Origin: Halogeometricum sp. S3BR5-2
GTDB lineage: Archaea > Halobacteriota > Halobacteria > Halobacteriales > Haloferacaceae
Assembly: GCF_031624635.1 (NCBI RefSeq)
Contig: NZ_JAMQOQ010000003.1
Location: 248,001 to 312,000 of the forward strand
Length of the DNA: 64,000 nucleotides
Direction of reading: 5' to 3'
A model generated the notes under the pieces. It did not search any database. It was not told the DNA's origin and was given only the letters and a program-made list of their open reading frames with translations. The first letter of the stretch is position 1. Each line of letters begins with the position of its first letter. This document shows, one piece after another, positions 1-64,000 of this stretch. A program made the translations under genes and the position numbers.

Positions 1-2
1 GG

Positions 3-1220
3 GACCGGGATGCGCTACGGGAGGATTATCAGCCCGAGCAGTTGGTCGGTCGAGACGAGGAACTCCGAACGTACCAGGCGGCGCTCCAACCCGTCATCAA
101 CGGCGAGCAACCGAACAACATCTTCCTGTACGGCAAGACCGGCGTCGGCAAGACGGCCGCGACGAAGTACCTCCTCGCACACCTCCGAGAGGACGCCGCG
201 CAGTACGACGACATCGACCTCTCGGTCACCTTTCTCAACTGCGACGGTCTCACCAGTTCCTATCAGATCGCCACCCGCCTCGTCAACAGCCTCCGCTCGG
301 AGTCGAACCAGATATCCACGACGGGGTACCCTCTCGCGTCCGTCTACGAGATGCTCTGGGAGGAACTGGACGACCGGGCGGGCAGCGTCCTCGTCGTCCT
401 CGACGAGATAGACCACGTCAACGACGACAGCATCCTCTATCAACTCCCCCGCGCCCGCGCGAACGGTAACCTCGAAGTCGCCAAGATCGGTCTCATCGGC
501 ATCTCGAACGACTTCTCCTTCCGCGACGACCTCTCGCCGAAAGTCAAGAGTTCGCTGTGCGAACAGGAGATTCACTTCCCCGCCTACAACGCCGAGAACC
601 TCCGCGCCATCCTCCAACAGCGCGCCGAAGTCGCCTTCCACGAGGGCGTCCTCTCCGAGGAGGTCATCCCGCTGTGCGCCGCCTACGGTGCGAAGGACGC
701 CGGTGACGCCCGCCAATCCATCGACCTCCTGATGAAGGCGGGCGACCTGGCGCGCGACGAGGAGACCGACTCCATCGAGGAGAGCCACGTCCGCCGCGGC
801 CGTCGCGCGCTCGAACGCGGCCGCATCAAAGAGGGAATCAACGGGCTCACGGAACACGGCCACCTCGTCCTCTACGCGCTCCTCACCCTAGACCTGGAGG
901 GCGAGACTCCCATCCGCTCGCGCGACGTCCGCCCCCGCTACACGCGCTTCGCCGAACTCGCCAACCGCGACCCCCTCGTCCCCCGTCGAATGAGAGACCA
1001 TCTGAGCGAACTCGCCATGCTGGGCATCGTCTCCGTCACCGAACGGAACGAGGGGCGGCGCGGCGGGACCTACCGGGAGTACGCGCTCGACATGGACGTC
1101 GAACTCATCCTCTCGGCGATGGCCGACACCGTCGAACTCGTCGGCGTCCACGACAGCATCAACTCCTACGTCGACGGCGACGACGAACCGACGACGCTCG
1201 AGGATTTCCACGGCGCGTAG
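3..1220 (+). CDS. Orc1/Cdc6-type replication initiator, 5' end outside window
   Basis: Archaeal origin-binding AAA+ ATPase that marks replication origins. The frame is open to the first bases of the window and reads into RDALREDYQPEQLVGRDEEL, the usual Cdc6 lead-in, so the true start lies upstream and the TTG at 42 is not the start. Numbered from that TTG: Walker A GKTGVGKT at 31-38, Walker B VLDEID near 119-124, sensor 1 around GLIGISND, and a C-terminal winged-helix part from about residue 265. Nothing looks broken. I saw no canonical origin-recognition boxes in the 220 bp downstream; the cognate origin, if linked, would lie upstream of the window. Haloarchaea usually carry several paralogues, so no number is assigned. 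Confidence 0.93.
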   Translation, partial: DRDALREDYQPEQLVGRDEELRTYQAALQPVINGEQPNNIFLYGKTGVGKTAATKYLLAHLREDAAQYDDIDLSVTFLNCDGLTSSYQIATRLVNSLRSESNQISTTGYPLASVYEMLWEELDDRAGSVLVVLDEIDHVNDDSILYQLPRARANGNLEVAKIGLIGISNDFSFRDDLSPKVKSSLCEQEIHFPAYNAENLRAILQQRAEVAFHEGVLSEEVIPLCAAYGAKDAGDARQSIDLLMKAGDLARDEETDSIEESHVRRGRRALERGRIKEGINGLTEHGHLVLYALLTLDLEGETPIRSRDVRPRYTRFAELANRDPLVPRRMRDHLSELAMLGIVSVTERNEGRRGGTYREYALDMDVELILSAMADTVELVGVHDSINSYVDGDDEPTTLEDFHGA

Positions 1221-1293
1221 ACCTCGACGGCTCCTCGCGACGCAGTACCGCGGACACGGCGGTGTCGGACGCTGCCGTCAGAAGGGGAGCCGA

Positions 1294-1313
1294 ACACCAC
1301 CGTGTCCGCTGTT
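1294..1313. repeat. 20-bp motif, copy 1 of 2
   Basis: ACACCACCGTGTCCGCTGTT matches 19 of 20 positions with a second copy at 13814-13833. Both copies lie in short intergenic gaps between convergent genes. Copy 1 also overlaps the right arm (CCGTGTCCGC, 1300-1309) of a 10-bp inverted repeat whose left arm is GCGGACACGG at 1250-1259. Function is unknown; it could be a transcription-end signal or a protein-binding site. Confidence 0.5.
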
Positions 1314-1443
1314 TCTTCGCGGGCCGACATTCCCGACGTCGAACGGATGTTTGCGCTGCCCCCACACCGCTCGACCCGTATCCGTCCGCACTCGACACCG
1401 GCGCGTCCGCCGTTCGAGCGAGCGGGGGAGACGCCCGTCCGGT

Positions 1444-4400
1444 TTACGCCCGCCGGCGCGCGAACGCGGCGGCCCCGAGGAGCACCGAGAGCAGCGCCGC
1501 GACCGGACCGAACCCGGGCGTTCCCGAGTTCGTCTCGCCGGTCGGAGTCGACTCGGCGCCGGCTTCGACCGCCGTGTCGGTCGCGTCGCCGGTTGACGCG
1601 GCCGTCTCCGCGCTTCCGCCGTCGCTCTCTCCGGCACCGGTCCCGCTGCCATCAGCGGTCGTCTGAGCCGTCGATACCGACGATCCGCCGTCGTTCTCGA
1701 CCGATTCGTTCGCGGTCGTCGCGTTCGTGACCGTCACGTTCCCGACGACCCCGCCACCGAGCGACAGTTCGTGGGTCCCGGGCTCCTCGAAGGTGTGCGA
1801 GAGCGTCACCGTCTCGCTGGCTCCCGCTTCGAGCGAGAGTTCGCGGGCGTCGACCGTCTCGCCGTCGACCGTGAGGTTGACGGCGGTCGTGCCGTCTGCC
1901 TCGCCGACGTTGTCGACGACCGCCGAGGCGTTCACCTCGTCGCCGACCGACGCGTTCGTCGCGGAGAGCGTCGCGTTCGATAGCTCGAAGGCGGCCGTCC
2001 CGTCGCTCTCGGCGTCCCCGGCGTATCCGCCGCCGGAACCGCCGTCGTCGCCGTCGTCTTCACTGTCTGCGTCGTCGGACCCGCTCTCGTCACTCTCGTC
2101 GTTCTCGTCGCTCGGATCGTCCGAACTTCCGCCGCTCGGAGCGCCACCGCTCTGGCCGTCTGACGCCTCGTCGTCGGGTTCGGCGTTCGCGCCGCCGTCG
2201 GTGCCATCGCCGTCGTCACCCGCGCCGTCGTTACCCGCATCATCGCCACTCGCGTCGCCGACGTCAATGTTCACGTCGACCGTCGCCGGAGCGGACTGCC
2301 CGCCCTCGGTGTCGTTGACCGTGAACGCGAACGAGTCGGTGCCCGACGTGGCCTCCGTATCGTACGTGACGGTCCCGTCGTCGTTCGCCGTCGCGGACCC
2401 CTCCCCTGCGCCCTCGACTATCGCGACGCTCGACGGGTCGACTCCGTCGCCGTCGGGGTCGGTCGCGTACTCGGTCACGTCGACGGTGACCGCTTCGCCG
2501 GTGTACTCCAGCGCGGGAATCTCCCCGACTTCGGGCGGGGCGTTCTCCTCCACGACGCCGCCGCACGTCCCCACTTCGGCGTACTGCGCGGTCAGCGTCG
2601 CGTCGGCGTCCGGGACGGTGTACGTCCGGTCCGAGTCGGTCTCGCCGTCGCTCCAGCCGTCGAACTCGTAGCTCGTCCCCTCCCGACAGACCGTCTCGGG
2701 GGCCGACAGACTGTGTCGGTACCCGATCATGCTGTCGAACGTGTAGCCGCCGTCGGCGGTCGACTCCGGCACGCCGCCGACGCTGACGTTGACGCCCTCG
2801 GGTTGGCTCGCCAGCGTGACGTCGACCTCCTCAGGTTCGATGGTCACCGACTTCGTCGTCCGCAGTCCGTCGGAGTCGGTGGCGGTCACGTTGACCTCGT
2901 AGGCGACGACGCCGGTCGTCGCGTGACCCGTCGCCGGCACCGTGTACGTTATCGACTCGCCCGTCTCGGACGTCTGCGGGTGTCGGTGCGTGTTGTGGGC
3001 GAGGCTGACCTGCCACTCGATGTCCTCCCCCGAGAGCCGTCCGTCCTCGACGTCGGTCACGTCGGCCGACAGCGTGACCTCTTCGCCCCCGCGGGCGGTC
3101 ACGTCGCCGGCGGGGTCGAGCGTCATCTCGGGCGCGCCGCCGACGGTGACCGGTGTGGGTTCGGAGTCGACCGCCGTCGTCCCGTCGCTCACCTCGACGT
3201 AGGCCTCGTAGGACCCCTGCTCGTCGTACGTGTGTGAGACGCTCACGCCGGTCGCCGTCTCGCCGTCGCCGAAGTGCCACGTGTAACTCAGGTCGTCGCC
3301 CTCGGGGTCCGACGCGCCCGCCTCGAACGCGACGTCGAGGGGTGCGGCGCCGCTCTCGGGCGTCGCGCTCGTCGACTCGACTCGCGGCGCCTTGTTACCG
3401 GACTCGTAGACGTAGCGGACGATCTGTCCCCGCCCCAACTGCGACCCGTAGAGGGCGCCGTCGGGGCCGACCTTCGTCGAGACGAGCGCGCCCGTCCGGT
3501 CGTCGAAGTTGTACGGGCCGGCGACGACTTCCGTCCCGTCGTCGCTCAGCACGAGGTACTTGATCAGTCGGTCGTTGTAGTCGCTGTAGAACAGGACGTT
3601 GTCGTATTCGTCGGGGAACATATCGGCGCCGTAGACGGGGCCGACGGTGACCGCGGCGCCGTAGCCGTCGCCGGACGGGTCGTCGTTCGGACCGCCGGGC
3701 GTCTCGCCGTGCAAGTACGAGAAAATCGGGTCGTCGTACGCCGGGTCCTCGCAGACCCCCTCGCAGTCGGGCCAGCCGTAGTTGGCGCCCTTCTCGCCGA
3801 GGTGGATGTCCTCCGCGGCGTCGTAGCGGTTGTTCCCCCCGACCTCGCCGATGTACAGTTCGCCGTTCTGCGCGAAGTTGATTCGATACGGGTTCCGGAG
3901 GCCGTAGGCCCATATCTCCCCGAGCGTGTCCGGGTCGCCGTCGCCGGCGAACGGGTTGTCCTCGGGGATGGAGCCGTCGGGATTCAGCCGGATTATCTTC
4001 CCGTCGGGTCGCGAGAGGTCCTGCGCCCACTGGGCGTTGTCGTACTCGTCGCCGGTTCCGACGTACACCTTCCCGTCGGGGCCGACGTCGACGCCGCCGC
4101 CGAGGTGACAGCAGGCGATGTCCGAACCGGTGTGTATCTCGTTTCGCCAGAGCACCTCCCGACTCGCGGGGTCGGCGCGACTGGTCGTTCCCCCGTCGTT
4201 CTCGACATGGGTGAATCGTGCGAGGACGTTCTCGGGTTCGCTGTTCGCGGCGTCGGCCGCGTCCGGGTCGTCGAGGCGCGAGTAGTAGACGTAGAACTCG
4301 CCGCTCTCCTCGAAGTCGTTCGCCAGCGCGATACCGAGGAGTCCTCGTTCGCGATTGGACTCGACGCTGTCGATGTCCCGCAGGTCGAGGTACGTCTCGT

Positions 4401-4713
4401 ACTCCTCGGTCTCCGGGTCGTAGACGAGTATCTCGCCGCCTTTCTGGATGACGAGCATCCGCCCGTCGGGCAGGAACACCGTCTCCATCGGCTGGTTCAG
4501 TCCCGAGATGACCGTCTCCTTGCGGAAGGAGTCGCCGTCGGCCGCCCACTCCCCGGAGCCGTCGCTACCGCCACCGCTCGTGTGGTCGCCGTGCGCCGCG
4601 GCCCCCCCGGCGGCGAAGACGACGCCTGCGGTGACCGAGGACGTGAGCGTGACGAACGCCAGCAGCACCGCAACCGCCTGTCGCCTCGCGCCTGAACGGG
4701 TTGTAAGTTGCAC
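1444..4713 (-). CDS. Secreted PQQ-type sugar dehydrogenase with PKD domain and PGF-CTERM anchor
   Basis: Predicted exported glucose/sorbosone dehydrogenase-family protein of about 1089 residues. After the signal peptide (hydrophobic run VAVLLAFVTLTSSVTAGVVF) comes a six-bladed GSDH propeller at about residues 68-435, including the CCHLGGG motif whose His is the expected catalytic base and a PDGKVYVGTGD blade. Then follow a PKD domain (about 443-525), further Ig-like segments, a very acidic Asp/Ser/Gly linker, a CARDB-like domain and a C-terminal PGF-CTERM tail (TPGFGPVAALLSVLLGAAAF then RRR). Archaeosortase would process and lipid-anchor that tail. The GTG at 4713 is chosen because it puts the signal peptide at the N-terminus; an ATG at 4794 and a TTG at 4809 are in frame. 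PQQ use is inferred from the family; the substrate is unknown. Confidence 0.85.
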   Translation of the reverse strand: MQLTTRSGARRQAVAVLLAFVTLTSSVTAGVVFAAGGAAAHGDHTSGGGSDGSGEWAADGDSFRKETVISGLNQPMETVFLPDGRMLVIQKGGEILVYDPETEEYETYLDLRDIDSVESNRERGLLGIALANDFEESGEFYVYYSRLDDPDAADAANSEPENVLARFTHVENDGGTTSRADPASREVLWRNEIHTGSDIACCHLGGGVDVGPDGKVYVGTGDEYDNAQWAQDLSRPDGKIIRLNPDGSIPEDNPFAGDGDPDTLGEIWAYGLRNPYRINFAQNGELYIGEVGGNNRYDAAEDIHLGEKGANYGWPDCEGVCEDPAYDDPIFSYLHGETPGGPNDDPSGDGYGAAVTVGPVYGADMFPDEYDNVLFYSDYNDRLIKYLVLSDDGTEVVAGPYNFDDRTGALVSTKVGPDGALYGSQLGRGQIVRYVYESGNKAPRVESTSATPESGAAPLDVAFEAGASDPEGDDLSYTWHFGDGETATGVSVSHTYDEQGSYEAYVEVSDGTTAVDSEPTPVTVGGAPEMTLDPAGDVTARGGEEVTLSADVTDVEDGRLSGEDIEWQVSLAHNTHRHPQTSETGESITYTVPATGHATTGVVAYEVNVTATDSDGLRTTKSVTIEPEEVDVTLASQPEGVNVSVGGVPESTADGGYTFDSMIGYRHSLSAPETVCREGTSYEFDGWSDGETDSDRTYTVPDADATLTAQYAEVGTCGGVVEENAPPEVGEIPALEYTGEAVTVDVTEYATDPDGDGVDPSSVAIVEGAGEGSATANDDGTVTYDTEATSGTDSFAFTVNDTEGGQSAPATVDVNIDVGDASGDDAGNDGAGDDGDGTDGGANAEPDDEASDGQSGGAPSGGSSDDPSDENDESDESGSDDADSEDDGDDGGSGGGYAGDAESDGTAAFELSNATLSATNASVGDEVNASAVVDNVGEADGTTAVNLTVDGETVDARELSLEAGASETVTLSHTFEEPGTHELSLGGGVVGNVTVTNATTANESVENDGGSSVSTAQTTADGSGTGAGESDGGSAETAASTGDATDTAVEAGAESTPTGETNSGTPGFGPVAALLSVLLGAAAFARRRA

Positions 4714-4961
4714 TGCTCTGTGTTGCGACAAGGATTCTCCCCTCAAAGTTAGCCACGATAATCTCGTTCGGTCGAATTTCGTCCCGTTTTTCATCGTGAA
4801 TTTATTCAAAAAATGACGAACTAACAGTGACAGGCTGAAAATATAACCAACACAAAGAATTTACCTAACTCGACAAATTGGCGAATACTGAACACTTCTT
4901 CCGGAAGTCGAGGTGCTGGCGTCTGGGAGGCGAAGCGCCCCGACACGACTCGACCCGTGAC

Positions 4962-6806
4962 TCACTCCACCGTGCCGTCGAGCAGGTGCGTCAGCGCCAT
5001 CACGTACGAACCCACCTCGTAGGTTCCCTTGTACTGCTGGTCGCGCCACCCGTTCGTGAACTGGCGGTTGTCCATCCGGCCGTCCGTCGTCACCTGCCGC
5101 ATCGGGACGCCGATACCCGACACGTCGACGAGGTCCCGTCCGGTCCCGTTCGTCTCGAATATCCACGCCATCGCGCGGCCCGCATCGCGGGTGTACTCCT
5201 CCTCGCCGCCCGCGGCGTAGTAGTGGGCGACGGCGTTGACGAAGAACGTCTGATGACACTCGTAGAGGTAGTGCCAGTACGGCGTTCCGCCCGTGAGTTT
5301 GCCGCGCAGTTCCCCGTACAGGCGGGCGTGCAGGGGCCAATCCTCCCAGACGAACGCGCCGTCCTCGCGCATCCGGTTCTCGACGGTGTAGTCGAGAACG
5401 TCCTCCAGGTCGCCGAGGTAGCCGGTCTTCCCCGTCACCTCGATGGCCCGCGCGACGGCCCAGCAGGTGTACATCTGGTTCTGGTGGCGGCGGGTGGTGT
5501 GGTTGTCGAAGCCGTACAGGCCCTCGGGGGTCCGGCGGTCGGATATCTCCCAGAGACCGCGGTCGACGAACGCCTCCACGCGTTCGTCGTCGGGGACCGC
5601 CTCGTGGAGGTACGTCGCGCCGTAGAGCGCGAGGCTGTCCTCGGCGTGGTCGAACTCGACCGTCTCGTCGGCGTGGTCGAATAGGGTGCGCGCGGACGCG
5701 AGGTACTCCCTCTCCCCCTCGTCATCGAACACGTCCGCGGCCATCGCGTACGCCGCGAGGAGCGGACCGACCCCGTAACTCGGCATCGCTTCCGGGAGTT
5801 CCCCCGACTCGATGCGCTCGTCGAAGAACTCGAACTCGCGTCGAATCTTCGCGTCGTACTCGTCGGTGCCGAGCGGAGAGGTCCGCCAGTTCATGACGCC
5901 CATCAGCGCCATCGGGGCGTAGCGCCACTCCTGACTCTCGTCGCGCGACCACGTCGGGGAGCCGTCGTCGTCGAACTCGTATTTCAGCGCGCGGATGATG
6001 CCGTCGTCCACCTCGTCCCAGAAACCGTCCTCGGCTGTCGGCCGGAACAGCGCTTCTAACCCCCGTTCGAGGTACGATTCGTACTTCATCGGACGCGCGG
6101 CGAGGACGATGTACGACGCCCGCCGCCACATCTCTCGCTCCGTCAACTCCTCCGAGAGGCGTTCGGCGGCGTCGACGAACCGCTCCTGGTACCGGTCGGG
6201 AAGCGCGTTGACGCCGAGGTGGAGTTTGCGGGGGTACTGGAACAGCAGGTCGAAGTCGGCGAGGTGCCAGTCCGGCGAGACGACGTCGAGCGCCTCGTCG
6301 GGTTCGTAGAAGCGGTTGTCCCCGTTGGCGGCGTACGGCGACCGGGGCGTGGGGACGGAGAAGACGTAGAGGCCGTCGGGCTTCGTGACCCGGTGTACCT
6401 CCTCGGTGAGGCCCGGCACGTCGAGGAACTTCCAGTCGTACGGGCCGATGGAGACGGCGCCGTCGAAGTGGTCGTCGGGGAACGGCAGGTTCGGGGCCTC
6501 GGGTTCGGTCACCTCGTAGGCGTCCACGGCGTCGCCGAGCACCTCGCGCGCGGTGTCGCTCGCGGCGGCCGAGAAGTCGAGTCGGGTCACGTCGTCCGCG
6601 TCCAGCGTGGCCGTCACCGTCGACTCGGAGGCGACGTCGAGCACCCGGTCGCGGTGGCCGAGACGCTCGACGGCGGCCAGACGCTCCGCGTCCCGAAGGT
6701 ACTGCATGTTGGGACCGACGGGTGGCTGTTTCACCCACCGCTTGAGCCGGCGTTCTCGGGCGTCGTGCGACTTCATCGTCTCGGAGGAGTGAGCGGATTC
6801 TGACAT
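4962..6806 (-). CDS. Two-domain protein: methyltransferase-like domain plus alpha/alpha-toroid domain
   Basis: 614 residues. The N-terminal ~230 residues have the layout of a class I SAM-dependent methyltransferase (VLDVASE strand, LPFPDDHFDGAVSIG, then VHRVTKPDGLYVFSVP), but the usual GxGxG loop of motif I is replaced by a Gly-free sequence. The remaining ~370 residues look like an (alpha/alpha)6 barrel (repeated helices, DHADETVEFDHAEDSLALYG, DNHTTRRHQNQMYTCW, TYEVGSYVMALTHLLDG), as in glycoside-hydrolase-like toroids. The ATG at 6806 is used: the frame is open further upstream, but that stretch is antisense to the divergent glycosyltransferase. It may methylate or otherwise modify a sugar in the neighbouring glycan pathway; that is inference. 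Confidence 0.75.
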   Translation of the reverse strand: MSESAHSSETMKSHDARERRLKRWVKQPPVGPNMQYLRDAERLAAVERLGHRDRVLDVASESTVTATLDADDVTRLDFSAAASDTAREVLGDAVDAYEVTEPEAPNLPFPDDHFDGAVSIGPYDWKFLDVPGLTEEVHRVTKPDGLYVFSVPTPRSPYAANGDNRFYEPDEALDVVSPDWHLADFDLLFQYPRKLHLGVNALPDRYQERFVDAAERLSEELTEREMWRRASYIVLAARPMKYESYLERGLEALFRPTAEDGFWDEVDDGIIRALKYEFDDDGSPTWSRDESQEWRYAPMALMGVMNWRTSPLGTDEYDAKIRREFEFFDERIESGELPEAMPSYGVGPLLAAYAMAADVFDDEGEREYLASARTLFDHADETVEFDHAEDSLALYGATYLHEAVPDDERVEAFVDRGLWEISDRRTPEGLYGFDNHTTRRHQNQMYTCWAVARAIEVTGKTGYLGDLEDVLDYTVENRMREDGAFVWEDWPLHARLYGELRGKLTGGTPYWHYLYECHQTFFVNAVAHYYAAGGEEEYTRDAGRAMAWIFETNGTGRDLVDVSGIGVPMRQVTTDGRMDNRQFTNGWRDQQYKGTYEVGSYVMALTHLLDGTVE

Positions 6807-6855
6807 GGATGTCCGACCGCGTGACGGCGGCGTATATTGGAGACACAGACGAGTC

Positions 6856-6925
6856 GAACTTAAGTATACGGCGACGAACGCCCCGACCCGCCCGTCGCCG
6901 GGGACGCTGCACAACGTTTTATTCC
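6856..6925. promoter_or_regulatory. Divergent promoter region
   Basis: An AT-rich box at 6859-6869 reads as GTATACTTAAG on the minus strand, about 55 nt before the methyltransferase/toroid start. A TTTTAT box at 6917-6922 lies about 30 nt before the glycosyltransferase ATG at 6951, which suggests a nearly leaderless transcript. Assigned by spacing and composition only. Confidence 0.45.
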
Positions 6926-6950
6926 TCCCCACCCCAGGCCTGAAGTAGCG

Positions 6951-8219
6951 ATGCGCATCTGTATGCTCCTGAACGCGGTCTACCCGACAGACATCCGTCT
7001 CGCCAAGGAGGTGAAGTCGCTGACCGCCGACGGACACACCGTCTTCATCCTGTCGGAGGCCGACGAGGGGCTTCCCGACCGGGAGGAGGTCGGGTCGGCG
7101 ACCGTCATCCGTCGTCCCTTCCAGGCCGCCTACGCGGGTCTCGACGGCGCCGTCGCCGGCGCGCGCACTCTCACCACCGGCGTCGTCGAGTCGTGGATGC
7201 GAGCGCTGGACGACGTCGTCCCCGAAGAGGGAATCGAGGCGCTTCACGCGCACGACCTCCCGATGGTTCACACCGCCCTCGCCGCGGGAGAGCGACACGG
7301 TATCCCAGTCGTCGCTGACCTCCACGAGAACTGGCCGGAGGCCGTCAAGCAGTACCGCCGAGGGAGTTCGCTCGGGTCGCTCACCAACCTCCGATATCTC
7401 GCCGACAGGGTGACCCGCCCGGTGTTCCGCTGGAAGCGGATCGAACGCGACGCCGTCCGGAGGGCCGACCGCGTCGTCACCGTGACCGACGAGGCGGCCG
7501 ACCACTACGTCGAGAACTGCGGCGTCGACCGCTCGAAGGTCGACATCGTCTCGAACTACGTCTCGATGGACACGTTCGGCGACGCGGACCTCCGAGACGT
7601 GGGATTCGAAGACGAGTTCGTCGTCTCCTACGTCGGCACTCTCGGCGGTCCCCACCGCGGCCTCGACGCGGTGGTCCGTGCGATGCCGGCCGTCGTCGAC
7701 CGCGTCCCGAACGCTCGGCTCCTCGTCGTCGGTAACGGCGAGGAGTACCGGTGTCGCCTCGAATCCCTCGTCTCCGAACTCGGCGTCGGCGATCACGTCA
7801 CTTTCACGGGTCGTGTTCCGTTCGACGACGTCCCGTCCTACATCGCCGCCAGCGACGTCTGTCTCGTCCCGCACCAGTCGACCGGCCACACCGAGACGAC
7901 GGTTCCGCACAAGCTGTTTCAGTACATGGCGATGTCGCGCCCCGTCGTCGTCACCGACGTGGCCCCCCTCCGCCGCATCGTCCGGGAGACCGACGCCGGA
8001 ATGGTCGTCCGACCCGACGACCCCGCGGGGTTCGCGCTCGCGTTCGTGGAGTTGGCCGAGGACGAGACGCGCGCGAGAACCCTCGGGCAGAACGGTCGTC
8101 GCGCCGTCGAGAGGACGTACAACTGGGAGCGGACGGGCCGGACGCTCCGCGAGTGTTATCGGAAGCTGTCGGACGTCTCGGACGAATCCAAACGGAGCAC
8201 CGAACTCTCGACGGTCTGA
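6951..8219 (+). CDS. GT4-family glycosyltransferase
   Basis: 422-residue GT-B fold glycosyltransferase. The N-terminal acceptor half contains MLLNAVYPTDIRLAKEVKSL, the HAHDLPMVHTALAAG loop and DLHENWPEAVKQY. The C-terminal donor half has SYVGTLGGPHRGLD, the VVGNGEEY strand, VTFTGRVPFDDVPSYIAASD and the PHKLFQYMAMSRPVV donor-binding region. Length and layout are normal for soluble or peripheral GT4 enzymes that add nucleotide-activated sugars to lipid-linked glycans. The C-terminus (about 400-422) is a Ser/Glu-rich tail. It is divergent from the methyltransferase/toroid gene and has its own TATA-like box. Donor and acceptor sugars cannot be read from the sequence. Confidence 0.9.
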   Translation: MRICMLLNAVYPTDIRLAKEVKSLTADGHTVFILSEADEGLPDREEVGSATVIRRPFQAAYAGLDGAVAGARTLTTGVVESWMRALDDVVPEEGIEALHAHDLPMVHTALAAGERHGIPVVADLHENWPEAVKQYRRGSSLGSLTNLRYLADRVTRPVFRWKRIERDAVRRADRVVTVTDEAADHYVENCGVDRSKVDIVSNYVSMDTFGDADLRDVGFEDEFVVSYVGTLGGPHRGLDAVVRAMPAVVDRVPNARLLVVGNGEEYRCRLESLVSELGVGDHVTFTGRVPFDDVPSYIAASDVCLVPHQSTGHTETTVPHKLFQYMAMSRPVVVTDVAPLRRIVRETDAGMVVRPDDPAGFALAFVELAEDETRARTLGQNGRRAVERTYNWERTGRTLRECYRKLSDVSDESKRSTELSTV

Positions 8220-8798
8220 TCCCGCCGAACGCCGCCGCTCACGGTCTGGAAGTTCTCAATTCTCAAAAAGCGGCGTGACGGTGGACCACCGCGGTCCGCC
8301 GAGCGTCTGGCTGGCGAACCGAGACTGAGTGGTTAGTGGTGGCGAACCGCGAGGTCCGACCGTCCGGCGCGTGGTAGGCTGTCAGCGGTGGCTCGCCTCG
8401 GCCGAGTGACGGTCGGTCGAGCGAGCGGAGCGGTGATGACGGTTGAGGCTCGTTTTGTTGGCGGTACGGTGGCGGCCCCGGTCGAGGTGGCGAACCCGAC
8501 GGGGGCCGGCCGGATGGCGCGGCGACCCACCGCACGGGGCGAGCGTTCGCTCCCGGCTAGCGGGCCGACCGTCCGAGCTCGCGGACGTGGACGAACTCGG
8601 ACGGCCGACCCGCCGACTCCATCCCCCCAAGCGTTCTCGGATTCGATTTGTTGCGCCATCCATCAGGTTAGTAGCGTGTTAATTACAAATAGCTTTCGGT
8701 GAAAAATAGTAGAAATTAGTGAAATTCAGAAAGTAGATAACTTATTCGATATACAGTCAACTGGCCTCTCAAACCTTTATATTGGGTTTATCACTGCG
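8220..8798. other. Gene-free interval
   Basis: No convincing gene on either strand. Bases 8220-8655 are very GC-rich and contain repeated short words (TGGCGAACC near 8311, 8340 and 8487; CCGACCGTCCG near 8356 and 8576). Bases 8660-8798 are strongly AT-rich. The conserved cores of RNase P RNA and SRP RNA were looked for and not found. Confidence 0.5.
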
Positions 8799-10085
8799 TT
8801 AACTACGTGTTTTAGTCTCTATCGGCGAGCGTGCGGACGCCGAACTCCGCCGCCGATTCTCGACGAAGTAATCGAGCGCGTGCGAGAGGGCGCGGTGAAC
8901 GGGGAGATTCTCGCCGGACCGGTCTCGGCGTTCGGCGGGGTCGTCGTTGTGGTCGAACAGCGTCTCTCGTCCGTCCGCCAGCCTTCGCGACAGCTTCCAC
9001 CGACCGTTACAGACCATCGCGGCCGCCGGGGCGGCCCCCGCCGCGGCGAACACTTGGCGTTCGGTCACGCGTCGCCCCGTGAACGAGCGGAGGTCCGAAC
9101 CGCCGCGCTGTGCGGCGCGTTCGACGCCCGCGGCGGCGGCGAGCGTCGGCAGCACGTCGACGGACGACGCGGCGAACTCCACTCGCTCGGCGTCGAACCC
9201 CGGGCCGTGAACGAACAGCGGAACGCGGACCGACTCCTCGTAGAAGTCCCCGCTGGTGTCGTACCACCGGCCGCGTTCGCCCAACGGACAGCCGCCCGTC
9301 CCCGTGAACGCGGTCACGGTGTCCGAGACGTCGAGGCGCGATTGAATCCCGTCGAACAGGCGGCCGACGTGACGGTCGAGGTGTTCGAGTTCGCCGCGGT
9401 AGAGCGTCTTCAGCGTCGCCCGTTCCTCGTCGGTCAGCGCGTCGGGCGCGCTGGCGGTGGCGTAGCCGAGTTTGGTCGCGGTCCGGGGGTCGATTCCGTC
9501 GCTCGCGGTCCCCTCACGCGGAACGTGCGGGGCGCGCGCGGTGTCGTAGTGCACCCACAGGAACCGCGGACCGGACGTCTCGTCGAGCCACGAGAGCGCG
9601 CGCTCGGTCACGTCTGCGGCGGAGTGGGCGGGAGGGGCCGCGACCCGCGTCCCGAACGACGACCCGATCAGCCGGTCGGCGGACGCCAGCGGTCCGCCGA
9701 GCACCGTCTCGTCTGCGATTCGTCGGTGGGCGCTCGCGCGGAGTCGTCCCGAGACCGTCCGGTCCGGGGATTCGTCGGGAGCCTCGAACCCCCAAGACGA
9801 GCGTACCTCGTCGGGACGCCCGTGGAAGAGGCCCGTCTCCCAGCCGGCGTCTGCGAGGGCGTCCACGAGCGTGGGACCCCTCCCGCTGTCTTCGGTGGGG
9901 TGGGTGCCGGTCAGTATCGCTCGAAGCGTCGATTCGTGGTCGGGAGAGCTGGTGTACGCTCGCGAGAACACCGTCGCGTCACCCGCGAGACGGGCGAGAG
10001 CGGGGAGCGCGGCGTCGACCCGTCCGTCTTCGGTGCGGACGTGGTCGCGGCGCACTGCGGAGGCAGTGACGAGGACGACGTGCAT
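8799..10085 (-). CDS. Sulfatase-fold protein lacking the usual metal and nucleophile residues
   Basis: 428 residues with the alkaline-phosphatase/sulfatase layout: an N-terminal MHVVLVTASAVRRDH strand, SSPDHESTLRAILTGTHPTE, LWVHYDTARAPHVPREG, YRGELEHLDRHVGRLFDGI and a VPLFVHGPG strand followed by VDVLPTL. In active relatives the first strand carries Asp (DSLRxDH), the catalytic turn carries Cys, Ser or Thr, and a TSDHGE motif supplies two metal ligands. Here these read SAVRRDH, SSPDHESTLR and FTGTGGCPLGERG, so key Asp and His ligands are missing. It is therefore likely a pseudoenzyme or a much-altered transferase. It lies 74 nt downstream of the DUF457 membrane protein on the same strand. No signal peptide is visible. 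Confidence 0.75.
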   Translation of the reverse strand: MHVVLVTASAVRRDHVRTEDGRVDAALPALARLAGDATVFSRAYTSSPDHESTLRAILTGTHPTEDSGRGPTLVDALADAGWETGLFHGRPDEVRSSWGFEAPDESPDRTVSGRLRASAHRRIADETVLGGPLASADRLIGSSFGTRVAAPPAHSAADVTERALSWLDETSGPRFLWVHYDTARAPHVPREGTASDGIDPRTATKLGYATASAPDALTDEERATLKTLYRGELEHLDRHVGRLFDGIQSRLDVSDTVTAFTGTGGCPLGERGRWYDTSGDFYEESVRVPLFVHGPGFDAERVEFAASSVDVLPTLAAAAGVERAAQRGGSDLRSFTGRRVTERQVFAAAGAAPAAAMVCNGRWKLSRRLADGRETLFDHNDDPAERRDRSGENLPVHRALSHALDYFVENRRRSSASARSPIETKTRS

Positions 10086-10159
10086 TTCGGATTCTTATAC
10101 GAAATAGAGAATATTATACTTAGCGCAAGTTCAGAAATTACTGAATGGTCGGTGCGGAA

Positions 10160-10714
10160 TCAGCTCGCGGGCCGAATGAGCCGGCGGCGTACGGCGTTCC
10201 AAGCCGCCGCCAGCCCGGGAGCGCCGTCGAGGAGCCACCAGACGACGACGAGAGCGGCGAAGAGCAACTCGGAGACCAGTTGGCCGTCGATCCGCGCGCT
10301 CAGTATGTACTGAATGATACCGACCGAGGGCTCCGACCCTCGCACGGGCATCAGAGGCCAGAGGAGGAAGGTGAGGTCCTCGACTCGGCCGGACAGGATG
10401 CTCCGATAACTGTCTCCGACCAAGTGCGAGTAGTAGCCGATGGCGAAGGCGGCCCCGCCCGGTAAGTCGTACCGGCGGAGCAGACCGGCGACGACGAGCA
10501 CGATGGCCGTCCCGAAGAACAGCGAGTGGGCGAGCGTCCGTCCACCTGGCAGTACGTGTAACGACCACCCGAGCGGTTTATCGATCAGGTCGGGCGTCTG
10601 CGAACCGAGTACCGCGAGCAGGACGCCCGGCCACTCGGGGGCGAGTCGGTAGCGGAGGCGCACGTACGAGGAGTAGAGGACGTACGCGAAGGCGAGGTGT
10701 CCCCAAGGCCACAT
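10160..10714 (-). CDS. Membrane-bound metal-dependent hydrolase, DUF457/YdjM family
   Basis: 184-residue membrane protein with about four hydrophobic segments. The family's His/Asp pattern is intact: WGHLAFAY at the N-terminus, SQTPDLIDKPL at about 38-48, RTLAHSLFFG at about 59-68 and IGYYSHLVGDSY at about 92-103. These residues probably bind a metal at the membrane surface. The family is described as putative membrane hydrolases of unsettled substrate. It lies just upstream of the sulfatase-fold gene on the same strand and could be co-transcribed with it. Confidence 0.85.
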   Translation of the reverse strand: MWPWGHLAFAYVLYSSYVRLRYRLAPEWPGVLLAVLGSQTPDLIDKPLGWSLHVLPGGRTLAHSLFFGTAIVLVVAGLLRRYDLPGGAAFAIGYYSHLVGDSYRSILSGRVEDLTFLLWPLMPVRGSEPSVGIIQYILSARIDGQLVSELLFAALVVVWWLLDGAPGLAAAWNAVRRRLIRPAS

Positions 10715-11299
10715 CGTGCCACCCTGCGGGCCGGGCGGATAACTACCTGTCGGTCCGTTCGAATCCCGTACCGCTCAACGGTGGCGCGAGTCGCCGTCGG
10801 CCGAGTTGATTAACACGAGTCATAGTCGTAACCGGACCCGAAATCACCTCCTACGGCGGTTCGTGCCCTATCCTGTTCGAAAATTAGTCCGGCGCTTAGC
10901 TGGAAAATCGAGCGATAATCCTCACTAGGTCCGACCGAACCGGAGCGCACCCGCAGAGACGAGAGCGCCGACCAAGCAGTGGCGGAAGCCACGCGACTCC
11001 CACCGTTAGCGGCGGCGGTGGACCCCGACTCGCCGGACGACCTCATGGGGGGACGGACATGCACGGGTCCACCTCGTTTCGCGATAGGATAGGAGGTGGC
11101 GGTTCACAGCGACGCCCGTCTGGAGGTCATCGCCGCCGCGGACGTACCGGCGCCCGACGGCACCGAAACCGACTCCGAACCACCTCCGAGCACGATTCTG
11201 ACGGGTTTCGATTCTTGTTCCCTGTACTCGCGTACCACGCTAACAGCTCCCGCTTTAGGTGACACATACCAATGCGATTACCCCGGCTGACTGCCTCAT
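10715..11299. other. Gene-free interval upstream of glmM
   Basis: About 585 bp with no open frame that resembles a protein on either strand. A tRNA-like T-loop word (TTCGAAT near 10758) is flanked by bases that do not pair into a T-stem, so no tRNA is called. Confidence 0.5.
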
Positions 11300-12625
11300 A
11301 TGTTTGGAACGAGCGGTATCCGCGGACCCGTCGGTGAGACGGTGACGGCGGACCTCGCACTCCGTATCGGACAGGCTCTCGCCGTCGACGCCGAGCGGGT
11401 CGTTCTGGGTCGGGACGCGCGCATCACGGGGGACGTTCTCGCGGACGCCCTCAGCGCCGGACTCCGCGAATGCGGGGCCGACGTGGTCCGCGTCGGCGTC
11501 GCCGCGACGCCGACCATCGCGCGGAGCGTCGAGTGGTTCGACGCGGACGCGGGCGTCGCGGTCACCGCTTCGCACAACCCCGCGCCCGACAACGGTATCA
11601 AACTCTGGACGCAGTCGGGGCAGGCGTTCTCGCCCGCTCGGAACGACCGAATCGAAGAGCGGGTGACGTCGGGCGGTCTCGCGCCCGCGGAGTGGGACGC
11701 TCTCGGTCGCGAGTACGCCGAGACGGGCGCCGTCGAACGACACACCGACGCGGTGGTCGACGCGTTCGAGACGATGGAGGGGGTCGACGCCGTCGTGGAC
11801 CTCGGAAACGGGACCGGTCGCGTCACCGTCGACGCCCTCTACGAGTTGGGCGCCACCGTGAACACACTCAACGCACAACAGGACGGGACGTTCCCCGCGC
11901 GCAAGAGCGAACCGAACGCCGAGACGCTTACGGCGCTTCGACAGACCGTCCCCGCGACCGACGCGGACTTCGGTATCGCCCACGACGGGGACTCCGACCG
12001 CATGGTCGCCGTCTCAGACACCGGGGCGTACGTCCCCGGCGACGCCCTCCTCGCTCTCTTCGCGCGCGACGTGGTTTCCGAAGGCGACTCCGTGGCCGTC
12101 CCCGTCGACACCAGCCTCCTGGTCGCCGACGTGGTGGCCGAGGCCGGCGGCGACGTGACGTACACTCCCGTCGGTGACGTGTTCGTCGCGGAGGCCGTCT
12201 CCCGACCCGGGTTCGCCTTCGGCGGCGAACCGAGTGGCGCGTGGATCTGGCCCGACCAGACGCTCGCCCCCGACGGGAACTACGCGGCGCTCCGCCTCGC
12301 GGACCTCGTCCGCCGGAAGGGGCCGCTCTCCGAACAGGTGGCCGACCTGGACGTCTCCCGCTATGCGACCCGCCGGCTGAACCTCTCCGTCGACGATAAG
12401 GAGGGGGCGATGCGGACGCTCGGCGACGCGCTCACCGCGGCCTACGAGGACGCCGATACGACCGACGGGGTGCGCGTCGAGACCGACTCGGGCTGGTTCC
12501 TCGTTCGCGCCAGCGGCACCGAACCGCTGATCCGCGTGACCGCCGAGGCGCGCGCCGAGTCCGACGCCGACGAACTGGTCTCGGAAGTGAGAAGTATCAT
12601 AGAACGCGAAGGAATCGGGTCCTGA
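11300..12625 (+). CDS. glmM: Phosphoglucosamine mutase / phosphohexomutase
   Basis: 441-residue alpha-D-phosphohexomutase, predicted to interconvert glucosamine-6-phosphate and glucosamine-1-phosphate for UDP-GlcNAc synthesis. All four active-site loops are present: the phosphoserine loop TASHNP with Ser91, the metal loop DGDSDR at 229-234, the sugar-specificity loop GEPSG at 309-313, and the phosphate-binding loop RASGTEPLIRV near 400. The N-terminal MFGTSGIRG is typical of archaeal GlmM. Phosphomannomutase activity cannot be excluded. The presence of glmU and glmS 8-10 kb downstream supports the GlmM reading. Confidence 0.9.
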   Translation: MFGTSGIRGPVGETVTADLALRIGQALAVDAERVVLGRDARITGDVLADALSAGLRECGADVVRVGVAATPTIARSVEWFDADAGVAVTASHNPAPDNGIKLWTQSGQAFSPARNDRIEERVTSGGLAPAEWDALGREYAETGAVERHTDAVVDAFETMEGVDAVVDLGNGTGRVTVDALYELGATVNTLNAQQDGTFPARKSEPNAETLTALRQTVPATDADFGIAHDGDSDRMVAVSDTGAYVPGDALLALFARDVVSEGDSVAVPVDTSLLVADVVAEAGGDVTYTPVGDVFVAEAVSRPGFAFGGEPSGAWIWPDQTLAPDGNYAALRLADLVRRKGPLSEQVADLDVSRYATRRLNLSVDDKEGAMRTLGDALTAAYEDADTTDGVRVETDSGWFLVRASGTEPLIRVTAEARAESDADELVSEVRSIIEREGIGS

Positions 12626-12840
12626 GCGGCCACAATCCTCCGCCTAACCCTTTCAGGAGTCACGTATTTCTCCCTTTGGCATAATACTATTTATAACGTT
12701 ATAGCCCATCCGTCTCAGTGTTCAGGCTACGCAGTCGCATTTCGGATGCTCCCGACTCGCTGCCGCGACGCGTTGCCCGAACGACAAGCTATCTGCCTGT
12801 AACCCGTTGGCACGGGTTCGACACCGCACATTGGCGGGAC

Positions 12841-12875
12841 GGCGCGGGGGGCCGCGCCGCTATCCGCCGTATAAC
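12841..12875 (+). promoter_or_regulatory. Promoter and GC hairpin before the aglF-like gene
   Basis: A TATA-like CGTATAAC at 12869-12876 lies about 30 nt before the ATG at 12905, implying a leaderless transcript. Immediately upstream, GGCGCGG (12841-12847) and CCGCGCC (12852-12858) form a 7-bp hairpin with a 4-nt loop, positioned where a regulator could block TFB/TBP. A second AT-rich box lies at 12681-12702. Confidence 0.4.
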
Positions 12876-12904
12876 AATCTACGTTCTAGTCCTGACTGTA
12901 ATCG

Positions 12905-13684
12905 ATGAAAGCAGTCGTACTCGCCGCCGGCAAGGGGACGCGTCTCAGGCCGCTGACGGACGACAAACCGAAAGCGCTCGTCGAAGTCGACGGGAAGCCC
13001 ATCCTCCAGCACTGTCTCGATTCGCTGTGCGAACTCGACGCCGAGGAGTTCGTCTTGGTCGTGGGCCACCGGAAAGAGCAGATCATCGCCCGCTTCGGAG
13101 ACGAGTACCGCGGGGTCCCGATCACGTACGCGCACCAGCGCGAAGCGCTGGGTCTCGCGCACGCGGTCCTCACGGCCGAGGAGTACATCGACGACGACTT
13201 CATGCTGATGCTCGGGGACAACGTCTTCGATGCGAACCTCGACGAGGTCGTCGCCCGGCAGCGCGACGACCACGCCGACGCGGCGTTCCTCGTCGAAGAA
13301 GTGCCGTGGGAGGAGGCCTCCCGTTACGGCGTCTGCGTCACGGACGACCGCGGCGACATCACCGAGGTCGTCGAGAAACCCGACGAACCCGAGTCGAACC
13401 TCGTGATGACGGGCTTTTACACCTTCTCGCCCGCCATCTTCCACGCCTGTCACCTCGTCCAACCATCCGACCGCGGCGAGTACGAACTCCCCGACGCGAT
13501 AGACTTGCTCATCCGATCCGGTCGGACCATCTCGGCCGTCCTCTCGGAAGGCTGGCGAGTCGACGTCGGCTACCCCGAGGACCGCGACCGAGCGGAGCGA
13601 CTCGTCCGCGGCGAATCCGGCGAGGCCGACGCCGAACCCGACCGGGAAGGGAGCGTGTCGGAGGTTCAGACCGAAGACGACTGA
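12905..13684 (+). CDS. aglF: Sugar-1-phosphate nucleotidylyltransferase, AglF-like
   Basis: 259-residue enzyme with the nucleotidyltransferase signature LAAGKGTRLRPLTDDKPKAL at about 6-25, the LMLGDNVFDANL sugar/metal site, VVEKPDEPESN, and GWRVDVGYPEDRDRA near the C-terminus. Relatives use UTP or dTTP to activate glucose-1-phosphate; Haloferax AglF makes UDP-glucose for S-layer N-glycosylation. A hydrophilic tail of about 20 residues ends the protein. It is convergent with the small gene at 13850. Exact nucleotide and sugar are inferred from the family, so the symbol is tentative. Confidence 0.82.
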   Translation: MKAVVLAAGKGTRLRPLTDDKPKALVEVDGKPILQHCLDSLCELDAEEFVLVVGHRKEQIIARFGDEYRGVPITYAHQREALGLAHAVLTAEEYIDDDFMLMLGDNVFDANLDEVVARQRDDHADAAFLVEEVPWEEASRYGVCVTDDRGDITEVVEKPDEPESNLVMTGFYTFSPAIFHACHLVQPSDRGEYELPDAIDLLIRSGRTISAVLSEGWRVDVGYPEDRDRAERLVRGESGEADAEPDREGSVSEVQTEDD

Positions 13685-13813
13685 ACCGCCGCTCTCGCGC
13701 CTCCCGTTTTCTCCGCCGAGATTTCTAGCTCGAACCAGTTCCCGGACGCGCGGCTCCGATGGAAGCATTTTGTATTGGACGGCGGGTGGGGCGTCGTCGG
13801 GACGCCGGCCCAC

Positions 13814-13833
13814 ACACCACCGTGTCCGTTGTT
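13814..13833. repeat. 20-bp motif, copy 2 of 2
   Basis: ACACCACCGTGTCCGTTGTT differs by one base from the copy at 1294-1313. It lies in the gap between the convergent aglF-like gene and the small minus-strand gene at 13850. Confidence 0.5.
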
Positions 13834-13849
13834 GTGGACGCCGCGCGCT

Positions 13850-14239
13850 TCAGGCCACGCGATCGCCGTCGAGGAACGCCGCCGCGGGTCCCTTGATACG
13901 GACGTCCATCAGGCTGCCGACGATTCGGTACTCGCGAGGCTCTTCCGACACCGCGTCCTCGGCGCTCCGGCCGAGACCCGGGAGGTCCGCGTCGTCGGCC
14001 GACTCGATGACGCCGTCGACAGTCGCCTCGAAGGTGGCGACGCTGTCTCCGGTCGGTTGAATGGTGAGATACTGTTCTTCCCCGGCTTCCCGGGTGTCTT
14101 TCGTCTCCGAGACGTCTTCCGTCCCCATCGTCCCCGGCGATGGAGTCCCCACGGAGTCCGCCTCGAAGAGATTCTGCCGCATCAGTTCGTATTCGACCTC
14201 GGATCCGGCATCCGAGCCGTTATCGCTGTCACATCCCAT
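13850..14239 (-). CDS. Small acidic protein of unknown function, possible lipoprotein remnant
   Basis: 129 residues, acidic, beginning MGCDSDNGSD. A Cys at position 3 followed by an Asp/Ser/Gly linker is how a mature haloarchaeal lipoprotein begins, but there is no hydrophobic signal segment before it. The same frame is open for about 15 codons upstream without a start codon or hydrophobic run. The rest contains YLTIQPTGDSVATFEATVDG and EPREYRIVGSLMDVRIKGP, which look like a short beta-rich domain. Either it is cytoplasmic or its signal sequence has been lost. No family recognised. Confidence 0.6.
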   Translation of the reverse strand: MGCDSDNGSDAGSEVEYELMRQNLFEADSVGTPSPGTMGTEDVSETKDTREAGEEQYLTIQPTGDSVATFEATVDGVIESADDADLPGLGRSAEDAVSEEPREYRIVGSLMDVRIKGPAAAFLDGDRVA

Positions 14240-14422
14240 ACCCGTTTCTCTGCTATTAACGAAATAAGTCTTGTGGTAAAATCGCTACGGATACCGCTGA
14301 AAGTGGCGTATACGGGTCTTTCAGAGTTTCTTGAATAGCGAAGAGAGGGGAATATTCACTTCGGGGTAGACTGTTTTTTAATCAAGTATTATCGAAATAA
14401 CCGATCCGAAAAACCGCCGCGC

Positions 14423-15718
14423 TCAGATTTCGACGTACTCGAAGCCGGCGTCACGCCAGGCTTCGCCGTCGAGCAGGGAGAACCCATCGAGGACGACACG
14501 GCCGTCCATCAGCTCGGCCGCCTCCGCGGGGTCGATGTCGCGGAAGACGTCGTGTCCCGCCGATACGACGGCGGCGTCCGCGCCCGTCAGCGCCGTTTCG
14601 AGGTCGACGAGGTCTATCGCTTCGTTGTCCACGTGGGGGTCGTGGGCGCGGACGTCCACGGTGTTCTGAGCCGCGTGGCCGCCGTCCGCGGCGGCCGTAC
14701 ACGCCTCTTCGATGTCCGAGGCGGTGAGTCGCTCGACCAGTCGCAGACCGGGGCTGTGACGCGCGTCGTCGACGTTCCCCTTGTAGGCGACGCCGAGGAC
14801 GGCGACGGTGGTGCCGTCGAGTCCCCCGAGTTCGCCCTCGAGCAGTTCGACCACGAAGTCGACCATCCCGTCGTTGACGCGGCGAGCGCTGGCGATGAGG
14901 TCCAACGAATCGGAGAACTGTCCGAGGAACCAGGGGTCGATGGGGAGGCAGTGACCGCCGACGCCGGGTCCGGGGTTGAGAATATCGACTCGGGGGTGAA
15001 CGTTCGCCAGTTCGATGGCGTCGCGCGAGCGGATGCCGTAGTCGCCAGCCACGCGCGCGAGTTCGTTGGCGAACGCGATGTTCACGTCCCGGTACGCGTT
15101 TTGTGAGAGCTTCACGAACTCGGCCGTCGTCGCGTCGGGTGCGCGGTGGATGTCGCCCTCGACGAGCGGTTCGTACAGCGCGATGGTCTCGTTGGCCGAC
15201 CGCTCGTCGATACCGCCGATGATTCTGTCGTTGTGGATCAGTTCGTGGGTGATGTTTCCGGGGAGGACCGTCTCCGGGCAGTGCGACAGCGAGAAGTCCT
15301 CGCCGGGCGTCAGGTCCGACGCCGCGAGGATGGGGGCGAGCACCTCCTCGGTCGTTCCCGGAGGAACTGTGGATTCGAGGATAACCATATCGCCTTCGCG
15401 GAGGTGCTCCGCGACGGTCCGACCGGCCATCTCGACGTACGCGAGGTCGGCGCGCTTGGACTCCTCTTCGTAGGGCGTCGGCACGCAGATGATGTGACAG
15501 TCGGCCTCGACCACCTCGTTCGAGGGTTCGAAGCCGGCGTCGAGGGCGTCGAGCACGTACTCGCGGAGGTCCTCCTCCGTGGTTCGCGGTTCGCCCGCCC
15601 GAAGGTCCTCGACGAGTCTCTCGTCGGGGTCGTAGCCGACCACGTCGTGACCGTTGTTCGCGAACAGTGCCGCCGTCGCCAGTCCGATATAACCGATTCC
15701 GTGTACACAGATCTTCAT
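14423..15718 (-). CDS. wecC: UDP-N-acetyl-D-mannosaminuronic acid-type dehydrogenase
   Basis: 431-residue UDP-sugar dehydrogenase. The N-terminal Rossmann domain begins ICVHGIGYIGLATAALFANN. The central domain carries EFVKLSQNAYRDVNIAFANE with the active-site Lys and the catalytic Cys motif GPGVGGHCLPIDPWFL, a form typical of UDP-ManNAc dehydrogenases rather than UDP-glucose dehydrogenases. The C-terminal domain contains VLGVAYKGNVDDARHSPG. It would oxidise UDP-ManNAc twice with NAD+ to UDP-ManNAcA. Its start overlaps the end of the epimerase gene by 4 bp, so the two are translationally coupled in the order epimerase, dehydrogenase. Confidence 0.88.
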   Translation of the reverse strand: MKICVHGIGYIGLATAALFANNGHDVVGYDPDERLVEDLRAGEPRTTEEDLREYVLDALDAGFEPSNEVVEADCHIICVPTPYEEESKRADLAYVEMAGRTVAEHLREGDMVILESTVPPGTTEEVLAPILAASDLTPGEDFSLSHCPETVLPGNITHELIHNDRIIGGIDERSANETIALYEPLVEGDIHRAPDATTAEFVKLSQNAYRDVNIAFANELARVAGDYGIRSRDAIELANVHPRVDILNPGPGVGGHCLPIDPWFLGQFSDSLDLIASARRVNDGMVDFVVELLEGELGGLDGTTVAVLGVAYKGNVDDARHSPGLRLVERLTASDIEEACTAAADGGHAAQNTVDVRAHDPHVDNEAIDLVDLETALTGADAAVVSAGHDVFRDIDPAEAAELMDGRVVLDGFSLLDGEAWRDAGFEYVEI

Positions 15719-16839
15719 GTGGGGACCTCCGCCGCATCGGGCTCCGTCCCGGCGGCGAGCGTGTCGAGTATCCGTTCGGCCGCTCGACCGTCACCGAACG
15801 GGACGTCCCAGTCGGCGGCTTTTCCGAGCATCGTCGACCCCGCCTCGACGACATCGTCGGGGTCGAGTCCGGCCAGACAGTTCGCGCCCACGTAGGCCGT
15901 CTCGGGGCGCTCCGTGCTGTAGCGCAGCGTCACGCACGGCGTTCCGAGGATGCACGTCTCCTCTTGGACGCCGCCGGAGTCGGTGAACGCCAACGCGGCG
16001 GCCGACTCCGCGCGCAGGAAGTCGAGGAAGTCGAGCGGTTCGACCGCTCGAATCTCCTCCGGCACGGAGAGGTCGAATTCGTCGAGACGGGAACGTGCGC
16101 GCGGGTGAATCGGGTAGACGACTTCGCGGTCGGTCTCCCGGGCGAACCGGGAGACGCCTTCCAGCAGTCGCGCGAAGTTGTCCGGGTCGTCGACGTTCTC
16201 CGCGCGGTGGGCGGTGAGGAGGTAGAACTCGCCCTCTTCGACGCCGAGTTCGGCGAGAGCGTCGCTCTTCTCGGCGGCGAGTTCGCGGTACTCGTACAGC
16301 GAGTCCACGATGGTGTTTCCGGTGACGACGATACGGCCACCGACCGACTCGCGTTCGAGATACCCTCTCGTCTCCTCCGTCGGAGCGAAGAGGTACTCGG
16401 AGACGTGGTCGGTCACCACGCGATTGACCTCCTCGGGCATGTCGCGGTCGAAACTCCGCAGACCCGCTTCGACGTGGCCGACGGGAATATTCGACTTCGC
16501 GGCCGCGAGGGCACCCGCGAGCACCGAGTTGGTGTCTCCCTGCACGAGAACGACGTCCGGAGCGTGTTCGTCGAGGACGTCCTCGACGCCCTCGAGCATT
16601 CGACCGGTCTGCTCGCCGTGCGAACGCGAGCCTATCTCGAGGTTGTAGTCCGGTGCGGGGAGTTCCAACTGATCGAAGAACACCTGGTCGAGGTCGTCCG
16701 AGTAGTGTTGTCCGGTGTGGACGAGCAGGCAGTCCACGCCGCGGCGGTCACACGCCTTGATGAGGGGCGCGCACTTGATGATTTCCGGCCGCGTTCCCAG
16801 GACGATAGCCACCTGCGATAGCCCGCCGTCGGCCGTCAT
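15715..16839 (-). CDS. wecB: UDP-N-acetylglucosamine 2-epimerase (non-hydrolysing)
   Basis: 374 residues. Signature segments of the WecB/MnaA family are all visible: VLGTRPEIIKCAPLI at the N-terminus, HTGQHYSDDL, VLVQGDTNSVLAGALAA, VGHVEAGLRSFDRDMPEEVN, LLTAHRAENVDD and TDSGGVQEETCILGTP. The enzyme makes UDP-ManNAc from UDP-GlcNAc, feeding the overlapping dehydrogenase gene. The ATG at 16839 (MTADGGLSQVAIVLGTRP) is preferred over one ten codons upstream because relatives start close to the first strand. Confidence 0.9.
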   Translation of the reverse strand: MTADGGLSQVAIVLGTRPEIIKCAPLIKACDRRGVDCLLVHTGQHYSDDLDQVFFDQLELPAPDYNLEIGSRSHGEQTGRMLEGVEDVLDEHAPDVVLVQGDTNSVLAGALAAAKSNIPVGHVEAGLRSFDRDMPEEVNRVVTDHVSEYLFAPTEETRGYLERESVGGRIVVTGNTIVDSLYEYRELAAEKSDALAELGVEEGEFYLLTAHRAENVDDPDNFARLLEGVSRFARETDREVVYPIHPRARSRLDEFDLSVPEEIRAVEPLDFLDFLRAESAAALAFTDSGGVQEETCILGTPCVTLRYSTERPETAYVGANCLAGLDPDDVVEAGSTMLGKAADWDVPFGDGRAAERILDTLAAGTEPDAAEVPT

Positions 16840-16869
16840 CGACGACCTCGGACCGGATGTCGGACGCAC

Positions 16870-17355
16870 GTGGCGCCGACCTCGGTTCGTTCGACCGCGT
16901 TCCTGTGAGTGTTCATGTATCGTTCTCTACCCTAGCGGCGTCCCGTACACGCTTTGTTATAGGGAACCTGTACGCGCAGAGAACACTCGGAATCGCGAGA
17001 CTACGGCTCCGAGGCGACGTTCCGCGCTTTTTTCGTCGACTCCCGTCCGACCTCCGTCCCAGCGGCGCCCGGGACGGTCGTCGGCTTCGACCGTCCGAAC
17101 GGCGTTTCGACGCCATCCGGCGTCGAACCCCATCGGTTTGGAGACTCGCGGAGATGACGCTCCCGGTCGCATCGAGTGGGGCGGCGCCGTGCGCTCTGCG
17201 GTATCGCGCATGCGACTCGCTCGAGAAAGGCTATCGAGAGCGGATACTGTCGAGGAATTCCGCGAAGCGGCCGTCGTTCGAACGCGCGGCTACGGGACTA
17301 CGTTCGGTCGGCAGTACAGGAGTGGGGTCGTCGCGCCGGATCGTTCGTGCCGGCG
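16870..17355. other. Gene-free interval
   Basis: About 490 bp between the epimerase and the PadR-like gene. Frames in both directions are Arg/Ser-rich with no domain-like sequence, so no gene is called. Confidence 0.45.
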
Positions 17356-17634
17356 CTACTCGTCCAAGGAGACGTACTGATTCTCCCATCGTCGCCGCTC
17401 TCGGATGGCTTCCTCGCCCGTCTCGGAAATCGTGTAGTAGTTCGTGCGTCTGTCCTGTTGACCTTTGTCGACGAGACCGTCCTCGACGAGCGCGTCGAGG
17501 TTCGGATACAACCGACCGTGGTTGACTTCGCCGACGTCCTTGCCGATTCGCTCTTTTATCTCCTGACCGGACGGACGGTCGGAGCCTGCGATTACGTACA
17601 GGAGGTCCCGCTGAAAGCCTGTTAACTCGAACAT
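17356..17634 (-). CDS. PadR-like winged-helix transcriptional regulator
   Basis: 92 residues, a minimal PadR-type DNA-binding domain: MFELTGFQRDLLYVIAGSDRPSGQEIKERIGKDVGEVNHGRLYPNLDALVEDGLVDKG can be read as helix-turn-helix plus wing, followed by a YYTISETGEEAIRERRRW hairpin and helix. Short PadR proteins act as homodimeric repressors. It lies about 500 bp upstream of wecB-wecC on the same strand, but separate promoters are likely. Target unknown. Confidence 0.88.
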   Translation of the reverse strand: MFELTGFQRDLLYVIAGSDRPSGQEIKERIGKDVGEVNHGRLYPNLDALVEDGLVDKGQQDRRTNYYTISETGEEAIRERRRWENQYVSLDE

Positions 17635-17980
17635 CTCGGATTCGAGCCATCATTTGTCCCCATGTGGTATTGTTAGCCACCGGTATACGTTCGGTGTCCG
17701 TGTATTAACATCACTCCTAGGCTTCCATTTCCCCGGCTCAGTTCTATCTGTCGCCACCTCTAGGACTAATGACGGGATTTATTCCGGGGCGCTCAGACCG
17801 AATACATGCTCCAGTCGGCTGGCGCTCGGCATCGGTTCTCGGACGGAACACGGCCGGTAGGCGCCGCCGTAACGGCATAAGTAAGTCGATAACAAAGATA
17901 CTGAGTCGAATACGTTCATCCGACGATTCGCATCGGCAGTCGCGGGCGCGCGGGATGAAACACGCCTGACACGAAATGAG
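17635..17980. other. Intergenic region with divergent promoters
   Basis: About 345 bp between the divergent PadR-like and DUF7344 genes. It is relatively AT-rich. No ORF or RNA gene was recognised. Confidence 0.4.
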
Positions 17981-18517
17981 ATGATCAACCTATCCAAAGA
18001 CGAGCTGTTCCGTATACTCAGTAACTCTCGTCGTCGCTACATCATCTACTATCTCCACGAGGCTGGAGACGAGATGAGCCTGAAGCAGCTGGCCGCCCGG
18101 ATTGCGGCCGTCGAAAACGGCACATCGGTGGAAGATGTAACGGACGAGGAACGACAGCGAGTGTATATCTCGCTGTATCAGACGCATCTTCCCAAACTGG
18201 AGGAGGCAGGAATCGTCTCGTACGACGACGAAGAGCGCATCGTCGCGCTCACCGACGAGATCGCGAACGAGGGGTTCTTCTGGATGCAGACCGAGGACGA
18301 TTCTCGGTCGTGGGCGACCTACTACGCCGCGCTCGGCGTTATCGGGTGGCTCGCCATCCTCGCGCGGGCGGTCGCAGTTCCCGTCTTCGCGATGCTCCCC
18401 TGGTTCGCTATCGCCGTTCTGATTTCGACCGCGTTGCTGGCGCTCGTCGGGGCCCAGTACGTCACCGAATCGAGCGGCGACGACGCCAGTAACTCCTTCG
18501 AGACGCTCATCGAGTGA
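17981..18517 (+). CDS. DUF7344-type winged-helix protein with two membrane segments
   Basis: 178 residues. The N-terminal ~95 residues form a winged-helix-like domain (LSNSRRRYIIYYLHEAGDEMSLKQLAARIAAVENG, then RQRVYISLYQTHLPKLEEAGIVSYDD), as in the haloarchaeal DUF7344 family. Two hydrophobic helices follow at about 110-155 (YYAALGVIGWLAILARAVAV and MLPWFAIAVLISTALLALVG). This suggests a membrane-tethered DNA-binding or protein-binding regulator. A paralogue lies 445 bp downstream. Such proteins are often found near haloarchaeal surface-glycan genes; the target here is unknown. Confidence 0.82.
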   Translation: MINLSKDELFRILSNSRRRYIIYYLHEAGDEMSLKQLAARIAAVENGTSVEDVTDEERQRVYISLYQTHLPKLEEAGIVSYDDEERIVALTDEIANEGFFWMQTEDDSRSWATYYAALGVIGWLAILARAVAVPVFAMLPWFAIAVLISTALLALVGAQYVTESSGDDASNSFETLIE

Positions 18518-18962
18518 ACCCGGGTTGGTCGGACACCGTCCGACGACCGTCTCCTCGATAATTTTCTCATTATCTGTCACCACCTTTAGCCAGTGCAGTC
18601 GCTGCGACTCGGCTCCGACTCAACGACTGCGAAGCCGACGCTCGTGACGAATTTTGCCTCCTCGACCCGATTAACCCCTCGATTCGGCCACGTTAGTAAC
18701 TCAATTTCTATTCAGTAGCTGATTAATCTCCAGAGAGTCAGTTTTAAAAAATACTCTCGATGCGCGAATGGAAGCAGATACTGCAACTGAAAGGCAGGTA
18801 TATCAAGGACGCTGTAGAAGGTGTAGTTGACCTCTCGTGCGGGTCGAACCAGCGACGTTAGGATGCCACCCACCGCGGACCAATCGGGAAATATCAAATT
18901 AACCTGGTGGATGGCGCCGAAGACCGCCGCAACGGTACTCTCAGCGAGAGGGAGGTAGGCAG
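18518..18962. other. Intergenic region between DUF7344 paralogues
   Basis: About 445 bp, AT-rich around 18700-18790. An 88-codon frame on the minus strand overlaps the next gene's start and lacks a recognisable domain, so it is not called. Confidence 0.4.
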
Positions 18963-19580
18963 ATGGCACTCGAAACACTCACCCAATCCGACGCGAAAGA
19001 CGCCTCGACCTCAGAGGCGGACGCAGAGACCGAGCAGCAGGAACAACAGGAGGAAGAGGTTCAGGAACTCCTCTCGAAGGACACCATCTTCGAGCTTCTG
19101 AAGAACCAGCGCCGCCGCGACGCGATCCAGTATCTCAAGCAGAACGACGGCGAGGCCAAACTCGGTGACATGGCCGAGTTCATCGCCGCGAAGGAGAACG
19201 ACATCGACATCGCGCAGCTGTCGTCGAGCCAGCGCAAGCGCGTGTACATCGGACTCTACCAGTGTCACCTTCCGAAGATGGCCACTTCGGGCGTCATCGA
19301 CTTCGAGAAGAACCGCGGTGACATCACGCTGAAGCAGACGGCCGAACAGCTCGAACCGTACCTCGGCGACTCGACGCCCGAGACCGAAGACGCGACGACC
19401 GCCACGTCGCAGCGAAACGTGGCCGTCGCGGGAGCCGTCGGCGTCGGCGTCGCGGCCGGCCTCCTCGGCGTCCCCGGCTTCGCGCTCGTCCCCGACGCGG
19501 CGTGGGCGGTCGTGAGCACCACGGCGCTCGTGGTTCTCACCGCGATGGAGACGTACCGCCAGCACGAACTCGACGACTGA
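18963..19580 (+). CDS. DUF7344-type winged-helix protein with membrane segments
   Basis: 205 residues. A Gln/Glu-rich N-terminal tail (about 1-35) precedes a DUF7344-type domain: SKDTIFELLKNQRRRDAIQY, LGDMAEFIAAKENDIDIAQL, SSSQRKRVYIGLYQCHLPKM and SGVIDFEKNRGD. Two hydrophobic segments at about 140-190 (VAVAGAVGVGVAAGLLGVPG and VVSTTALVVLTAM) follow an acidic linker. It is paralogous to the gene at 17981, with the same domain order and the same RxRVYIxLYQxHLPK motif. Probably a membrane-associated regulator. Confidence 0.82.
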   Translation: MALETLTQSDAKDASTSEADAETEQQEQQEEEVQELLSKDTIFELLKNQRRRDAIQYLKQNDGEAKLGDMAEFIAAKENDIDIAQLSSSQRKRVYIGLYQCHLPKMATSGVIDFEKNRGDITLKQTAEQLEPYLGDSTPETEDATTATSQRNVAVAGAVGVGVAAGLLGVPGFALVPDAAWAVVSTTALVVLTAMETYRQHELDD

Positions 19581-19992
19581 CGACCGACTCCGATCGGTCG
19601 GCTCGGCACCCGTTTCTTCCATTTTTCCACGCTCTCCAGCCGAAGGGCTCGTCTCGCGCCGAGATGATTCGTTCTCTCACCGACCGACGACTCTGCCTCA
19701 CGTCCCCTATTCTCGGGTGCTCTCCCCTAGGGGTTGTGACCGCGTTCCACCGCTCCTCGGGACTGGATAGCACTCCTCACCGCCTCGCACCGCTCGCTCG
19801 CTCGTTTGCTTCGACCGGTCCCGTTCGTTCTCCGTTCCGTTACTGTGTCTGACGGAGAACTGAGGCGTTAGATTAGATTAGTGACTAATTGTCTGCTATA
19901 TCGGCTTCTCAGACACTCAAAACCCCGAATCAGGATGTGCATTCTCGCACCTCGGGGGCGATAACGGGCTATTGAGCGCGGAAAAACGCTGC

Positions 19993-20017
19993 CTATAACA
20001 ATGCCCGTTCGGGGCAT
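19993..20017 (+). promoter_or_regulatory. TATA-like box and palindrome before glmU-glmS
   Basis: CTATAAC at 19993-19999 is followed at once by ATGCCC (20001-20006), a 5-nt loop, and GGGCAT (20012-20017), a perfect 6-bp inverted repeat in the first transcribed bases or just before them. It could be an operator or a 5' leader hairpin. The glmU start is 76 nt further on. Confidence 0.4.
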
Positions 20018-20092
20018 CACTGTGGATATGCCACTACGCTCCGCCCCGCCGAGCGGCACGACGCGGGTTCGCCCGTGCCGGGAGGTACGCGG

Positions 20093-21265
20093 ATGAGCGA
20101 GATCCGAGAGGCGGTCGTCCTCGCAGCGGGTGAGGGCAAACGGCTCCGTCCGCTCACGAAGTATCTCCCGAAACCGATGATGCCGGTCGCGAACCGACCG
20201 GTCGTGGACTACGTCCTCGACGCGCTCGTAGAGAGTGGCATCGAACGCGTCGTCGTCGTCGTCGGCTATCGCGGGGATCGAATCCAGACGCACCTCACCG
20301 CGACGTACGACGGCGCGGACATCGAGTTCGTCCAACAGCCGTCGCGCCTCGGAAGCGGCCACGCGCTCATGCAGGCGGCCGACGCCGTCGACGGCGACTT
20401 CCTGGTCGTCAACGGGGACAGCATCATCGACACCGACATCGTGTCGTCGACGCGCGAGCGGTACGAGTCGACAGACTGCGCCGCCACCGTGGCGGTCGCA
20501 CACTCGGATACGCCCGAGGAGTACGGCGTGGTCATCACCGACCGCGGCCTCATCGCGGACATCGACGAACATCCCGTCGAACGCGAGGGGTATCTCGTCA
20601 ACGCGGGCGTGTACGCGTTCGATAGCTCGGTGTTCGACGCCCTCGAACGGACCGACCCGTGGCAGGGCGAGATCCGACTGACGGACGCCATCGAGCACTT
20701 GGACGGTCCGGTCACGTCCATCCTCGTCAACGGCGGCTGGCTCGACCCCTCGACGCCGTGGCAGTTGCTCTCGGTCTCCGAGACGCTGCTCGGACGGCAG
20801 TACGGATCCGACGTGTACGTCGCCGATTCGGCGCGCGTCCACGAGTCGGCCGTCGTCGAAGGGCCGGTCGTCATCGGCAAAGATTGCGATGTCGGTCCCG
20901 GTGCGGTTATCCGTCCGGGCACGTGTCTACAAGATAACGTCCATATCGGGGCCAACGCCGTCGTCGAGCGTTCCATCCTCTCGACGGACGCGCACGTGGG
21001 AGCGAACGTCCTCCTGCGCGACTCTGTCGTGGGGCCGGGCGCTCGCATCGGCGACTGCGTCGCCTCCCCGGGCGGACGAGCGGACGTCGTCGTCGACGGC
21101 CGCCTTTACACGGATCGACGAATCGGAAGCATAGTCGCCGACCGCGCCACGGTCGGTGCGAACGCGACGTTAACGGCAGGTAGCAGCGTCGGCGCCGAAG
21201 CCACCGTCGGTGCCGGCGTAGTCGTGGACGGAACCGTCCGCGAGAAGTCTGAGGTGGCAGCTTAA
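20093..21265 (+). CDS. glmU: GlmU-like bifunctional sugar-1-phosphate nucleotidylyltransferase/acyltransferase
   Basis: 390 residues. The N-terminal half is a nucleotidylyltransferase (LAAGEGKRLRPLTKYLPKPM, VVNGDSIIDTDI, GWLDPSTPWQLL). The C-terminal half is a left-handed beta-helix made of hexapeptide repeats (VVEGPVVIGKDCDVGPGAVI, AHVGANVLLRDSVVGPGARI, VGANATLTAGSSVGAEATVG), as in acetyltransferases. Archaeal relatives acetylate glucosamine-1-phosphate and then add UMP to give UDP-GlcNAc. ATG 20093 is chosen because a GGAGGT Shine-Dalgarno sequence lies 6 nt before it. It ends 2 bp before glmS, forming an operon with it. Confidence 0.87.
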   Translation: MSEIREAVVLAAGEGKRLRPLTKYLPKPMMPVANRPVVDYVLDALVESGIERVVVVVGYRGDRIQTHLTATYDGADIEFVQQPSRLGSGHALMQAADAVDGDFLVVNGDSIIDTDIVSSTRERYESTDCAATVAVAHSDTPEEYGVVITDRGLIADIDEHPVEREGYLVNAGVYAFDSSVFDALERTDPWQGEIRLTDAIEHLDGPVTSILVNGGWLDPSTPWQLLSVSETLLGRQYGSDVYVADSARVHESAVVEGPVVIGKDCDVGPGAVIRPGTCLQDNVHIGANAVVERSILSTDAHVGANVLLRDSVVGPGARIGDCVASPGGRADVVVDGRLYTDRRIGSIVADRATVGANATLTAGSSVGAEATVGAGVVVDGTVREKSEVAA

Positions 21266-21267
21266 CA

Positions 21268-23085
21268 ATGTGTGGAATTACCGCGTGCATCGGGCAAGAC
21301 GATTCGGTCGAACCGCTGTTGAACGGACTGCAAAAACTCGAATACCGGGGATACGACTCCGCCGGTGTCGCAGTCAAAAACGGGAGCAAGATACAACTGG
21401 ACAAGAAAGTCGGCGAGGTGTCCGAACTGGTCGCGTCCATCGAGTCCGACCCCATCTCGGGTAACCTCGGCATCGGTCACACCCGCTGGGCCACCCACGG
21501 CGGCGTGACCGACGACAACGCGCACCCGCACACCGACGAGTCGGGTCGGGTCGCGGTCGTTCACAACGGCATCATCGGGAACTACCAGTCGCTTCGAAAG
21601 GAACTGGAGTCCCGCGGGCACGTCTTCGCGAGCGACACGGACACCGAAGTCGTCCCCCACCTCATCGAGGAGGAACTGAACAACGGTGCGACCGCCGAGG
21701 AGGCGTTCCGCTCGGCCATCGCTCGCCTCTCGGGTACGTACGCCATCGCCGCCATCGTCGGCGACGACGAGGCCATCTACGCGACGCGCTCGGGGTCGCC
21801 GCTCTGTCTCGGCATCGGGCCGGGGCAGTACTTCCTCGCCAGCGACGTCCCGGCGTTCGTCCAGCACACCGACCAGGTCGTCTACCTCCACGACGGCGAC
21901 TTCGTCGCCATCGAACCCGACGGCTACGAGATAACCGACGGCGCGGGCCGCTCGGTCTCCCGCGAGGTCCAGCGTGTCGAGTGGAGCGCGGAGACGGCGA
22001 GCAAGGGCGGCTACGAGCACTTCATGCTCAAAGAGATACACGAGCAGCCCGGGTCGCTCCGCAACACCATCCACGGTCGGCTCAACGCGCTGACGGGGAC
22101 CGTCGAACTCGACGAGTTCCCGCCGGAGTCGTTCGCGGACGTCGACCAGGTGCAGTTCGTCGGCATGGGTACCTCCTACCACGCCGCGATGTACGCCTCG
22201 TCGATGCTCTCCTCGCGCGGTGTTCCGGCGTACGCGTTCCAAGCCGGCGAGTACGGGCTGGTCCGACCGCCCGTCACCGAGGGAACGCTCGTCATCGCCG
22301 TCACGCAGAGCGGTGAGACGGCCGACACGCTCGACGCCATCCGCCGCGCGCAGAGCGCCGGAGCCGACACCGTCGCGGTCACGAACACCGTCGGTTCCTC
22401 CGTTACGCGCGAGTGCGACGACACGCTCCTCATCCGCGCCGGTCCCGAAATCGGCGTTGCCGCGACCAAGACGTTCTGTTCGCAGGTGACGGCGCTGTCG
22501 CTCCTCGGAGAGCGTCTCGTCGAGGACATCACCGGCACTCGGACCTCCGACGGCCGCGACCTGGTCGAGGCGCTCTCGCGGCTCCCCGGCCACGTCCAAG
22601 AGATTCTCGACACTTCCGTCGCGCCGGCGCTGGCGCAGGAACTCGAGGACAGCGACTCGTACTTCTTCATCGGCCGAGGCATCGGGCACTCGGCCGCGCT
22701 GGAGGGCGCGCTGAAGTTCAAAGAGATCACCTACGAACACGCGGAGGGCTTCGCCGCCTCGGAACTCAAGCACGGGCCGCTGGCGCTGGTCACACCGAAC
22801 ACGCCGGTGTTCGCGCTCTTCACCGGCTTCGAGGACGAGGCGACGCTCAGCAGTATGAAAGAGGTGCAGGCCCGCGGCGCCCCCGTCATCGCCGTCACGA
22901 GCAAGACGGACAGCGAGATAGCGGAGTTCGCCGACTACGTCCTCTCCATCCCGGAGACGCACCCCGACGTCGCCGGCATCCCCGCCAGCGTCCAACTCCA
23001 ACTGGTCGCCTACCACGCCGCCGACCTGCTGGACCGACCCATCGACAAGCCGCGCAATCTGGCGAAGTCGGTCACCGTCCACTGA
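21268..23085 (+). CDS. glmS: Glutamine--fructose-6-phosphate aminotransferase (isomerising)
   Basis: 605 residues. The N-terminal Ntn glutaminase domain starts MCGITACIG with the catalytic Cys at position 2 after Met removal, followed by LEYRGYDSAGVAV, HTRWATHGG and HNGIIGNY. Two SIS domains follow, with GMGTSYHAA, VTQSGETADTLDAI and the C-terminal KPRNLAKSVTVH end that reaches the active site. It forms glucosamine-6-phosphate from fructose-6-phosphate and glutamine, the first step of the UDP-GlcNAc route. Located 2 bp after glmU. Confidence 0.96.
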   Translation: MCGITACIGQDDSVEPLLNGLQKLEYRGYDSAGVAVKNGSKIQLDKKVGEVSELVASIESDPISGNLGIGHTRWATHGGVTDDNAHPHTDESGRVAVVHNGIIGNYQSLRKELESRGHVFASDTDTEVVPHLIEEELNNGATAEEAFRSAIARLSGTYAIAAIVGDDEAIYATRSGSPLCLGIGPGQYFLASDVPAFVQHTDQVVYLHDGDFVAIEPDGYEITDGAGRSVSREVQRVEWSAETASKGGYEHFMLKEIHEQPGSLRNTIHGRLNALTGTVELDEFPPESFADVDQVQFVGMGTSYHAAMYASSMLSSRGVPAYAFQAGEYGLVRPPVTEGTLVIAVTQSGETADTLDAIRRAQSAGADTVAVTNTVGSSVTRECDDTLLIRAGPEIGVAATKTFCSQVTALSLLGERLVEDITGTRTSDGRDLVEALSRLPGHVQEILDTSVAPALAQELEDSDSYFFIGRGIGHSAALEGALKFKEITYEHAEGFAASELKHGPLALVTPNTPVFALFTGFEDEATLSSMKEVQARGAPVIAVTSKTDSEIAEFADYVLSIPETHPDVAGIPASVQLQLVAYHAADLLDRPIDKPRNLAKSVTVH

Positions 23086-23364
23086 GCACCGAACGCGCAT
23101 CGCCCATCGACTCGCTTCGGTCGCGGTGCGCACGCGGAACGAGCGGCTGTTTTTGACGATTGATTCGAACGTTTCCTCCGGACACGCAGAATAATGTGAC
23201 GTTTAACGCCGAGAAGCCGTCTACAGCGGCCGCTCGCAGTTTTTGAAGTCAGTTCTCAACTTTGCGTAAGGGGAGCTTACGCCGACCGGTACGATCGTGC
23301 TACTTTTCCGAACCACCCGGTATGCTGTGATTACATAAGGGGGGTACTCTCGATAGATGCTCCT

Positions 23365-23853
23365 ATGGCAGCGAGCACACATTGGGTCGCATCGTCGTCC
23401 CTCCTTCTCGAGGAGGTCGAAAGTGATGACCTTCTCGACGCACTCGGCGACGAAGTCGCGCGCGAGATTCTCGTCGCGGGTAAGGAAGGACCGGTCACGG
23501 CGGAGGAGCTGGCAGACTCCTGCGGCGTCTCCGAGTCCACCATCTACCGCCGTCTCGACCGCCTGAACGAACTCGGCCTCGTCGAGCGCTGCAATCCGCT
23601 TCTCAGCGCCTCGAAAGGCTCCTACCAGACCCGCATCGACGGGCTCTCCCTCTCGGTCGACGAGAGCGGTATCGGCGTCCAGCAGGGTCCCAGCGACTCC
23701 AAACTCGACGCGATGGAGACGGTGCTCGACGTCGTGGACGTCCAGCACGTGAACTACGACGCCGAGGAGGACCTCGTCGACGTGCAGTTCAAACTCGACC
23801 CCGAACTGTTCGAGACGTTCATGCGCGTCTACAGCAGAAAGCGCGACCGCTAG
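23365..23853 (+). CDS. Winged-helix (ArsR-like) transcriptional regulator
   Basis: 162 residues. A winged helix lies at about residues 23-90: LDALGDEVAREILVAGKEGP, then VTAEELADSCGVSESTIYRR (recognition helix) and LDRLNELGLVERCNPLL. The C-terminal half is an acidic beta/alpha segment with no recognised ligand domain. It follows glmS by 280 bp and has its own upstream region. The target is unknown; a link to amino-sugar metabolism is only suggested by position. Confidence 0.82.
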   Translation: MAASTHWVASSSLLLEEVESDDLLDALGDEVAREILVAGKEGPVTAEELADSCGVSESTIYRRLDRLNELGLVERCNPLLSASKGSYQTRIDGLSLSVDESGIGVQQGPSDSKLDAMETVLDVVDVQHVNYDAEEDLVDVQFKLDPELFETFMRVYSRKRDR

Positions 23854-23981
23854 CTTCGGTCGAGCCCTTTCTCTTTTCCCCTCACCGGGAGACGCGCGGC
23901 GTGGCCCCCCACGTCCGCGCACCGTTCTTCGACAGCGAAAGTCGCAGGATAGTCAACGGTCTGCGCCGACCGCACCGATCC

Positions 23982-25172
23982 TCAGCGGTCTCTCGTAACC
24001 GACTCGCCCGGCATCACGGTCGCCTCCGGCGACAGCACGACGCCGGCGTTGAGGCTGCTGTTGATACCCGTCTTCACGCCGTCGCCCACGATGACGCCGA
24101 GTTTCCGGCGGCCCGTGTCCACGCGGCGTTCCTTCACCGTCAGCGTCACCGTCTCGCCGTCGTGGCGGAGGTTGGCGACTTTCGTCCCCGCGCCGAAGTT
24201 CACGTCGCGGCCGAGGACGCTATCGCCCACGTACGACAGGTGGCCGACCGTCGCGCCCGCCATGAGGATGCTGTTTTTCACCTCGACGGCGTGGCCCACC
24301 TTCGCGTTCGGTCCGACGACCGTCGCGCCGCGGACGTAGGCGTTCGGCCCGACTGACGCGCCGGACCGGACGAGCGCCGGACCGTCGATGACGACGCCCG
24401 AGCGTACCACCGCGCCCTCCTCGACGACGACCGGACCGTTCAGTTCGGCGTCCTCGCTCACCTCGCCGTCGACGCGCGTCTCCACCTCTTCGAGTTTCCA
24501 CTCGTTTGCTTCTAACAGCTCCCACGGTCGGCCGACGTCGAGCCACCGGTCGAACGCGACGGGCCGTACCTCGTAGGACTCACACGCCCGCGAGAGCACG
24601 TCGGTCAGTTCGAGTTCGCCGCGCTCGGACGCCTCCACGTCGAACAGCCACTCGTGGGCCTCCTCGGGGAACACGTACGCTCCGGCGTTGATGAGGTTCG
24701 ACGGCGGGTCGCTCGGCTTCTCGACGACGCCCGTGACGTTGCCTTCGTCGTCGGTCTCCAGCACGCCGTAGGACGTCGGGTCGTCCACCTCGAAGGACCC
24801 CACTGCGGGGCCGCTGTCGTAGAGGTCCGAAAGCGACGGGACGTCGTAGAGCGCGTCGCCGTTCAGAACGGCGAACGACCCGCCTTCGAGCACCTCCAGC
24901 GCCGACCGGACGGCGTCGGCGGTTCCGAGTTGCTCCTCCTGCACCGCGTACTCGACCGGCACACCGGCGTACTCCTCGCCGAAGAACGAGCGCACGTCGT
25001 CGGCCTCGTACCCGACGACGATGACGAGTTCCGTCGCACCGGCCTCGACGGCGGCGTCGACGGTGTGCGCGACGAGGGGTTTTCCGGCCACGGGGAGCAT
25101 CGGTTTGGGCCGCGAATCGGTCAGCGGCCACATTCGCGTGCCAACGCCGGCGGCTAAGACTACAGTCTGCAT
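23982..25172 (-). CDS. Second GlmU-like bifunctional nucleotidylyltransferase/acetyltransferase
   Basis: 396 residues with the same two-part plan as the enzyme at 20093: nucleotidylyltransferase (LAAGVGTRMWPLTDSRPKPM, FAVLNGDALYD, GVVEKPSDPPSN, WLDVGRPWELLEANEWKLEE) and a C-terminal left-handed beta-helix (VVVEEGAVVRSGVVIDGPAL, SVLGRDVNFGAGTKVANLRH, GRRKLGVIVGDGVKTGINSS). The NFGAGTKVANLRHDG and GVKTGINSSLNAGV stretches match the acetyltransferase signature of archaeal GlmU-type enzymes, so this copy may be the true UDP-GlcNAc synthase. It is convergent with the winged-helix regulator. Confidence 0.87.
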   Translation of the reverse strand: MQTVVLAAGVGTRMWPLTDSRPKPMLPVAGKPLVAHTVDAAVEAGATELVIVVGYEADDVRSFFGEEYAGVPVEYAVQEEQLGTADAVRSALEVLEGGSFAVLNGDALYDVPSLSDLYDSGPAVGSFEVDDPTSYGVLETDDEGNVTGVVEKPSDPPSNLINAGAYVFPEEAHEWLFDVEASERGELELTDVLSRACESYEVRPVAFDRWLDVGRPWELLEANEWKLEEVETRVDGEVSEDAELNGPVVVEEGAVVRSGVVIDGPALVRSGASVGPNAYVRGATVVGPNAKVGHAVEVKNSILMAGATVGHLSYVGDSVLGRDVNFGAGTKVANLRHDGETVTLTVKERRVDTGRRKLGVIVGDGVKTGINSSLNAGVVLSPEATVMPGESVTRDR

Positions 25173-25233
25173 ACGGCCTCCTACGAGGGAGCACGGAAAA
25201 TCTATTTGTTTGCTACGCGGGACCGCCGTCCGG

Positions 25234-25452
25234 TTAGGTCGCGTCTACGGCGTCCATGACCAGTTCGAGCGCCACGCGCGAACGCCCCTCCGAGATGAGC
25301 GTCCACGCGCTGTCGGCCACCTGGTCGTTGATCCGTCCCGACTGCTCGAGACCGGTCACGATGCTGGGCACTTCGCTCTCGTACCACTCCGCGGACGCGC
25401 CGTCCGCCACGTCGAGACTCCCGGCGTAGCTCCGGTCGTTCGGGGTACTCAC
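25234..25452 (-). CDS. Small acidic protein of unknown function
   Basis: 72 residues from a GTG start at 25452 (reading MSTPNDRSYAGSL), preceded by a GAGGTG Shine-Dalgarno-like word; an ATG 19 codons upstream is also in frame. It is acidic and probably helical: ASAEWYESEVPSIVTGLEQS, INDQVADSAWTLISEG, VALELVMDAVDAT. No family recognised. It lies about 60 bp upstream of the GlmU-like gene on the same strand and may be co-transcribed with it. Confidence 0.6.
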   Translation of the reverse strand: MSTPNDRSYAGSLDVADGASAEWYESEVPSIVTGLEQSGRINDQVADSAWTLISEGRSRVALELVMDAVDAT

Positions 25453-25733
25453 TGCCGGCACCTCGCACCGCGACCGAACACAGCGTTCTGGTCCATGAAT
25501 GATGTACACTATCTTCCCACATAGTTACCCGCCCGAACATTCGCTTAACACCAGCCTAGTAATTTCAAAGAGTTCGTCAGTTGCTATTTATATTCTGAGC
25601 GATGAACAGAATTGTGAGACGCCTCGAAGTGCCTGCCGCACCCGGGCGAGGACGCCCACCGCGTCCGAAATTCGGTTCGGTCGACGCGGATACGTCTCGA
25701 TACCGGGGAAAAACTCGTATCGAGCGGGTGCCG

Positions 25734-25859
25734 TCACCCGCTTCGATCGCAGTCTGGACACAGCGTCGTTACGGAGAGAGCCATCGTTCCGGTCACCTGT
25801 CGGGAAACCGGCGCGCCGCACTGCGTACAACGCGGTTGGCTCGTATCGCCTTGAGTCAT
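25734..25859 (-). CDS. Very small zinc-ribbon protein (41 aa)
   Basis: A 41-residue frame from ATG 25859 to TGA 25734. It contains CTQCGAPV near residue 11 and TLCPDCDRSG at the C-terminus, the paired CxxC knuckles of the small CPxCG-type zinc-finger proteins common in haloarchaea. A TATA-like CCCTATAAC on the minus strand at 25891-25899 lies 33-40 nt before the ATG, as expected for a nearly leaderless transcript. The two Cys pairs and the promoter spacing together argue for a real gene. Function unknown. Confidence 0.55.
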   Translation of the reverse strand: MTQGDTSQPRCTQCGAPVSRQVTGTMALSVTTLCPDCDRSG

Positions 25860-25869
25860 CGCGTCCCAT

Positions 25870-26526
25870 CCTACACCCTCACACGGTATGGTTATAGGGA
25901 CACTGCGACAGCCCGGATTACCTCGTTCTTTTCTGACTATTCCACCACTCGATAGAAGTCTTCGAACCGGTTGACTCCTCCTCTGACAATCTCCCTCGCC
26001 GACCGTTCGACAATCCTGAAAACAACTCTCGGTCGTTCGACGGAGAGTTTAAACGGGCCACTTAGGAGAGCTAAATCAGGAGTTGAGAGGCTCCACGAGC
26101 GTTCATTTCGCCGCCGCCCCGGTCACACCGAACAGACGAGTTCTCGGGTCCTCGACCGGACGACTCCCGCCCTCGTTCGGTGCGCTCTCGGTTGACTGTC
26201 GCGCGGCCGTCTCCGACTCTCCTCTTCGTTCGGTCCAAGAAGTACTATCCCGATGACCGGCGCTCTATATCTCTGAGAATACATTCAATAACAACTGTAT
26301 GTCTGTAAGGGTAATCATTCGAGATCTGATTAGAGGACGAACCCGAGGAGGGCCGAACCCGTACGCTGGTCCGGGATGACCGACTACGAGGCACAAACGG
26401 CTACGCCGTCAGTCGGCAGTCTCAGGTGACGCGTCGAGGAGTACTCACCGCACGATATAACGCATCTCCAAGGGGGAGAACGGTGCTCCGAAGCGATGCG
26501 TCCCGCAAAACACCGGATTCGACTCC
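25870..26526. other. Gene-poor AT-mixed interval
   Basis: About 650 bp with no convincing gene. Base composition drops in GC around 26250-26330. A 17-codon frame beginning MTDYEAQTATPSV at 26378 stops early and may be a remnant of a decayed gene that continues in shifted frames toward 26700. Confidence 0.4.
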
Positions 26527-26700
26527 GTGCAGTGTCCCGTTCGTGGTCCGGGGGCGACGGACGGCGCCGGTATCGAGTGTACGGAATGCGGAACGACTCT
26601 CCGCGGTCGTCTCGGTCCGGTGCCGTCGTCCCGTCTCCGGACGCGCGCCCTGTATACTCCCGGCCGGATTGCCGAACGGTCGGAAACGGAGACCATCTAA
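26527..26700 (+). CDS. Possible small zinc-ribbon ORF, perhaps decayed
   Basis: A 57-codon frame from GTG 26527 to TAA 26700. It begins MQCPVRGPGATDGAGIECTE and continues CGTTLRGRLGP, so it has a CTECG knuckle but only one Cys (CPVR) in the first pair. This looks like a zinc ribbon that has lost one ligand. The frame is open about 24 codons upstream without a start codon. It may be a pseudogene fragment, or a real short protein next to the zinc-ribbon gene at 26735. Confidence 0.3.
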   Translation: MQCPVRGPGATDGAGIECTECGTTLRGRLGPVPSSRLRTRALYTPGRIAERSETETI

Positions 26701-26734
26701 AGAGTTATTACGTCTCGTGACACACGCTAACACG

Positions 26735-26941
26735 ATGCTACGACTCGCGTCCCGTCCGCTCGCTCGCCTCTTCGGCCGCACCGACTCCGGGCCGGAACCG
26801 TGTCCGTCGTGCGGGTTGCTCCTCGGGAGGGGAGGGAACGCCTCGTACCACTGCGACGTGTACGGCGCCGCGCGCGTCGAACGCTGTCCGGAGTGCGAGG
26901 AGACGCTGTCGGTCCGCTCTATCGTCCCCACGACCGTCTGA
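26735..26941 (+). CDS. Small zinc-ribbon protein (68 aa)
   Basis: 68 residues from ATG 26735. A basic N-terminus (MLRLASRPLARLFGR) is followed by CPSCGLLLGRGG, a HC pair and RCPECEETLSVRS, giving two CxxC knuckles about 25 residues apart, a typical zinc ribbon. A TTATTA box near 26705-26710 lies about 27 nt before the ATG, consistent with a leaderless transcript. The same frame is open further upstream to 26426, but that part is Arg-rich and not protein-like. Function unknown; convergent with the aldehyde dehydrogenase gene. Confidence 0.65.
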   Translation: MLRLASRPLARLFGRTDSGPEPCPSCGLLLGRGGNASYHCDVYGAARVERCPECEETLSVRSIVPTTV

Positions 26942-26974
26942 CTCGAACGCGGCGCGAAGGCCTTTTTCGAACCG

Positions 26975-28354
26975 CTACTCGTCGCCGACGCCGTGCTGGA
27001 CGAACACCGTCTTCCTGTTCACGAACTCGTGGATACCCTCGACGCCGAGTTCGCGCCCGTATCCCGACTGTTTTATACCGCCGAACGGGAGACGGGGGTC
27101 TGACTTCGTGAGTTCGTTGACGAACACCGCGCCGGACTCGACGTTCGCGGCCACCTCCTTGCCGCGTTCGAGGTCCTCGGTCCAGACGCTTCCGCCGAGT
27201 CCGTACTGCGAGTCGTTCGCCAGTTCGATGGCCTCCTCCTCGCTCTCGACGCGGAAGACGGAGGCGACGGGGCCGAACAGTTCCTCGCATCCGCCGGGGG
27301 AGTCGCGCGGTACGTCGGTCAGCACCGTCGGGGGGTAGAAGTAGCCCTCCCGGTCCATCGGTTCGCCGCCCGTCTCCACCGTCGCACCCATCTCCACCGT
27401 CTCGTCGACCTGCTCTTGCAGGTCCGACATCAGGTCCTCTCGGGCCTGCGGGCCCACGTTCGTCTCCTCGTCCTTCGGGTCGCCCACGTCGAGCGCTTCC
27501 ATCTCCTCGACGAACTTCTCGACGAACTCGTCGTACACGTCGTCGTGGACGATGAAGCGCTTGGCGGCGATACAGGACTGCCCGGAGTTGATGGTTCGGG
27601 CCTGCGCGCCCGTCTCGGCCGCCTCGTCCAACGGCGCGTCGTCGAGGACGATGTACGGGTCGCTCCCGCCGAGTTCGAGGACGCTCTTCTTCAGGTTCTC
27701 GCCGGCCTGTTCGGCGACGGCGCGCCCGGCGGGTCCGCTCCCAGTCAGCGTAACTGCGCGCACCCGGTCGTCGGCGATGATGTTCTCCACCTGCTCGGAG
27801 TCGACGAGCAGCGACTGGAAGACGCCCTCCGGGTAGCCGGCGTCGCGGAGTACCTCCTCGATGGCCAGCGCGGACCCCGGCACGTTCGAGGCGTGCTTCA
27901 GGAGACCGACGTTCCCCGACGTGAGGTGCGGGGCCAGGAAGCGGAACACCTGCCACAGGGGGAAGTTCCACGGCATGACCGCCAGAATCGGACCCAACGG
28001 GTCGTACCGGACGTACGTCTCCGCGTCCTCCGGCCCCTTCACCGTCTTCTCCTGGAGGTGCTCGCCCGCGTGTTCGGCGTAGTAGTCGCACACCCACGCG
28101 CACTTCTCCACCTCCGACCGCGCCTGCGAGATGGGCTTGCCCATCTCCTCCGTCATCAACTCGGCGTACTTCTCCTCGTTCTCGCGGAGCACGTCGCCCG
28201 CGTCCGCGAGCAGACGGCGGCGGTCGGTGAGCGACCGCTCCCGCCACTCCTCGAAGGCGTCGTCCGCGCGGGACAGCGCCTCCTCGACGTCCGCCTCGCC
28301 GTGTTCGTCGTACTCCTCTCGGACCGACTCGGTGTATGGATTGACGCTCTGCAC
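26975..28354 (-). CDS. Aldehyde dehydrogenase, succinate-semialdehyde dehydrogenase-like
   Basis: 459 residues. NAD(P)-binding and catalytic motifs are complete: PLGPILAVMPWNFPLWQVFR, LTGSGPAGRAVAEQAG, the Glu motif LELGGSDPYIVLDD, the catalytic Cys in TINSGQSCIAAKRFIV, and EELFGPVASVFRV with RLPFGGIKQSGYGRELG near the end. GTG 28354 (reading MQSVNPYTESVREEY) is chosen because it is preceded by GAGG and gives the usual ALDH length; a longer frame to ATG 28480 adds an unusual N-terminus. It oxidises an aldehyde to an acid with NAD(P)+. The substrate is not fixed by sequence. Confidence 0.9.
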   Translation of the reverse strand: MQSVNPYTESVREEYDEHGEADVEEALSRADDAFEEWRERSLTDRRRLLADAGDVLRENEEKYAELMTEEMGKPISQARSEVEKCAWVCDYYAEHAGEHLQEKTVKGPEDAETYVRYDPLGPILAVMPWNFPLWQVFRFLAPHLTSGNVGLLKHASNVPGSALAIEEVLRDAGYPEGVFQSLLVDSEQVENIIADDRVRAVTLTGSGPAGRAVAEQAGENLKKSVLELGGSDPYIVLDDAPLDEAAETGAQARTINSGQSCIAAKRFIVHDDVYDEFVEKFVEEMEALDVGDPKDEETNVGPQAREDLMSDLQEQVDETVEMGATVETGGEPMDREGYFYPPTVLTDVPRDSPGGCEELFGPVASVFRVESEEEAIELANDSQYGLGGSVWTEDLERGKEVAANVESGAVFVNELTKSDPRLPFGGIKQSGYGRELGVEGIHEFVNRKTVFVQHGVGDE

Positions 28355-28502
28355 GGTGAGTTCCTCTACCGTAACGCCTCGAACGGCGCGGGCATAACTC
28401 TCGGGGCCGTCGGAGACGCCTCGCCGCGGGCCGCCAATTCGCTCCGTCACATTCCGTCGTCCGGCCGTCATTTTTACCACCGAACTTCACGTCTCCTACC
28501 TC

Positions 28503-28652
28503 GTGTCGTGTCAAACCACCATCGGTTGGTCGCTCATCACGTCCGGCATCGTGACACTCCTGTTGGCGTATCTCCCCTACCCGTCGCTCTACTGGGGAAT
28601 CGGACTGCTCGTACTCGGCGTCGTCGTCTTCGTACTGCGACGCCTCTTCTGA
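28503..28652 (+). CDS. Small membrane protein (49 aa)
   Basis: A 49-codon frame from GTG 28503 to TGA 28652. It encodes two hydrophobic segments: TTIGWSLITSGIVTLLLAYL and LYWGIGLLVLGVVVFVL, ending in RRLF. The pattern of two helices joined by a short PYPS turn with a basic C-terminus is typical of small haloarchaeal membrane proteins. An ATTTTTAC stretch about 28 nt upstream could be its TATA region. Divergent from the aldehyde dehydrogenase. Function unknown. Confidence 0.55.
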   Translation: MSCQTTIGWSLITSGIVTLLLAYLPYPSLYWGIGLLVLGVVVFVLRRLF

Positions 28653-29133
28653 GCCGTCGCATCCGCGGGGGCACCCGGCTACGCAGGGCCGGCGGTTCGG
28701 TCGACGAGGGGCCGTTCGCTCGGACGGCGACCGTCCCGCCGGAATTTCACGCGTGGTTACGAACCGCATAACCGGATTCGCGGGCCGAAATACGGGCGAC
28801 TGTTGCCGGATGATTCCAGACGAACAGGTTCGGACCTCCGTACGCAAATCAGTTCAATTACATGAATCTCCCCGTGTAGAACTAATACGCGCCGGGTCGC
28901 GTGCCCCCGAAAATCGACGTTCGTCCGACCACCACTCGAGGGAAAGTCGACTCCCGTCGCTCCGACCGCGTTTCGAGCGACGTAACGGGATCGTATCGAG
29001 AAAAACTAGGGCATAACAAAGTCTCTCTCTGCCTGATTTGTAACCGAAGGCCGCATCGGCGGCGTCGACCCTCCAACCGTACGGCGTTCGGAGTTCGGTC
29101 GGAGCGCCACCACGGGGACGGCCACCGAGAATT
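28653..29133. other. Gene-free interval
   Basis: About 480 bp between the small membrane protein and the GT2 gene. Frames on both strands are Arg/Ser-rich without recognisable domains; none is called. Confidence 0.4.
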
Positions 29134-30159
29134 ATGTACAAAGGAAAACGAATCGCAGTCGTCGTACCAGCCTACAACGAGGAGGGATTCGTGGGGCGGA
29201 CTATCGAGAGCGTCCCCTCCTACGTCGACCGAATCTACGCCGTCGACGACGGATCGACCGACGGCACGTGGAACGAGATTCAGACCACGGCGGGGCGTCT
29301 GAACGAATCGTCGTGCGACCCCATCGCCGCCGACGGCGGCTACCGGGAGGGGGCGCGCGTCGTCCCCGTTCGACACGGACGCAACAGCGGCGTCGGCGCG
29401 GGTATCAAGACCGGCTACTACCGCGCGATGGAGGACGACGCCGACATCGTCGCCGTCATGAACGGCGACGCGCAGATGGACCCTGCGGTGCTCCCGAACT
29501 TTCTCGACCCCTTGGCCGAGGGACGTGCGGACTACGCCAAGGGCGACCGAATCAGCCGCCGGGAGAACGTCGGCGAGATGAGTACGTGGCGGTTGTTCGG
29601 GAACAAACTGCTCACGCGCCTCACCAACCTTTCCAGCGGCTACTGGAAGACCATCGACTCGCAGAACGGCTACACCGCCGTCACCACCGAGATGCTCGAA
29701 CGCATCCCCCTGGAGGAGGTGTACGACCAGTACGGCTTCCTCAACGACATGCTCACGACGCTGAACCTCGACGACGCGCGCGTCGTGAACGTCCCGCACA
29801 GAGCGGTGTACGGCGACGAACAGAGCGGAATCGTCTACCGCCGGTTCGTTCCGAGCCTGTCGGGGCTGCTGTTTCAGAACTTCCTCCGCCGCCTCTATCA
29901 CCGCTCTCGGGAACGCTCCTACCAGCCCGCGGTGGTCGCCTACGTGGCCGGGATGCTCGGGATGCTCCTCGGCGCCGCGGCGACCCTCCGCGGCGTCTCG
30001 CGCGTCCTCCGCCGACGGGACGACGCCTCCGTCCTCCGGTCGCTCGGCGGCTTCCTCCTCGGCGCCCTCGCGTTCGCCGCAGGGACGCTCTTCGACCGGC
30101 GCGCCAACGCGCCGCTGGAGTTGGGTTTCGAGACCGACATATCCGAGTACGACGACTGA
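29134..30159 (+). CDS. GT2-family polyprenyl-phosphate-type glycosyltransferase
   Basis: 341 residues. A GT-A domain covers about 1-240: IAVVVPAYNEEGFVGRTIES, AVDDGSTDGTW, a long insert, RHGRNSGVGAGIKTGYYRAM, and the metal-binding DIVAVMNGDAQMDPAVLP. Two hydrophobic segments follow at about 265-287 and 304-321. This matches dolichol-phosphate-sugar synthase-like enzymes, which charge a lipid carrier with one sugar at the cytoplasmic face of the membrane. The fifth-position variation (NGDAQMDP) is common in relatives. It is convergent with the HAD gene and probably makes a lipid-linked sugar donor for the glycan pathway. Confidence 0.88.
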   Translation: MYKGKRIAVVVPAYNEEGFVGRTIESVPSYVDRIYAVDDGSTDGTWNEIQTTAGRLNESSCDPIAADGGYREGARVVPVRHGRNSGVGAGIKTGYYRAMEDDADIVAVMNGDAQMDPAVLPNFLDPLAEGRADYAKGDRISRRENVGEMSTWRLFGNKLLTRLTNLSSGYWKTIDSQNGYTAVTTEMLERIPLEEVYDQYGFLNDMLTTLNLDDARVVNVPHRAVYGDEQSGIVYRRFVPSLSGLLFQNFLRRLYHRSRERSYQPAVVAYVAGMLGMLLGAAATLRGVSRVLRRRDDASVLRSLGGFLLGALAFAAGTLFDRRANAPLELGFETDISEYDD

Positions 30160-30241
30160 GCGGAGCCACGTTCGGAACCCTCTTGGTTTTCCTCTCCCTC
30201 TCGCCCGCGAGAATCACTTACTCCGCTTCGTTCGTCCGACG

Positions 30242-30883
30242 TCAGTCCAAGAGCGCGAGCAGGAGCGTCGCCAGCGCCTCGGTGTCCTCGGCGGCGACGG
30301 TCGCGTCCGGCCGGTTCTCGGAGCCGACGTACACCGTCTCGAACCCGTGCTCGTCGGCGGGGGCGATGTCCGCCTCGTAGTCGTCACCGACCAGAACGAA
30401 CGTGTCGGCGGGCAGCCGTTCTTTGGCCGTCTCGAACATCTCCGCCTGCGGTTTCCGCGCTCTCACCTCGCTGGAGACGACGAGTTCGTCGACCCACTTG
30501 TCGAGACCGAGCACCTGTAGCTTGCGCCGCTGTACCGTCTCGTTGCCGTTCGTGAGCACCCCGATATCGTGCCGCCGCGAGAGGATATCGAGGAGATTCC
30601 GCACTTCGGGAGCGACACGCGCGGAGGTCACTTCGGTGCGCACGAACGCGGCCGCCAGCATCTCCGGCCGACCGACCAGGTCGTACTCCTCGCAGACGGC
30701 CTCGAACGCGCGCTCGTAGGGGTCGGCGGCGTACGCGTCGAGGGCGTCGTCGAGGGCGTCGGAGAACGCGTCCGTCATCTCCGCCGTCGTCTCCGTCGGG
30801 ACCGATTGGTCGAACCACGCCGCGAAGGGAAGCGCGTAGTTCACGAGAGTGCCGTCTAGATCGAAGTAGACGCTCGTCGTCAT
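30242..30883 (-). CDS. HAD-superfamily phosphatase
   Basis: 213 residues with all four HAD motifs: YFDLDGTLVNYA (nucleophile Asp near residue 8), LTNGNETVQ (motif II Thr), the Lys of VRARKPQAEMFETA (motif III), and VLVGDDYEADI (motif IV). A helical cap lies between motifs I and II. Probably a small-molecule phosphatase, for example of a sugar phosphate. It lies 69 nt downstream of the sulfatase gene on the same strand. Confidence 0.9.
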   Translation of the reverse strand: MTTSVYFDLDGTLVNYALPFAAWFDQSVPTETTAEMTDAFSDALDDALDAYAADPYERAFEAVCEEYDLVGRPEMLAAAFVRTEVTSARVAPEVRNLLDILSRRHDIGVLTNGNETVQRRKLQVLGLDKWVDELVVSSEVRARKPQAEMFETAKERLPADTFVLVGDDYEADIAPADEHGFETVYVGSENRPDATVAAEDTEALATLLLALLD

Positions 30884-30952
30884 CGTTCCCTCGACGGTCC
30901 GTATCGGAAAAACAGTTTCCGCCGCTGTCGTCGGTTCCTGGGCATCGTCGGC

Positions 30953-32350
30953 TCAGAGGTACCCCAGGTCTTCGAGGTGGGCGCTCATCGACTCGTCGAA
31001 CTCCGCGCGCTCCTCCCGTTCGGACCGCGGCAGTCCGTGAGCGCTCATCCACGCCTCGAACCGCTCCGCCAGTTCCGCCCGCACGTCGGGGCGGTCGGCG
31101 GCCACGTCCGTCGCCTCGTCGGGAAGCGCGAACAGTTCCTCGCCGTCGTCGCTGCGCTGGTAACGGTAGTCCTCGGTTCGGAGGCTGGTCAGGTCGCCGG
31201 CGTGGTAGCGCGAGGGGTCGAACGAGTCGTCGCGCGCTCCGATGATATCCATCTTGTGCGCGTGGCGCTCGCCGCCCCGTTGCGTGACGGCGAACTCGCG
31301 GCTCCCCTCCCGTAGGTCGACGCCCGCAGGAACGTCGGCGTCGACGCCCGCCGCGGCGAGCACCGTCTTCATGGCGTCGGCGTGCTGGACGAGTTCGTCG
31401 TGACGCCCCGTCAGACCGTCGACGCCGGCGACGACGAGGGGGACGTGCGAGACGGCGTCGTCGGCGACGACCATGTGCGCGAGCATCCCCTTCTCGCCGA
31501 ACAGTTCGCCGTGGTCGGAGGTGACGACGACGATTGGGTCGTCCAACTCCTCGTCGGCGCACCCGACGATGCGACGGAGTATCTCGTCGACGTAGCGGAT
31601 GCCCGCGTCGTACATGGCGTGCAGGGCGTCCCACTCGTCCTCGGAGAACGGCGCGCCGCGGGCGATGTAGCCGTGGAGGTCGTCCGACATCTCCATGGCG
31701 AACGACAGGGCCTCCTCGACGGACATCTCGAAGCCGTCGGCGTACAGGTCCTGGTACGGTTTCGGCGGGTAGTAGGGGTGGTGGCTGTCCCCGAGGTGGA
31801 CGTAGAGAAAGAGGTCCTCGTCGTCGCGGGCCGCCTCCCGGATGCGCCGCCGGGCGATGGCGTCGCTCAGGTAGCCGATAGAGTGTTTCGCGGTGTCGGT
31901 GGTGTACCCCGCCGAGTGGGAGTTCAGCTTCGTGAGATACCGCAGCACCGTCGCCGCGCCGGCCTCCTCGACCAGCGTCGACTTGCCGAGATACTGGAAT
32001 CGGTCGAACCCGCGGGCGAGCCCCGTCGCCTCGCTCAACTGCGGGTTCGGCGAGACGCAGACCGTCCGGTAGCCCGCCCGCTGAAGCGCCTCGGGGACGG
32101 TGGGAACGTCGCGGGACAGGCGCGCTTCCCCCGACCACGTTCGGTGCGCCGAGGAGGGCAGACCGGTGAGAATCGACGCGCTCGACGCCCGCGTCCAGAC
32201 GTCGTGCGAAAAGCAGTTCGAGAACGCCGCGCCGTCGGCGCGTTCCCCGACCGACCGGAGGAACGGCGCCGTCTCGCGGTGGTACCCGCCGAGAGCGGTG
32301 TGGTCCTGACGGACGCTCTCGAGGGTGACCCAGACGATGTCGCGTGACAT
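30953..32350 (-). CDS. Sulfatase-family hydrolase/transferase
   Basis: 465 residues, alkaline-phosphatase superfamily. DIVWVTLESVRQDHTALGGY at the N-terminus has Glu in place of the usual metal Asp. HDVWTRASSASILTGLPSS carries the Thr/Ser nucleophile region. YVHLGDSHHPYYPP and VVVTSDHGELFGEKGMLAHM supply further metal ligands, so this copy looks functional, unlike the one at 8799. There is no signal peptide, suggesting cytoplasmic action, for example on sulfated or phosphorylated glycan precursors. It sits between the flippase and HAD genes on one strand. Confidence 0.87.
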   Translation of the reverse strand: MSRDIVWVTLESVRQDHTALGGYHRETAPFLRSVGERADGAAFSNCFSHDVWTRASSASILTGLPSSAHRTWSGEARLSRDVPTVPEALQRAGYRTVCVSPNPQLSEATGLARGFDRFQYLGKSTLVEEAGAATVLRYLTKLNSHSAGYTTDTAKHSIGYLSDAIARRRIREAARDDEDLFLYVHLGDSHHPYYPPKPYQDLYADGFEMSVEEALSFAMEMSDDLHGYIARGAPFSEDEWDALHAMYDAGIRYVDEILRRIVGCADEELDDPIVVVTSDHGELFGEKGMLAHMVVADDAVSHVPLVVAGVDGLTGRHDELVQHADAMKTVLAAAGVDADVPAGVDLREGSREFAVTQRGGERHAHKMDIIGARDDSFDPSRYHAGDLTSLRTEDYRYQRSDDGEELFALPDEATDVAADRPDVRAELAERFEAWMSAHGLPRSEREERAEFDESMSAHLEDLGYL

Positions 32351-32493
32351 TTGATGAGGTGTACGTGCGACTCCAGGGTATTAATTCGTCAGCGGCTAAC
32401 GCCGGACCCGCGGGGGGTCGAGGCCGGCCGTCGGCGTTCGCCGCACGTTCGGCCCCGGTTCGTCGTCCGTCCGTCGTTCGTTTCCCGCCCGTC

Positions 32494-34026
32494 TCAGCGG
32501 CGGGCGCTGGCGACGATACCGCGGATGTTGCTGCTGATCCCCCACTGGAACCACCGATCGATGAGGGCGACCATCGCCACGTAGACCACCGCGCCGACGA
32601 CGATGTTTATGACGAGTTCGGCTATCGAGGGGAGCTGAAGGGCCGAATCGACGTACCAGACGACGCCGGCCATGACGGTGCTCGCGACGATCGGATAGCC
32701 CATCTCGCGCACCGTCTCGAACGGGCTGATGTTCAGCATCGAGGAGGCGAGGTAGATGTCGATCGGCATCATCGGGAAGATGTAGATGACAGTGACGACG
32801 GCGGCGGTGCCGGCGATGCCGTAGCCCCACATCACCGTCACCGGGTAGATGGTGACGGCGATGAGGAGGACGCGGAGGCCGCCGAGTTTCGCCAGGATGT
32901 CCGGCCGACCCGTCGCCTTCCAGATGGGACCGAACGTCTGACCGAGCGCGCGCAGGAAGCCGTAGCCCGCGAGAATCTGCATCGGGAGGATCATCTCCGT
33001 CCACTGATCGCCGAGGAACACCTGCACGAAGTCGGGAGCGACGACGGCGATGCCGAAGGCGACGGGCGCGGAGATGAAGGCGTTCACGCGGAGCGTCTTC
33101 CTGAACGCGTCCCGGAGTTGCGCCGTGTCGTTCTGGAGCTTCGAGAACGCGGGGAACATGACGCTCGAGATGACGCTCGTCAGTTCGGTCGCCGGCGCGT
33201 TCGAGAAGCGGTAGGCGTACTGGTAGAACGCCAGCGACGCGGTGCCGAGAAAGGCGCTGACGAAGGCGTCGTCGCCCTCGCTGTAGAGGAAGTAGAGGAT
33301 GGAGGAGCCGGTTATCCACTTCCCGTAGTTGATGAGTTTCCCCGCGGACTCGCGGCTGAAGTCGAGATTCGGTCGGTACTCGTGCAGGAGGTAGGAGCCG
33401 CCGAGTCGGACCACGTCGGCCGCCACGTAGCCGGCGGCGAGCGACATCGCCGTCGGTTCGACCAGGGCCCACCCGATGGCGACGACCACCGTCGCGATGT
33501 CGCCGCCGACCCGGTAGACGAACTGTTTGTGGAAATCGAGGTTCTTCTGGAAGTACACCATCCCGGGGTTGCGGAACCCGAGCAGCAGCGGCGACAGGCC
33601 GATGACGCGGATGAGCGTCGTCGTCTCTCCGATCAGGTTGTCGCTGAGGAGGTTCGCGATGAACGGCGCGGCCGCGTACAGCACCGAGAAGATGAGCAGA
33701 CCGCGCGCCATCTCCAGTATCCACACCGTGTTCAGGTGTTCGTCGACGTTCTCGTTCTCGTCTTGAACCAGCGCGGCGTTCAGCCCCACGTCGGTGAACT
33801 TCTGGATACCGCTCAACGCGAGGAGCGCGACGCCGACCAGCCCGATCTGCTGCGGACCGATGAGGCGGGCCAGGACGACGAGCATCGCGAGTTGGAGGGC
33901 TCGACCGAAGGCGTTCTGTCCCATCGCCCAGATGGCGCCCTTGACGACGCGTTCGGTGGTCCCGCCGGAAGGGATAAGACGGCTGAGAAGTTCGCGGAGT
34001 CGGCTCACCGCCGACCCTCCGCGCAC
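32494..34026 (-). CDS. Wzx-like oligosaccharide flippase (MOP superfamily)
   Basis: 510 residues with about 12-14 hydrophobic helices, such as ALQLAMLVVLARLIGPQQIG, LLIFSVLYAAAPFIANLLSD and IVVGAVVYVAMVALIDRW. The start GAIWAMGQNAFGRALQLAML and the FGFRNPG/LGFRNPGMVYFQKNLDFH region match polysaccharide exporters of the RfbX/Wzx/AglR group, which flip lipid-linked oligosaccharides across the cytoplasmic membrane. An internal GTG seven codons in (VSRLRELL) is an alternative start. It heads a likely minus-strand operon with the sulfatase and HAD genes, and lies divergent from a GT2 gene. Confidence 0.9.
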   Translation of the reverse strand: MRGGSAVSRLRELLSRLIPSGGTTERVVKGAIWAMGQNAFGRALQLAMLVVLARLIGPQQIGLVGVALLALSGIQKFTDVGLNAALVQDENENVDEHLNTVWILEMARGLLIFSVLYAAAPFIANLLSDNLIGETTTLIRVIGLSPLLLGFRNPGMVYFQKNLDFHKQFVYRVGGDIATVVVAIGWALVEPTAMSLAAGYVAADVVRLGGSYLLHEYRPNLDFSRESAGKLINYGKWITGSSILYFLYSEGDDAFVSAFLGTASLAFYQYAYRFSNAPATELTSVISSVMFPAFSKLQNDTAQLRDAFRKTLRVNAFISAPVAFGIAVVAPDFVQVFLGDQWTEMILPMQILAGYGFLRALGQTFGPIWKATGRPDILAKLGGLRVLLIAVTIYPVTVMWGYGIAGTAAVVTVIYIFPMMPIDIYLASSMLNISPFETVREMGYPIVASTVMAGVVWYVDSALQLPSIAELVINIVVGAVVYVAMVALIDRWFQWGISSNIRGIVASARR

Positions 34027-34197
34027 ACACGAGATTGCATTCTCTTCCTAAAGCCGGGGTGGCCGGACCTATCGTTATGGCGCTGGTAATGCTGGCCATT
34101 GTCTATCGTTCGCGGGCTCCTTTGCCGGCGGTCGCCGTCCGGTTCCGAGCGATTAGTGAGCGTCGAACAAAGGCCGTCCCGGTCGAACTCCGATTCG

Positions 34198-35196
34198 ATG
34201 AGTCACCGCTCGGACCAGCCGTTGGTCTCCGTGGTCGTCCCCGCCTACGGCCGCCCCGAGTACCTCGACGCCGCCGTTGAGAGCGTCGCCGACCAGACGT
34301 ACGGTCCGGTCGAACTCCTCGTCGTCGATGACTGCTCGCCCGACCCGATTCGGCCCGTCGTCGACGCCGCCGAGACGGGCGGCCTCCGCGAGGTCCGCGT
34401 CCTCAGACACGACGTCAACCGCGGCGCCTGCGCGGCCCGGAACACCGGCATCGAGGCCGCCCGCGGCGAGTACGTCGCCTTCCTCGACGATGACGACTAC
34501 TGGCGACCCGAGGCGGTCGAACGGCGAGTCGACGCGTTCGAGTCGGCGGGCGAAGCGGTCGGGTTCGTCTACGCCGGACAGGAGTACGTCACGACCGACG
34601 GCGAGACGACGAACTACCGCGTCCCCGAGACGCGCGGGTGGGTCACCCGCGACCTCTTCCGCGGCGCTCCGCTCTGTCCGTTCTCCTCGGTGATGGTCCG
34701 TCGGTCGGCCGCCGAGGCGGCCGGCCCCCTCGACACGCGCTTTCCGAGTTGGCAGGACCGCGAGTGGTATCTCCGCCTCTCGGAGGTGTGCGCCTTCGAG
34801 GCCGTCGCCGACCCCCTCGTCGTCCGCCGGGTCGACTCCCACGGGAAGATAAGCGACGACTACGAGCGGAAGCGCGACGTGTCCTACCCGCTGTTCTTGG
34901 AGAAACACCGCCCGCTGGCTCGGAAGTACGGCAAGCGGCACGAGAACGCCCTCGTCGCGGCGCAGTCCCGGTCGCTCGCACACTCGGCGATAGAGAACGG
35001 CTACCACGCCGACGCCGTCCGCCTCCTGCTCCGAAGCGTCCGGTACGACCCGACGCAGACGTCGTCGTACCCCCTGCTCGCCGTCTCCCTCGGCGGCGAA
35101 CGCACCGTCGACGCCGCCCGTCGACTGAAACGGTTCGCCGAACGACTCCGCGGCCGGCGCGAGTTCCGAACGTCCGGCTCCGAGACGAACGTCTGA
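34198..35196 (+). CDS. GT2-family glycosyltransferase
   Basis: 332 residues from ATG 34198 (MSHRSDQPLVSVVVPAYGRP). GT-A motifs: VVVPAYGRPEYLDAAVESVA, LLVVDDCSPDP, RGACAARNTGIEAARGEYVA and the DXD-type FLDDDDYWRPEAVE. A WQDREWYLRLSEVC segment matches the catalytic-acid region of inverting GT2 enzymes. There are no membrane helices, so it is a soluble or peripheral enzyme. The upstream in-frame extension from 34099 is not protein-like. Divergent from the flippase gene. Confidence 0.88.
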   Translation: MSHRSDQPLVSVVVPAYGRPEYLDAAVESVADQTYGPVELLVVDDCSPDPIRPVVDAAETGGLREVRVLRHDVNRGACAARNTGIEAARGEYVAFLDDDDYWRPEAVERRVDAFESAGEAVGFVYAGQEYVTTDGETTNYRVPETRGWVTRDLFRGAPLCPFSSVMVRRSAAEAAGPLDTRFPSWQDREWYLRLSEVCAFEAVADPLVVRRVDSHGKISDDYERKRDVSYPLFLEKHRPLARKYGKRHENALVAAQSRSLAHSAIENGYHADAVRLLLRSVRYDPTQTSSYPLLAVSLGGERTVDAARRLKRFAERLRGRREFRTSGSETNV

Positions 35197-35299
35197 GACG
35201 CCCGGGTCTCCGCGAAAACGAAAGCAGCGGGTCGCGGCGACGCGCCGCGGCCGAGAACCGTGAGCCGAGGGCCGAGGACGGCGCGTCGAACCTCGCCGT

Positions 35300-37903
35300 C
35301 TACCGACCGAAGTTCACGACCGCGTCGCCGTTTATCTCCATCCGGGTGACGCTACCGGAGAAGCGGTAGCCGTCCTTCCCGGCCCCAACGACGCCGACGA
35401 CGGCGCCGTCCATCACCTTGTCCTCCAGCGAGTCGAAGGAGTCCTCCCCGTTCGCGACGCTCAGGTCGGGAGCGGCCTCGATGTCGCCGGTGACGTAGAC
35501 CTTGTACGTTCCGGGCGCCGCCGTCCGCTCCCCGTCGATGACGAGCGTGTTCGGGAGGTCGTCGTTGTCGCCGAGGTCGGCGGGGTCGACTTCCGTGCCG
35601 TTGACCAGCACCGTCGCGTCGCCGGTCAACTGGAAGTCGGTTATCTCGCCGGCGTACACGTACCTGTCCTCCTGGTCGGTGACGGCGCCCTCGGCGCTCT
35701 TCGTAGCGACGTTCCCGGAGAGGTCGTCGGTCTCCTCGGGGGAGACGGCTATCCCCTCGGACACCGTGACCGTGTACGTCGCACTGCTTCCGACGCCCTT
35801 CACGGTGAGCGTGTTCGGCAGGTCCGTCGCCGGGTCCGTCGGGGCGTCCTCGCCCGCGTCGTACTCGTACTTCGCGGCGTCGATCTCCGTCCCGTTGACC
35901 TTCACCGTCGCGTACTCGCCGCCCTCTATCGAGAGGTTCGTGATTTCGCCGGTGTAGTAGAACACGTCCGTCCCGTCGGTCGGTCCGACGGCTCCCGCGG
36001 CCGTCTGGGTGCCGGCGGTGTCTTCGAGTCCCGCGCCGCCGTGGGCGATTTCGCCGTCGACGCTGACGACGTACCTCGTCTTGCCGCCGCCGGTGCTCCT
36101 GACGACGAGCGTGTTCGCCGAGAGCAGTTCCGGCGTCACCCGCGTCGACCGGGAGCCGTCAGCCGTCTCGATGTAGTAGTTCGCGTACTCGCCGCCGGAG
36201 ACGGAGAACTCCGCGACGTAACCCTCGTAGAGGTAGCTGTCGACGCCCGACTCGGGTCCGACGCTGTCGGTGACGGTGTTGTTCTCGACGACGCCCTCCG
36301 CGTCCGCGGCGGGCAGCATCCGACCGCTGGTCCGCAGCGTGTACTCCGTCTTGCCCCCGCCCGTGCTCTCGACGCGGAAGCGGTACGGGAGGTCGAAATC
36401 CGAAGAGCCGTCCGAATCCCCCGTGCCGTCGTCTTCGTCGGACGCCGAACCGCTCGGCGTCGCGTCGGGGAGCGACGGAAGCGGGCAGCTATCGCCCGAG
36501 GTGACGCCCGAGGTGGTGACGCTGCCGTTCCTGAACGTCGTCGACCGACCGCCGACGCTGACGTTCGTGTTCTCCACGACGGAGCCGTCGCAGTCGTCGA
36601 GGAGGATGCCGTCGTTGTCGTTCGGCGAGGAGATGCAGCAGTTGCGGATGACGGAGTTCGGACGCCCCTCGAAGCACATCGCGGCCCTGTCCCACGACTC
36701 TCCGGTGACGCTCACGTTCTCCAGTTCCATCGCCAGCGGTTCGCCCGCCTCGTCGGTGGGGTTCTTCGCGTAGATGGGGATGGCCCGGCCGTCGTCGACG
36801 CGGACGCGCGTGTTCTTGATGACCGCGCCGCCCGTATCAGAGTTGATGTAGATGCCGGCGAGCGCCTGCTCGGTGTTCCGGATGATGATATCGCAGTCCT
36901 CGATGACCGGTCCGGAGAAGCGGCGGTCGGCCGTCTGCGCCCAGATGGCGCGGTTGAGTTGGACGTTCTCGCCGTCGTTGTACGTCGACTCCATCTTCTC
37001 GTTGCGGGGGTCCCACTCGTCGGTGTCCATTACGACGGTGCAGCGCCGGATGGCCGAGTCGCGCCCCGCGGTCCGAATCGCCGTGTGGACGACGTTCTTG
37101 AAGTAGCCGTCCTCGATGATGTAGTTCCCGTCGCCCTTGCCGGTGTAGATGCCCGACTCCGATCCGTTGTGTATCTCGACGTTTCGGAGGTAGAGCGTCC
37201 CCCGGTGACCGCGTCCCGACCAGATGTCGAGCGAGGAGTGCGGGTAGCGCTGGAACTCCGTGGGGCCCGTTCGGTAGAGGCCGTCGACGATAGCGACGCC
37301 GTCGGGGTCGGTGACGTTCGAGGCGAACATCTGCGGTCCCGAGGGCGTCCAGCCGTCGTACTCCACGTTGATGAGGTGGAAGTCGCGCTTGATGTTCCCG
37401 CCCATCCCGACGCTGGTATCGTAATCCTCCAGTCGGTCGATGGTGAAGTCCTTCAGGACGACGCCCGCGGCGTTGTTGAAGTTGACCCACTGGAAGCTCT
37501 TCCCGGTCGGCGGGACGAACCGAACCTCCGAGCGGTCGCCGGCGACGCCGACGATACCCGTCCGGTTCTCCAGACGAACCCGCTGGGTTATCTTGTACTC
37601 GCCCGCGGGGAACTCGACGAGCGTCCCCGCGTCGCCGACGGCGGCGGCGAGTGTCTCGTCGATTCGGCGGCCGCCGCTCGGGTCCATTCCAAGGTCGTCG
37701 ACGGCGTTCACCACGCGGTCGAACGCGACGCCTTCGCGTTCGACGCCCGCCGCGGCCGACGTCGACGCCGCGCCCGCGCCGGCGACGACGGCCGCGGTGG
37801 CCGCGCCGAGTCGTAGCGCGTCGCGTCGTCCGAGTAGTCTCGCTCCGCCCGTTCGTTCGTTCGCCTCGCCCGCGTTTCGAGATTCAGCCGGTTGTTCTGC
37901 CAT
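35300..37903 (-). CDS. Tat-exported beta-helix protein with four C-terminal repeat modules
   Basis: 867 residues. A Tat signal lies at about 24-53 (GRRDALRLGAATAAVVAGAG). A right-handed parallel beta-helix covers about 60-470: FPAGEYKITQ entry strand, then repeated turns such as TLYLRNVEIHNGSESGIYTG and AGIYINSDTGGAVIKNTRV. After a Ser/Asp linker, four copies of an ~85-residue module follow at 507-595, 596-695, 696-783 and 784-867. Each ends in a YxYxGEIxxFxxxGGEYAxVxVNG-type strand pair, with later copies shorter. The helix domain resembles pectate-lyase or epimerase folds, so it may bind, cut or epimerise an extracellular glycan. It is paralogous to the next gene. Confidence 0.85.
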   Translation of the reverse strand: MAEQPAESRNAGEANERTGGARLLGRRDALRLGAATAAVVAGAGAASTSAAAGVEREGVAFDRVVNAVDDLGMDPSGGRRIDETLAAAVGDAGTLVEFPAGEYKITQRVRLENRTGIVGVAGDRSEVRFVPPTGKSFQWVNFNNAAGVVLKDFTIDRLEDYDTSVGMGGNIKRDFHLINVEYDGWTPSGPQMFASNVTDPDGVAIVDGLYRTGPTEFQRYPHSSLDIWSGRGHRGTLYLRNVEIHNGSESGIYTGKGDGNYIIEDGYFKNVVHTAIRTAGRDSAIRRCTVVMDTDEWDPRNEKMESTYNDGENVQLNRAIWAQTADRRFSGPVIEDCDIIIRNTEQALAGIYINSDTGGAVIKNTRVRVDDGRAIPIYAKNPTDEAGEPLAMELENVSVTGESWDRAAMCFEGRPNSVIRNCCISSPNDNDGILLDDCDGSVVENTNVSVGGRSTTFRNGSVTTSGVTSGDSCPLPSLPDATPSGSASDEDDGTGDSDGSSDFDLPYRFRVESTGGGKTEYTLRTSGRMLPAADAEGVVENNTVTDSVGPESGVDSYLYEGYVAEFSVSGGEYANYYIETADGSRSTRVTPELLSANTLVVRSTGGGKTRYVVSVDGEIAHGGAGLEDTAGTQTAAGAVGPTDGTDVFYYTGEITNLSIEGGEYATVKVNGTEIDAAKYEYDAGEDAPTDPATDLPNTLTVKGVGSSATYTVTVSEGIAVSPEETDDLSGNVATKSAEGAVTDQEDRYVYAGEITDFQLTGDATVLVNGTEVDPADLGDNDDLPNTLVIDGERTAAPGTYKVYVTGDIEAAPDLSVANGEDSFDSLEDKVMDGAVVGVVGAGKDGYRFSGSVTRMEINGDAVVNFGR

Positions 37904-38175
37904 GGACGTTCTCTTAGTATATCATTAAGAAGATAAATGCATCGATTATTCCGGTCTCGAACGCGTGGAAATGATGTTGTTCGAACTCTGATCTTCAGGA
38001 AATTTTATATTTTCTCTGGCGACGCTTCGATAGACATTCTACGGCTGTTCACGGCTTTTTCACCGCACTATGCGGTGTCTTTCGATTATAGGGTCCCCGG
38101 CAAAAAGTGCGATTAATAGGCGATTAAAACACCGAATTCGGCGTTTCACAGGGAACGGCACGTTCGCCGTGCGGG
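37904..38175. terminator. Intergenic region with hairpin and T-tracts after the 538-aa beta-helix gene
   Basis: CACCGCA (38061-38067) and TGCGGTG (38071-38077) form a perfect 7-bp stem with a 3-nt loop. On the minus strand a TTTTT tract (38102-38106) and GTTTTAATC precede it, downstream of the stop at 38176, as expected for archaeal T-rich termination. The AT-rich 37910-38010 segment should hold the promoter of the following 867-aa gene. Confidence 0.4.
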
Positions 38176-39792
38176 TCACTCGCCTTCGAGTACGTTCCCG
38201 TAGAGATGGCCGTCCGTGGCGCTGATGACGCCGAAAGTGTTCGCCGTTCCGCCGTCGATGCAGGTCGCCCCCGATAGCGTGCTCGCGAGTCGACGCGCGT
38301 CGATGTCTTCGAGCGAGGACGACTGGAGGCGTTCGAGGTTTTTCAGCGTCGCGAGACAGTCGACGTTCTCGCCGACGTTGCCCGAGATTCGGAGGGGGTA
38401 GCCGCCGGTGAGCACGTCGGCGCCCGAGATGACCGTCCCCGCGCAGTCGTCGAGGACGATGCCGTCGACGTTTTCGCCCGGGAGGTCGATACGCACGTTC
38501 GAGATTCGTGACCCCGGCCGCCCCGCCATCACGAACGCGGCGGTGTTCCGCGCGTTGCCGGATATCTCGATGTTCTCGAACGTCATGTTCCAGGGCTTCG
38601 CGGGCCGGGTGTGGTTCGTCGCCGGCCTGTCGACCAAGATGGTCCGGTAGGGGGTATCGTTGTAGAACCGGCAGTTCCGCACCGTCGCGGCGCCCTGACT
38701 GTGTTCCATCATCAACAGCGCCTCCGTCCCCGGAGACGCGCGGGCGATGACGGTGCAGTCCTCGACCAAACCGCCGGTGTAGCCGTACTCGCCGGACTGG
38801 AAGTGGATGCCGCGCGCGCCGTACCACGTCCCACGGTTGCCCGGCGTGCGGTCGTTCTGGTCGATGACGACCGTCGTCCCCTTCACGTACGACCCGTCCC
38901 CGGCGATTCGGACCCCGTCGCCGTAGTTGTTCTTGAACAGACCCCCCTCGACGCGGACGTTGCCGGGACACTTCGAGGCGTACATCCCGTGTTCGCCGCC
39001 GTTCTCGATGTGGAGGTTGCGGTAGTACACCGTCCCGAGGTGGGGGCGTCCCGTGAACACCGTTATCGCGTTCCCGGGGTAGTGCGCGAAGTCCTGCGGT
39101 CCCTTCCGGACGAACGTGTCGACGACGGCGACGCCGTCGGGGTCCGTCACGTCGACGATGAGACCGTTCGCCGCCCCGGACTCCGAGTCCTGCCGCGGGT
39201 TCGATCCCGCCTTCTCCACGTTGTGCAGTTGGAGGTTACGGTCGATGACGAACGCTATCCCGATGGAGCGGTCGAACTTCCGCCCCTGCTGCATCGTGAA
39301 GTTCTCGATGAGGATGTCGTGTCCGCCGTGGGCCATGATCCACCGGAACGACCGGCCGGCCGGCAGCGTGAACTGCACGCCCTTCCGACTCGCGCCGGTG
39401 CCGACGATGCCCCACCGAGAGAGCGACTCGATGTCGTGACGCCGCCGGACGAGGTAGTCGCCCGGCGGCACCTCGATGAGCGTCCCGCTTTCGAGGTCCT
39501 CGTCGAGCGATTCGTCTATCGCCTCCCGGCCGTTCGGGTCCCACCCGAGGTCGTCGACCGCGTCCACCACCCGGTCGAACGTGATTCCCCGCCGCGTCTT
39601 CCCGGACCCGCCGCCGCCCCCGCCGGTCGGCGTATCGGTGGGAGTGGAGGTCGGAGTCGGTTGGTCGGGCGTAGCGGGGGAAACGTCGCCCTCGCCGCAA
39701 CCGGCGAGCGAGGCGACGCCGACGCTACCGAGGGCGCCGAGGAGGCGCCGGCGCGAGTACGACCGACGACCGTCTCGTTCGTCGCGTGTCAT
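38176..39792 (-). CDS. Tat lipoprotein with right-handed beta-helix domain
   Basis: 538 residues. The N-terminus has a Tat motif (SRRRLLGALGSVGVASLAGC) with lipobox LAGC, lipid Cys at 32, followed by a Pro/Thr/Gly-rich linker (about 36-65). The rest is a parallel beta-helix: IEVPPGDYLVRRRHDIESL, ITVFTGRPHLGTVYYRNLHI, GGLVEDCTVIARASPGTEAL and IVLDDCAGTVISGADVL. It matches the 867-residue protein turn for turn, including the FDRVVDAVDDLGWDPNG entry, but lacks the four C-terminal modules. Membrane-anchored on the outer face. It may act on the same glycan as its paralogue. It lies 30 nt after the phosphodiesterase gene, in the same operon. Confidence 0.85.
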   Translation of the reverse strand: MTRDERDGRRSYSRRRLLGALGSVGVASLAGCGEGDVSPATPDQPTPTSTPTDTPTGGGGGGSGKTRRGITFDRVVDAVDDLGWDPNGREAIDESLDEDLESGTLIEVPPGDYLVRRRHDIESLSRWGIVGTGASRKGVQFTLPAGRSFRWIMAHGGHDILIENFTMQQGRKFDRSIGIAFVIDRNLQLHNVEKAGSNPRQDSESGAANGLIVDVTDPDGVAVVDTFVRKGPQDFAHYPGNAITVFTGRPHLGTVYYRNLHIENGGEHGMYASKCPGNVRVEGGLFKNNYGDGVRIAGDGSYVKGTTVVIDQNDRTPGNRGTWYGARGIHFQSGEYGYTGGLVEDCTVIARASPGTEALLMMEHSQGAATVRNCRFYNDTPYRTILVDRPATNHTRPAKPWNMTFENIEISGNARNTAAFVMAGRPGSRISNVRIDLPGENVDGIVLDDCAGTVISGADVLTGGYPLRISGNVGENVDCLATLKNLERLQSSSLEDIDARRLASTLSGATCIDGGTANTFGVISATDGHLYGNVLEGE

Positions 39793-39822
39793 GTTCGTGT
39801 GTTCGTTCGAGCCCCGTTCTTC

Positions 39823-41421
39823 TCACTCCATGTAACCCAGACCGCGCAGCCGGTCTTCGACGGTCTCGGTATCTGTCTCGTTTGCCGCCGCTCCGTCCCG
39901 TCTCGCGTACTGTGCGGTCTCCACGTCGGTCGTCGCGGGCACCGACCCGGGAGCGAAGACATCCGAGAGGACGCCTCCGTCGGCGGCGTCGGGCACCTCG
40001 CGCCCCAGCGAGTGGAGGACCGTCGGCGCGACGTCGACGACGGCGGCGTCTTCGACGTGCGTCCCGGCGCGCACGTCGTCGCCCCACGCGAGGAAGATGC
40101 CCTCCGAGCGGTGGTAGGCGGCGATTCCCTCCGCGGGTTCGACCGGCGTCGCCGCTAGCTTGGGCTTGACGTGGTATCCGTCCTTCGCCTCCACGACGAC
40201 GTCCGGCGCGTCCGGGTCGTTCGGGAACAGGTCGTCGCCGTCGCTGACGGTCAGGAGGGGGTCGCCCGTCTCGGGGTCGGTCGCCGCTTCGAGGACGCGG
40301 ACGACTTCCCCCTTCGTTCGCTCCACGGCCTCCGGCGGTACGGTCCCCCGCTCGAAGCGTCGGGTGTCGTTGACGTAGACGCTCCCGAGGCCGTGCAGGA
40401 AGGCATCCGTCCGCTCGAAGTTCACGTCGTACAGCCCGTGGCTGCCGGGGATGCGCTCGCCGAAGAAGTCGACGACCGGTTTCGGGAGCGTCTGGACGAG
40501 TTTGTCGTCCGTGACGCCCAATCGCTTGAGCGTCCCCATCACGCGGTCCTTGTTCAGACCGACCTGCGAGAGGGCGCCGCGCGTCCCTCCCTCGTCCTTT
40601 GCGGTCAGCAGTTCGGCGTCCGCGAGAATGCGGTTGACGCTGATTATCTTCTCGATGGGCGCGAAGCCGTGGTCGGAGACGACGTAGAGGTTCGCGTCGC
40701 GCTTCTCGCAGTACGCCATCACGTCCCCGAGGATGTCGTCGAGTTTTTGGTAGTGCTCGCGGAGCGTGTCGTCGTCCCAGACGAGATGTTGGAGTCGGTC
40801 GGGGGCGACGTAGACGAAGAAGAACAGCCGCCACGCCTCGTTCTCCATCAGCATCTCCATCAGTTCCCGCCGCGTCCGCATCACCTCATCGAGATCCGCG
40901 AGAAACTCCTCTTCGCGGCCCGCGTAGTCGGCCCACGTGATATCTATCTCGTAGTCCGGGACGCGCGCCTCGAACCGCTCGCGGAGCGAGTCGGGACTGA
41001 CGGCGTCGTCGTCGTCGAGTTCCGGCGTCATCATCCCGCTGACGATGCCGCTGTCTTCGCCGGGGTCGCTCGTCGGATACGTCATCGGGACGTTCGCGGC
41101 GACGGAGGGGGAGACGAGTTCCCACAGCGGCGGTTGGCGCACGTCCGCGCTGGAGTAGGGGACCTGCTTGTACGAGGAGTCGAGCTTCATGAACTCGTAC
41201 AGCCCGTGTTTGTCGGGCCACGTGCCGGTCGCGATGGAGGGCCACGCGACGGGCGTATTCGCGGGGGTCGTACTCCGGAGCGGACCGGACGCGCCCTCCG
41301 CCCGCAGTCGCTCGAAGTTCGGCAACGCGCCGTCGTCCATCAACCCCTCGAGGAGCCCCCACGGGACGCCGTCGAGGCCGAGGACGAACGCCCGGCGCGA
41401 TTCGTCGTGCGTGTCGTTCAC
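39823..41421 (-). CDS. Type I phosphodiesterase/nucleotide pyrophosphatase-family protein
   Basis: 532 residues, alkaline-phosphatase superfamily. Ligands look intact: FVLGLDGVPWGLLEGLMDDG (metal Asp), TPANTPVAWPSIATGTWPDK (nucleophile region), FVYVAPDRLQHLVWDDD (Asp and His), LYVVSDHGFAPIEKIISVNR (Asp-His pair) and PGSHGLYDVNFE. Relatives cleave phosphodiesters or pyrophosphates, or transfer phospho groups. No signal peptide is seen, so a cytoplasmic role on nucleotide-sugars or lipid-linked glycans is likely. It precedes the beta-helix lipoprotein by 30 nt. Confidence 0.88.
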   Translation of the reverse strand: MNDTHDESRRAFVLGLDGVPWGLLEGLMDDGALPNFERLRAEGASGPLRSTTPANTPVAWPSIATGTWPDKHGLYEFMKLDSSYKQVPYSSADVRQPPLWELVSPSVAANVPMTYPTSDPGEDSGIVSGMMTPELDDDDAVSPDSLRERFEARVPDYEIDITWADYAGREEEFLADLDEVMRTRRELMEMLMENEAWRLFFFVYVAPDRLQHLVWDDDTLREHYQKLDDILGDVMAYCEKRDANLYVVSDHGFAPIEKIISVNRILADAELLTAKDEGGTRGALSQVGLNKDRVMGTLKRLGVTDDKLVQTLPKPVVDFFGERIPGSHGLYDVNFERTDAFLHGLGSVYVNDTRRFERGTVPPEAVERTKGEVVRVLEAATDPETGDPLLTVSDGDDLFPNDPDAPDVVVEAKDGYHVKPKLAATPVEPAEGIAAYHRSEGIFLAWGDDVRAGTHVEDAAVVDVAPTVLHSLGREVPDAADGGVLSDVFAPGSVPATTDVETAQYARRDGAAANETDTETVEDRLRGLGYME

Positions 41422-41756
41422 TGTGCGTACCTCGACACGAATCCCGCTTAGTTATGGAGGGTATTCCCCCGAAGCGGCGCCGACCGCCGGTTTCGGCGCC
41501 CGTCGACTCGCGGACGCGGCGGCCCCCGGCACCCGTTCCCGAGTCCGGCTACCCGAATCATGAATATACAGCCACGCCTCCCTTACAGACCGCGCCGTTA
41601 CCTATGGTCGCCCTGTCCGGCGTCGCCTCTGGCGAGACAGGGCAGTTGGTCCCCGTCGTTCTCTCGTTCGCGCTTCCGCTTCGGCTACCGGCTCCGTTCT
41701 TCCATCCGCTGTCGACGTCGAGCGGCGGCGTCGGTTCGACCGTTCACCGTCGACCG
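41422..41756. other. Gene-free interval
   Basis: 335 bp between two minus-strand genes. It contains CCTGTC/GACAGG-type short inverted words near 41613-41642 but no gene, tRNA or clear promoter. Confidence 0.4.
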
Positions 41757-43652
41757 TCAGGCCGTTTCCTCGGTCGTCTCGGTGGGTTCGAGGCTGTACC
41801 CGCGCTGGTTGACGTAGTAGGTGGCGAATTCGCCGTTCGTCTGTACCAGGGAGAGCCGCGGGTTCGCCCCCTGTTCGATGCGCTCGAAGTCCTCTCTGGT
41901 GTACCGGAGTTCCTTGAAGCCGAGCACCTCCCTGTCCCTCGCCACCTCCGAGACGACGAGGTAGTAGAACGGCCGCTCCGCACTCGACCCTCGGTAGCGG
42001 GTGACGTTCTCGACGCTGCTGGCGGCCGGCCCGCTCAGACTCCACTGCAGGTCGAGGTCGTACGGGTCGTTCAGCGCGTCGGTGAACCGCCCCGGTCCGT
42101 GGCGGATGCCGGCTATCGCGGCCCCCTCGGCGCGGTGTTCGAGCGTCGCGTCGTAGCCGACGAACTGCTGTTCGGTGCTGTGCGACGTCGGGTGGTACAT
42201 GTACGGCGACGGGAAGAACGCCACCAGGGAGAGACACATCGTCGCCACCACGAGGACGACGACGAGCGGTTTCGCCTTCCCGTCGAGGACGCCGCCGAGG
42301 CGCTCGGAGAGGTGATACAGCGCGATAGAGCCGACGACGGCCACGAGTATCATCGCGAAGCCGAGATGCCGGAAGAAGTACTCCGAGACGTCGCCGACGA
42401 ACGTCGCGGCGAAGAGGGGGCCGAGCGTCAGCGCCGACGCGCCGATGTACGTCACGGCGGCGTTGCTGTCGCCGTAGCGCTCGCGCACCACTCCGTACGC
42501 GACGGCGGCCGCGAGACCGCCCGCGAGGGCGATGTACGCGGTGTTGACGAGAAACAGCTTCGCGAACAGTTCGGTGAGGCTGACGCCGATGGACTGTGCC
42601 GACCCGCCGCTGCGGCCGACGGCCTGTCCGGCGCCGCTCCCGGTCTGGAGAAACTCCATGGCCGACGCCAGCACGTTTCGCGCGTAGATGTAGGTGTGTC
42701 TGTACTGGGCGGCCCACGCGACGAGGAGGGCGAACAGGAACAGCACCTGCCCCACGAGGAGCCGGTGGTGCTGTCCGCCGCCGTCCGTCGCCGCCGGGTG
42801 GGAGACGCGGACGCGGCGCCGCCACGCGATACCGACGGCCAGAATCGTCCCCATGAAGACGAGGACGTTCACCGCCACCTGCGGGTGGAAGAACACGTTC
42901 GCCGTCACCGCGATGGGTAGGACGAGGCTGGCGGCCGAGAGCCACTCGGGAAGCGCCGCGTCCTCCGCGGACCGGGTGAGGTGTTTGAACAGGAGGTAGA
43001 GGACGAACGGGAAGTACAGCGTCGTCAGCGTGTAGGCGTGAAAGTGCGGATGCGTGCTGATGTTGTTGATGGGCATCATCAACATCGCGGAGAACGCCGC
43101 GATGACGACGGCCTTCGAGTCGGGGAGGACGACCCAGACGGCGAGGGGGACGAACACCAGCGTCACGAGCGACACCGTCAGCATCGCGTACATCATCCCC
43201 CAGCGGACGGGGACGCCCATCGTCTGCGAGAGGAACAGCGCGAGGGAGTGGCCCCCCGGATAGATGATGTCGAAGAAGCCGAAGTCGGGGCCGAGCATCT
43301 GCTTGGCCCACCCGAGGTGCGTCAACGCGTCGCCCGTCCCGTAGTAGTAGTAGCCGCGGAAGAAGGGGAGCGCCGCGAACGACATCGTGGCGAAGCCCGC
43401 GAGGCCGACGCCGGTGACCCGGCCCCAGCGACCGGCGTACAGGGCGACGACGACGCCGATGGTCGCCGCCGCGAGCACGCCGACCCAGAACGCGAGCGGC
43501 GTCGCGGCGTATATCGACACCTCGTAGCCGGTCGCGGGCTTCGACCGCGCCGCGAGGACGGCGCCGGCGACTGAGAGAAATCCGATGAGGAGGAGGGCTC
43601 TCGCCCACTTGGGAAAAGTCGAGGTGGAGCGTCGACGCAGCGAGGGCGACAC
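41757..43652 (-). CDS. GT-C-like multi-spanning membrane protein
   Basis: 631 residues with about 11-12 hydrophobic segments over residues 15-490 and a soluble C-terminal part of about 140 residues. The first outside loop contains GTGDALTHLGWAKQMLGPDF, an Asp/His arrangement like the catalytic loop of GT-C glycosyltransferases, and FFDIIYPGGHSLALFLSQTM follows. GT-C enzymes take sugars from polyprenyl-phosphate donors at the outer face. No exact family is recognised, so the function is inference. The start at 43652 is GTG. Confidence 0.72.
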   Translation of the reverse strand: MSPSLRRRSTSTFPKWARALLLIGFLSVAGAVLAARSKPATGYEVSIYAATPLAFWVGVLAAATIGVVVALYAGRWGRVTGVGLAGFATMSFAALPFFRGYYYYGTGDALTHLGWAKQMLGPDFGFFDIIYPGGHSLALFLSQTMGVPVRWGMMYAMLTVSLVTLVFVPLAVWVVLPDSKAVVIAAFSAMLMMPINNISTHPHFHAYTLTTLYFPFVLYLLFKHLTRSAEDAALPEWLSAASLVLPIAVTANVFFHPQVAVNVLVFMGTILAVGIAWRRRVRVSHPAATDGGGQHHRLLVGQVLFLFALLVAWAAQYRHTYIYARNVLASAMEFLQTGSGAGQAVGRSGGSAQSIGVSLTELFAKLFLVNTAYIALAGGLAAAVAYGVVRERYGDSNAAVTYIGASALTLGPLFAATFVGDVSEYFFRHLGFAMILVAVVGSIALYHLSERLGGVLDGKAKPLVVVLVVATMCLSLVAFFPSPYMYHPTSHSTEQQFVGYDATLEHRAEGAAIAGIRHGPGRFTDALNDPYDLDLQWSLSGPAASSVENVTRYRGSSAERPFYYLVVSEVARDREVLGFKELRYTREDFERIEQGANPRLSLVQTNGEFATYYVNQRGYSLEPTETTEETA

Positions 43653-44101
43653 GAGTGGTTAGCCCCCCGCCGTCGGCCGGTGCGCCGCGCTGTCTTCGAA
43701 CCCTCCGGGGACCGCACTGCGGGCGAGCATCACGCTCGTCGGCACGGCCGACGCGACTTTGGTTATTAGCAGTGTAACGCGCCGACGCGTCCGGGACGGC
43801 CGAGACGACTCGTCCCGACACCGCTTCGGACTCCCGGCTTCGACGTCCTTCGGGGGAGTCGGAGGCCGCTCGATCCGCGGCGACGATGCCCGTGACTGGT
43901 TCACTGTCAGTCGATTGACCGGGTGAACTCAAGAACGTTGCGTCGTTTCACCGTGTATAACCATACCGCTCCCGGCCGTCGCGTGGGATATGCGCGAACG
44001 CGGCGACTCGAGAAGCGACCACGCGGCGCGCGGTTTCGCCGCGAGCGGTTCCGGTCGCCGTCTTCCGGACGTTGAAATGCCGGACGAGCGAAGTGGCGTG
44101 C
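43653..44101. other. Gene-free interval with divergent promoters
   Basis: About 450 bp between the divergent membrane protein and the small plus-strand gene at 44102. Frames here are Arg/Ser/Pro-rich and not protein-like. Confidence 0.4.
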
Positions 44102-44344
44102 ATGGACGGACGCGACCGCGGTCGACCGCCGCAGAAGGGAGAGGAGTACAGCCACCCCGACGGGACGACGGAGGTGGTGTTCATGACCGAGGAGGGCCGC
44201 GTGCTCACCTTCCGGGAGTACCCGGACGTCGGGTCGTTCGACCGCTCGGTCTCCGGCGCGGAGTACCGCGGCGTGAACGCCGACGTGGCCACCCTCCCGG
44301 CGGCCTCCGAGTTCGCCGACTCGGAGGAGCCGACGGACGAGTAG
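44102..44344 (+). CDS. Small conserved-looking protein of unknown function
   Basis: 80 residues from ATG 44102 (MDGRDRGRPPQKGEEYSHPD). A compact, probably beta-rich core reads TTEVVFMTEEGRVLTFREYP and SGAEYRGVNADVATLPA, with an acidic tail. No family recognised. It ends 5 bp before the GTG start of the GT2 gene, so the two are probably co-transcribed. Confidence 0.7.
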   Translation: MDGRDRGRPPQKGEEYSHPDGTTEVVFMTEEGRVLTFREYPDVGSFDRSVSGAEYRGVNADVATLPAASEFADSEEPTDE

Positions 44345-44349
44345 TCGAC

Positions 44350-45363
44350 GTGCGACCGGCGGAAGAGGGCGGCCCCACTGACGGTGCGAACGCCGACGGC
44401 GGAACGGCCGACCACGGTTCCGCGGACTCGGGTCGGGCGCCGACGGCCGGCCGATTCGCCGACCTCTCGGAGTCGCACCGCGCCGCCGTCGAGGCGGGGT
44501 TCGACGAGTCGCCAGCCGCCGCCCCGGCCGTCTCGCTGGTCGTCGTGACCTACCGAACCGACCGCGACGCGTTCGAGTCGGTGCTCTCGGCGCTCCGGTC
44601 GCAGACGGACGACGACTTCGAACTCGTCGTCGTCGACAACGGCGTCGAGTGGGACCTCGGCGCCAGACTCCGCGAAGTCGAGGGCGGCGCCGTGTACGCG
44701 GAACTCAGCCGCAACTGCGGGGTGACGCTCGCGCGGAACCTCGGCGCCCGCCTCGGCGACGCCGACCTCCTCCTGTTCCTCGACGACGACGCCGTGCCCG
44801 CGCCGGACTTCGTCGCGGCGCACCGGCGGGCGCACGCCGCGGTTGACGTCGTCGCCGTCCGCGGGCGCGTCGTCCCCCAGTCGCGGACGTTCTACAACAG
44901 CCTCCAGCGCTGGTACGACCTCGGCGACCGTCCGCGCCCCTTCCTATTGAACATCGAGGGAAACACCTCGGTCGCCCGAGACGCCTACCGGTCGGTGTCG
45001 GGCTTCGACGAGAAACTCGGCGGACGGGCGGGCCACGAGGGTATCGACCTCACCTACCGGCTTGTCCGCGCCGGCTACGGCCGCGAGAGCATCGTTTACA
45101 GCCCGGATCCGGTCGTCTACCACGACTACGCGACGAGCCTCCTCGGCTACCTCGAAAAGCGCGTCGTCGGCCGTCGCCACCGAAAGCGGCTCGCGGCACG
45201 GCGGCCGGAGCTGTTCGAGTTCGCGAGCGCGTACTCGCCGCCAGACGACGGGGGATTCGAGCAGTCGCCCGCGGAGCGGTTCACCCATCTCGCGCTCGAC
45301 GCCGCTACCCGCCTCGGCAGCGCGGCGGTCGGACTGATGCAAGCGCTCAGAACCCGATTCTGA
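44350..45363 (+). CDS. GT2-family glycosyltransferase
   Basis: 337 residues from GTG 44350, chosen because it follows the stop of the upstream gene by 5 bp and the preceding in-frame sequence overlaps that gene. GT-A motifs: SLVVVTYRTDRDAFESVLSA, DDDFELVVVDNGVEWDLG, RNCGVTLARNLGARLGDADL, LLFLDDDAVPAPDFVAAHRR (DXD) and GRAGHEGIDLTYRLVRAGYG. An N-terminal Ala/Gly/Asp-rich tail of about 55 residues precedes the domain. The last helix is not a clear membrane span. It adds a sugar to the glycan; donor unknown. Confidence 0.86.
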   Translation: MRPAEEGGPTDGANADGGTADHGSADSGRAPTAGRFADLSESHRAAVEAGFDESPAAAPAVSLVVVTYRTDRDAFESVLSALRSQTDDDFELVVVDNGVEWDLGARLREVEGGAVYAELSRNCGVTLARNLGARLGDADLLLFLDDDAVPAPDFVAAHRRAHAAVDVVAVRGRVVPQSRTFYNSLQRWYDLGDRPRPFLLNIEGNTSVARDAYRSVSGFDEKLGGRAGHEGIDLTYRLVRAGYGRESIVYSPDPVVYHDYATSLLGYLEKRVVGRRHRKRLAARRPELFEFASAYSPPDDGGFEQSPAERFTHLALDAATRLGSAAVGLMQALRTRF

Positions 45364-45399
45364 TTCCGATTCCGATTCCGACTCTGGTCCTGATACCCC

Positions 45400-46272
45400 T
45401 CACTCGACGCACTCCGTGAGCCGCCAGCGGAGTCCGGAGAGGTCCCACCGCACCCGCCGTTCCGTCTCGTGCGCGCGGACGCGGGGGAGCCGGTACCGGT
45501 CCGGGGACCCGGCGTCGGCGCTCCCTCCTCCGCGAACGACGCCCGGCCGGGAGGTGACGGCCATCGCGTGTGACGCCCGGACCGCCTCGACGGCCTCCTC
45601 GGTGTACCGCCCGAACGGGTAGCAGAAGCGGTCCACATCGACGCCGAGTCGGTCTTCGAGTTCGTCGCGCGCGCCAACTATCTCCCGCTCCAGCGTCTCC
45701 GCGTCGCGGACGCGGCCGAGGTCGAGGTGCGTTCGAGTGTGCGTGCCGACGGTGACGAGGGGGTCGGCGGCCACCTCCCGCAGGCGGTCCCAGGACATCA
45801 CGGCCGGGTCGGGAAACGACTCGTCGGCGAACGCCGCCGGGTCGTTGAACGACGCGCGTTCCGCGGGCGACTCGGCGAACCGGTAGGCGTGGCCGTCGGG
45901 GCCGCCGCCGACGAAATCGACGGGGACGAACAGCGTCGCCGGGATGCGGTGCTCGCGGAGGACCGGGAGGGCGTTCTCGTAGAAGTCGTCGAGGGCGTCG
46001 TCGAACGTGAACGCAACCCGCTTCCCGCCGCTCGGTTCGAGCACGTCGGGCAGGTCGGCGGCCTCGAAGTGCTCGGTGACGTACGCCACGTCGCGCCGGA
46101 ACCGCTCGATGGAGACGTTGCCGTAACCCGCCGGCCGGCCGACGGCGTGGTACGCGAGGATGGCGTTCGACTCGTCGGGGTAGAGCCGCGAGAACCCGGT
46201 CGCGGCGTCGAGTCGTTCGAGGGCGTCGAATCCCGCACGGACGGCGCGCCGCGCGAGCGTCCGCTCTGCCAC
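45400..46272 (-). CDS. Polysaccharide deacetylase (NodB domain)
   Basis: 290 residues. NodB-type carbohydrate esterase: catalytic FTFDDALDDFYENALPVL with the Asp-Asp pair, PATLFVPVDFVGGG, the metal HxxxH in VTVGTHTRTHLDLGRV and FCYPFGRYTEEAVEAVR. It lacks a signal peptide, so it probably removes N-acetyl groups from a sugar or lipid-linked glycan inside the cell, as PIG-L/NodB enzymes do. It starts with GTG directly after the FkbM stop (TAGGTG), so it is translationally coupled. Confidence 0.88.
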   Translation of the reverse strand: MAERTLARRAVRAGFDALERLDAATGFSRLYPDESNAILAYHAVGRPAGYGNVSIERFRRDVAYVTEHFEAADLPDVLEPSGGKRVAFTFDDALDDFYENALPVLREHRIPATLFVPVDFVGGGPDGHAYRFAESPAERASFNDPAAFADESFPDPAVMSWDRLREVAADPLVTVGTHTRTHLDLGRVRDAETLEREIVGARDELEDRLGVDVDRFCYPFGRYTEEAVEAVRASHAMAVTSRPGVVRGGGSADAGSPDRYRLPRVRAHETERRVRWDLSGLRWRLTECVE

Positions 46273-47142
46273 CTACGACTCCCGGACGGCGGCGAGGAAG
46301 TGGCCGCCGTCCCAGTCGACTAGTCGCTCGACGGTCAGCCCCGCCGATTCGAGCACGTCGCGTATCTCCTCGCCCTCGTCGCCGCGGCTGAAGTGCTTCT
46401 CGTAGACGTTGACGTAGACGGTGCGACAGCCCAAGAGGGCGTGTCGGAGGCCGCGAAGCACGTCGAGTTCGGCGCCCTGCACGTCGACTTTCAGCACCGT
46501 CGGCGCCGGGACGCCGTCGGCGACGAGCGAGTCCCCGCGGTCCGTCTGCACCGCCACGCTCCGCCGCGCGGAGTCTCGATCGAGGACGCCGAACGCGCCC
46601 GTCCCGTCGGGGCTGCTCACGCCGAGTTCGGCCCGGCCGCACTCGTCGTCGAGGGCGAGGCGGCGAACCGTCGCGTCCCGGCCGTTCCGTTCGAGGTTCT
46701 CTCGGAGTCGCTCGACGTTCTCGGGGTGCGGTTCGATGGCGACGACGCGCTCCGGCGGGAGGCGTTTCGCCGCGAGAACGCTGTAGACGCCGACGTGTGC
46801 GCCGACGTCCCAGAACACGTCGTCCCCGTCGCCCCCGAAGAGCGTCTTCACGAACCGCTCCAGCACGGTCCGGTCGGGGTCGGTACGATATTTGGCGAAC
46901 CCCTCGTACTCGAACCGCGTCGACACCTTGAACCGCGTCTCCTCCTCGCCGACGCGGAACACGACTTCGTCCGGGAGGACGACCGCGGCCGCGCGGTTCG
47001 TCGCGTCGGTGAGCGCGTTCGTGAGACCGCTCCGCCGGGCGGCGTCCGCCAACGACGTCCCCGCGATTCGGTCGACGGCGGCGCGGCGCGCGGCGTCGAC
47101 GCCGCCGCGGACGCGCGCTCTGACCTCGTTTCTGAGCGACAT
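46273..47142 (-). CDS. FkbM-family methyltransferase
   Basis: 289 residues. A helical N-terminal region (about 1-60) precedes the methyltransferase domain. SAM motif I is FWDVGAHVGVYSVLAAKRLP, motif II VVAIEPHPENVERLRENL, and the FkbM hallmark is VLKVDVQGAELDVLRGL, with VYVNVYEKHFSRG after it. FkbM enzymes O-methylate sugars or other hydroxyls. It follows the FG-GAP gene by 1 nt and abuts the deacetylase gene. Confidence 0.9.
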   Translation of the reverse strand: MSLRNEVRARVRGGVDAARRAAVDRIAGTSLADAARRSGLTNALTDATNRAAAVVLPDEVVFRVGEEETRFKVSTRFEYEGFAKYRTDPDRTVLERFVKTLFGGDGDDVFWDVGAHVGVYSVLAAKRLPPERVVAIEPHPENVERLRENLERNGRDATVRRLALDDECGRAELGVSSPDGTGAFGVLDRDSARRSVAVQTDRGDSLVADGVPAPTVLKVDVQGAELDVLRGLRHALLGCRTVYVNVYEKHFSRGDEGEEIRDVLESAGLTVERLVDWDGGHFLAAVRES

Positions 47143-47143
47143 C

Positions 47144-48283
47144 TCAGCTCACGTTGAACCAGGCGTCGACGTGCTCTTCGGTGTAGGACTTCCCGACGAT
47201 GTCCAACTTCCCGTCGCCGTCGAGGTCGACGAGTTTCGCCTCGTGCGTCGCGACGTCCTCGACGATGACCTCCTCGTCGAACGTCCCGTCGCCTCGGTTC
47301 CAGAAGACGAACTGTCGGGGGGTGTGCCCCTCCTCCAGACGCATCTCGGCCACGTAGATGTCCTTGTTCCCGTCGCCGTTCAGGTCGGCGACCTGCAGGC
47401 TGTGGGGGTTCGAGAGGTCGTCGTGAACGACGGTGAGGTCCCAGTCCGGCGGGTCGAACACGCCGAGGCGGGCCGGTCTATCCTCCTGATAGGGCAGGTC
47501 GCCCTCCGTGATGATTATCTCCTCGTCGCCGTCGCCGTCGATGTCGTCGACGACGAGGCGGGTCCAGTCCCAGCCCTCGGCTATCTGCTCGCGCGTCCAC
47601 GTCCCGTCGTCCTCGCGGTGGAACACGTTCGCGCCGGCGACGATTTCGGGGGCACCGTCGCCGTCGACGTCGCCCACGTGCAGGCCCTCGACGTTGAGAC
47701 CCTCGTGGACGACGTGGCGGTTCGCCACCGGCCACGGTTCGCGCCGGGGGTCCTCGGGGATGTCGTAGTAGAATATGAGTTCGCTCCGCTGTGAGGTGCA
47801 GACGACCTCGTCCTCCCCGTCGCCGTCGACGTCCGCGACGACGATGTCGTGGAACTTCTCGAAGTCGTCGGTGATGAGTCGGCGCGTCCACTCGTCTCTG
47901 GGGTCGTCGGGCTGTTCGAACCAGTAGAGGTCGTGCTTTCGGATGTTCTGCCCGGAAACGAGGTCCATCGACCCGTTTCCGGTGATGTCGCCGAGCGCAC
48001 CGCCGACCGAGAGGTCCGGGGCGCGGGCAACGTCGTGCCGCTCCCACCCGGGGTTCTCGTACCAGAAGACGTTCCACTCGCGGCGGTGGATGGCCTCGCG
48101 GGACCCCGGCAGGAGACGCATCTCTATCTCCTTGTCGAGTATCGGAATCGTGACGGGGTACTCGCCGCCGAACGCCCCGATGAGCACGTCCGGGCGACCG
48201 TTGCCCGTCAGGTCCGTCGTCAGACAGAAACTCATCTGTCCGGACGGAGGGGCGTCGTCGAGACGACGATGCTGAAGCTTCAT
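47144..48283 (-). CDS. FG-GAP/VCBS-repeat propeller protein
   Basis: 379 residues made almost wholly of FG-GAP-like repeats with Ca-binding loops: DLTGNGRPDVLIGAF, DITGNGSMDLVSGQ, DVDGDGEDEVVCTS, DVDGDGAPEIVAGAN, DIDGDGDEEIIITEG, DLNGDGNKDIYVAEM and DLDGDGKLDIVGKSY, that is seven blades of a beta-propeller. No signal peptide, Tat motif or lipobox is present, which is odd because most such proteins are extracellular. It may bind a glycan or a partner enzyme inside the cell. It is the second gene of the isomerase-propeller-FkbM-deacetylase operon. Confidence 0.85.
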   Translation of the reverse strand: MKLQHRRLDDAPPSGQMSFCLTTDLTGNGRPDVLIGAFGGEYPVTIPILDKEIEMRLLPGSREAIHRREWNVFWYENPGWERHDVARAPDLSVGGALGDITGNGSMDLVSGQNIRKHDLYWFEQPDDPRDEWTRRLITDDFEKFHDIVVADVDGDGEDEVVCTSQRSELIFYYDIPEDPRREPWPVANRHVVHEGLNVEGLHVGDVDGDGAPEIVAGANVFHREDDGTWTREQIAEGWDWTRLVVDDIDGDGDEEIIITEGDLPYQEDRPARLGVFDPPDWDLTVVHDDLSNPHSLQVADLNGDGNKDIYVAEMRLEEGHTPRQFVFWNRGDGTFDEEVIVEDVATHEAKLVDLDGDGKLDIVGKSYTEEHVDAWFNVS

Positions 48284-48349
48284 ACGTGCCGTGAGCGCCG
48301 AGAACCCGATTGTAATACCCCGATTAACCGCGCGAAGGGGGCGTCTTCC

Positions 48350-49312
48350 TCAGTCGGCTGACCCGACGGTCGCGGCGTCGTCGGTCGATTCGTCCCCCGA
48401 ACTACCGTCGCTCGGGTCGCCGACGAGGTCCGAGAGGAGGTTCGCGCCCTCGCACACCGTCCCGTACGCGTCCGCGGGGTCGTCGTGCTCGTAGACGAGC
48501 CATTCGGTCCCGCTCTCGCGCGCCGCGCGGGCGACGGACGCGAAGTCGACGACGCCCCGGCCGGGGTCGGCGCTCTCGAAGGCGCCGAATCGACCCGTCG
48601 GCGCCACGTCGCGAATGTGGACGAGCGGTACTCGCCCCGACGCGAGTTCGACGGCCGCAGCGGGGTCGAAGCCGGCGGCGGTCACCTCGCCCACGTCCAC
48701 CTCGAAGAACAGGTCGTCGGGCGCGGTCCGCGCGATGAGGTTCCAGTAGCCGGAGTCGCTCGGAATCTCGCTCGCGTCGAACCGCGGGTCCGCGGCGCGG
48801 AGGCGGGCGAGTCCCCGCGCGCCCGCGTCGGCGAGGGCGTGCGGAAGCGGCGTCTTCTCGAACAGCGACCCGACCGCCCGGGGGACCATCGGGTAGAGGT
48901 CGTGCCGTATCGTGTGGTAGCCGAGGTCGACGTCGTGGGCGTCGAGTTCGTGGGCCACGTCCGCGATGCGATACGAGAACGCCCGGACCGCCCACCGCGT
49001 CCGGAAGTGATTGGCCGGGACGTGCGGAACGACGACCCGGTCGCAGCCGACGGTCTCCAACCGCTCGAACAGGTCGCCGCCGCCGTCGAGCGCCGCCTCT
49101 ATCGTCGGGAGGTCGGCGTGCGCGGCGACGGGGACCACGCCCGTCTCCGAGAGCGCCTCGGCGACGGCGTCGGCGTCCGCCTCGAAGAAGCGGTCGGCGA
49201 ACTCGACGCCCTCGAACCCGGCCTCGGCGACGCGGCGGATCACCTCGGGGAGGGGGTCCGAGGCCTCTCGGACGCTGTACAACTGTATCGCCGGACGTGG
49301 CGTACGCTCCAT
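48350..49312 (-). CDS. TIM-barrel sugar phosphate isomerase/epimerase
   Basis: 320 residues, xylose-isomerase-like TIM barrel: IQLYSVREASDPLPEVIRRV, GFEGVEFADRFFEADADAV, VPVAAHADLPTIEAAL, LGYHTIRHDLYPM, LFFEVDVGEVTAAG with a metal Glu/Asp, VPLVHIRDVAPTG and WLVYEHDDPADAY. The family isomerises or epimerises free or phosphorylated sugars with a divalent metal. An acidic tail of about 30 residues ends the protein. It leads the minus-strand operon and is divergent from the Gfo/Idh/MocA gene, a common pairing in sugar pathways. Confidence 0.86.
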   Translation of the reverse strand: MERTPRPAIQLYSVREASDPLPEVIRRVAEAGFEGVEFADRFFEADADAVAEALSETGVVPVAAHADLPTIEAALDGGGDLFERLETVGCDRVVVPHVPANHFRTRWAVRAFSYRIADVAHELDAHDVDLGYHTIRHDLYPMVPRAVGSLFEKTPLPHALADAGARGLARLRAADPRFDASEIPSDSGYWNLIARTAPDDLFFEVDVGEVTAAGFDPAAAVELASGRVPLVHIRDVAPTGRFGAFESADPGRGVVDFASVARAARESGTEWLVYEHDDPADAYGTVCEGANLLSDLVGDPSDGSSGDESTDDAATVGSAD

Positions 49313-49528
49313 ACGCCGCGGTGTCGCGTCCGCAGCATTGTAATGCGGCTACTAAGCCCGCGAACCGGCACGAACCGCCGGTAGACGGTCGGAGGCGCGC
49401 TCTCAGGGAACAGAGTTCACACGCGACACGGTCCTCCCCGGCGGCGGGACGCTCGTTTTCCGATTCGTCGACCGACCGCGACGGTTATGCCGCGTATACT
49501 CAACGGGCCGAGCGCCGTACCGACCGGC

Positions 49529-50755
49529 ATGACGTTCAGAATCGGATTCGTCGGGACCGGCGACCCCGACGGCGACGGTTTCGCCATGGCGTACCGCCAC
49601 GCCGCGGGCTACGAGCGACTGGACGACTGCGAACTCGTCGCCTGCGCCGACGTCGTCCCGGAGAACGCCGAGGCGTTCGCCGACGCGCACGACATCGACG
49701 CGGCGCACACCTACGAGGACTACGAAGAGATGCTCGCGGAGGCCGAACCCGACGTGGTGAGCGTCTGCGTCCCGCCCGCCCTCCACGCGGACATCGTCGT
49801 CGGCGTGGCCCAGAGCGGCGTCGTGGAGGCGATTCACTGCGAGAAACCGATGGCCGACACGTGGGAGGACGCACAGCGGATGGTCGAGGAGTGCGAGGCG
49901 GAGGGCGTCGCCCTGACGGTCAACCACCAACAGCGCTTCGGGAAACCCTACCGCAAGGCGAAGGACCTGCTCGACACCGGGAAGGTGGGCGACCTGCGCC
50001 GAATCGAGTTCCGCGAGGAACACCTGTACGACACCGGCACGCACGCGTTCGACCTCGCGAACTTCTACAACGACATGGAACCCGTCGACTGGGTGCTCGC
50101 GCAGATAGACTACACGGACGAGAACGTGCTGTTCGGCGCCCACAACGAGAACCAGGCGCTCGCGCAGTGGCGCTACGAGAACGGCGTCTACGGCCTCGCC
50201 TCCACCGGTCGCGGCGAGGCGTTCGCGGGCGACGCCCTGTTCCGACTGCTCGGGACCGAGGGCGAGATAGAGGTGCGCGCGGACGGCACGCTCGCGTACC
50301 GTCGCGACGGGAAATCCTGGAAGACGGTCGACACCGGTATCGACGGCCGGTACCGCCCGCAACCCGGCAGAGTCCGCGCCGGCACCCGACTCGTCGCCGG
50401 GCGCGTCTCCTCGCGCCTCGCGGAGCGACTCGGCTCTACCACGTACACAGAGCGCGCCATCGCGGAACTGATCGGAGCGCTCCGCGACGGCGAGGAGTCC
50501 GAACTGAACGGGCGGAACGCGCTGGCGGCCGACGAACTCATCTTCGCGTCGTGGGAGTCCTCGCGCCGCCGCGGCCGGGTGGACCTCCCGCTCGAAGCCG
50601 AGGACAACGCCTTGGAGTCGATGGTCGAAGAGGAGAGCGTCGGTCCCGACGCGACGGAACGCAGTTACGGCGACGAGGCGGAGGAGAGCGGGACCGGTGG
50701 TCGCGGACGACTCGGGTCCCTCCGCGCGCGCTTCGTCGGGTCCCTCGGGCGGTAA
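49529..50755 (+). CDS. Gfo/Idh/MocA-family oxidoreductase
   Basis: 408 residues from ATG 49529 (MTFRIGFVGTGDPDGDGFAM). The N-terminal NAD(P)-binding Rossmann fold includes VVSVCVPPALHADIVVGVAQ and the family motif EAIHCEKPMADTWEDA. The C-terminal domain carries VNHQQRFGKPYRKAKDLL and the GTHAFDLANFYND His/Asp site. An extra acidic C-terminus of about 60 residues follows. It probably oxidises or reduces a sugar or nucleotide-sugar hydroxyl. Divergent from the isomerase operon. Confidence 0.9.
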   Translation: MTFRIGFVGTGDPDGDGFAMAYRHAAGYERLDDCELVACADVVPENAEAFADAHDIDAAHTYEDYEEMLAEAEPDVVSVCVPPALHADIVVGVAQSGVVEAIHCEKPMADTWEDAQRMVEECEAEGVALTVNHQQRFGKPYRKAKDLLDTGKVGDLRRIEFREEHLYDTGTHAFDLANFYNDMEPVDWVLAQIDYTDENVLFGAHNENQALAQWRYENGVYGLASTGRGEAFAGDALFRLLGTEGEIEVRADGTLAYRRDGKSWKTVDTGIDGRYRPQPGRVRAGTRLVAGRVSSRLAERLGSTTYTERAIAELIGALRDGEESELNGRNALAADELIFASWESSRRRGRVDLPLEAEDNALESMVEEESVGPDATERSYGDEAEESGTGGRGRLGSLRARFVGSLGR

Positions 50756-50770
50756 GCGGGCGCCCCGGCT

Positions 50771-51583
50771 TCACGACCGGTCGTCCGTCGCCGCGAGTCC
50801 CTCGGTCACCCACGCCGGCCGGTCCGGGACGCTCTCCACCCGGCGCAGACGGAACGTCTCGGTCACCGCGACCGTCTCGCCGTCCGCTTCGCCCTCGTAG
50901 CGGAGCGTGTACGACCGGACGACCCCCTCGGGCGTCACCGCCGCCGACAGCGACACGTCGCGGGCGTTCTCGACCGACGAGAACGACGTCTGCGAGTTCG
51001 CTCCGCCCGTTCCGAGGAGGTGGACGAGGGGTCGTCCGTCCGTCGTCGTCCCCGTGGTCACCGTCTCCACCCCGGCGAACAGCGACACGAGGCGCGAGCC
51101 GAGGAACCCTCGGCCGAAGACGCCGTCGCCCGCCCGGTAGAACGGGCCGTCCTCGTCCGGCGGTTCCCGCACGACGCTCGTCGTCTCGTTCGACCAGAGG
51201 TCGAACCGCCCCCGCGCGTCGAGCACCTCCGTGTTCCCCTCGATGCGCTGTTCTTGGTAGTACGCCCGCCGGTCGGCGTCGTACCACGCCGTCTTCGACC
51301 ACTCCGTCCGCGTCCCGTTCGCGTAGTCGACGACGATGAAGCGCTCGTAGCCGTGGGAGAACGCCGACGTCGCCGTTCGGTGGGCGTTCGCCAATCTGAG
51401 CGGGTCGACGACGCCGCCGTCCGCGACTCCGGGCGGGTACGAAATCGGCTCGGGCGTCGACGACGCCTCGGTCGTCGCGGGCGGACTCGGTCCCGGTCAT
51501 TCTTCGACTCCGCCGAGCAGTCCGGCGCATCCGGCCGTGAGACTCACGACGACGAGGGCGACGAACAGGCGCGCCGGTGACAC
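50771..51583 (-). pseudogene. DUF7537-like lipoprotein gene with in-frame TGA after the lipobox
   Basis: From GTG 51583 the frame encodes a clear lipoprotein signal: MSPARLFVALVVVSLTAGCA with lipobox Thr-Ala-Gly-Cys, then GLLGGVEE and a TGA at 51499-51497. The same frame continues directly after the TGA as PGPSPPATTEASSTPEPISY and on through ANAHRTATSAFSHGYERFIV to a stop at 50771, about 270 codons in total. The mature part resembles haloarchaeal lipoproteins with a PPG-x-x-DGGVxDPxxLAxAH entry. A GAGGTG Shine-Dalgarno-like word precedes the GTG. The simplest reading is a recent nonsense mutation. Sequencing error or UGA readthrough are alternatives. Confidence 0.75.
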
Positions 51584-51689
51584 ACCTCGGTGTTCGGTTC
51601 GGTCGGGATAACGTCTCGGGTGGCGGAGAGAGCCGATTCGACTCGTTCGTCCGCCCGGCCGACGAAGGCGGCTCGAGAACCGGCCGGCC

Positions 51690-51966
51690 TCAGTCCACCG
51701 CGCCATTCATCAGGTCGGCGGTCAGGTCGGCGACTTCGCGGCGGACGCGTCGGGCCCGGGTGCGGTCGGGTTCGGCGTCGCGGTCGGTGACTGACTCGAC
51801 GTAGTCGAGGACCGCCCCGGCGTTCCGCGAGTGGAATATCTCCCCCTCGTCGATGAGGGCGCGGTCGACGGAGATGCAGGTGTTCGGGAAGAAGGAGACG
51901 GCGGGCGTGTCCATCCGAGCGGCCTCGCGGGCCATCGTGCCCGACCCCGTGAGGACGCAGCGCGCG
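51690..51966 (-). pseudogene. C-terminal remnant of a DUF354-family gene
   Basis: The minus frame from about 51966 reads ARCVLTGSGTMAREAARMDT, then PAVSFFPNTCISVDRALIDE and GEIFHSRNAGAVLDYVESVT, ending at a stop at 51690. This is the C-terminal part of DUF354 proteins, GT-B-like relatives of UDP-GlcNAc 2-epimerase found in glycan clusters. Upstream of about 51966 the frame loses all similarity, so about three quarters of the gene is missing. The loss coincides with the start of homology of the plus-strand remnant. Confidence 0.7.
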
Positions 51967-52740
51967 TTCCTCGAACACCACGAACTGACCGGAGCGACGT
52001 GGTCGCTCGACGTGGCCGCGGACGCGGCCGCCTACATCCGCGAGGGCATCAACGTCGTCGACGTCGACGGGTTCGAGGCGTACGCGTACACGCCGTACGA
52101 CGAGTTCGTCGTCATCAACGCGAACGCCCTCGCAGCCGCGTTCTTCCTCCGTCTGTCGAAGCGCACGGACGACGAGGGGCTGACCGACCGCGCCGAGGAA
52201 CTGTTCGAGTTCGTCCTCCACGCGCAGGACGACGGCGGCGCGTGGTACTACTCGATGCCCGCCTCCGAGTCGCACCTCAGCCACGACAACTTCCACACGG
52301 GGTTCGTCTTAGAGAGCCTCCGCGAGTACGTCGAGACCTATCCGTCGGACGAGCGCGTTCGGGAGGCGTACGAGGACGGACTCGACTTCTTCGTCCGCGA
52401 ACTGTTCGAGGACGACGGCGCGCCGAAGTTCGAGTCCGACCGGTCGTATCCGTACGACGCCCACGCCTCCGCGCAGGCGATTATCACCCTCGTCCGCTCG
52501 GACGACGACGACGCGCAGGACGTCGCCGACGACGTGTACGAGTGGACGATGGAGCACCTGTACGACGAGGACGGCTACTTCTACCGCCGAATCGGTCGAT
52601 TCTTCGACGACGAGACGCCGTACATCCGCTGGAGTCAGGGCTGGATGACGCTCGCACTGGCGACGCTGGCGCGCGAGGCGGCCAGCGACGTCGAATCCGG
52701 CGCCGAGTCCGGCCGACTGGGAGTCGGCGAGACCGAGTAA
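51967..52740 (+). pseudogene. 5'-truncated alpha/alpha-toroid protein gene
   Basis: From about 51967 the plus frame encodes a toroid-type protein, about 257 residues: FLEHHELTGATWSLDVAADA, EFVVINANALAAAFFLRLSK, HLSHDNFHTGFVLESLREYV, SYPYDAHASAQAIITLVRSD and SQGWMTLALATLAREAA. The expected N-terminal ~100-130 residues of an (alpha/alpha)6 barrel are missing. The open frame continues upstream to an ATG at 51853, but that stretch is antisense to the DUF354 remnant. Its stop codon abuts the TnpB element. Related in fold to the C-terminal half of the protein at 4962. It may still be translated from the ATG at 51853 as a chimera. Confidence 0.65.
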
Positions 52741-52815
52741 ACTACCCCACCCTACTCCCTCGGCGCTACGCGCCTCGGTCCTTGAGGGTGGGGCTTTGAT
52801 GTGGACTCCCGGCAG
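52741..52815 (-). ncRNA. Probable omega RNA 3' portion / right end of the TnpB element
   Basis: In other IS200/IS605 elements the guide (omega) RNA covers the end of tnpB and the right end. Here that region holds the 9-bp stem at 52745-52753/52785-52793 enclosing a smaller GGCG/CGCC hairpin (52762-52774). By analogy the guide would be the host sequence just beyond the hairpin, reading into the toroid gene's 3' end. This is inference from position and structure. Confidence 0.4.
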
Positions 52816-54063
52816 TCAGTCGCCAACAACAGGCCGGTGACTCCCGCCGTTCAACGTCCCACCATTTATACGCAGGTCTACTTCTGCGTCTCCGCTCCCC
52901 GACGTGGGCGAGGAACGGAGTCTGTGGATTCGATTTCGAGCGTACCGTAGCCCGATGTTTTTCGCGCCGTTGTAGTCCGCGTTCACCTCGTATCCGCACT
53001 TCTGGCAACAGAACTGTTCCCCGTGGCGGTTGTCCTCATGCGTGAACCCACAGTCCGTCCGAGAACAGCGTTGGGACGTGTGGTTCGGCTCAACCTGCTC
53101 CACGGAGACGCCGTGTTCCGGTGCTTTGTAGGAGACGTACTCAAACAGGCGTCGGAACGCCCAGACGTGGTGCCACTTCGCGTGCGGAAGCCGCTCACGA
53201 ATGTCGGTCAAATCCTCGAACACGATAGCGTCGCAGTCGTGTTCCACGGCCTCCGTGACGAGTTCGTTGGCGACCGTGTGGATATACTGTTTCCGCCATG
53301 CGTCTTCACGCTTCCCGAGGCGAAGCAGGGCGTTGTGCGCGGCCTGGGTGCCGCGCTGTTGCATCTCACCACGTCGCTTCTCGAACTCACGGCACCAGTG
53401 GTCGTAGTCGTCTCCCTGCCAGAACGTGCCGGTCGAGGAGACGGCGAGGCTGTTGACGCCGAGGTCGATACCGAGGACCGTTTGGTCGGGGTGCCCGGTA
53501 TCTGCCGAAACCTCTGCGTTACCGTCTCTCCGCCGAGTCGATATTTGGATGTAGAACTCTTCGTTCACTGCGTCGTATCGAACCGTACTCTCTCGGAACT
53601 CATACTCATCGGAGAGGACGTACTGCTCGTAGGGTGTCGGACTATCTGCCGGGAGAACGAACGACGGTTCGACGCGGCCCTCAACAGTTGCCAGCGACAC
53701 CTTGTTTCGGTAGAAGGTCGCGCTCCGCGCGTCGTAGTCCATCGTTTTGGCGGTGAACGTCGGACAAGAGATACGTTGTCCCTTCTTCCATCGTTCGATA
53801 ACGCCTTTGACGGCTTCGACAGCGCGTTTGATGGCGGCTTGGACGAGCTGTGCCTGTAGGTCCGTCTCCTCTCGAAGTTCGGAGTAGAGCGCGTCACGAA
53901 CCTCTCGCTTGTTGGTCTTGCACTCGGTGTAGGATGTGTCGGACCAACAGTAGTCGGCGGTTCGGTTCGCGCAGTACAGGTATTGCTCGGCGGTTCGGTG
54001 GAGTGCGTCGCGCTGGTCGTCGGAAACGGCGAGTTTCACGACTGCAGTTCGACGCACCTCCAT
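52816..54063 (-). CDS. tnpB: TnpB RNA-guided endonuclease, RuvC intact
   Basis: 415 residues from ATG 54063 (MEVRRTAVVKLAVSDDQRDA). RuvC residues are present: Asp200 in VLGIDLGVNSLAV, Glu283 in AIVFEDLTDIRERL, and Asp363 in NADYNGAKNIG. The zinc ribbon CSRTDCG (Cys333, Cys338) and CCQKCG (Cys353, Cys356) is complete. An N-terminal helix/barrel region precedes RuvC. TnpB proteins cut DNA guided by an omega RNA made from the element's right end and promote its retention. The frame is open 65 codons further upstream, but that sequence covers the left-end hairpin and is not protein-like. Confidence 0.92.
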   Translation of the reverse strand: MEVRRTAVVKLAVSDDQRDALHRTAEQYLYCANRTADYCWSDTSYTECKTNKREVRDALYSELREETDLQAQLVQAAIKRAVEAVKGVIERWKKGQRISCPTFTAKTMDYDARSATFYRNKVSLATVEGRVEPSFVLPADSPTPYEQYVLSDEYEFRESTVRYDAVNEEFYIQISTRRRDGNAEVSADTGHPDQTVLGIDLGVNSLAVSSTGTFWQGDDYDHWCREFEKRRGEMQQRGTQAAHNALLRLGKREDAWRKQYIHTVANELVTEAVEHDCDAIVFEDLTDIRERLPHAKWHHVWAFRRLFEYVSYKAPEHGVSVEQVEPNHTSQRCSRTDCGFTHEDNRHGEQFCCQKCGYEVNADYNGAKNIGLRYARNRIHRLRSSPTSGSGDAEVDLRINGGTLNGGSHRPVVGD

Positions 54064-54302
54064 ATCTTCAGAGAGTACCCGACGGTACTTGAACGTATGG
54101 GAGTCGGTCGGTCGGAGTATGCCGGTTGTATCGTACCGTTTCGGTTTCCTCTCCGGCCTACTCGCTCCCTCCGATACGCTTCGGTCGCTCCTTGAGGCCG
54201 GAGGCTCCACCTCGAAAACGCTGAATCCGCCCGGTCCTCTCGTCTCTTTCCCTCCCACCGCACATTTTTGTACCGAGCGGCGGCCCCGGTTCCGCCACCG
54301 AG

Positions 54303-54470
54303 ACTGACCTGGAGAGCCGCGAGCTTCTTCGAGCGGTACGATGGAATTCGGACTTCTCCGACGCGTTCGGGGAGGAAAACTCCGGACAGAGTGGTGTCGC
54401 CTTCGATGCCGTCGTCGGCGACCCGCCGTGGGAGGGGACGGCCGGCCACGCGACGGCGAGAAGATTGATT
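54303..54470 (+). pseudogene. Fragment of a DNA methyltransferase gene
   Basis: A plus frame of about 55 codons reads TDLESRELLRAVRWNSDFSD, then AFGEENSGQSG and VAFDAVVGDPPWEG. The last is the catalytic motif IV (D/N-P-P-Y/W) of N6-adenine or N4-cytosine methyltransferases in the usual FDxVVGNPPW context. Nothing before or after supports a full enzyme. The frame happens to stay open into the DedA gene. Probably the relic of a restriction-modification gene left beside the TnpB element. Confidence 0.4.
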
Positions 54471-54515
54471 GCGCGGACCCGAGTAGGTGGCAGTCGAGAA
54501 CCCACTTCGACTCCG

Positions 54516-55166
54516 ATGAGCATCACGCAGACCCTCCTCGAACTCCTCGTTCGGTACGGCTACATCGGCATCTTCGTCTTCACGTTCCTCGAGACGTCGA
54601 TGCTGTTCCCGTTTCTTCCCAGCGAGGTGGTCGTCCCGGCGATAGCCGCCGTCGCCGTCGCGTCGACGCAGGGCGCCGTCGTGTTCGCCCTCGCCGGCGC
54701 GGCCGGTGGGACGCTGGGCGGACTGTTCGCCTACCGGGCGTTCGGAACGAAGGGGGCGTCGGCCGCGGAGGCGTACGGCGGGCGCATCAACGTCTCGCAG
54801 ACGGAGATAGACCGCGGTCAGCGGCTGTTCAACCGCTGGGGGAAACACTCCGTCCTCTGGGGGCGGTTCCTCCCGTTCGTCCGCTCGGTCGTCTCCGTCC
54901 CCGCCGGCTTCGCGGGGATGAACGTCGTCCGCTTTACCGTCTACACCGCGGTTGGGACGTTCCTGTTCAACCTCGCGGTGGCCGCCCTCCTGCTGTACGG
55001 GAAACGGCAGTTCGACCGGCTCGGGTTCCGCCACCTCGCCGCCGAACTGCTCCGCATCGGGGGCGCGTACGCCGCGTCGAACCCCCTCGTCGCGGTTCTC
55101 GCCGCCGCGGCCGCCGTCGCCGCCGTCGGGTTCGGCGTCCACCGGATGGTCTCGGCCGAAGCGTGA
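54516..55166 (+). CDS. DedA/VTT-domain membrane protein
   Basis: 216 residues from ATG 54516 (MSITQTLLELLVRYGYIGIF). DedA family features: YIGIFVFTFLETSMLFPFLPSE, then the GGTLGGLFAYRAFGTKGA segment, and the conserved GRFLPFVRSVVSVPAGFAGM loop with its Arg residues. About five hydrophobic segments. Family members are proton-dependent transporters or flippases that recycle polyprenyl phosphate or phospholipids, which would suit a glycan export region. The upstream in-frame extension covers the methyltransferase fragment and is not part of this gene. Confidence 0.88.
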   Translation: MSITQTLLELLVRYGYIGIFVFTFLETSMLFPFLPSEVVVPAIAAVAVASTQGAVVFALAGAAGGTLGGLFAYRAFGTKGASAAEAYGGRINVSQTEIDRGQRLFNRWGKHSVLWGRFLPFVRSVVSVPAGFAGMNVVRFTVYTAVGTFLFNLAVAALLLYGKRQFDRLGFRHLAAELLRIGGAYAASNPLVAVLAAAAAVAAVGFGVHRMVSAEA

Positions 55167-55319
55167 CGGCCGTGCGGTCGCGCGGTCGGGAACCGACGCC
55201 GCCGCTCGCGGCGTCGACGTTCCGAGAAAAGAGTCCGCGGGACCCGGTCCCCCCGAACCGGGTCCGTCCGGGTCGAGTCGGTAGGCGGTGACTCGACCGA
55301 GGTCCGCTCGTCTGTCCGC

Positions 55320-55610
55320 TCAGTCGGCGGCGACGTTGGGCGACGGGACGGGCGTGACGTCGACGTTCCACGCCTGGTCGACGACGACTTCGCACCCGGC
55401 GAGCGTGAACGTCACGTGTCCTTCAACCAGCGCCGTCTGGTTCGGCATCCCGACGAACAGGTCCTTCACGGCGTCGAGGTCGACCACGTCGTACAGTCGC
55501 TCGTCGAGGTCCAGCGGTTCGACGCCCTTCTCCTCGGCCACCGCGCTGACGATCTTCCAGTCGAGTTCCTCGTCCACCGTCGCACCGTCGTTCCCCTCCA
55601 TCTGATTCAT
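55320..55610 (-). CDS. HalOD1-domain protein
   Basis: 96 residues. Matches the haloarchaeal output domain HalOD1: EELDWKIVSAVAEEKGVEPL, DLDERLYDVVDLDAVKDLFV, HVTFTLAGCEVVVDQAWNVDV. HalOD1 is a short domain found alone or at the end of signalling proteins; its molecular role is not established. It ends convergent with DedA and lies about 155 bp downstream of the Bat-like regulator on the same strand. Confidence 0.85.
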   Translation of the reverse strand: MNQMEGNDGATVDEELDWKIVSAVAEEKGVEPLDLDERLYDVVDLDAVKDLFVGMPNQTALVEGHVTFTLAGCEVVVDQAWNVDVTPVPSPNVAAD

Positions 55611-55766
55611 ACTACTGCCACTGTGCTATCGGGATAAGTCGGTTGTAACTACGATGTTAGTGGACTGAGTCCCCGGGTACTATACTGTTAGCCATTACTC
55701 GTTCGGAGGACATCTCAGACGGTCGCCGTCGAACGTCCAGAACGTGGTACGAGGGTGGAGAGCGCC

Positions 55767-58598
55767 TCAGCGGCGGGTTCGGCGCTCGTCCGCCAGCAGA
55801 TTGTCGAGCAGTTTGCGCTCGGCGACGCGGAGGTGCCGCGCGAACGTGGGTTGTGCGACGCCCAGCGACTCCGCGAGGTCGCTCGCCGTTCGCTCGCGCG
55901 GCCAGGCGAAGTACCCCGAGAAGTAGGCGGTGCGCAGCGCCTCGAACTGCCGGTCGGTCAGCGCCTCTCTGAGACCCGCGCGGAAGGACTGTTGGGTCTC
56001 TATCGACCGCTCGCGCGTCCGCTTGGCGCTCAGTTCGGTGCCGGGGTACTGCTCCTGTAGGAGTTCGACGAACTCGCGCACGTCCGACCCGGGGGCGAGT
56101 TCGACGACGACGTCGAGGGCGTCGGGCGTCGAGGTGAGCGTGCGGACGACGGCGCCGAGGTCGGCGAGTCGGGACGGGAGCGCCTCGGCGGCCAACTGCA
56201 CCTCGACCAGCGTCTCCGAGTCCCGTTCGACGACCTTCCGAACCCGCTCGACCACTGTCAGCGACGACAGCGACTCGATGTCGGTGTCGGACCCCTGCAC
56301 CGTCAGGTACAGCAGCGACGACCCCGAGGGCTGGGGCACCGTCCCCTCCAACCGGATCTGACCGCCGAAGGCCTGTGAGATGCGGAGCAGCGGGGCGTTG
56401 GGGCTGGTGATGCGGATATCGAGTTCGATGAGCGATTCGGTGTGCAGCGACTCCTTCGCCTCCGCGCCGTTGATGGCGTTGGCCGTCGTGACACCGAGTT
56501 CCTCGAACATGAGCCTCGTCCGTTCGTCGAACGCGTTCGGTTCGGTCGCGTAGACGGTCAGGGCGCCGTAGCTGAACTCGCCGTACGTCAGCGGGAAACT
56601 GGCGACGGAGACGAACCCCCTGTCCAGGGCGTCGCGTCGCCACTGGTACTCCTGAATCCGCTGACCCGCGTTGTCGACGACGGTCGTCTCGCTGTTCCGG
56701 ATGGCCTGCACGCTCGGTTCGACCTCGAACGCCTCGGGGTCGTCCGTCAGGCAGTCGAGATACCCTCGTTCGGCGCCCGCCCACGCGCGCGGAACGACGG
56801 ACTCGGAGACGCGGTCGTACGTGCCGACCCACGCGAAGGCGATGGACGGTCCGTCCACCAACTGCTCGCACACCGCCTTCTCGATGGCCTCGCGGGAGTC
56901 CGCCTCGACGAGAACGCGGTTCACCTCGCGCAGGAGTTCGTTGAAACGGTTGAGGCTGGTCAGTTCCTCGTTCCGCCGGGAGAGTTCGCCCCTGCGACGT
57001 TCGAGTTCGACCGACCGGGCCACGCGGTCGAGCGCCGCCTCGGCGTTCGCGGCCAAGAGGTGCGTCAGAGTCGACTGCCCGCGCGGGGCGTCCTCCGCCG
57101 CGGACACGGTCGCCAGCACGCCGTGCTCGCCGAGCGGAATCACGACGCTCTCGCCGCTCGACGCCTCCGGCGCGTCCGCGGGCGCGAGTTCGTCCCACTC
57201 TTCGAGCGTCGTCTCGACGGTCCCCAGCGTTATCGACTCGTGCTCCGCGAAACACGTCCACAGCGCGCCGTCGCCCGGCCCGATGCGCGCGGGCGTTCCC
57301 TCGCCCTCCCACGCCACCGGTTGGAGCGCGCCCGCCTCCTCGTCGTAGAGGTAGACGACGACCGACTCCAGTTCGAGAATATCCGTCGCCGTGTCCAACA
57401 CCGTCTCGCCGACGTCGGGTTTCGTCTGCGACTCGAACAGTTCGTGTGCCGACCGGTTCAGCGACGTCAGCGTCTCTTCGTACCGTTTTCTGTCCGTGAT
57501 GTCGCGGATGACCCCGACCATCCCGTGGGAGCCGTCGGCGAAGGAGAGCGCGGAGAAGCGCGTCTCCACGGGGAGGGAGCTCCCGTCCGCCGTCTCCAAC
57601 TCGACGTCGAGGCGACCGTCCGACCGCTCGCCCATCAGTATCTCCTGGATGAGGGCGCTCGCCTCCACGATGACCGACTCGTCCGCGAGCATCGTCGAGT
57701 GCGACCCGACCAGTTCCTCGCGGTCGTACCCCGTCATCTGCGTGACGGCGTCGTTGACCTCCGTGATGAGGAAGTTCTCGTCGAGGATGTAGATACCGTC
57801 GTCGATGGTCTCCAGTATTCGTTCGTAGCGGTCCAGCGACTCCCGCGTCTCCGTCTCCTCGGTGATGTCCCGGACCCGAACCACCACCCCGTCGCGCAGC
57901 GGAACGACTCGGCCCGACAGGCGCCGTCCGTCGGGAAGCGCCTCTTCGAACGGCGTCGCCTCCCCGGACAGCACTGTCTCCCAACACGACGCTCTGACCG
58001 CGCGCACGGCTGGGTAGTCGGCCCACAGATGCGCGTCGGCGTCCGCGGGCGAGCGGTCGGAGCCTGCCTCGCCGTCTGAGAGTTCGTCGGCGTCGGAACC
58101 GTCCGCCGCGCGTTCGCCCACGAGTTCGGCGAACGCGTCGGTCGCCGCCCCGACCCGCCAGCGTCGGTCGAGGACGCACGCCGCGTCGCCGAACGCGGCC
58201 GCGGCGTCGACCAGCGTCGCCGCCGGCGTCTCGTCCTCGGCGTCGAGTTCGTCGGCTCCCGAGAGCCACGCGACCTGCGCGGGGAGCGTCTCGGAAGGAG
58301 CGAGGACGTCCGTCGCGCCGGCGCGGTAGGCGGTCCTTACCGACTCGTCGTCGGGGTTCGAGAGGACGACCACGAGAGGGGCGGCGCCGAGCTCGGCCGG
58401 CACGGCGTCGACGGTCGTACAGACGAGACAGTCCGCGTCCGCGGTCGCGCCCGCACGCGCGTCGTCCCCTTCGGGTACGGGTAGAAGCGAGATGCGTTCG
58501 TCGTCGCGGAGGAGACTGCGGACGTCCGAGGTGCGGTCGCCGTCGCCGAGGAGACGGACTCGCACCGCGGACTGGGTCGCAGTCGACTCGGCGGTCAT
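55767..58598 (-). CDS. Bat-like sensor-regulator (PAS, GAF, bacterioopsin-activator and HTH domains)
   Basis: 943 residues from ATG 58598. Domains in order: receiver-like N-terminus without a clear phosphorylatable pattern (about 1-100), PAS (about 130-235), PAS with RYERILETIDDGIYILDENF and VGVIRDITDRKRYEETLTSL (about 255-375), GAF (about 390-540), a second GAF-like segment (about 575-715), a bacterioopsin-activator domain (about 725-880) and a C-terminal HTH (ALTDRQFEALRTAYFSGYFA, then PRERTASDLAESLGVAQPTF). Bat of Halobacterium controls bacterioopsin and isoprenoid genes in response to oxygen or light. Here it is divergent from a terpene-synthase-like gene. A CTTATT box about 28 nt before the ATG suggests a leaderless transcript. 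Confidence 0.88.
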   Translation of the reverse strand: MTAESTATQSAVRVRLLGDGDRTSDVRSLLRDDERISLLPVPEGDDARAGATADADCLVCTTVDAVPAELGAAPLVVVLSNPDDESVRTAYRAGATDVLAPSETLPAQVAWLSGADELDAEDETPAATLVDAAAAFGDAACVLDRRWRVGAATDAFAELVGERAADGSDADELSDGEAGSDRSPADADAHLWADYPAVRAVRASCWETVLSGEATPFEEALPDGRRLSGRVVPLRDGVVVRVRDITEETETRESLDRYERILETIDDGIYILDENFLITEVNDAVTQMTGYDREELVGSHSTMLADESVIVEASALIQEILMGERSDGRLDVELETADGSSLPVETRFSALSFADGSHGMVGVIRDITDRKRYEETLTSLNRSAHELFESQTKPDVGETVLDTATDILELESVVVYLYDEEAGALQPVAWEGEGTPARIGPGDGALWTCFAEHESITLGTVETTLEEWDELAPADAPEASSGESVVIPLGEHGVLATVSAAEDAPRGQSTLTHLLAANAEAALDRVARSVELERRRGELSRRNEELTSLNRFNELLREVNRVLVEADSREAIEKAVCEQLVDGPSIAFAWVGTYDRVSESVVPRAWAGAERGYLDCLTDDPEAFEVEPSVQAIRNSETTVVDNAGQRIQEYQWRRDALDRGFVSVASFPLTYGEFSYGALTVYATEPNAFDERTRLMFEELGVTTANAINGAEAKESLHTESLIELDIRITSPNAPLLRISQAFGGQIRLEGTVPQPSGSSLLYLTVQGSDTDIESLSSLTVVERVRKVVERDSETLVEVQLAAEALPSRLADLGAVVRTLTSTPDALDVVVELAPGSDVREFVELLQEQYPGTELSAKRTRERSIETQQSFRAGLREALTDRQFEALRTAYFSGYFAWPRERTASDLAESLGVAQPTFARHLRVAERKLLDNLLADERRTRR

Positions 58599-58786
58599 GG
58601 GACGCAGGTAGCGCGCCGCCGACAATAAGTGGTCGTGTCACGTCGAACGGAAAATTCACGAATGAGAGAATATACTGGCCGAATGCGGCAAGAAGTGCAG
58701 ATATAATGTTCATATTATACTGAATTTCTCAGGAATGGTAGCTTTAAGGAGGAAGATTAATATGTTATCGGCGTATTAATCGGAGT
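58599..58786. promoter_or_regulatory. Shared divergent promoter region with leader mini-ORF
   Basis: The 188-bp AT-rich gap holds candidate TATA boxes for the plus strand (ATATAAT 58701-58707; ATATTATAC 58712-58720). AAGGAGG at 58746-58752 is followed by ATG at 58762 and a five-codon frame (MLSAY) that stops at 58779, 8 nt before the ATG of the next gene. For the minus strand, a box at 58624-58630 serves the Bat-like gene. Confidence 0.45.
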
Positions 58787-59764
58787 ATGTCGGGGAGAGC
58801 AGCATACCAGCACTCGGATGGGGTCCTGGGGGGGACTCAAGTTGACTGTATCGAAGCCGTTAAGCAAACCGAACTACCGCCGCGGGTCCGCGAACTCTCG
58901 GACGAGTACGACCGGGTCGTGGGGGACAGAGACGTGTTCCTCTGGCAGTGGATCCACCGCCTGTTCGACGCGTTCACGCTCCCGTGCGTCCCGTCGGACG
59001 TGATGGAGGAAGTCAAGACGACGAAGACGATGCTCACGATGTACATTACCGTCCTCGACGACTTGGCCGACCACTTCGGCGACCAAGAGACGTTCGAGCA
59101 GGCGCGCCGCCTGCCGTACGCGCCCGAGTCGATCCGCTACGACGCGCCCGGCGTCGACACGGATATTCTGGAGTTCGCCGAGACGCTCTGGAACGAGGTT
59201 AATAGCAGATTAACGGACGCTCCGTGCTACGACGAGCACCTCGACGTGTTCCAGTTCGACCTTCGCCAGGCGCTCAACGCGATGGAGTACGCGCGCGTCC
59301 TCAACGACAACCGCGAGATAGCTAACTTGGAAGAGTCCCAGCACTACGGCCCGTTCAACATGGTGATGTTCCCGTACGCGGGCATCGACATCATGTGGAC
59401 GCCCTCGTTCGACCGCACGGAGTTAGGGGAACTCCGCGAACTGCTCCTCGAACTGCAGGGGATGGCCCGCATCGGTAACTGGGTGACCACGTGGGAACGC
59501 GAACTGCACGAGGACGACTACACGGCCGGCGTCGTCGTCGACGCCCTCGACAAGGGCATCATCACGACCGACGACGAACCCGACCGGGCCATCGCGGCGA
59601 TCCGGGAGGACGGCGTGGCCGAACGGTTCGAAGACGAGTGGTACGAGCGCTACGAGGCCGTCTCCGAACGCGAGTTCGACATCGAGAGCTTCGAGGTGGA
59701 CCGTCTGATTCGGGGGATGAAGACGGTGATGGAGTTCCACGTTTCGAGCTACGGCCAGAAGTAA
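58787..59764 (+). CDS. Class I terpene-synthase-like protein
   Basis: 325 residues, the usual length of microbial single-domain terpene cyclases. Two metal/diphosphate motifs of the class I fold are visible at the expected spacing: the Asp-rich DDLAD at 91-95 within MYITVLDDLADHFGD, and NWVTTWERE at 231-239, which fits the NSE motif N-x-x-x-[ST]-x-x-x-E. The rest is all-helical and acidic, as in haloarchaeal proteins. Such enzymes ionise a prenyl diphosphate with Mg2+ and cyclise or hydrolyse it. I know of no named haloarchaeal enzyme matching this, so activity and substrate are inference. A related class I prenyltransferase-like role is possible. Divergent from a Bat-like regulator. Confidence 0.65.
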   Translation: MSGRAAYQHSDGVLGGTQVDCIEAVKQTELPPRVRELSDEYDRVVGDRDVFLWQWIHRLFDAFTLPCVPSDVMEEVKTTKTMLTMYITVLDDLADHFGDQETFEQARRLPYAPESIRYDAPGVDTDILEFAETLWNEVNSRLTDAPCYDEHLDVFQFDLRQALNAMEYARVLNDNREIANLEESQHYGPFNMVMFPYAGIDIMWTPSFDRTELGELRELLLELQGMARIGNWVTTWERELHEDDYTAGVVVDALDKGIITTDDEPDRAIAAIREDGVAERFEDEWYERYEAVSEREFDIESFEVDRLIRGMKTVMEFHVSSYGQK

Positions 59765-59858
59765 CGCGGACGCGCGACGCGGCCTTTTCTCACGTCACCC
59801 GAACGACGCCGACGACCCGACCGAGCAGTTATATCTCCGCCGTCGCATCTCCGAATAG

Positions 59859-61043
59859 ATGCATCTGGGGGACGCCCGCGACGGAACGCTGTACTGCACG
59901 TCGGGTCTGGAGTCCGTCGTGGTGAATCCCGCGGACCGAACGGAAGTGCGGAGTCGGTTTCCGAGTCCACCCGGCGCGTCCGACCGAGTCCCGTTCGAGA
60001 CGCTGCACTCGTCGCTCGGAAAGTCGCTTCTCGCGCCGGTCACGGGGCGCTACCAGTCGTCGAACCTCTGGGCGCTCTCGGCGGAGTCGCTTCTCGCCAA
60101 CGTCGGCCCGCGCGTCTATCGCTCCGGAGACGGCGGTCGCTCGTGGACGCACGTCCTCGACCTTCCCCCGTCGTCGCCGCCGAAGGGGCTCTTACCCAGT
60201 TCCGTCTGCCGGCACGACGGCGCCGTCTACCTCTCCGAGTACGCCCTCAGCGACGAACCGGGTCGCATTCGCGTCAGCGACGACGACGGCCGCTCCTGGT
60301 CGGTGCTTCTCGAACGCGACGACGTGCGGCACTTCCACGGCGTCTACACTGACCCATACGGCGAGACGCTCTGGGCGAACACGGGGGACAGAGACGACGA
60401 GAGCTCTATCGGCGTCGTCGTCGACGGCCGGTACGAACCCCTCGGGTCCGGAAGCCAGGCGTGGCGCGGCGTCCAACTCGGGTTCACGCCCGAGGCCGTG
60501 TTCTGGGGCAAGGACGCCTCGTTCGCCGCGGAGAAACCCATCTACAAGCTCCCCCGCGAACGCCTCTCGGAGCCGAACCCCGTTCCGGACGTCGTCGGAA
60601 CCACAGAGGGCGTTCTCTTCTACGTCGAGACGGTCGAACACGGGGGCGAGCACTACGTCGTCGGGTCGGCGAGTTCGCAGACGGGTATCGACAGCACGGC
60701 CCCACCCGACCGTCGACAGAATACCTGTTCGCGCGAGGTACGCGTTCTTGTCGCCTCCAGTGCGGACGACTACGGGTCTTGGCACGAACTCTGCTCCTTC
60801 GAGCGCCGACGCACTCTCGGCGACGTGCTCCCGCGGGTGCCGACGACGGACGCGCACGCCTTCGTCCGCGTCGACCCGGAACTCGGTCTCCTGATCAACC
60901 CGTGCAACACGAGCACGCGCGACGGACGGGTGCTCCGGATGCCGTTGTCGCGCGTCGCAGAAACCGTCGAGTCCGGACCGACGCACGCGCCGTCCCGACC
61001 GTTTTCGTCCGTTCGGGACGCTGCGAAGCGTTTCGTCCGCTGA
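59859..61043 (+). CDS. Asp-box (BNR/sialidase-like) propeller protein
   Basis: 394 residues without a signal peptide. Two Asp-box motifs are plain: YRSGDGGRSWTHVLDLP and RVSDDDGRSWSVLLERDD, the S-x-D-x-G-x-x-W hairpin of sialidase-type propellers. Other blades include YGETLWANTGDRDDESSIGV and EAVFWGKDASFAAEKPIYKL. No catalytic Arg triad or Tyr/Glu pair of true sialidases can be assigned. It may be a glycan-binding or scaffold protein of the surrounding pathway. It starts about 95 bp after the terpene-synthase-like gene on the same strand. Confidence 0.75.
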   Translation: MHLGDARDGTLYCTSGLESVVVNPADRTEVRSRFPSPPGASDRVPFETLHSSLGKSLLAPVTGRYQSSNLWALSAESLLANVGPRVYRSGDGGRSWTHVLDLPPSSPPKGLLPSSVCRHDGAVYLSEYALSDEPGRIRVSDDDGRSWSVLLERDDVRHFHGVYTDPYGETLWANTGDRDDESSIGVVVDGRYEPLGSGSQAWRGVQLGFTPEAVFWGKDASFAAEKPIYKLPRERLSEPNPVPDVVGTTEGVLFYVETVEHGGEHYVVGSASSQTGIDSTAPPDRRQNTCSREVRVLVASSADDYGSWHELCSFERRRTLGDVLPRVPTTDAHAFVRVDPELGLLINPCNTSTRDGRVLRMPLSRVAETVESGPTHAPSRPFSSVRDAAKRFVR

Positions 61044-61106
61044 ATCTCGCGCTCGCCGTACTCCCTGATTTCGGCGTTTAGGATGGCATTAACGCGAGAA
61101 AATGGC

Positions 61107-61925
61107 TCAGAGGGTGACGAGGTAGTAGGGGTCCTCGCGGAGTTCGGCGCCGAGAACCGCTTCTACTTTGTCGAGCCGAGAGATGTAGACGTTGAGTCCG
61201 TTCAAGTCGTAAGCGTCCAACGCGTCTGCGCGCCGGAGACGACGCATTATCTTCGGTTTGTTCCACGAGTACAGCGGCGACGTCAGCGTCTCGTAGGTCT
61301 GCTCGGTCCGTTCGTACTCCGTGGGCGTCCGGTAGACGACGCCCTCGTGGGTCCGCGTCTCCACGTACGGCACGTCGTACTTCGCTTCGAGGTAGTGGAG
61401 GTGCGAGCAGGTGAACCAGGGCGTCCCGACGTTCACCAGGAGCGTTCCCTCGCTCGCCAACCGGGCGAAACAGCCCGCTTCGTGGTACGTGTCGCGGTGG
61501 ACGCAGTCGTCGAACCGGTAGGGTCCCTTCACCAGGAACGACTTTATCGCGTCGTCCGTTCGGTAGTCGGCGTCCTCGTGAAACTGCCGGACGAACGCGC
61601 CGTGCTTCGGTCGCGAGAACCGCTTGTGGTACACCCCCGAGACGGTGAAGTAGTCGGTGAATCCGGGGGCCACGACGCTCTCGAATCGCTCCTCCAGTCG
61701 ACCGAGGAGGAAGCGGTAGGGGTCGGTGTCGAACGCGTCCCTCACGTCGCCGAGGCCGGCGTGAACGAACACCTCGTTGTGCCCGGCGGCGTGTTCGTCT
61801 AGGAGTTCGTCGAACGCCGCCTCGGACGCCCGCGCGGCGCTCCGTCGAAGGCGAATCTGCTTCAGCGTCTGATGTTTCACCAAGTTGCCGACGCGACGCG
61901 CCTGCGTCAGTGCGTTCGCGCACAT
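61107..61925 (-). CDS. AAC(3)-like N-acetyltransferase
   Basis: 272 residues resembling aminoglycoside 3-N-acetyltransferase/YokD proteins: NEVFVHAGLGDVRDAF at the start, LLGRLEERFESVVAPGFTDYF, the KHGAFVRQFHEDADYRTDDAIKS region (family pattern of gaFvr.f...RSdhPihS), and LLVNVGTPWFTCSHLHYLEAKYDVPYVE, with the His-containing segment used in catalysis. In glycan clusters such proteins more likely acetylate an amino sugar than a drug. The basic N-terminus (about 1-35) has no signal. It is divergent from the GT4 gene at 62120. Confidence 0.72.
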   Translation of the reverse strand: MCANALTQARRVGNLVKHQTLKQIRLRRSAARASEAAFDELLDEHAAGHNEVFVHAGLGDVRDAFDTDPYRFLLGRLEERFESVVAPGFTDYFTVSGVYHKRFSRPKHGAFVRQFHEDADYRTDDAIKSFLVKGPYRFDDCVHRDTYHEAGCFARLASEGTLLVNVGTPWFTCSHLHYLEAKYDVPYVETRTHEGVVYRTPTEYERTEQTYETLTSPLYSWNKPKIMRRLRRADALDAYDLNGLNVYISRLDKVEAVLGAELREDPYYLVTL

Positions 61926-62119
61926 CGCTACGTCGCCTCGCTCTCCCTAACGTCCGCTCCGTTCGAACTCCCGTCGCCTGTTCGGCTCACGCACACGCAG
62001 ACGGTGCGCGCATCCGTATACGTTCCTCCATCGCTCGCCGCGCGTTTCGATGCTGCGAGCGCTCGCCCGTCGATTATCCGTAGAGTTACTTTGCAGGCGG
62101 TACGGTTATCCCGTACACG

Positions 62120-63211
62120 ATGGACGATATCGACCTGCTGGTCGTTGGGCCGACGGGCGGGAAGGACGGGGGTATCGGTCGGTACATCTCCGAGCAACTG
62201 CGCCACCTCGACGGCCGGGTTTCCGCCCGACTGTTCAACTCGAAGACGCCGTCGGCCGACGGACCGCTCAGCCTCGCCCGCGGCGCCCTCCACGCCGCCG
62301 CCGACTGGGTTCGGTTCGGCCGCGAGTCCCCGCCGGACGTCGTCCACGTTCACACCTCTCATTACCTCTCCTTCTATCTGTCTTCGGCGTACGTTCTCGT
62401 CGCCGCGCGCCGCTGGGACGTGCCGGTCGTCCTGCACGTCCACGGCTCCTCGTTCGACGAGTTCGTCGCGGAGGCGTCCGGTCCCGTCGCCGCCTTCCAG
62501 TCGATGGTCTTCGACGCCTGCGACGCCGTCGTCGTCCTCTCGGAGTACTGGCGCGAGACGCTGTCCGCGCGCGTCGCCGACTCGAAACTGGTCGTCCTGC
62601 CGAACGCGGTGGTCCCGGACGAGTACGATCCCGACGCCGCCGCGGACCCACAGCACGTCGTCTTCGTTTCGAGCCACGTCGAGCGGAAGGGCGTCGTCGA
62701 GTTCACGGAAGCGGTCGCGGCGCTGTACGACCGCGGGTTCGACTTCCGCACCACGGTCGCCGGCTCCGGTCCGCTCTCGTCTCACGCCGAGGCGCTCGCG
62801 GCCGCGTACGACGACGCCGAGTACGTCGGTTACGTGAGCGAGGCCGAAAAACGGAATCTGCTGAGCGACGCCTCGGTGTACGTCCTTCCGACCTACGCCG
62901 AAGGCCTTCCGATCGCTATTCTGGAGGCGATGGCCGGAGGCAACGCCGTCGTTTCGACGGACGTCGGTAGCATCGCTTCGGTCGTCGACGGATCCAACGG
63001 CGCGCTCGTCGACCCGGGCGACGTTGACGACCTCGTCTCGGCGTTAGAGGGTATCCTTCGGAACCCGGAGACGACGGCCCGGATGGGCGCAGAGAGCCGT
63101 CGTCGCGTCGAAGCCGACTACACGTGGAGCGGCGTCGCCGACGAACTCGTCTCGCTGTACGCCCGACTGCTCGGCCGGCCGGTCGAACGACCGGACGCCG
63201 CCCAGCGCTGA
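62120..63211 (+). CDS. GT4-family glycosyltransferase
   Basis: 363 residues, GT-B fold. N-terminal half: LLVVGPTGGKDGGIGRYISE, PDVVHVHTSHYLSFYLSSAY and VVLHVHGSSFDEFVAE. C-terminal donor half: VVFVSSHVERKGVVEFTEAV, TTVAGSGPLSSHAEAL, VGYVSEAEKRNLLSDASVYV and the E-x7-E-type PTYAEGLPIAILEAMAGGNA, with VVSTDVGSIASVVDGSNG. All motifs of the retaining GT4 family are present. Probably adds a sugar to the same glycan as the neighbouring transferases. Confidence 0.92.
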   Translation: MDDIDLLVVGPTGGKDGGIGRYISEQLRHLDGRVSARLFNSKTPSADGPLSLARGALHAAADWVRFGRESPPDVVHVHTSHYLSFYLSSAYVLVAARRWDVPVVLHVHGSSFDEFVAEASGPVAAFQSMVFDACDAVVVLSEYWRETLSARVADSKLVVLPNAVVPDEYDPDAAADPQHVVFVSSHVERKGVVEFTEAVAALYDRGFDFRTTVAGSGPLSSHAEALAAAYDDAEYVGYVSEAEKRNLLSDASVYVLPTYAEGLPIAILEAMAGGNAVVSTDVGSIASVVDGSNGALVDPGDVDDLVSALEGILRNPETTARMGAESRRRVEADYTWSGVADELVSLYARLLGRPVERPDAAQR

Positions 63212-63608
63212 CCGCGGGACGGTATCTTCTCAGTCCACGCCTCACCTGGGCGGAGCAATCTGCTCGGTCCTGACCTCGCAGAGAGAGAGAAACGACTGTG
63301 ACTGTGATGACAACCAACTGCCGACAGACGATTTGTCATCCGCACCCGAGCTATCGCATTCTCGACTATCTTCTCTCGCACTTCGCTACTGTTCGATTCT
63401 GAACTCCGCCGAGCGACTGCGAGAGGACGTGCGTCTCGTTCGCTGTGTCGATGGAGATCTACGTACACCGGCTTCGATAGTAGGCCGGAAACACACTCGG
63501 AGCGACTACGGTCGTCACCGAGGGTCGCTGTCGCTCTCGGGTCGGAGCATCGCGAAAAAGTGAAAGAGAGTCGAGAGCCGGCGGTGAGCCGGTAGTTAGC
63601 TTCGGTCG
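63212..63608. other. Gene-free interval
   Basis: About 400 bp between convergent genes. No ORF with protein-like composition and no RNA gene was recognised. Confidence 0.4.
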
Positions 63609-64000
63609 TTAGTCGCGGCGGACTGCCAGCAGAGCCGCGGCCAGCAGTGCCGTCACGGCGACGACAACACCGAAGCCGGGCGTGCTACCGTCGGTGGAAC
63701 CGGTCGTGGTTTCGCCACCGTCAGTGGGCGATTCGCCGCCCTCGGTGGGCGTCTCGTCGGTGCCGGTGGGCATCTCGGTCTCGGTGTCGGTCATCCCGTC
63801 ATCCGTACCGGGGGTTTCCGACATCGTACCGTCCATCGTGCCCGTACCCGTCATGTTCGAGCCTTCGACGATGATGCCGTCCTCGCTGGCGAGTTCGTCG
63901 CCACCGCTGCGGACGATCATGTCGAATTCCGTACCGACTTCGACGTCCGAGGTGTCGAACGTCGTCATGACGGTACCGTTACCGTTCGTGTCGACCGTGT
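63609..64000 (-). CDS. C-terminal part of a PGF-CTERM surface protein, 5' end outside window
   Basis: The minus frame is open to the end of the window and reads TVDTNGNGTVMTTFDTSDVE, then FDMIVRSGGDELASEDGIIV, a Thr/Glu/Gly/Asp-rich linker of about 60 residues and the tail STPGFGVVVAVTALLAAALL with a final AVRRD. PGF plus hydrophobic helix plus Arg residues is the PGF-CTERM signal that archaeosortase removes when anchoring S-layer and related glycoproteins. The Thr-rich linker is a probable O-glycosylation region. The N-terminal part is not in the window, so an S-layer glycoprotein or BGTF-type surface protein are both possible. Confidence 0.85.
   Translation of the reverse strand, partial: TVDTNGNGTVMTTFDTSDVEVGTEFDMIVRSGGDELASEDGIIVEGSNMTGTGTMDGTMSETPGTDDGMTDTETEMPTGTDETPTEGGESPTDGGETTTGSTDGSTPGFGVVVAVTALLAAALLAVRRD

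Follow-up and report, generated by a model that had tools for sequence, protein, structure and literature searches.

The locus described here raises a double question: what a protein of 325 residues, which matches no Pfam or NCBIfam model, does in a haloarchaeon, and why its gene lies head to head with that of a Bat-type transcription regulator. The window that we analyzed is a stretch of 64,000 nucleotides from the genome of Halogeometricum sp. S3BR5-2, a haloarchaeal genome of 4.66 Mb, and the nearest named relative found is Halogeometricum pallidum, with 94% identity in the synthase protein. Our results make it likely that the gene belongs to a competent, uncharacterised family of class I terpene synthases that is functionally tied to sensory modules.

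The AlphaFold model of the window protein, built from 14 homologs, was all helical, with a mean pLDDT of 86 and a pTM of 0.85. Terpene synthases ranked first in the Foldseek search with this model (E 2.4e-4, TM 0.59), and VIA-align returned terpene synthases throughout, among the matches listed. The alignment with epi-isozizaene synthase (4luu) extended over 278 residues (Z 20.8, rmsd 3.3). Identity to the known terpene synthases in the VIA-align structural alignments was about 8–14%, among the matches listed. We also modelled a divergent Methanosarcina-type relative from a methanogen (L157), which is only 21% identical to the window protein. Its model (pLDDT 91) aligned with tolypothrichol synthase (9kgb) over 277 residues (Z 23.1, rmsd 3.1) and with a pimarane-type diterpene synthase over 255 residues (Z 22.9, rmsd 2.7). 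The predicted class I fold covers the whole domain in both models. The first-pass annotation had proposed a class I terpene cyclase and had made this identity depend on an all-alpha fold; the predicted fold is indeed that of an all-alpha class I terpene synthase.

Searches of PDB sequences with the window protein and with a 14-row profile gave nothing significant, so that the evidence for a relation to enzymes of solved structure comes from the motifs, from the predicted fold and from the Pfam match of one relative. This relative (L078) passes the cut-off of PF19086 (Terpene_syn_C_2) with 30.9 vs 23.7 bits, a cut-off that is not reached by the window protein, and weak matches to the same model were present in 7 of the first 14 homologs. 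The family is related to PF19086, though that model does not capture the window sequence itself. The closest known enzymes are the microbial class I terpene synthases of a single domain (epi-isozizaene, tolypothrichol, hydropyrene and the N-terminal domain of geosmin synthase; PF19086), which have the same length and whole-chain all-alpha fold as the window protein, the same DDxx(D/E) motif on one helix, and the N-x3-(S/T)-x3-E motif with its preceding basic residue on another. Unlike them, the window family has three invariant residues (W232, W236 and D244) surrounding the NSE motif, conserves neither the canonical sensor Arg nor the RY pair, and is archaeal and recurrently associated with sensory genes.

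In known enzymes, helices D and H carry the two metal motifs (PMC10992375). In our model, the conserved DDLAD stands at the end of the helix formed by residues 70-96, corresponding to helix D, and N231, T235 and E239 lie on the helix of residues 210-241, corresponding to helix H; judging from the full-length structural match, both motifs probably face one cavity. The open reading frame translates as the first-pass annotation had read it, with DDLAD at residues 91-95 and NWVTTWERE at 231-239. In the second motif the metal ligands N, T and E are all present, but the motif had to be corrected to N-x3-T-x3-E, with a W where D is usual. Among 115 haloarchaeal and bacterial homologs, residues D92, N231, W232, W236, R238, E239 and D244 are invariant, D91 is kept in 111, position 95 is D or E in all 115, and position 235 is T in 113 and S in two. 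Of 133 homologs, methanogen and Planctomycete members included, 129 have the two motifs at the proper distance from each other, against 6 of 6,650 shuffled sequences, and motifs arising by chance are ruled out by the shuffles together with the conservation. As for the basic residues that bind pyrophosphate, R238 is invariant; the classical sensor Arg and the C-terminal Arg-Tyr pair do not show up as conserved columns, so that pyrophosphate handling may differ in this family or may rely on other residues (R48, R217, R228).

Table 1. Features of the synthase locus, in positions of the window
Feature	Position	Strand	Basis or remark
Class I terpene synthase-like gene	58787..59764	+	ORF, 325 aa; model; structural match
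DDLAD codons (residues 91-95)	59057..59071	+	Mg-binding motif closing helix 70-96
NWVTTWERE codons (residues 231-239)	59477..59503	+	NSE/DTE-type motif, helix 210-241
Bat-type transcription regulator (PAS, GAF, BAT, HTH_10), 943 aa from ATG	55767..58598	-	Pfam; divergent neighbour in 22 loci
Stand-alone HalOD1 protein, 96 aa, downstream of the Bat-type gene	55320..55610	-	PF18545, E 1.4e-16; third member of the triad
Shared divergent promoter region, 188 bp	58599..58786		Alignment of five related loci
Probable BRE and TATA box of the synthase, GGAAGATTAATA, 36 bp before ATG	58751..58762	+	Conserved in 4/5 aligned loci
Probable TATA-like element of the Bat-type gene, CTTATTG, 25 bp before ATG	58623..58629	-	Block conserved in the aligned loci
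Inverted repeat GATTAATA-N11-TATTAATC spanning the synthase promoter	58755..58781		Exact 8-bp form only in the window

Chain-elongating prenyl diphosphate synthases and squalene/phytoene synthases have the same superfamily fold, and FPP synthases were also present among the Foldseek matches of the window model. It is nevertheless very improbable that the gene encodes one of these enzymes instead of a terpene synthase, as terpene synthases head the structural matches, the protein has a single DDxxD with a second motif of the NSE/DTE type, and no squalene/phytoene synthase family match was found for it. Moreover, a PF00348 scan of the genome detected two prenyl diphosphate synthases, a source of substrate, at two other loci, and the window gene was not among them. 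Given the lack of PF00348 membership and the one DDxxD, we rejected an assignment to prenyl diphosphate or squalene/phytoene synthases.

The divergent neighbour of the synthase gene has the same PAS, GAF, BAT and HTH_10 domains as the Bat regulators of haloarchaea, with 142.6 bits for BAT (E 1e-41), 71 bits for HTH_10 (E 7e-20), and PAS and GAF above the cut-off. Its ATG lies at 58598 (-), leaving between the two genes the 188-bp common region that had been noted before. Within it, the BRE/TATA block of the synthase reads GAAGATTGATA in the fifth aligned locus, and because this block lies so close to the ATG in the window, the synthase transcript may be nearly leaderless. The inverted repeat that spans the synthase promoter could, speculatively, be an operator. 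A scan of the 188-bp intergenic region for bacterial sigma-70 promoters returned nothing, as expected in an archaeon.

In Halobacterium, Bat controls bop and brp, within the bop/crtB1 network, and thus acts in an isoprenoid-linked regulon (PMC2253796). The partners of the window regulator are instead a terpene synthase-like gene and a HalOD1 gene. The picture is wider than the first-pass annotation had drawn it: the synthase family pairs with many kinds of sensor, and control by light or redox, in analogy with the Bat of Halobacterium, is one possibility only.

Other genes lie around this group. About 1 kb beyond the HalOD1 gene there is a TnpB-family RNA-guided endonuclease gene (52816-54258, -; NF040570, 164.9 bits). 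Directly downstream of the synthase, an ORF of 394 aa (59859-61043, +) had no match above cut-off and a weak BNR/Asp-box similarity, and it is in no neighbour cluster common to related loci. A protein distantly similar to aminoglycoside N-acetyltransferases, whose Pfam score barely exceeds the cut-off, is encoded at 61107-61925 (-), and its gene is adjoined by that of a GT4 glycosyltransferase (62120-63211, +); these two genes are perhaps part of a surface polysaccharide cluster.

In the profile search, 121 of 391 genomes of haloarchaea, from 39 of 86 genera, had a member of the family, which also occurs in methanogens and in further archaea of the same phylum. Outside the archaea, it was found in 5 of 294 genomes of Planctomycetota and in 1 of 301 of Chloroflexota, the sole carrier being a MAG with a P450-adjacent member. 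Phage records contained no match to the synthase, and we discarded a phage gene on this ground. Tandem duplicated synthase-like copies were observed at two loci (L082:7935-10320 and L168:8977-11089), the second copy of L168 apparently being without the motifs. In the lineage of the window the family is not covered by current models, and RefSeq and public plasmid records call its haloarchaeal members "hypothetical protein". We found neither an archaeal class I terpene synthase nor a terpene synthase-sensor pair described in the open-access literature, which is weak evidence of absence, most subscription journals being outside the scope of that search.

A BAT- or kinase-bearing gene lies within 600 bp of the synthase in 37 of 112 haloarchaeal loci, whereas about 2.6 such loci would be expected from the density of sensor genes in the far flanks; a chance neighbourhood of synthase and sensors is ruled out by this difference. 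By genus, the linkage was seen in 18 of 43, or in 24 of 43 counting HalOD1. The base rate in the window's own genome (43 HTH_10 matches over cut-off and 32 HATPase_c matches in 4.66 Mb) is close to the far-flank density, and therefore HMMs built from neighbours do not explain the enrichment. RefSeq annotation agrees with the sensor neighbours, and synthases beside sensors occur in methanogens and Planctomycetes as well. On the other hand, haloarchaea carry many HalOD1 and Bat genes, which counts against a functional tie. In addition, no sensor gene adjoins the synthase in roughly half of the haloarchaeal loci, the main group of this kind being a large Natrialbaceae-type clade adjoining a cystathionine gamma-synthase gene, so that the coupling is not universal.

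The triad of synthase, Bat and HalOD1 genes was found in three orders. HalOD1-Bat divergent from the synthase, as in the window, occurs in 22 loci, a few of them with no detected HalOD1; Bat-HalOD1-synthase, in a single strand run, in 10; and synthase-Bat-HalOD1 in 3. The link to Bat first noticed in the window is accordingly conserved synteny and not chance, the divergent neighbour being kept throughout the 22-member group. All Bat-triad loci, whatever their order, fall inside one 36-member clade (support 98/97), suggesting that the Bat link probably arose once and then survived rearrangement; being one clade, the Bat-linked loci are not independent events. The kinase-linked label, by contrast, changes at least five times on the synthase tree, which indicates that kinase links were gained or lost several times.

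The sensors themselves are of several kinds. Some haloarchaeal members have small PAS histidine kinases beside them and others a FilR1-type wHTH with HalOD1, while Methanosarcina-type members are directly adjoined by PAS-HisKA_2-type kinases. The synthase genes of Planctomycetes are followed directly by those of giant kinases, built as Pkinase-AAA-TPR-GAF-HisKA or HAMP-HisKA-REC. In a single haloarchaeal protein (L055:7458-8975), REC and HalX stand ahead of the synthase domain. The main text of a census of archaeal two-component systems makes no mention of terpene, isoprenoid or REC-HalX-synthase output (PMC5847659). L055, with REC and HalX preceding an enzyme domain, resembles the response regulators with enzymatic or novel outputs of that census; the stand-alone HalOD1 is a recognised signalling protein. 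The REC fusion was rejected as a general architecture, as only L055 shows it and the REC-like end of L009 is cut by the contig. We also discarded the N-terminal frames of L048, L077, L102, L103, L118 and L138, which by composition look like non-coding frame extensions.

Three Planctomycete members have a long N-terminal extension (L165:5954-7948, L166:5714-7942 and L167:8995-10644), and in all three a giant sensor kinase gene then comes after the synthase. The extensions of L165 and L166 resemble 1-deoxyxylulose-5-phosphate synthase (DXS) or transketolase; that of L167 gave no match. In a further Planctomycete protein (L170:6608-8476), the synthase domain is fused to a CMAS-like SAM methyltransferase, and a Ser/Thr-AAA-GAF-PAS-HisKA_3 kinase and a response regulator come after the fusion. 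A P450 gene follows that of the Chloroflexota member. The DXS-like and methyltransferase fusions and the P450 neighbour fit an isoprenoid-processing enzyme.

The REC-HalX fusion and the recurrent sensor partners would also agree with a catalytically silent relative, one that binds prenyl diphosphates and serves the kinase or Bat-type regulator as an adaptor or a metabolic sensor, and so would the non-canonical pyrophosphate-binding residues. We regard this as improbable. The metal ligands are kept in nearly all of the homologs (129/133), though binding alone could conserve them, and the DXS-like and methyltransferase fusions point to chemistry. As an active enzyme of class I, the synthase would use its DDLAD and N-T-E motifs to hold Mg2+, which would ionise the substrate, a prenyl diphosphate that is probably FPP or GGPP; the resulting carbocation would then be quenched or cyclised, giving a terpene. 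The module of the window lineage would comprise this synthase, the Bat-type PAS/GAF/HTH_10 regulator and the HalOD1 protein, the partner in other lineages being a PAS histidine kinase, a fused REC-HalX receiver or a giant multi-domain kinase. As to the direction of the coupling, control of synthesis by the sensor, which was the reading of the first-pass annotation, and detection of the terpenoid by the sensor seem about equally likely.

It is quite possible, if short of probable, that the synthase is a regulated output only: the Bat-type protein would sense light, redox or another cue and switch the synthase on, and the terpenoid would have a protective or ecological role and not be sensed. 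In favour of this, the synthase and a DNA-binding regulator have divergent promoters in common at 22 loci, Bat controls bop and brp within the bop/crtB1 network of Halobacterium (PMC2253796), and the REC-HalX fusion would place the enzyme under phospho-control. Against this, two of the triad arrangements put sensor and synthase in the same strand run. Besides, the Planctomycete and Methanosarcina-type partners are kinases with no DNA-binding domain of their own, and transcriptional control is not needed there.

The persistence of the linkage while gene order and sensor type vary (Bat, PAS-HK, HisKA_2 HK, Ser/Thr-AAA-GAF-HK, HAMP-HK-REC) suggests another possibility, about as likely: the terpenoid may be bound by the neighbouring PAS/GAF sensor, whether it diffuses as a signal or serves the sensor as a ligand. 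PAS and GAF domains often bind small ligands. In the CqsA-CqsS and RpfF-RpfC systems, the gene of a small-molecule synthase adjoins that of a sensor kinase and the product is a diffusible signal, and heme oxygenase beside phytochrome is a case of an enzyme that supplies the ligand of a sensor. The window family likewise has a synthase gene beside a sensor kinase gene, but its enzyme is an isoprenoid one and its sensors are of several unrelated types. Ordinary natural products would also account for the methyltransferase and P450 near a few members. Somewhat more tentatively, a terpenoid-based signalling common to archaea and some bacteria might exist, in which the product of a dedicated synthase would be detected by a PAS/GAF sensor in an adjoining or fused circuit.

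The fact that genes of this family often lie beside, or are fused to, those of sensory proteins suggests that these microbes make terpenes within a system for sensing or signalling. Should the enzymes prove active, about a third of the haloarchaea sampled, as well as methanogens, would hold terpene chemistry that current annotation has missed. The pairing with sensors makes two questions testable: whether archaea make cyclic terpenoids via class I synthases, and whether terpenoids have a role in sensing or cell-cell signalling, a subject little explored in haloarchaea.
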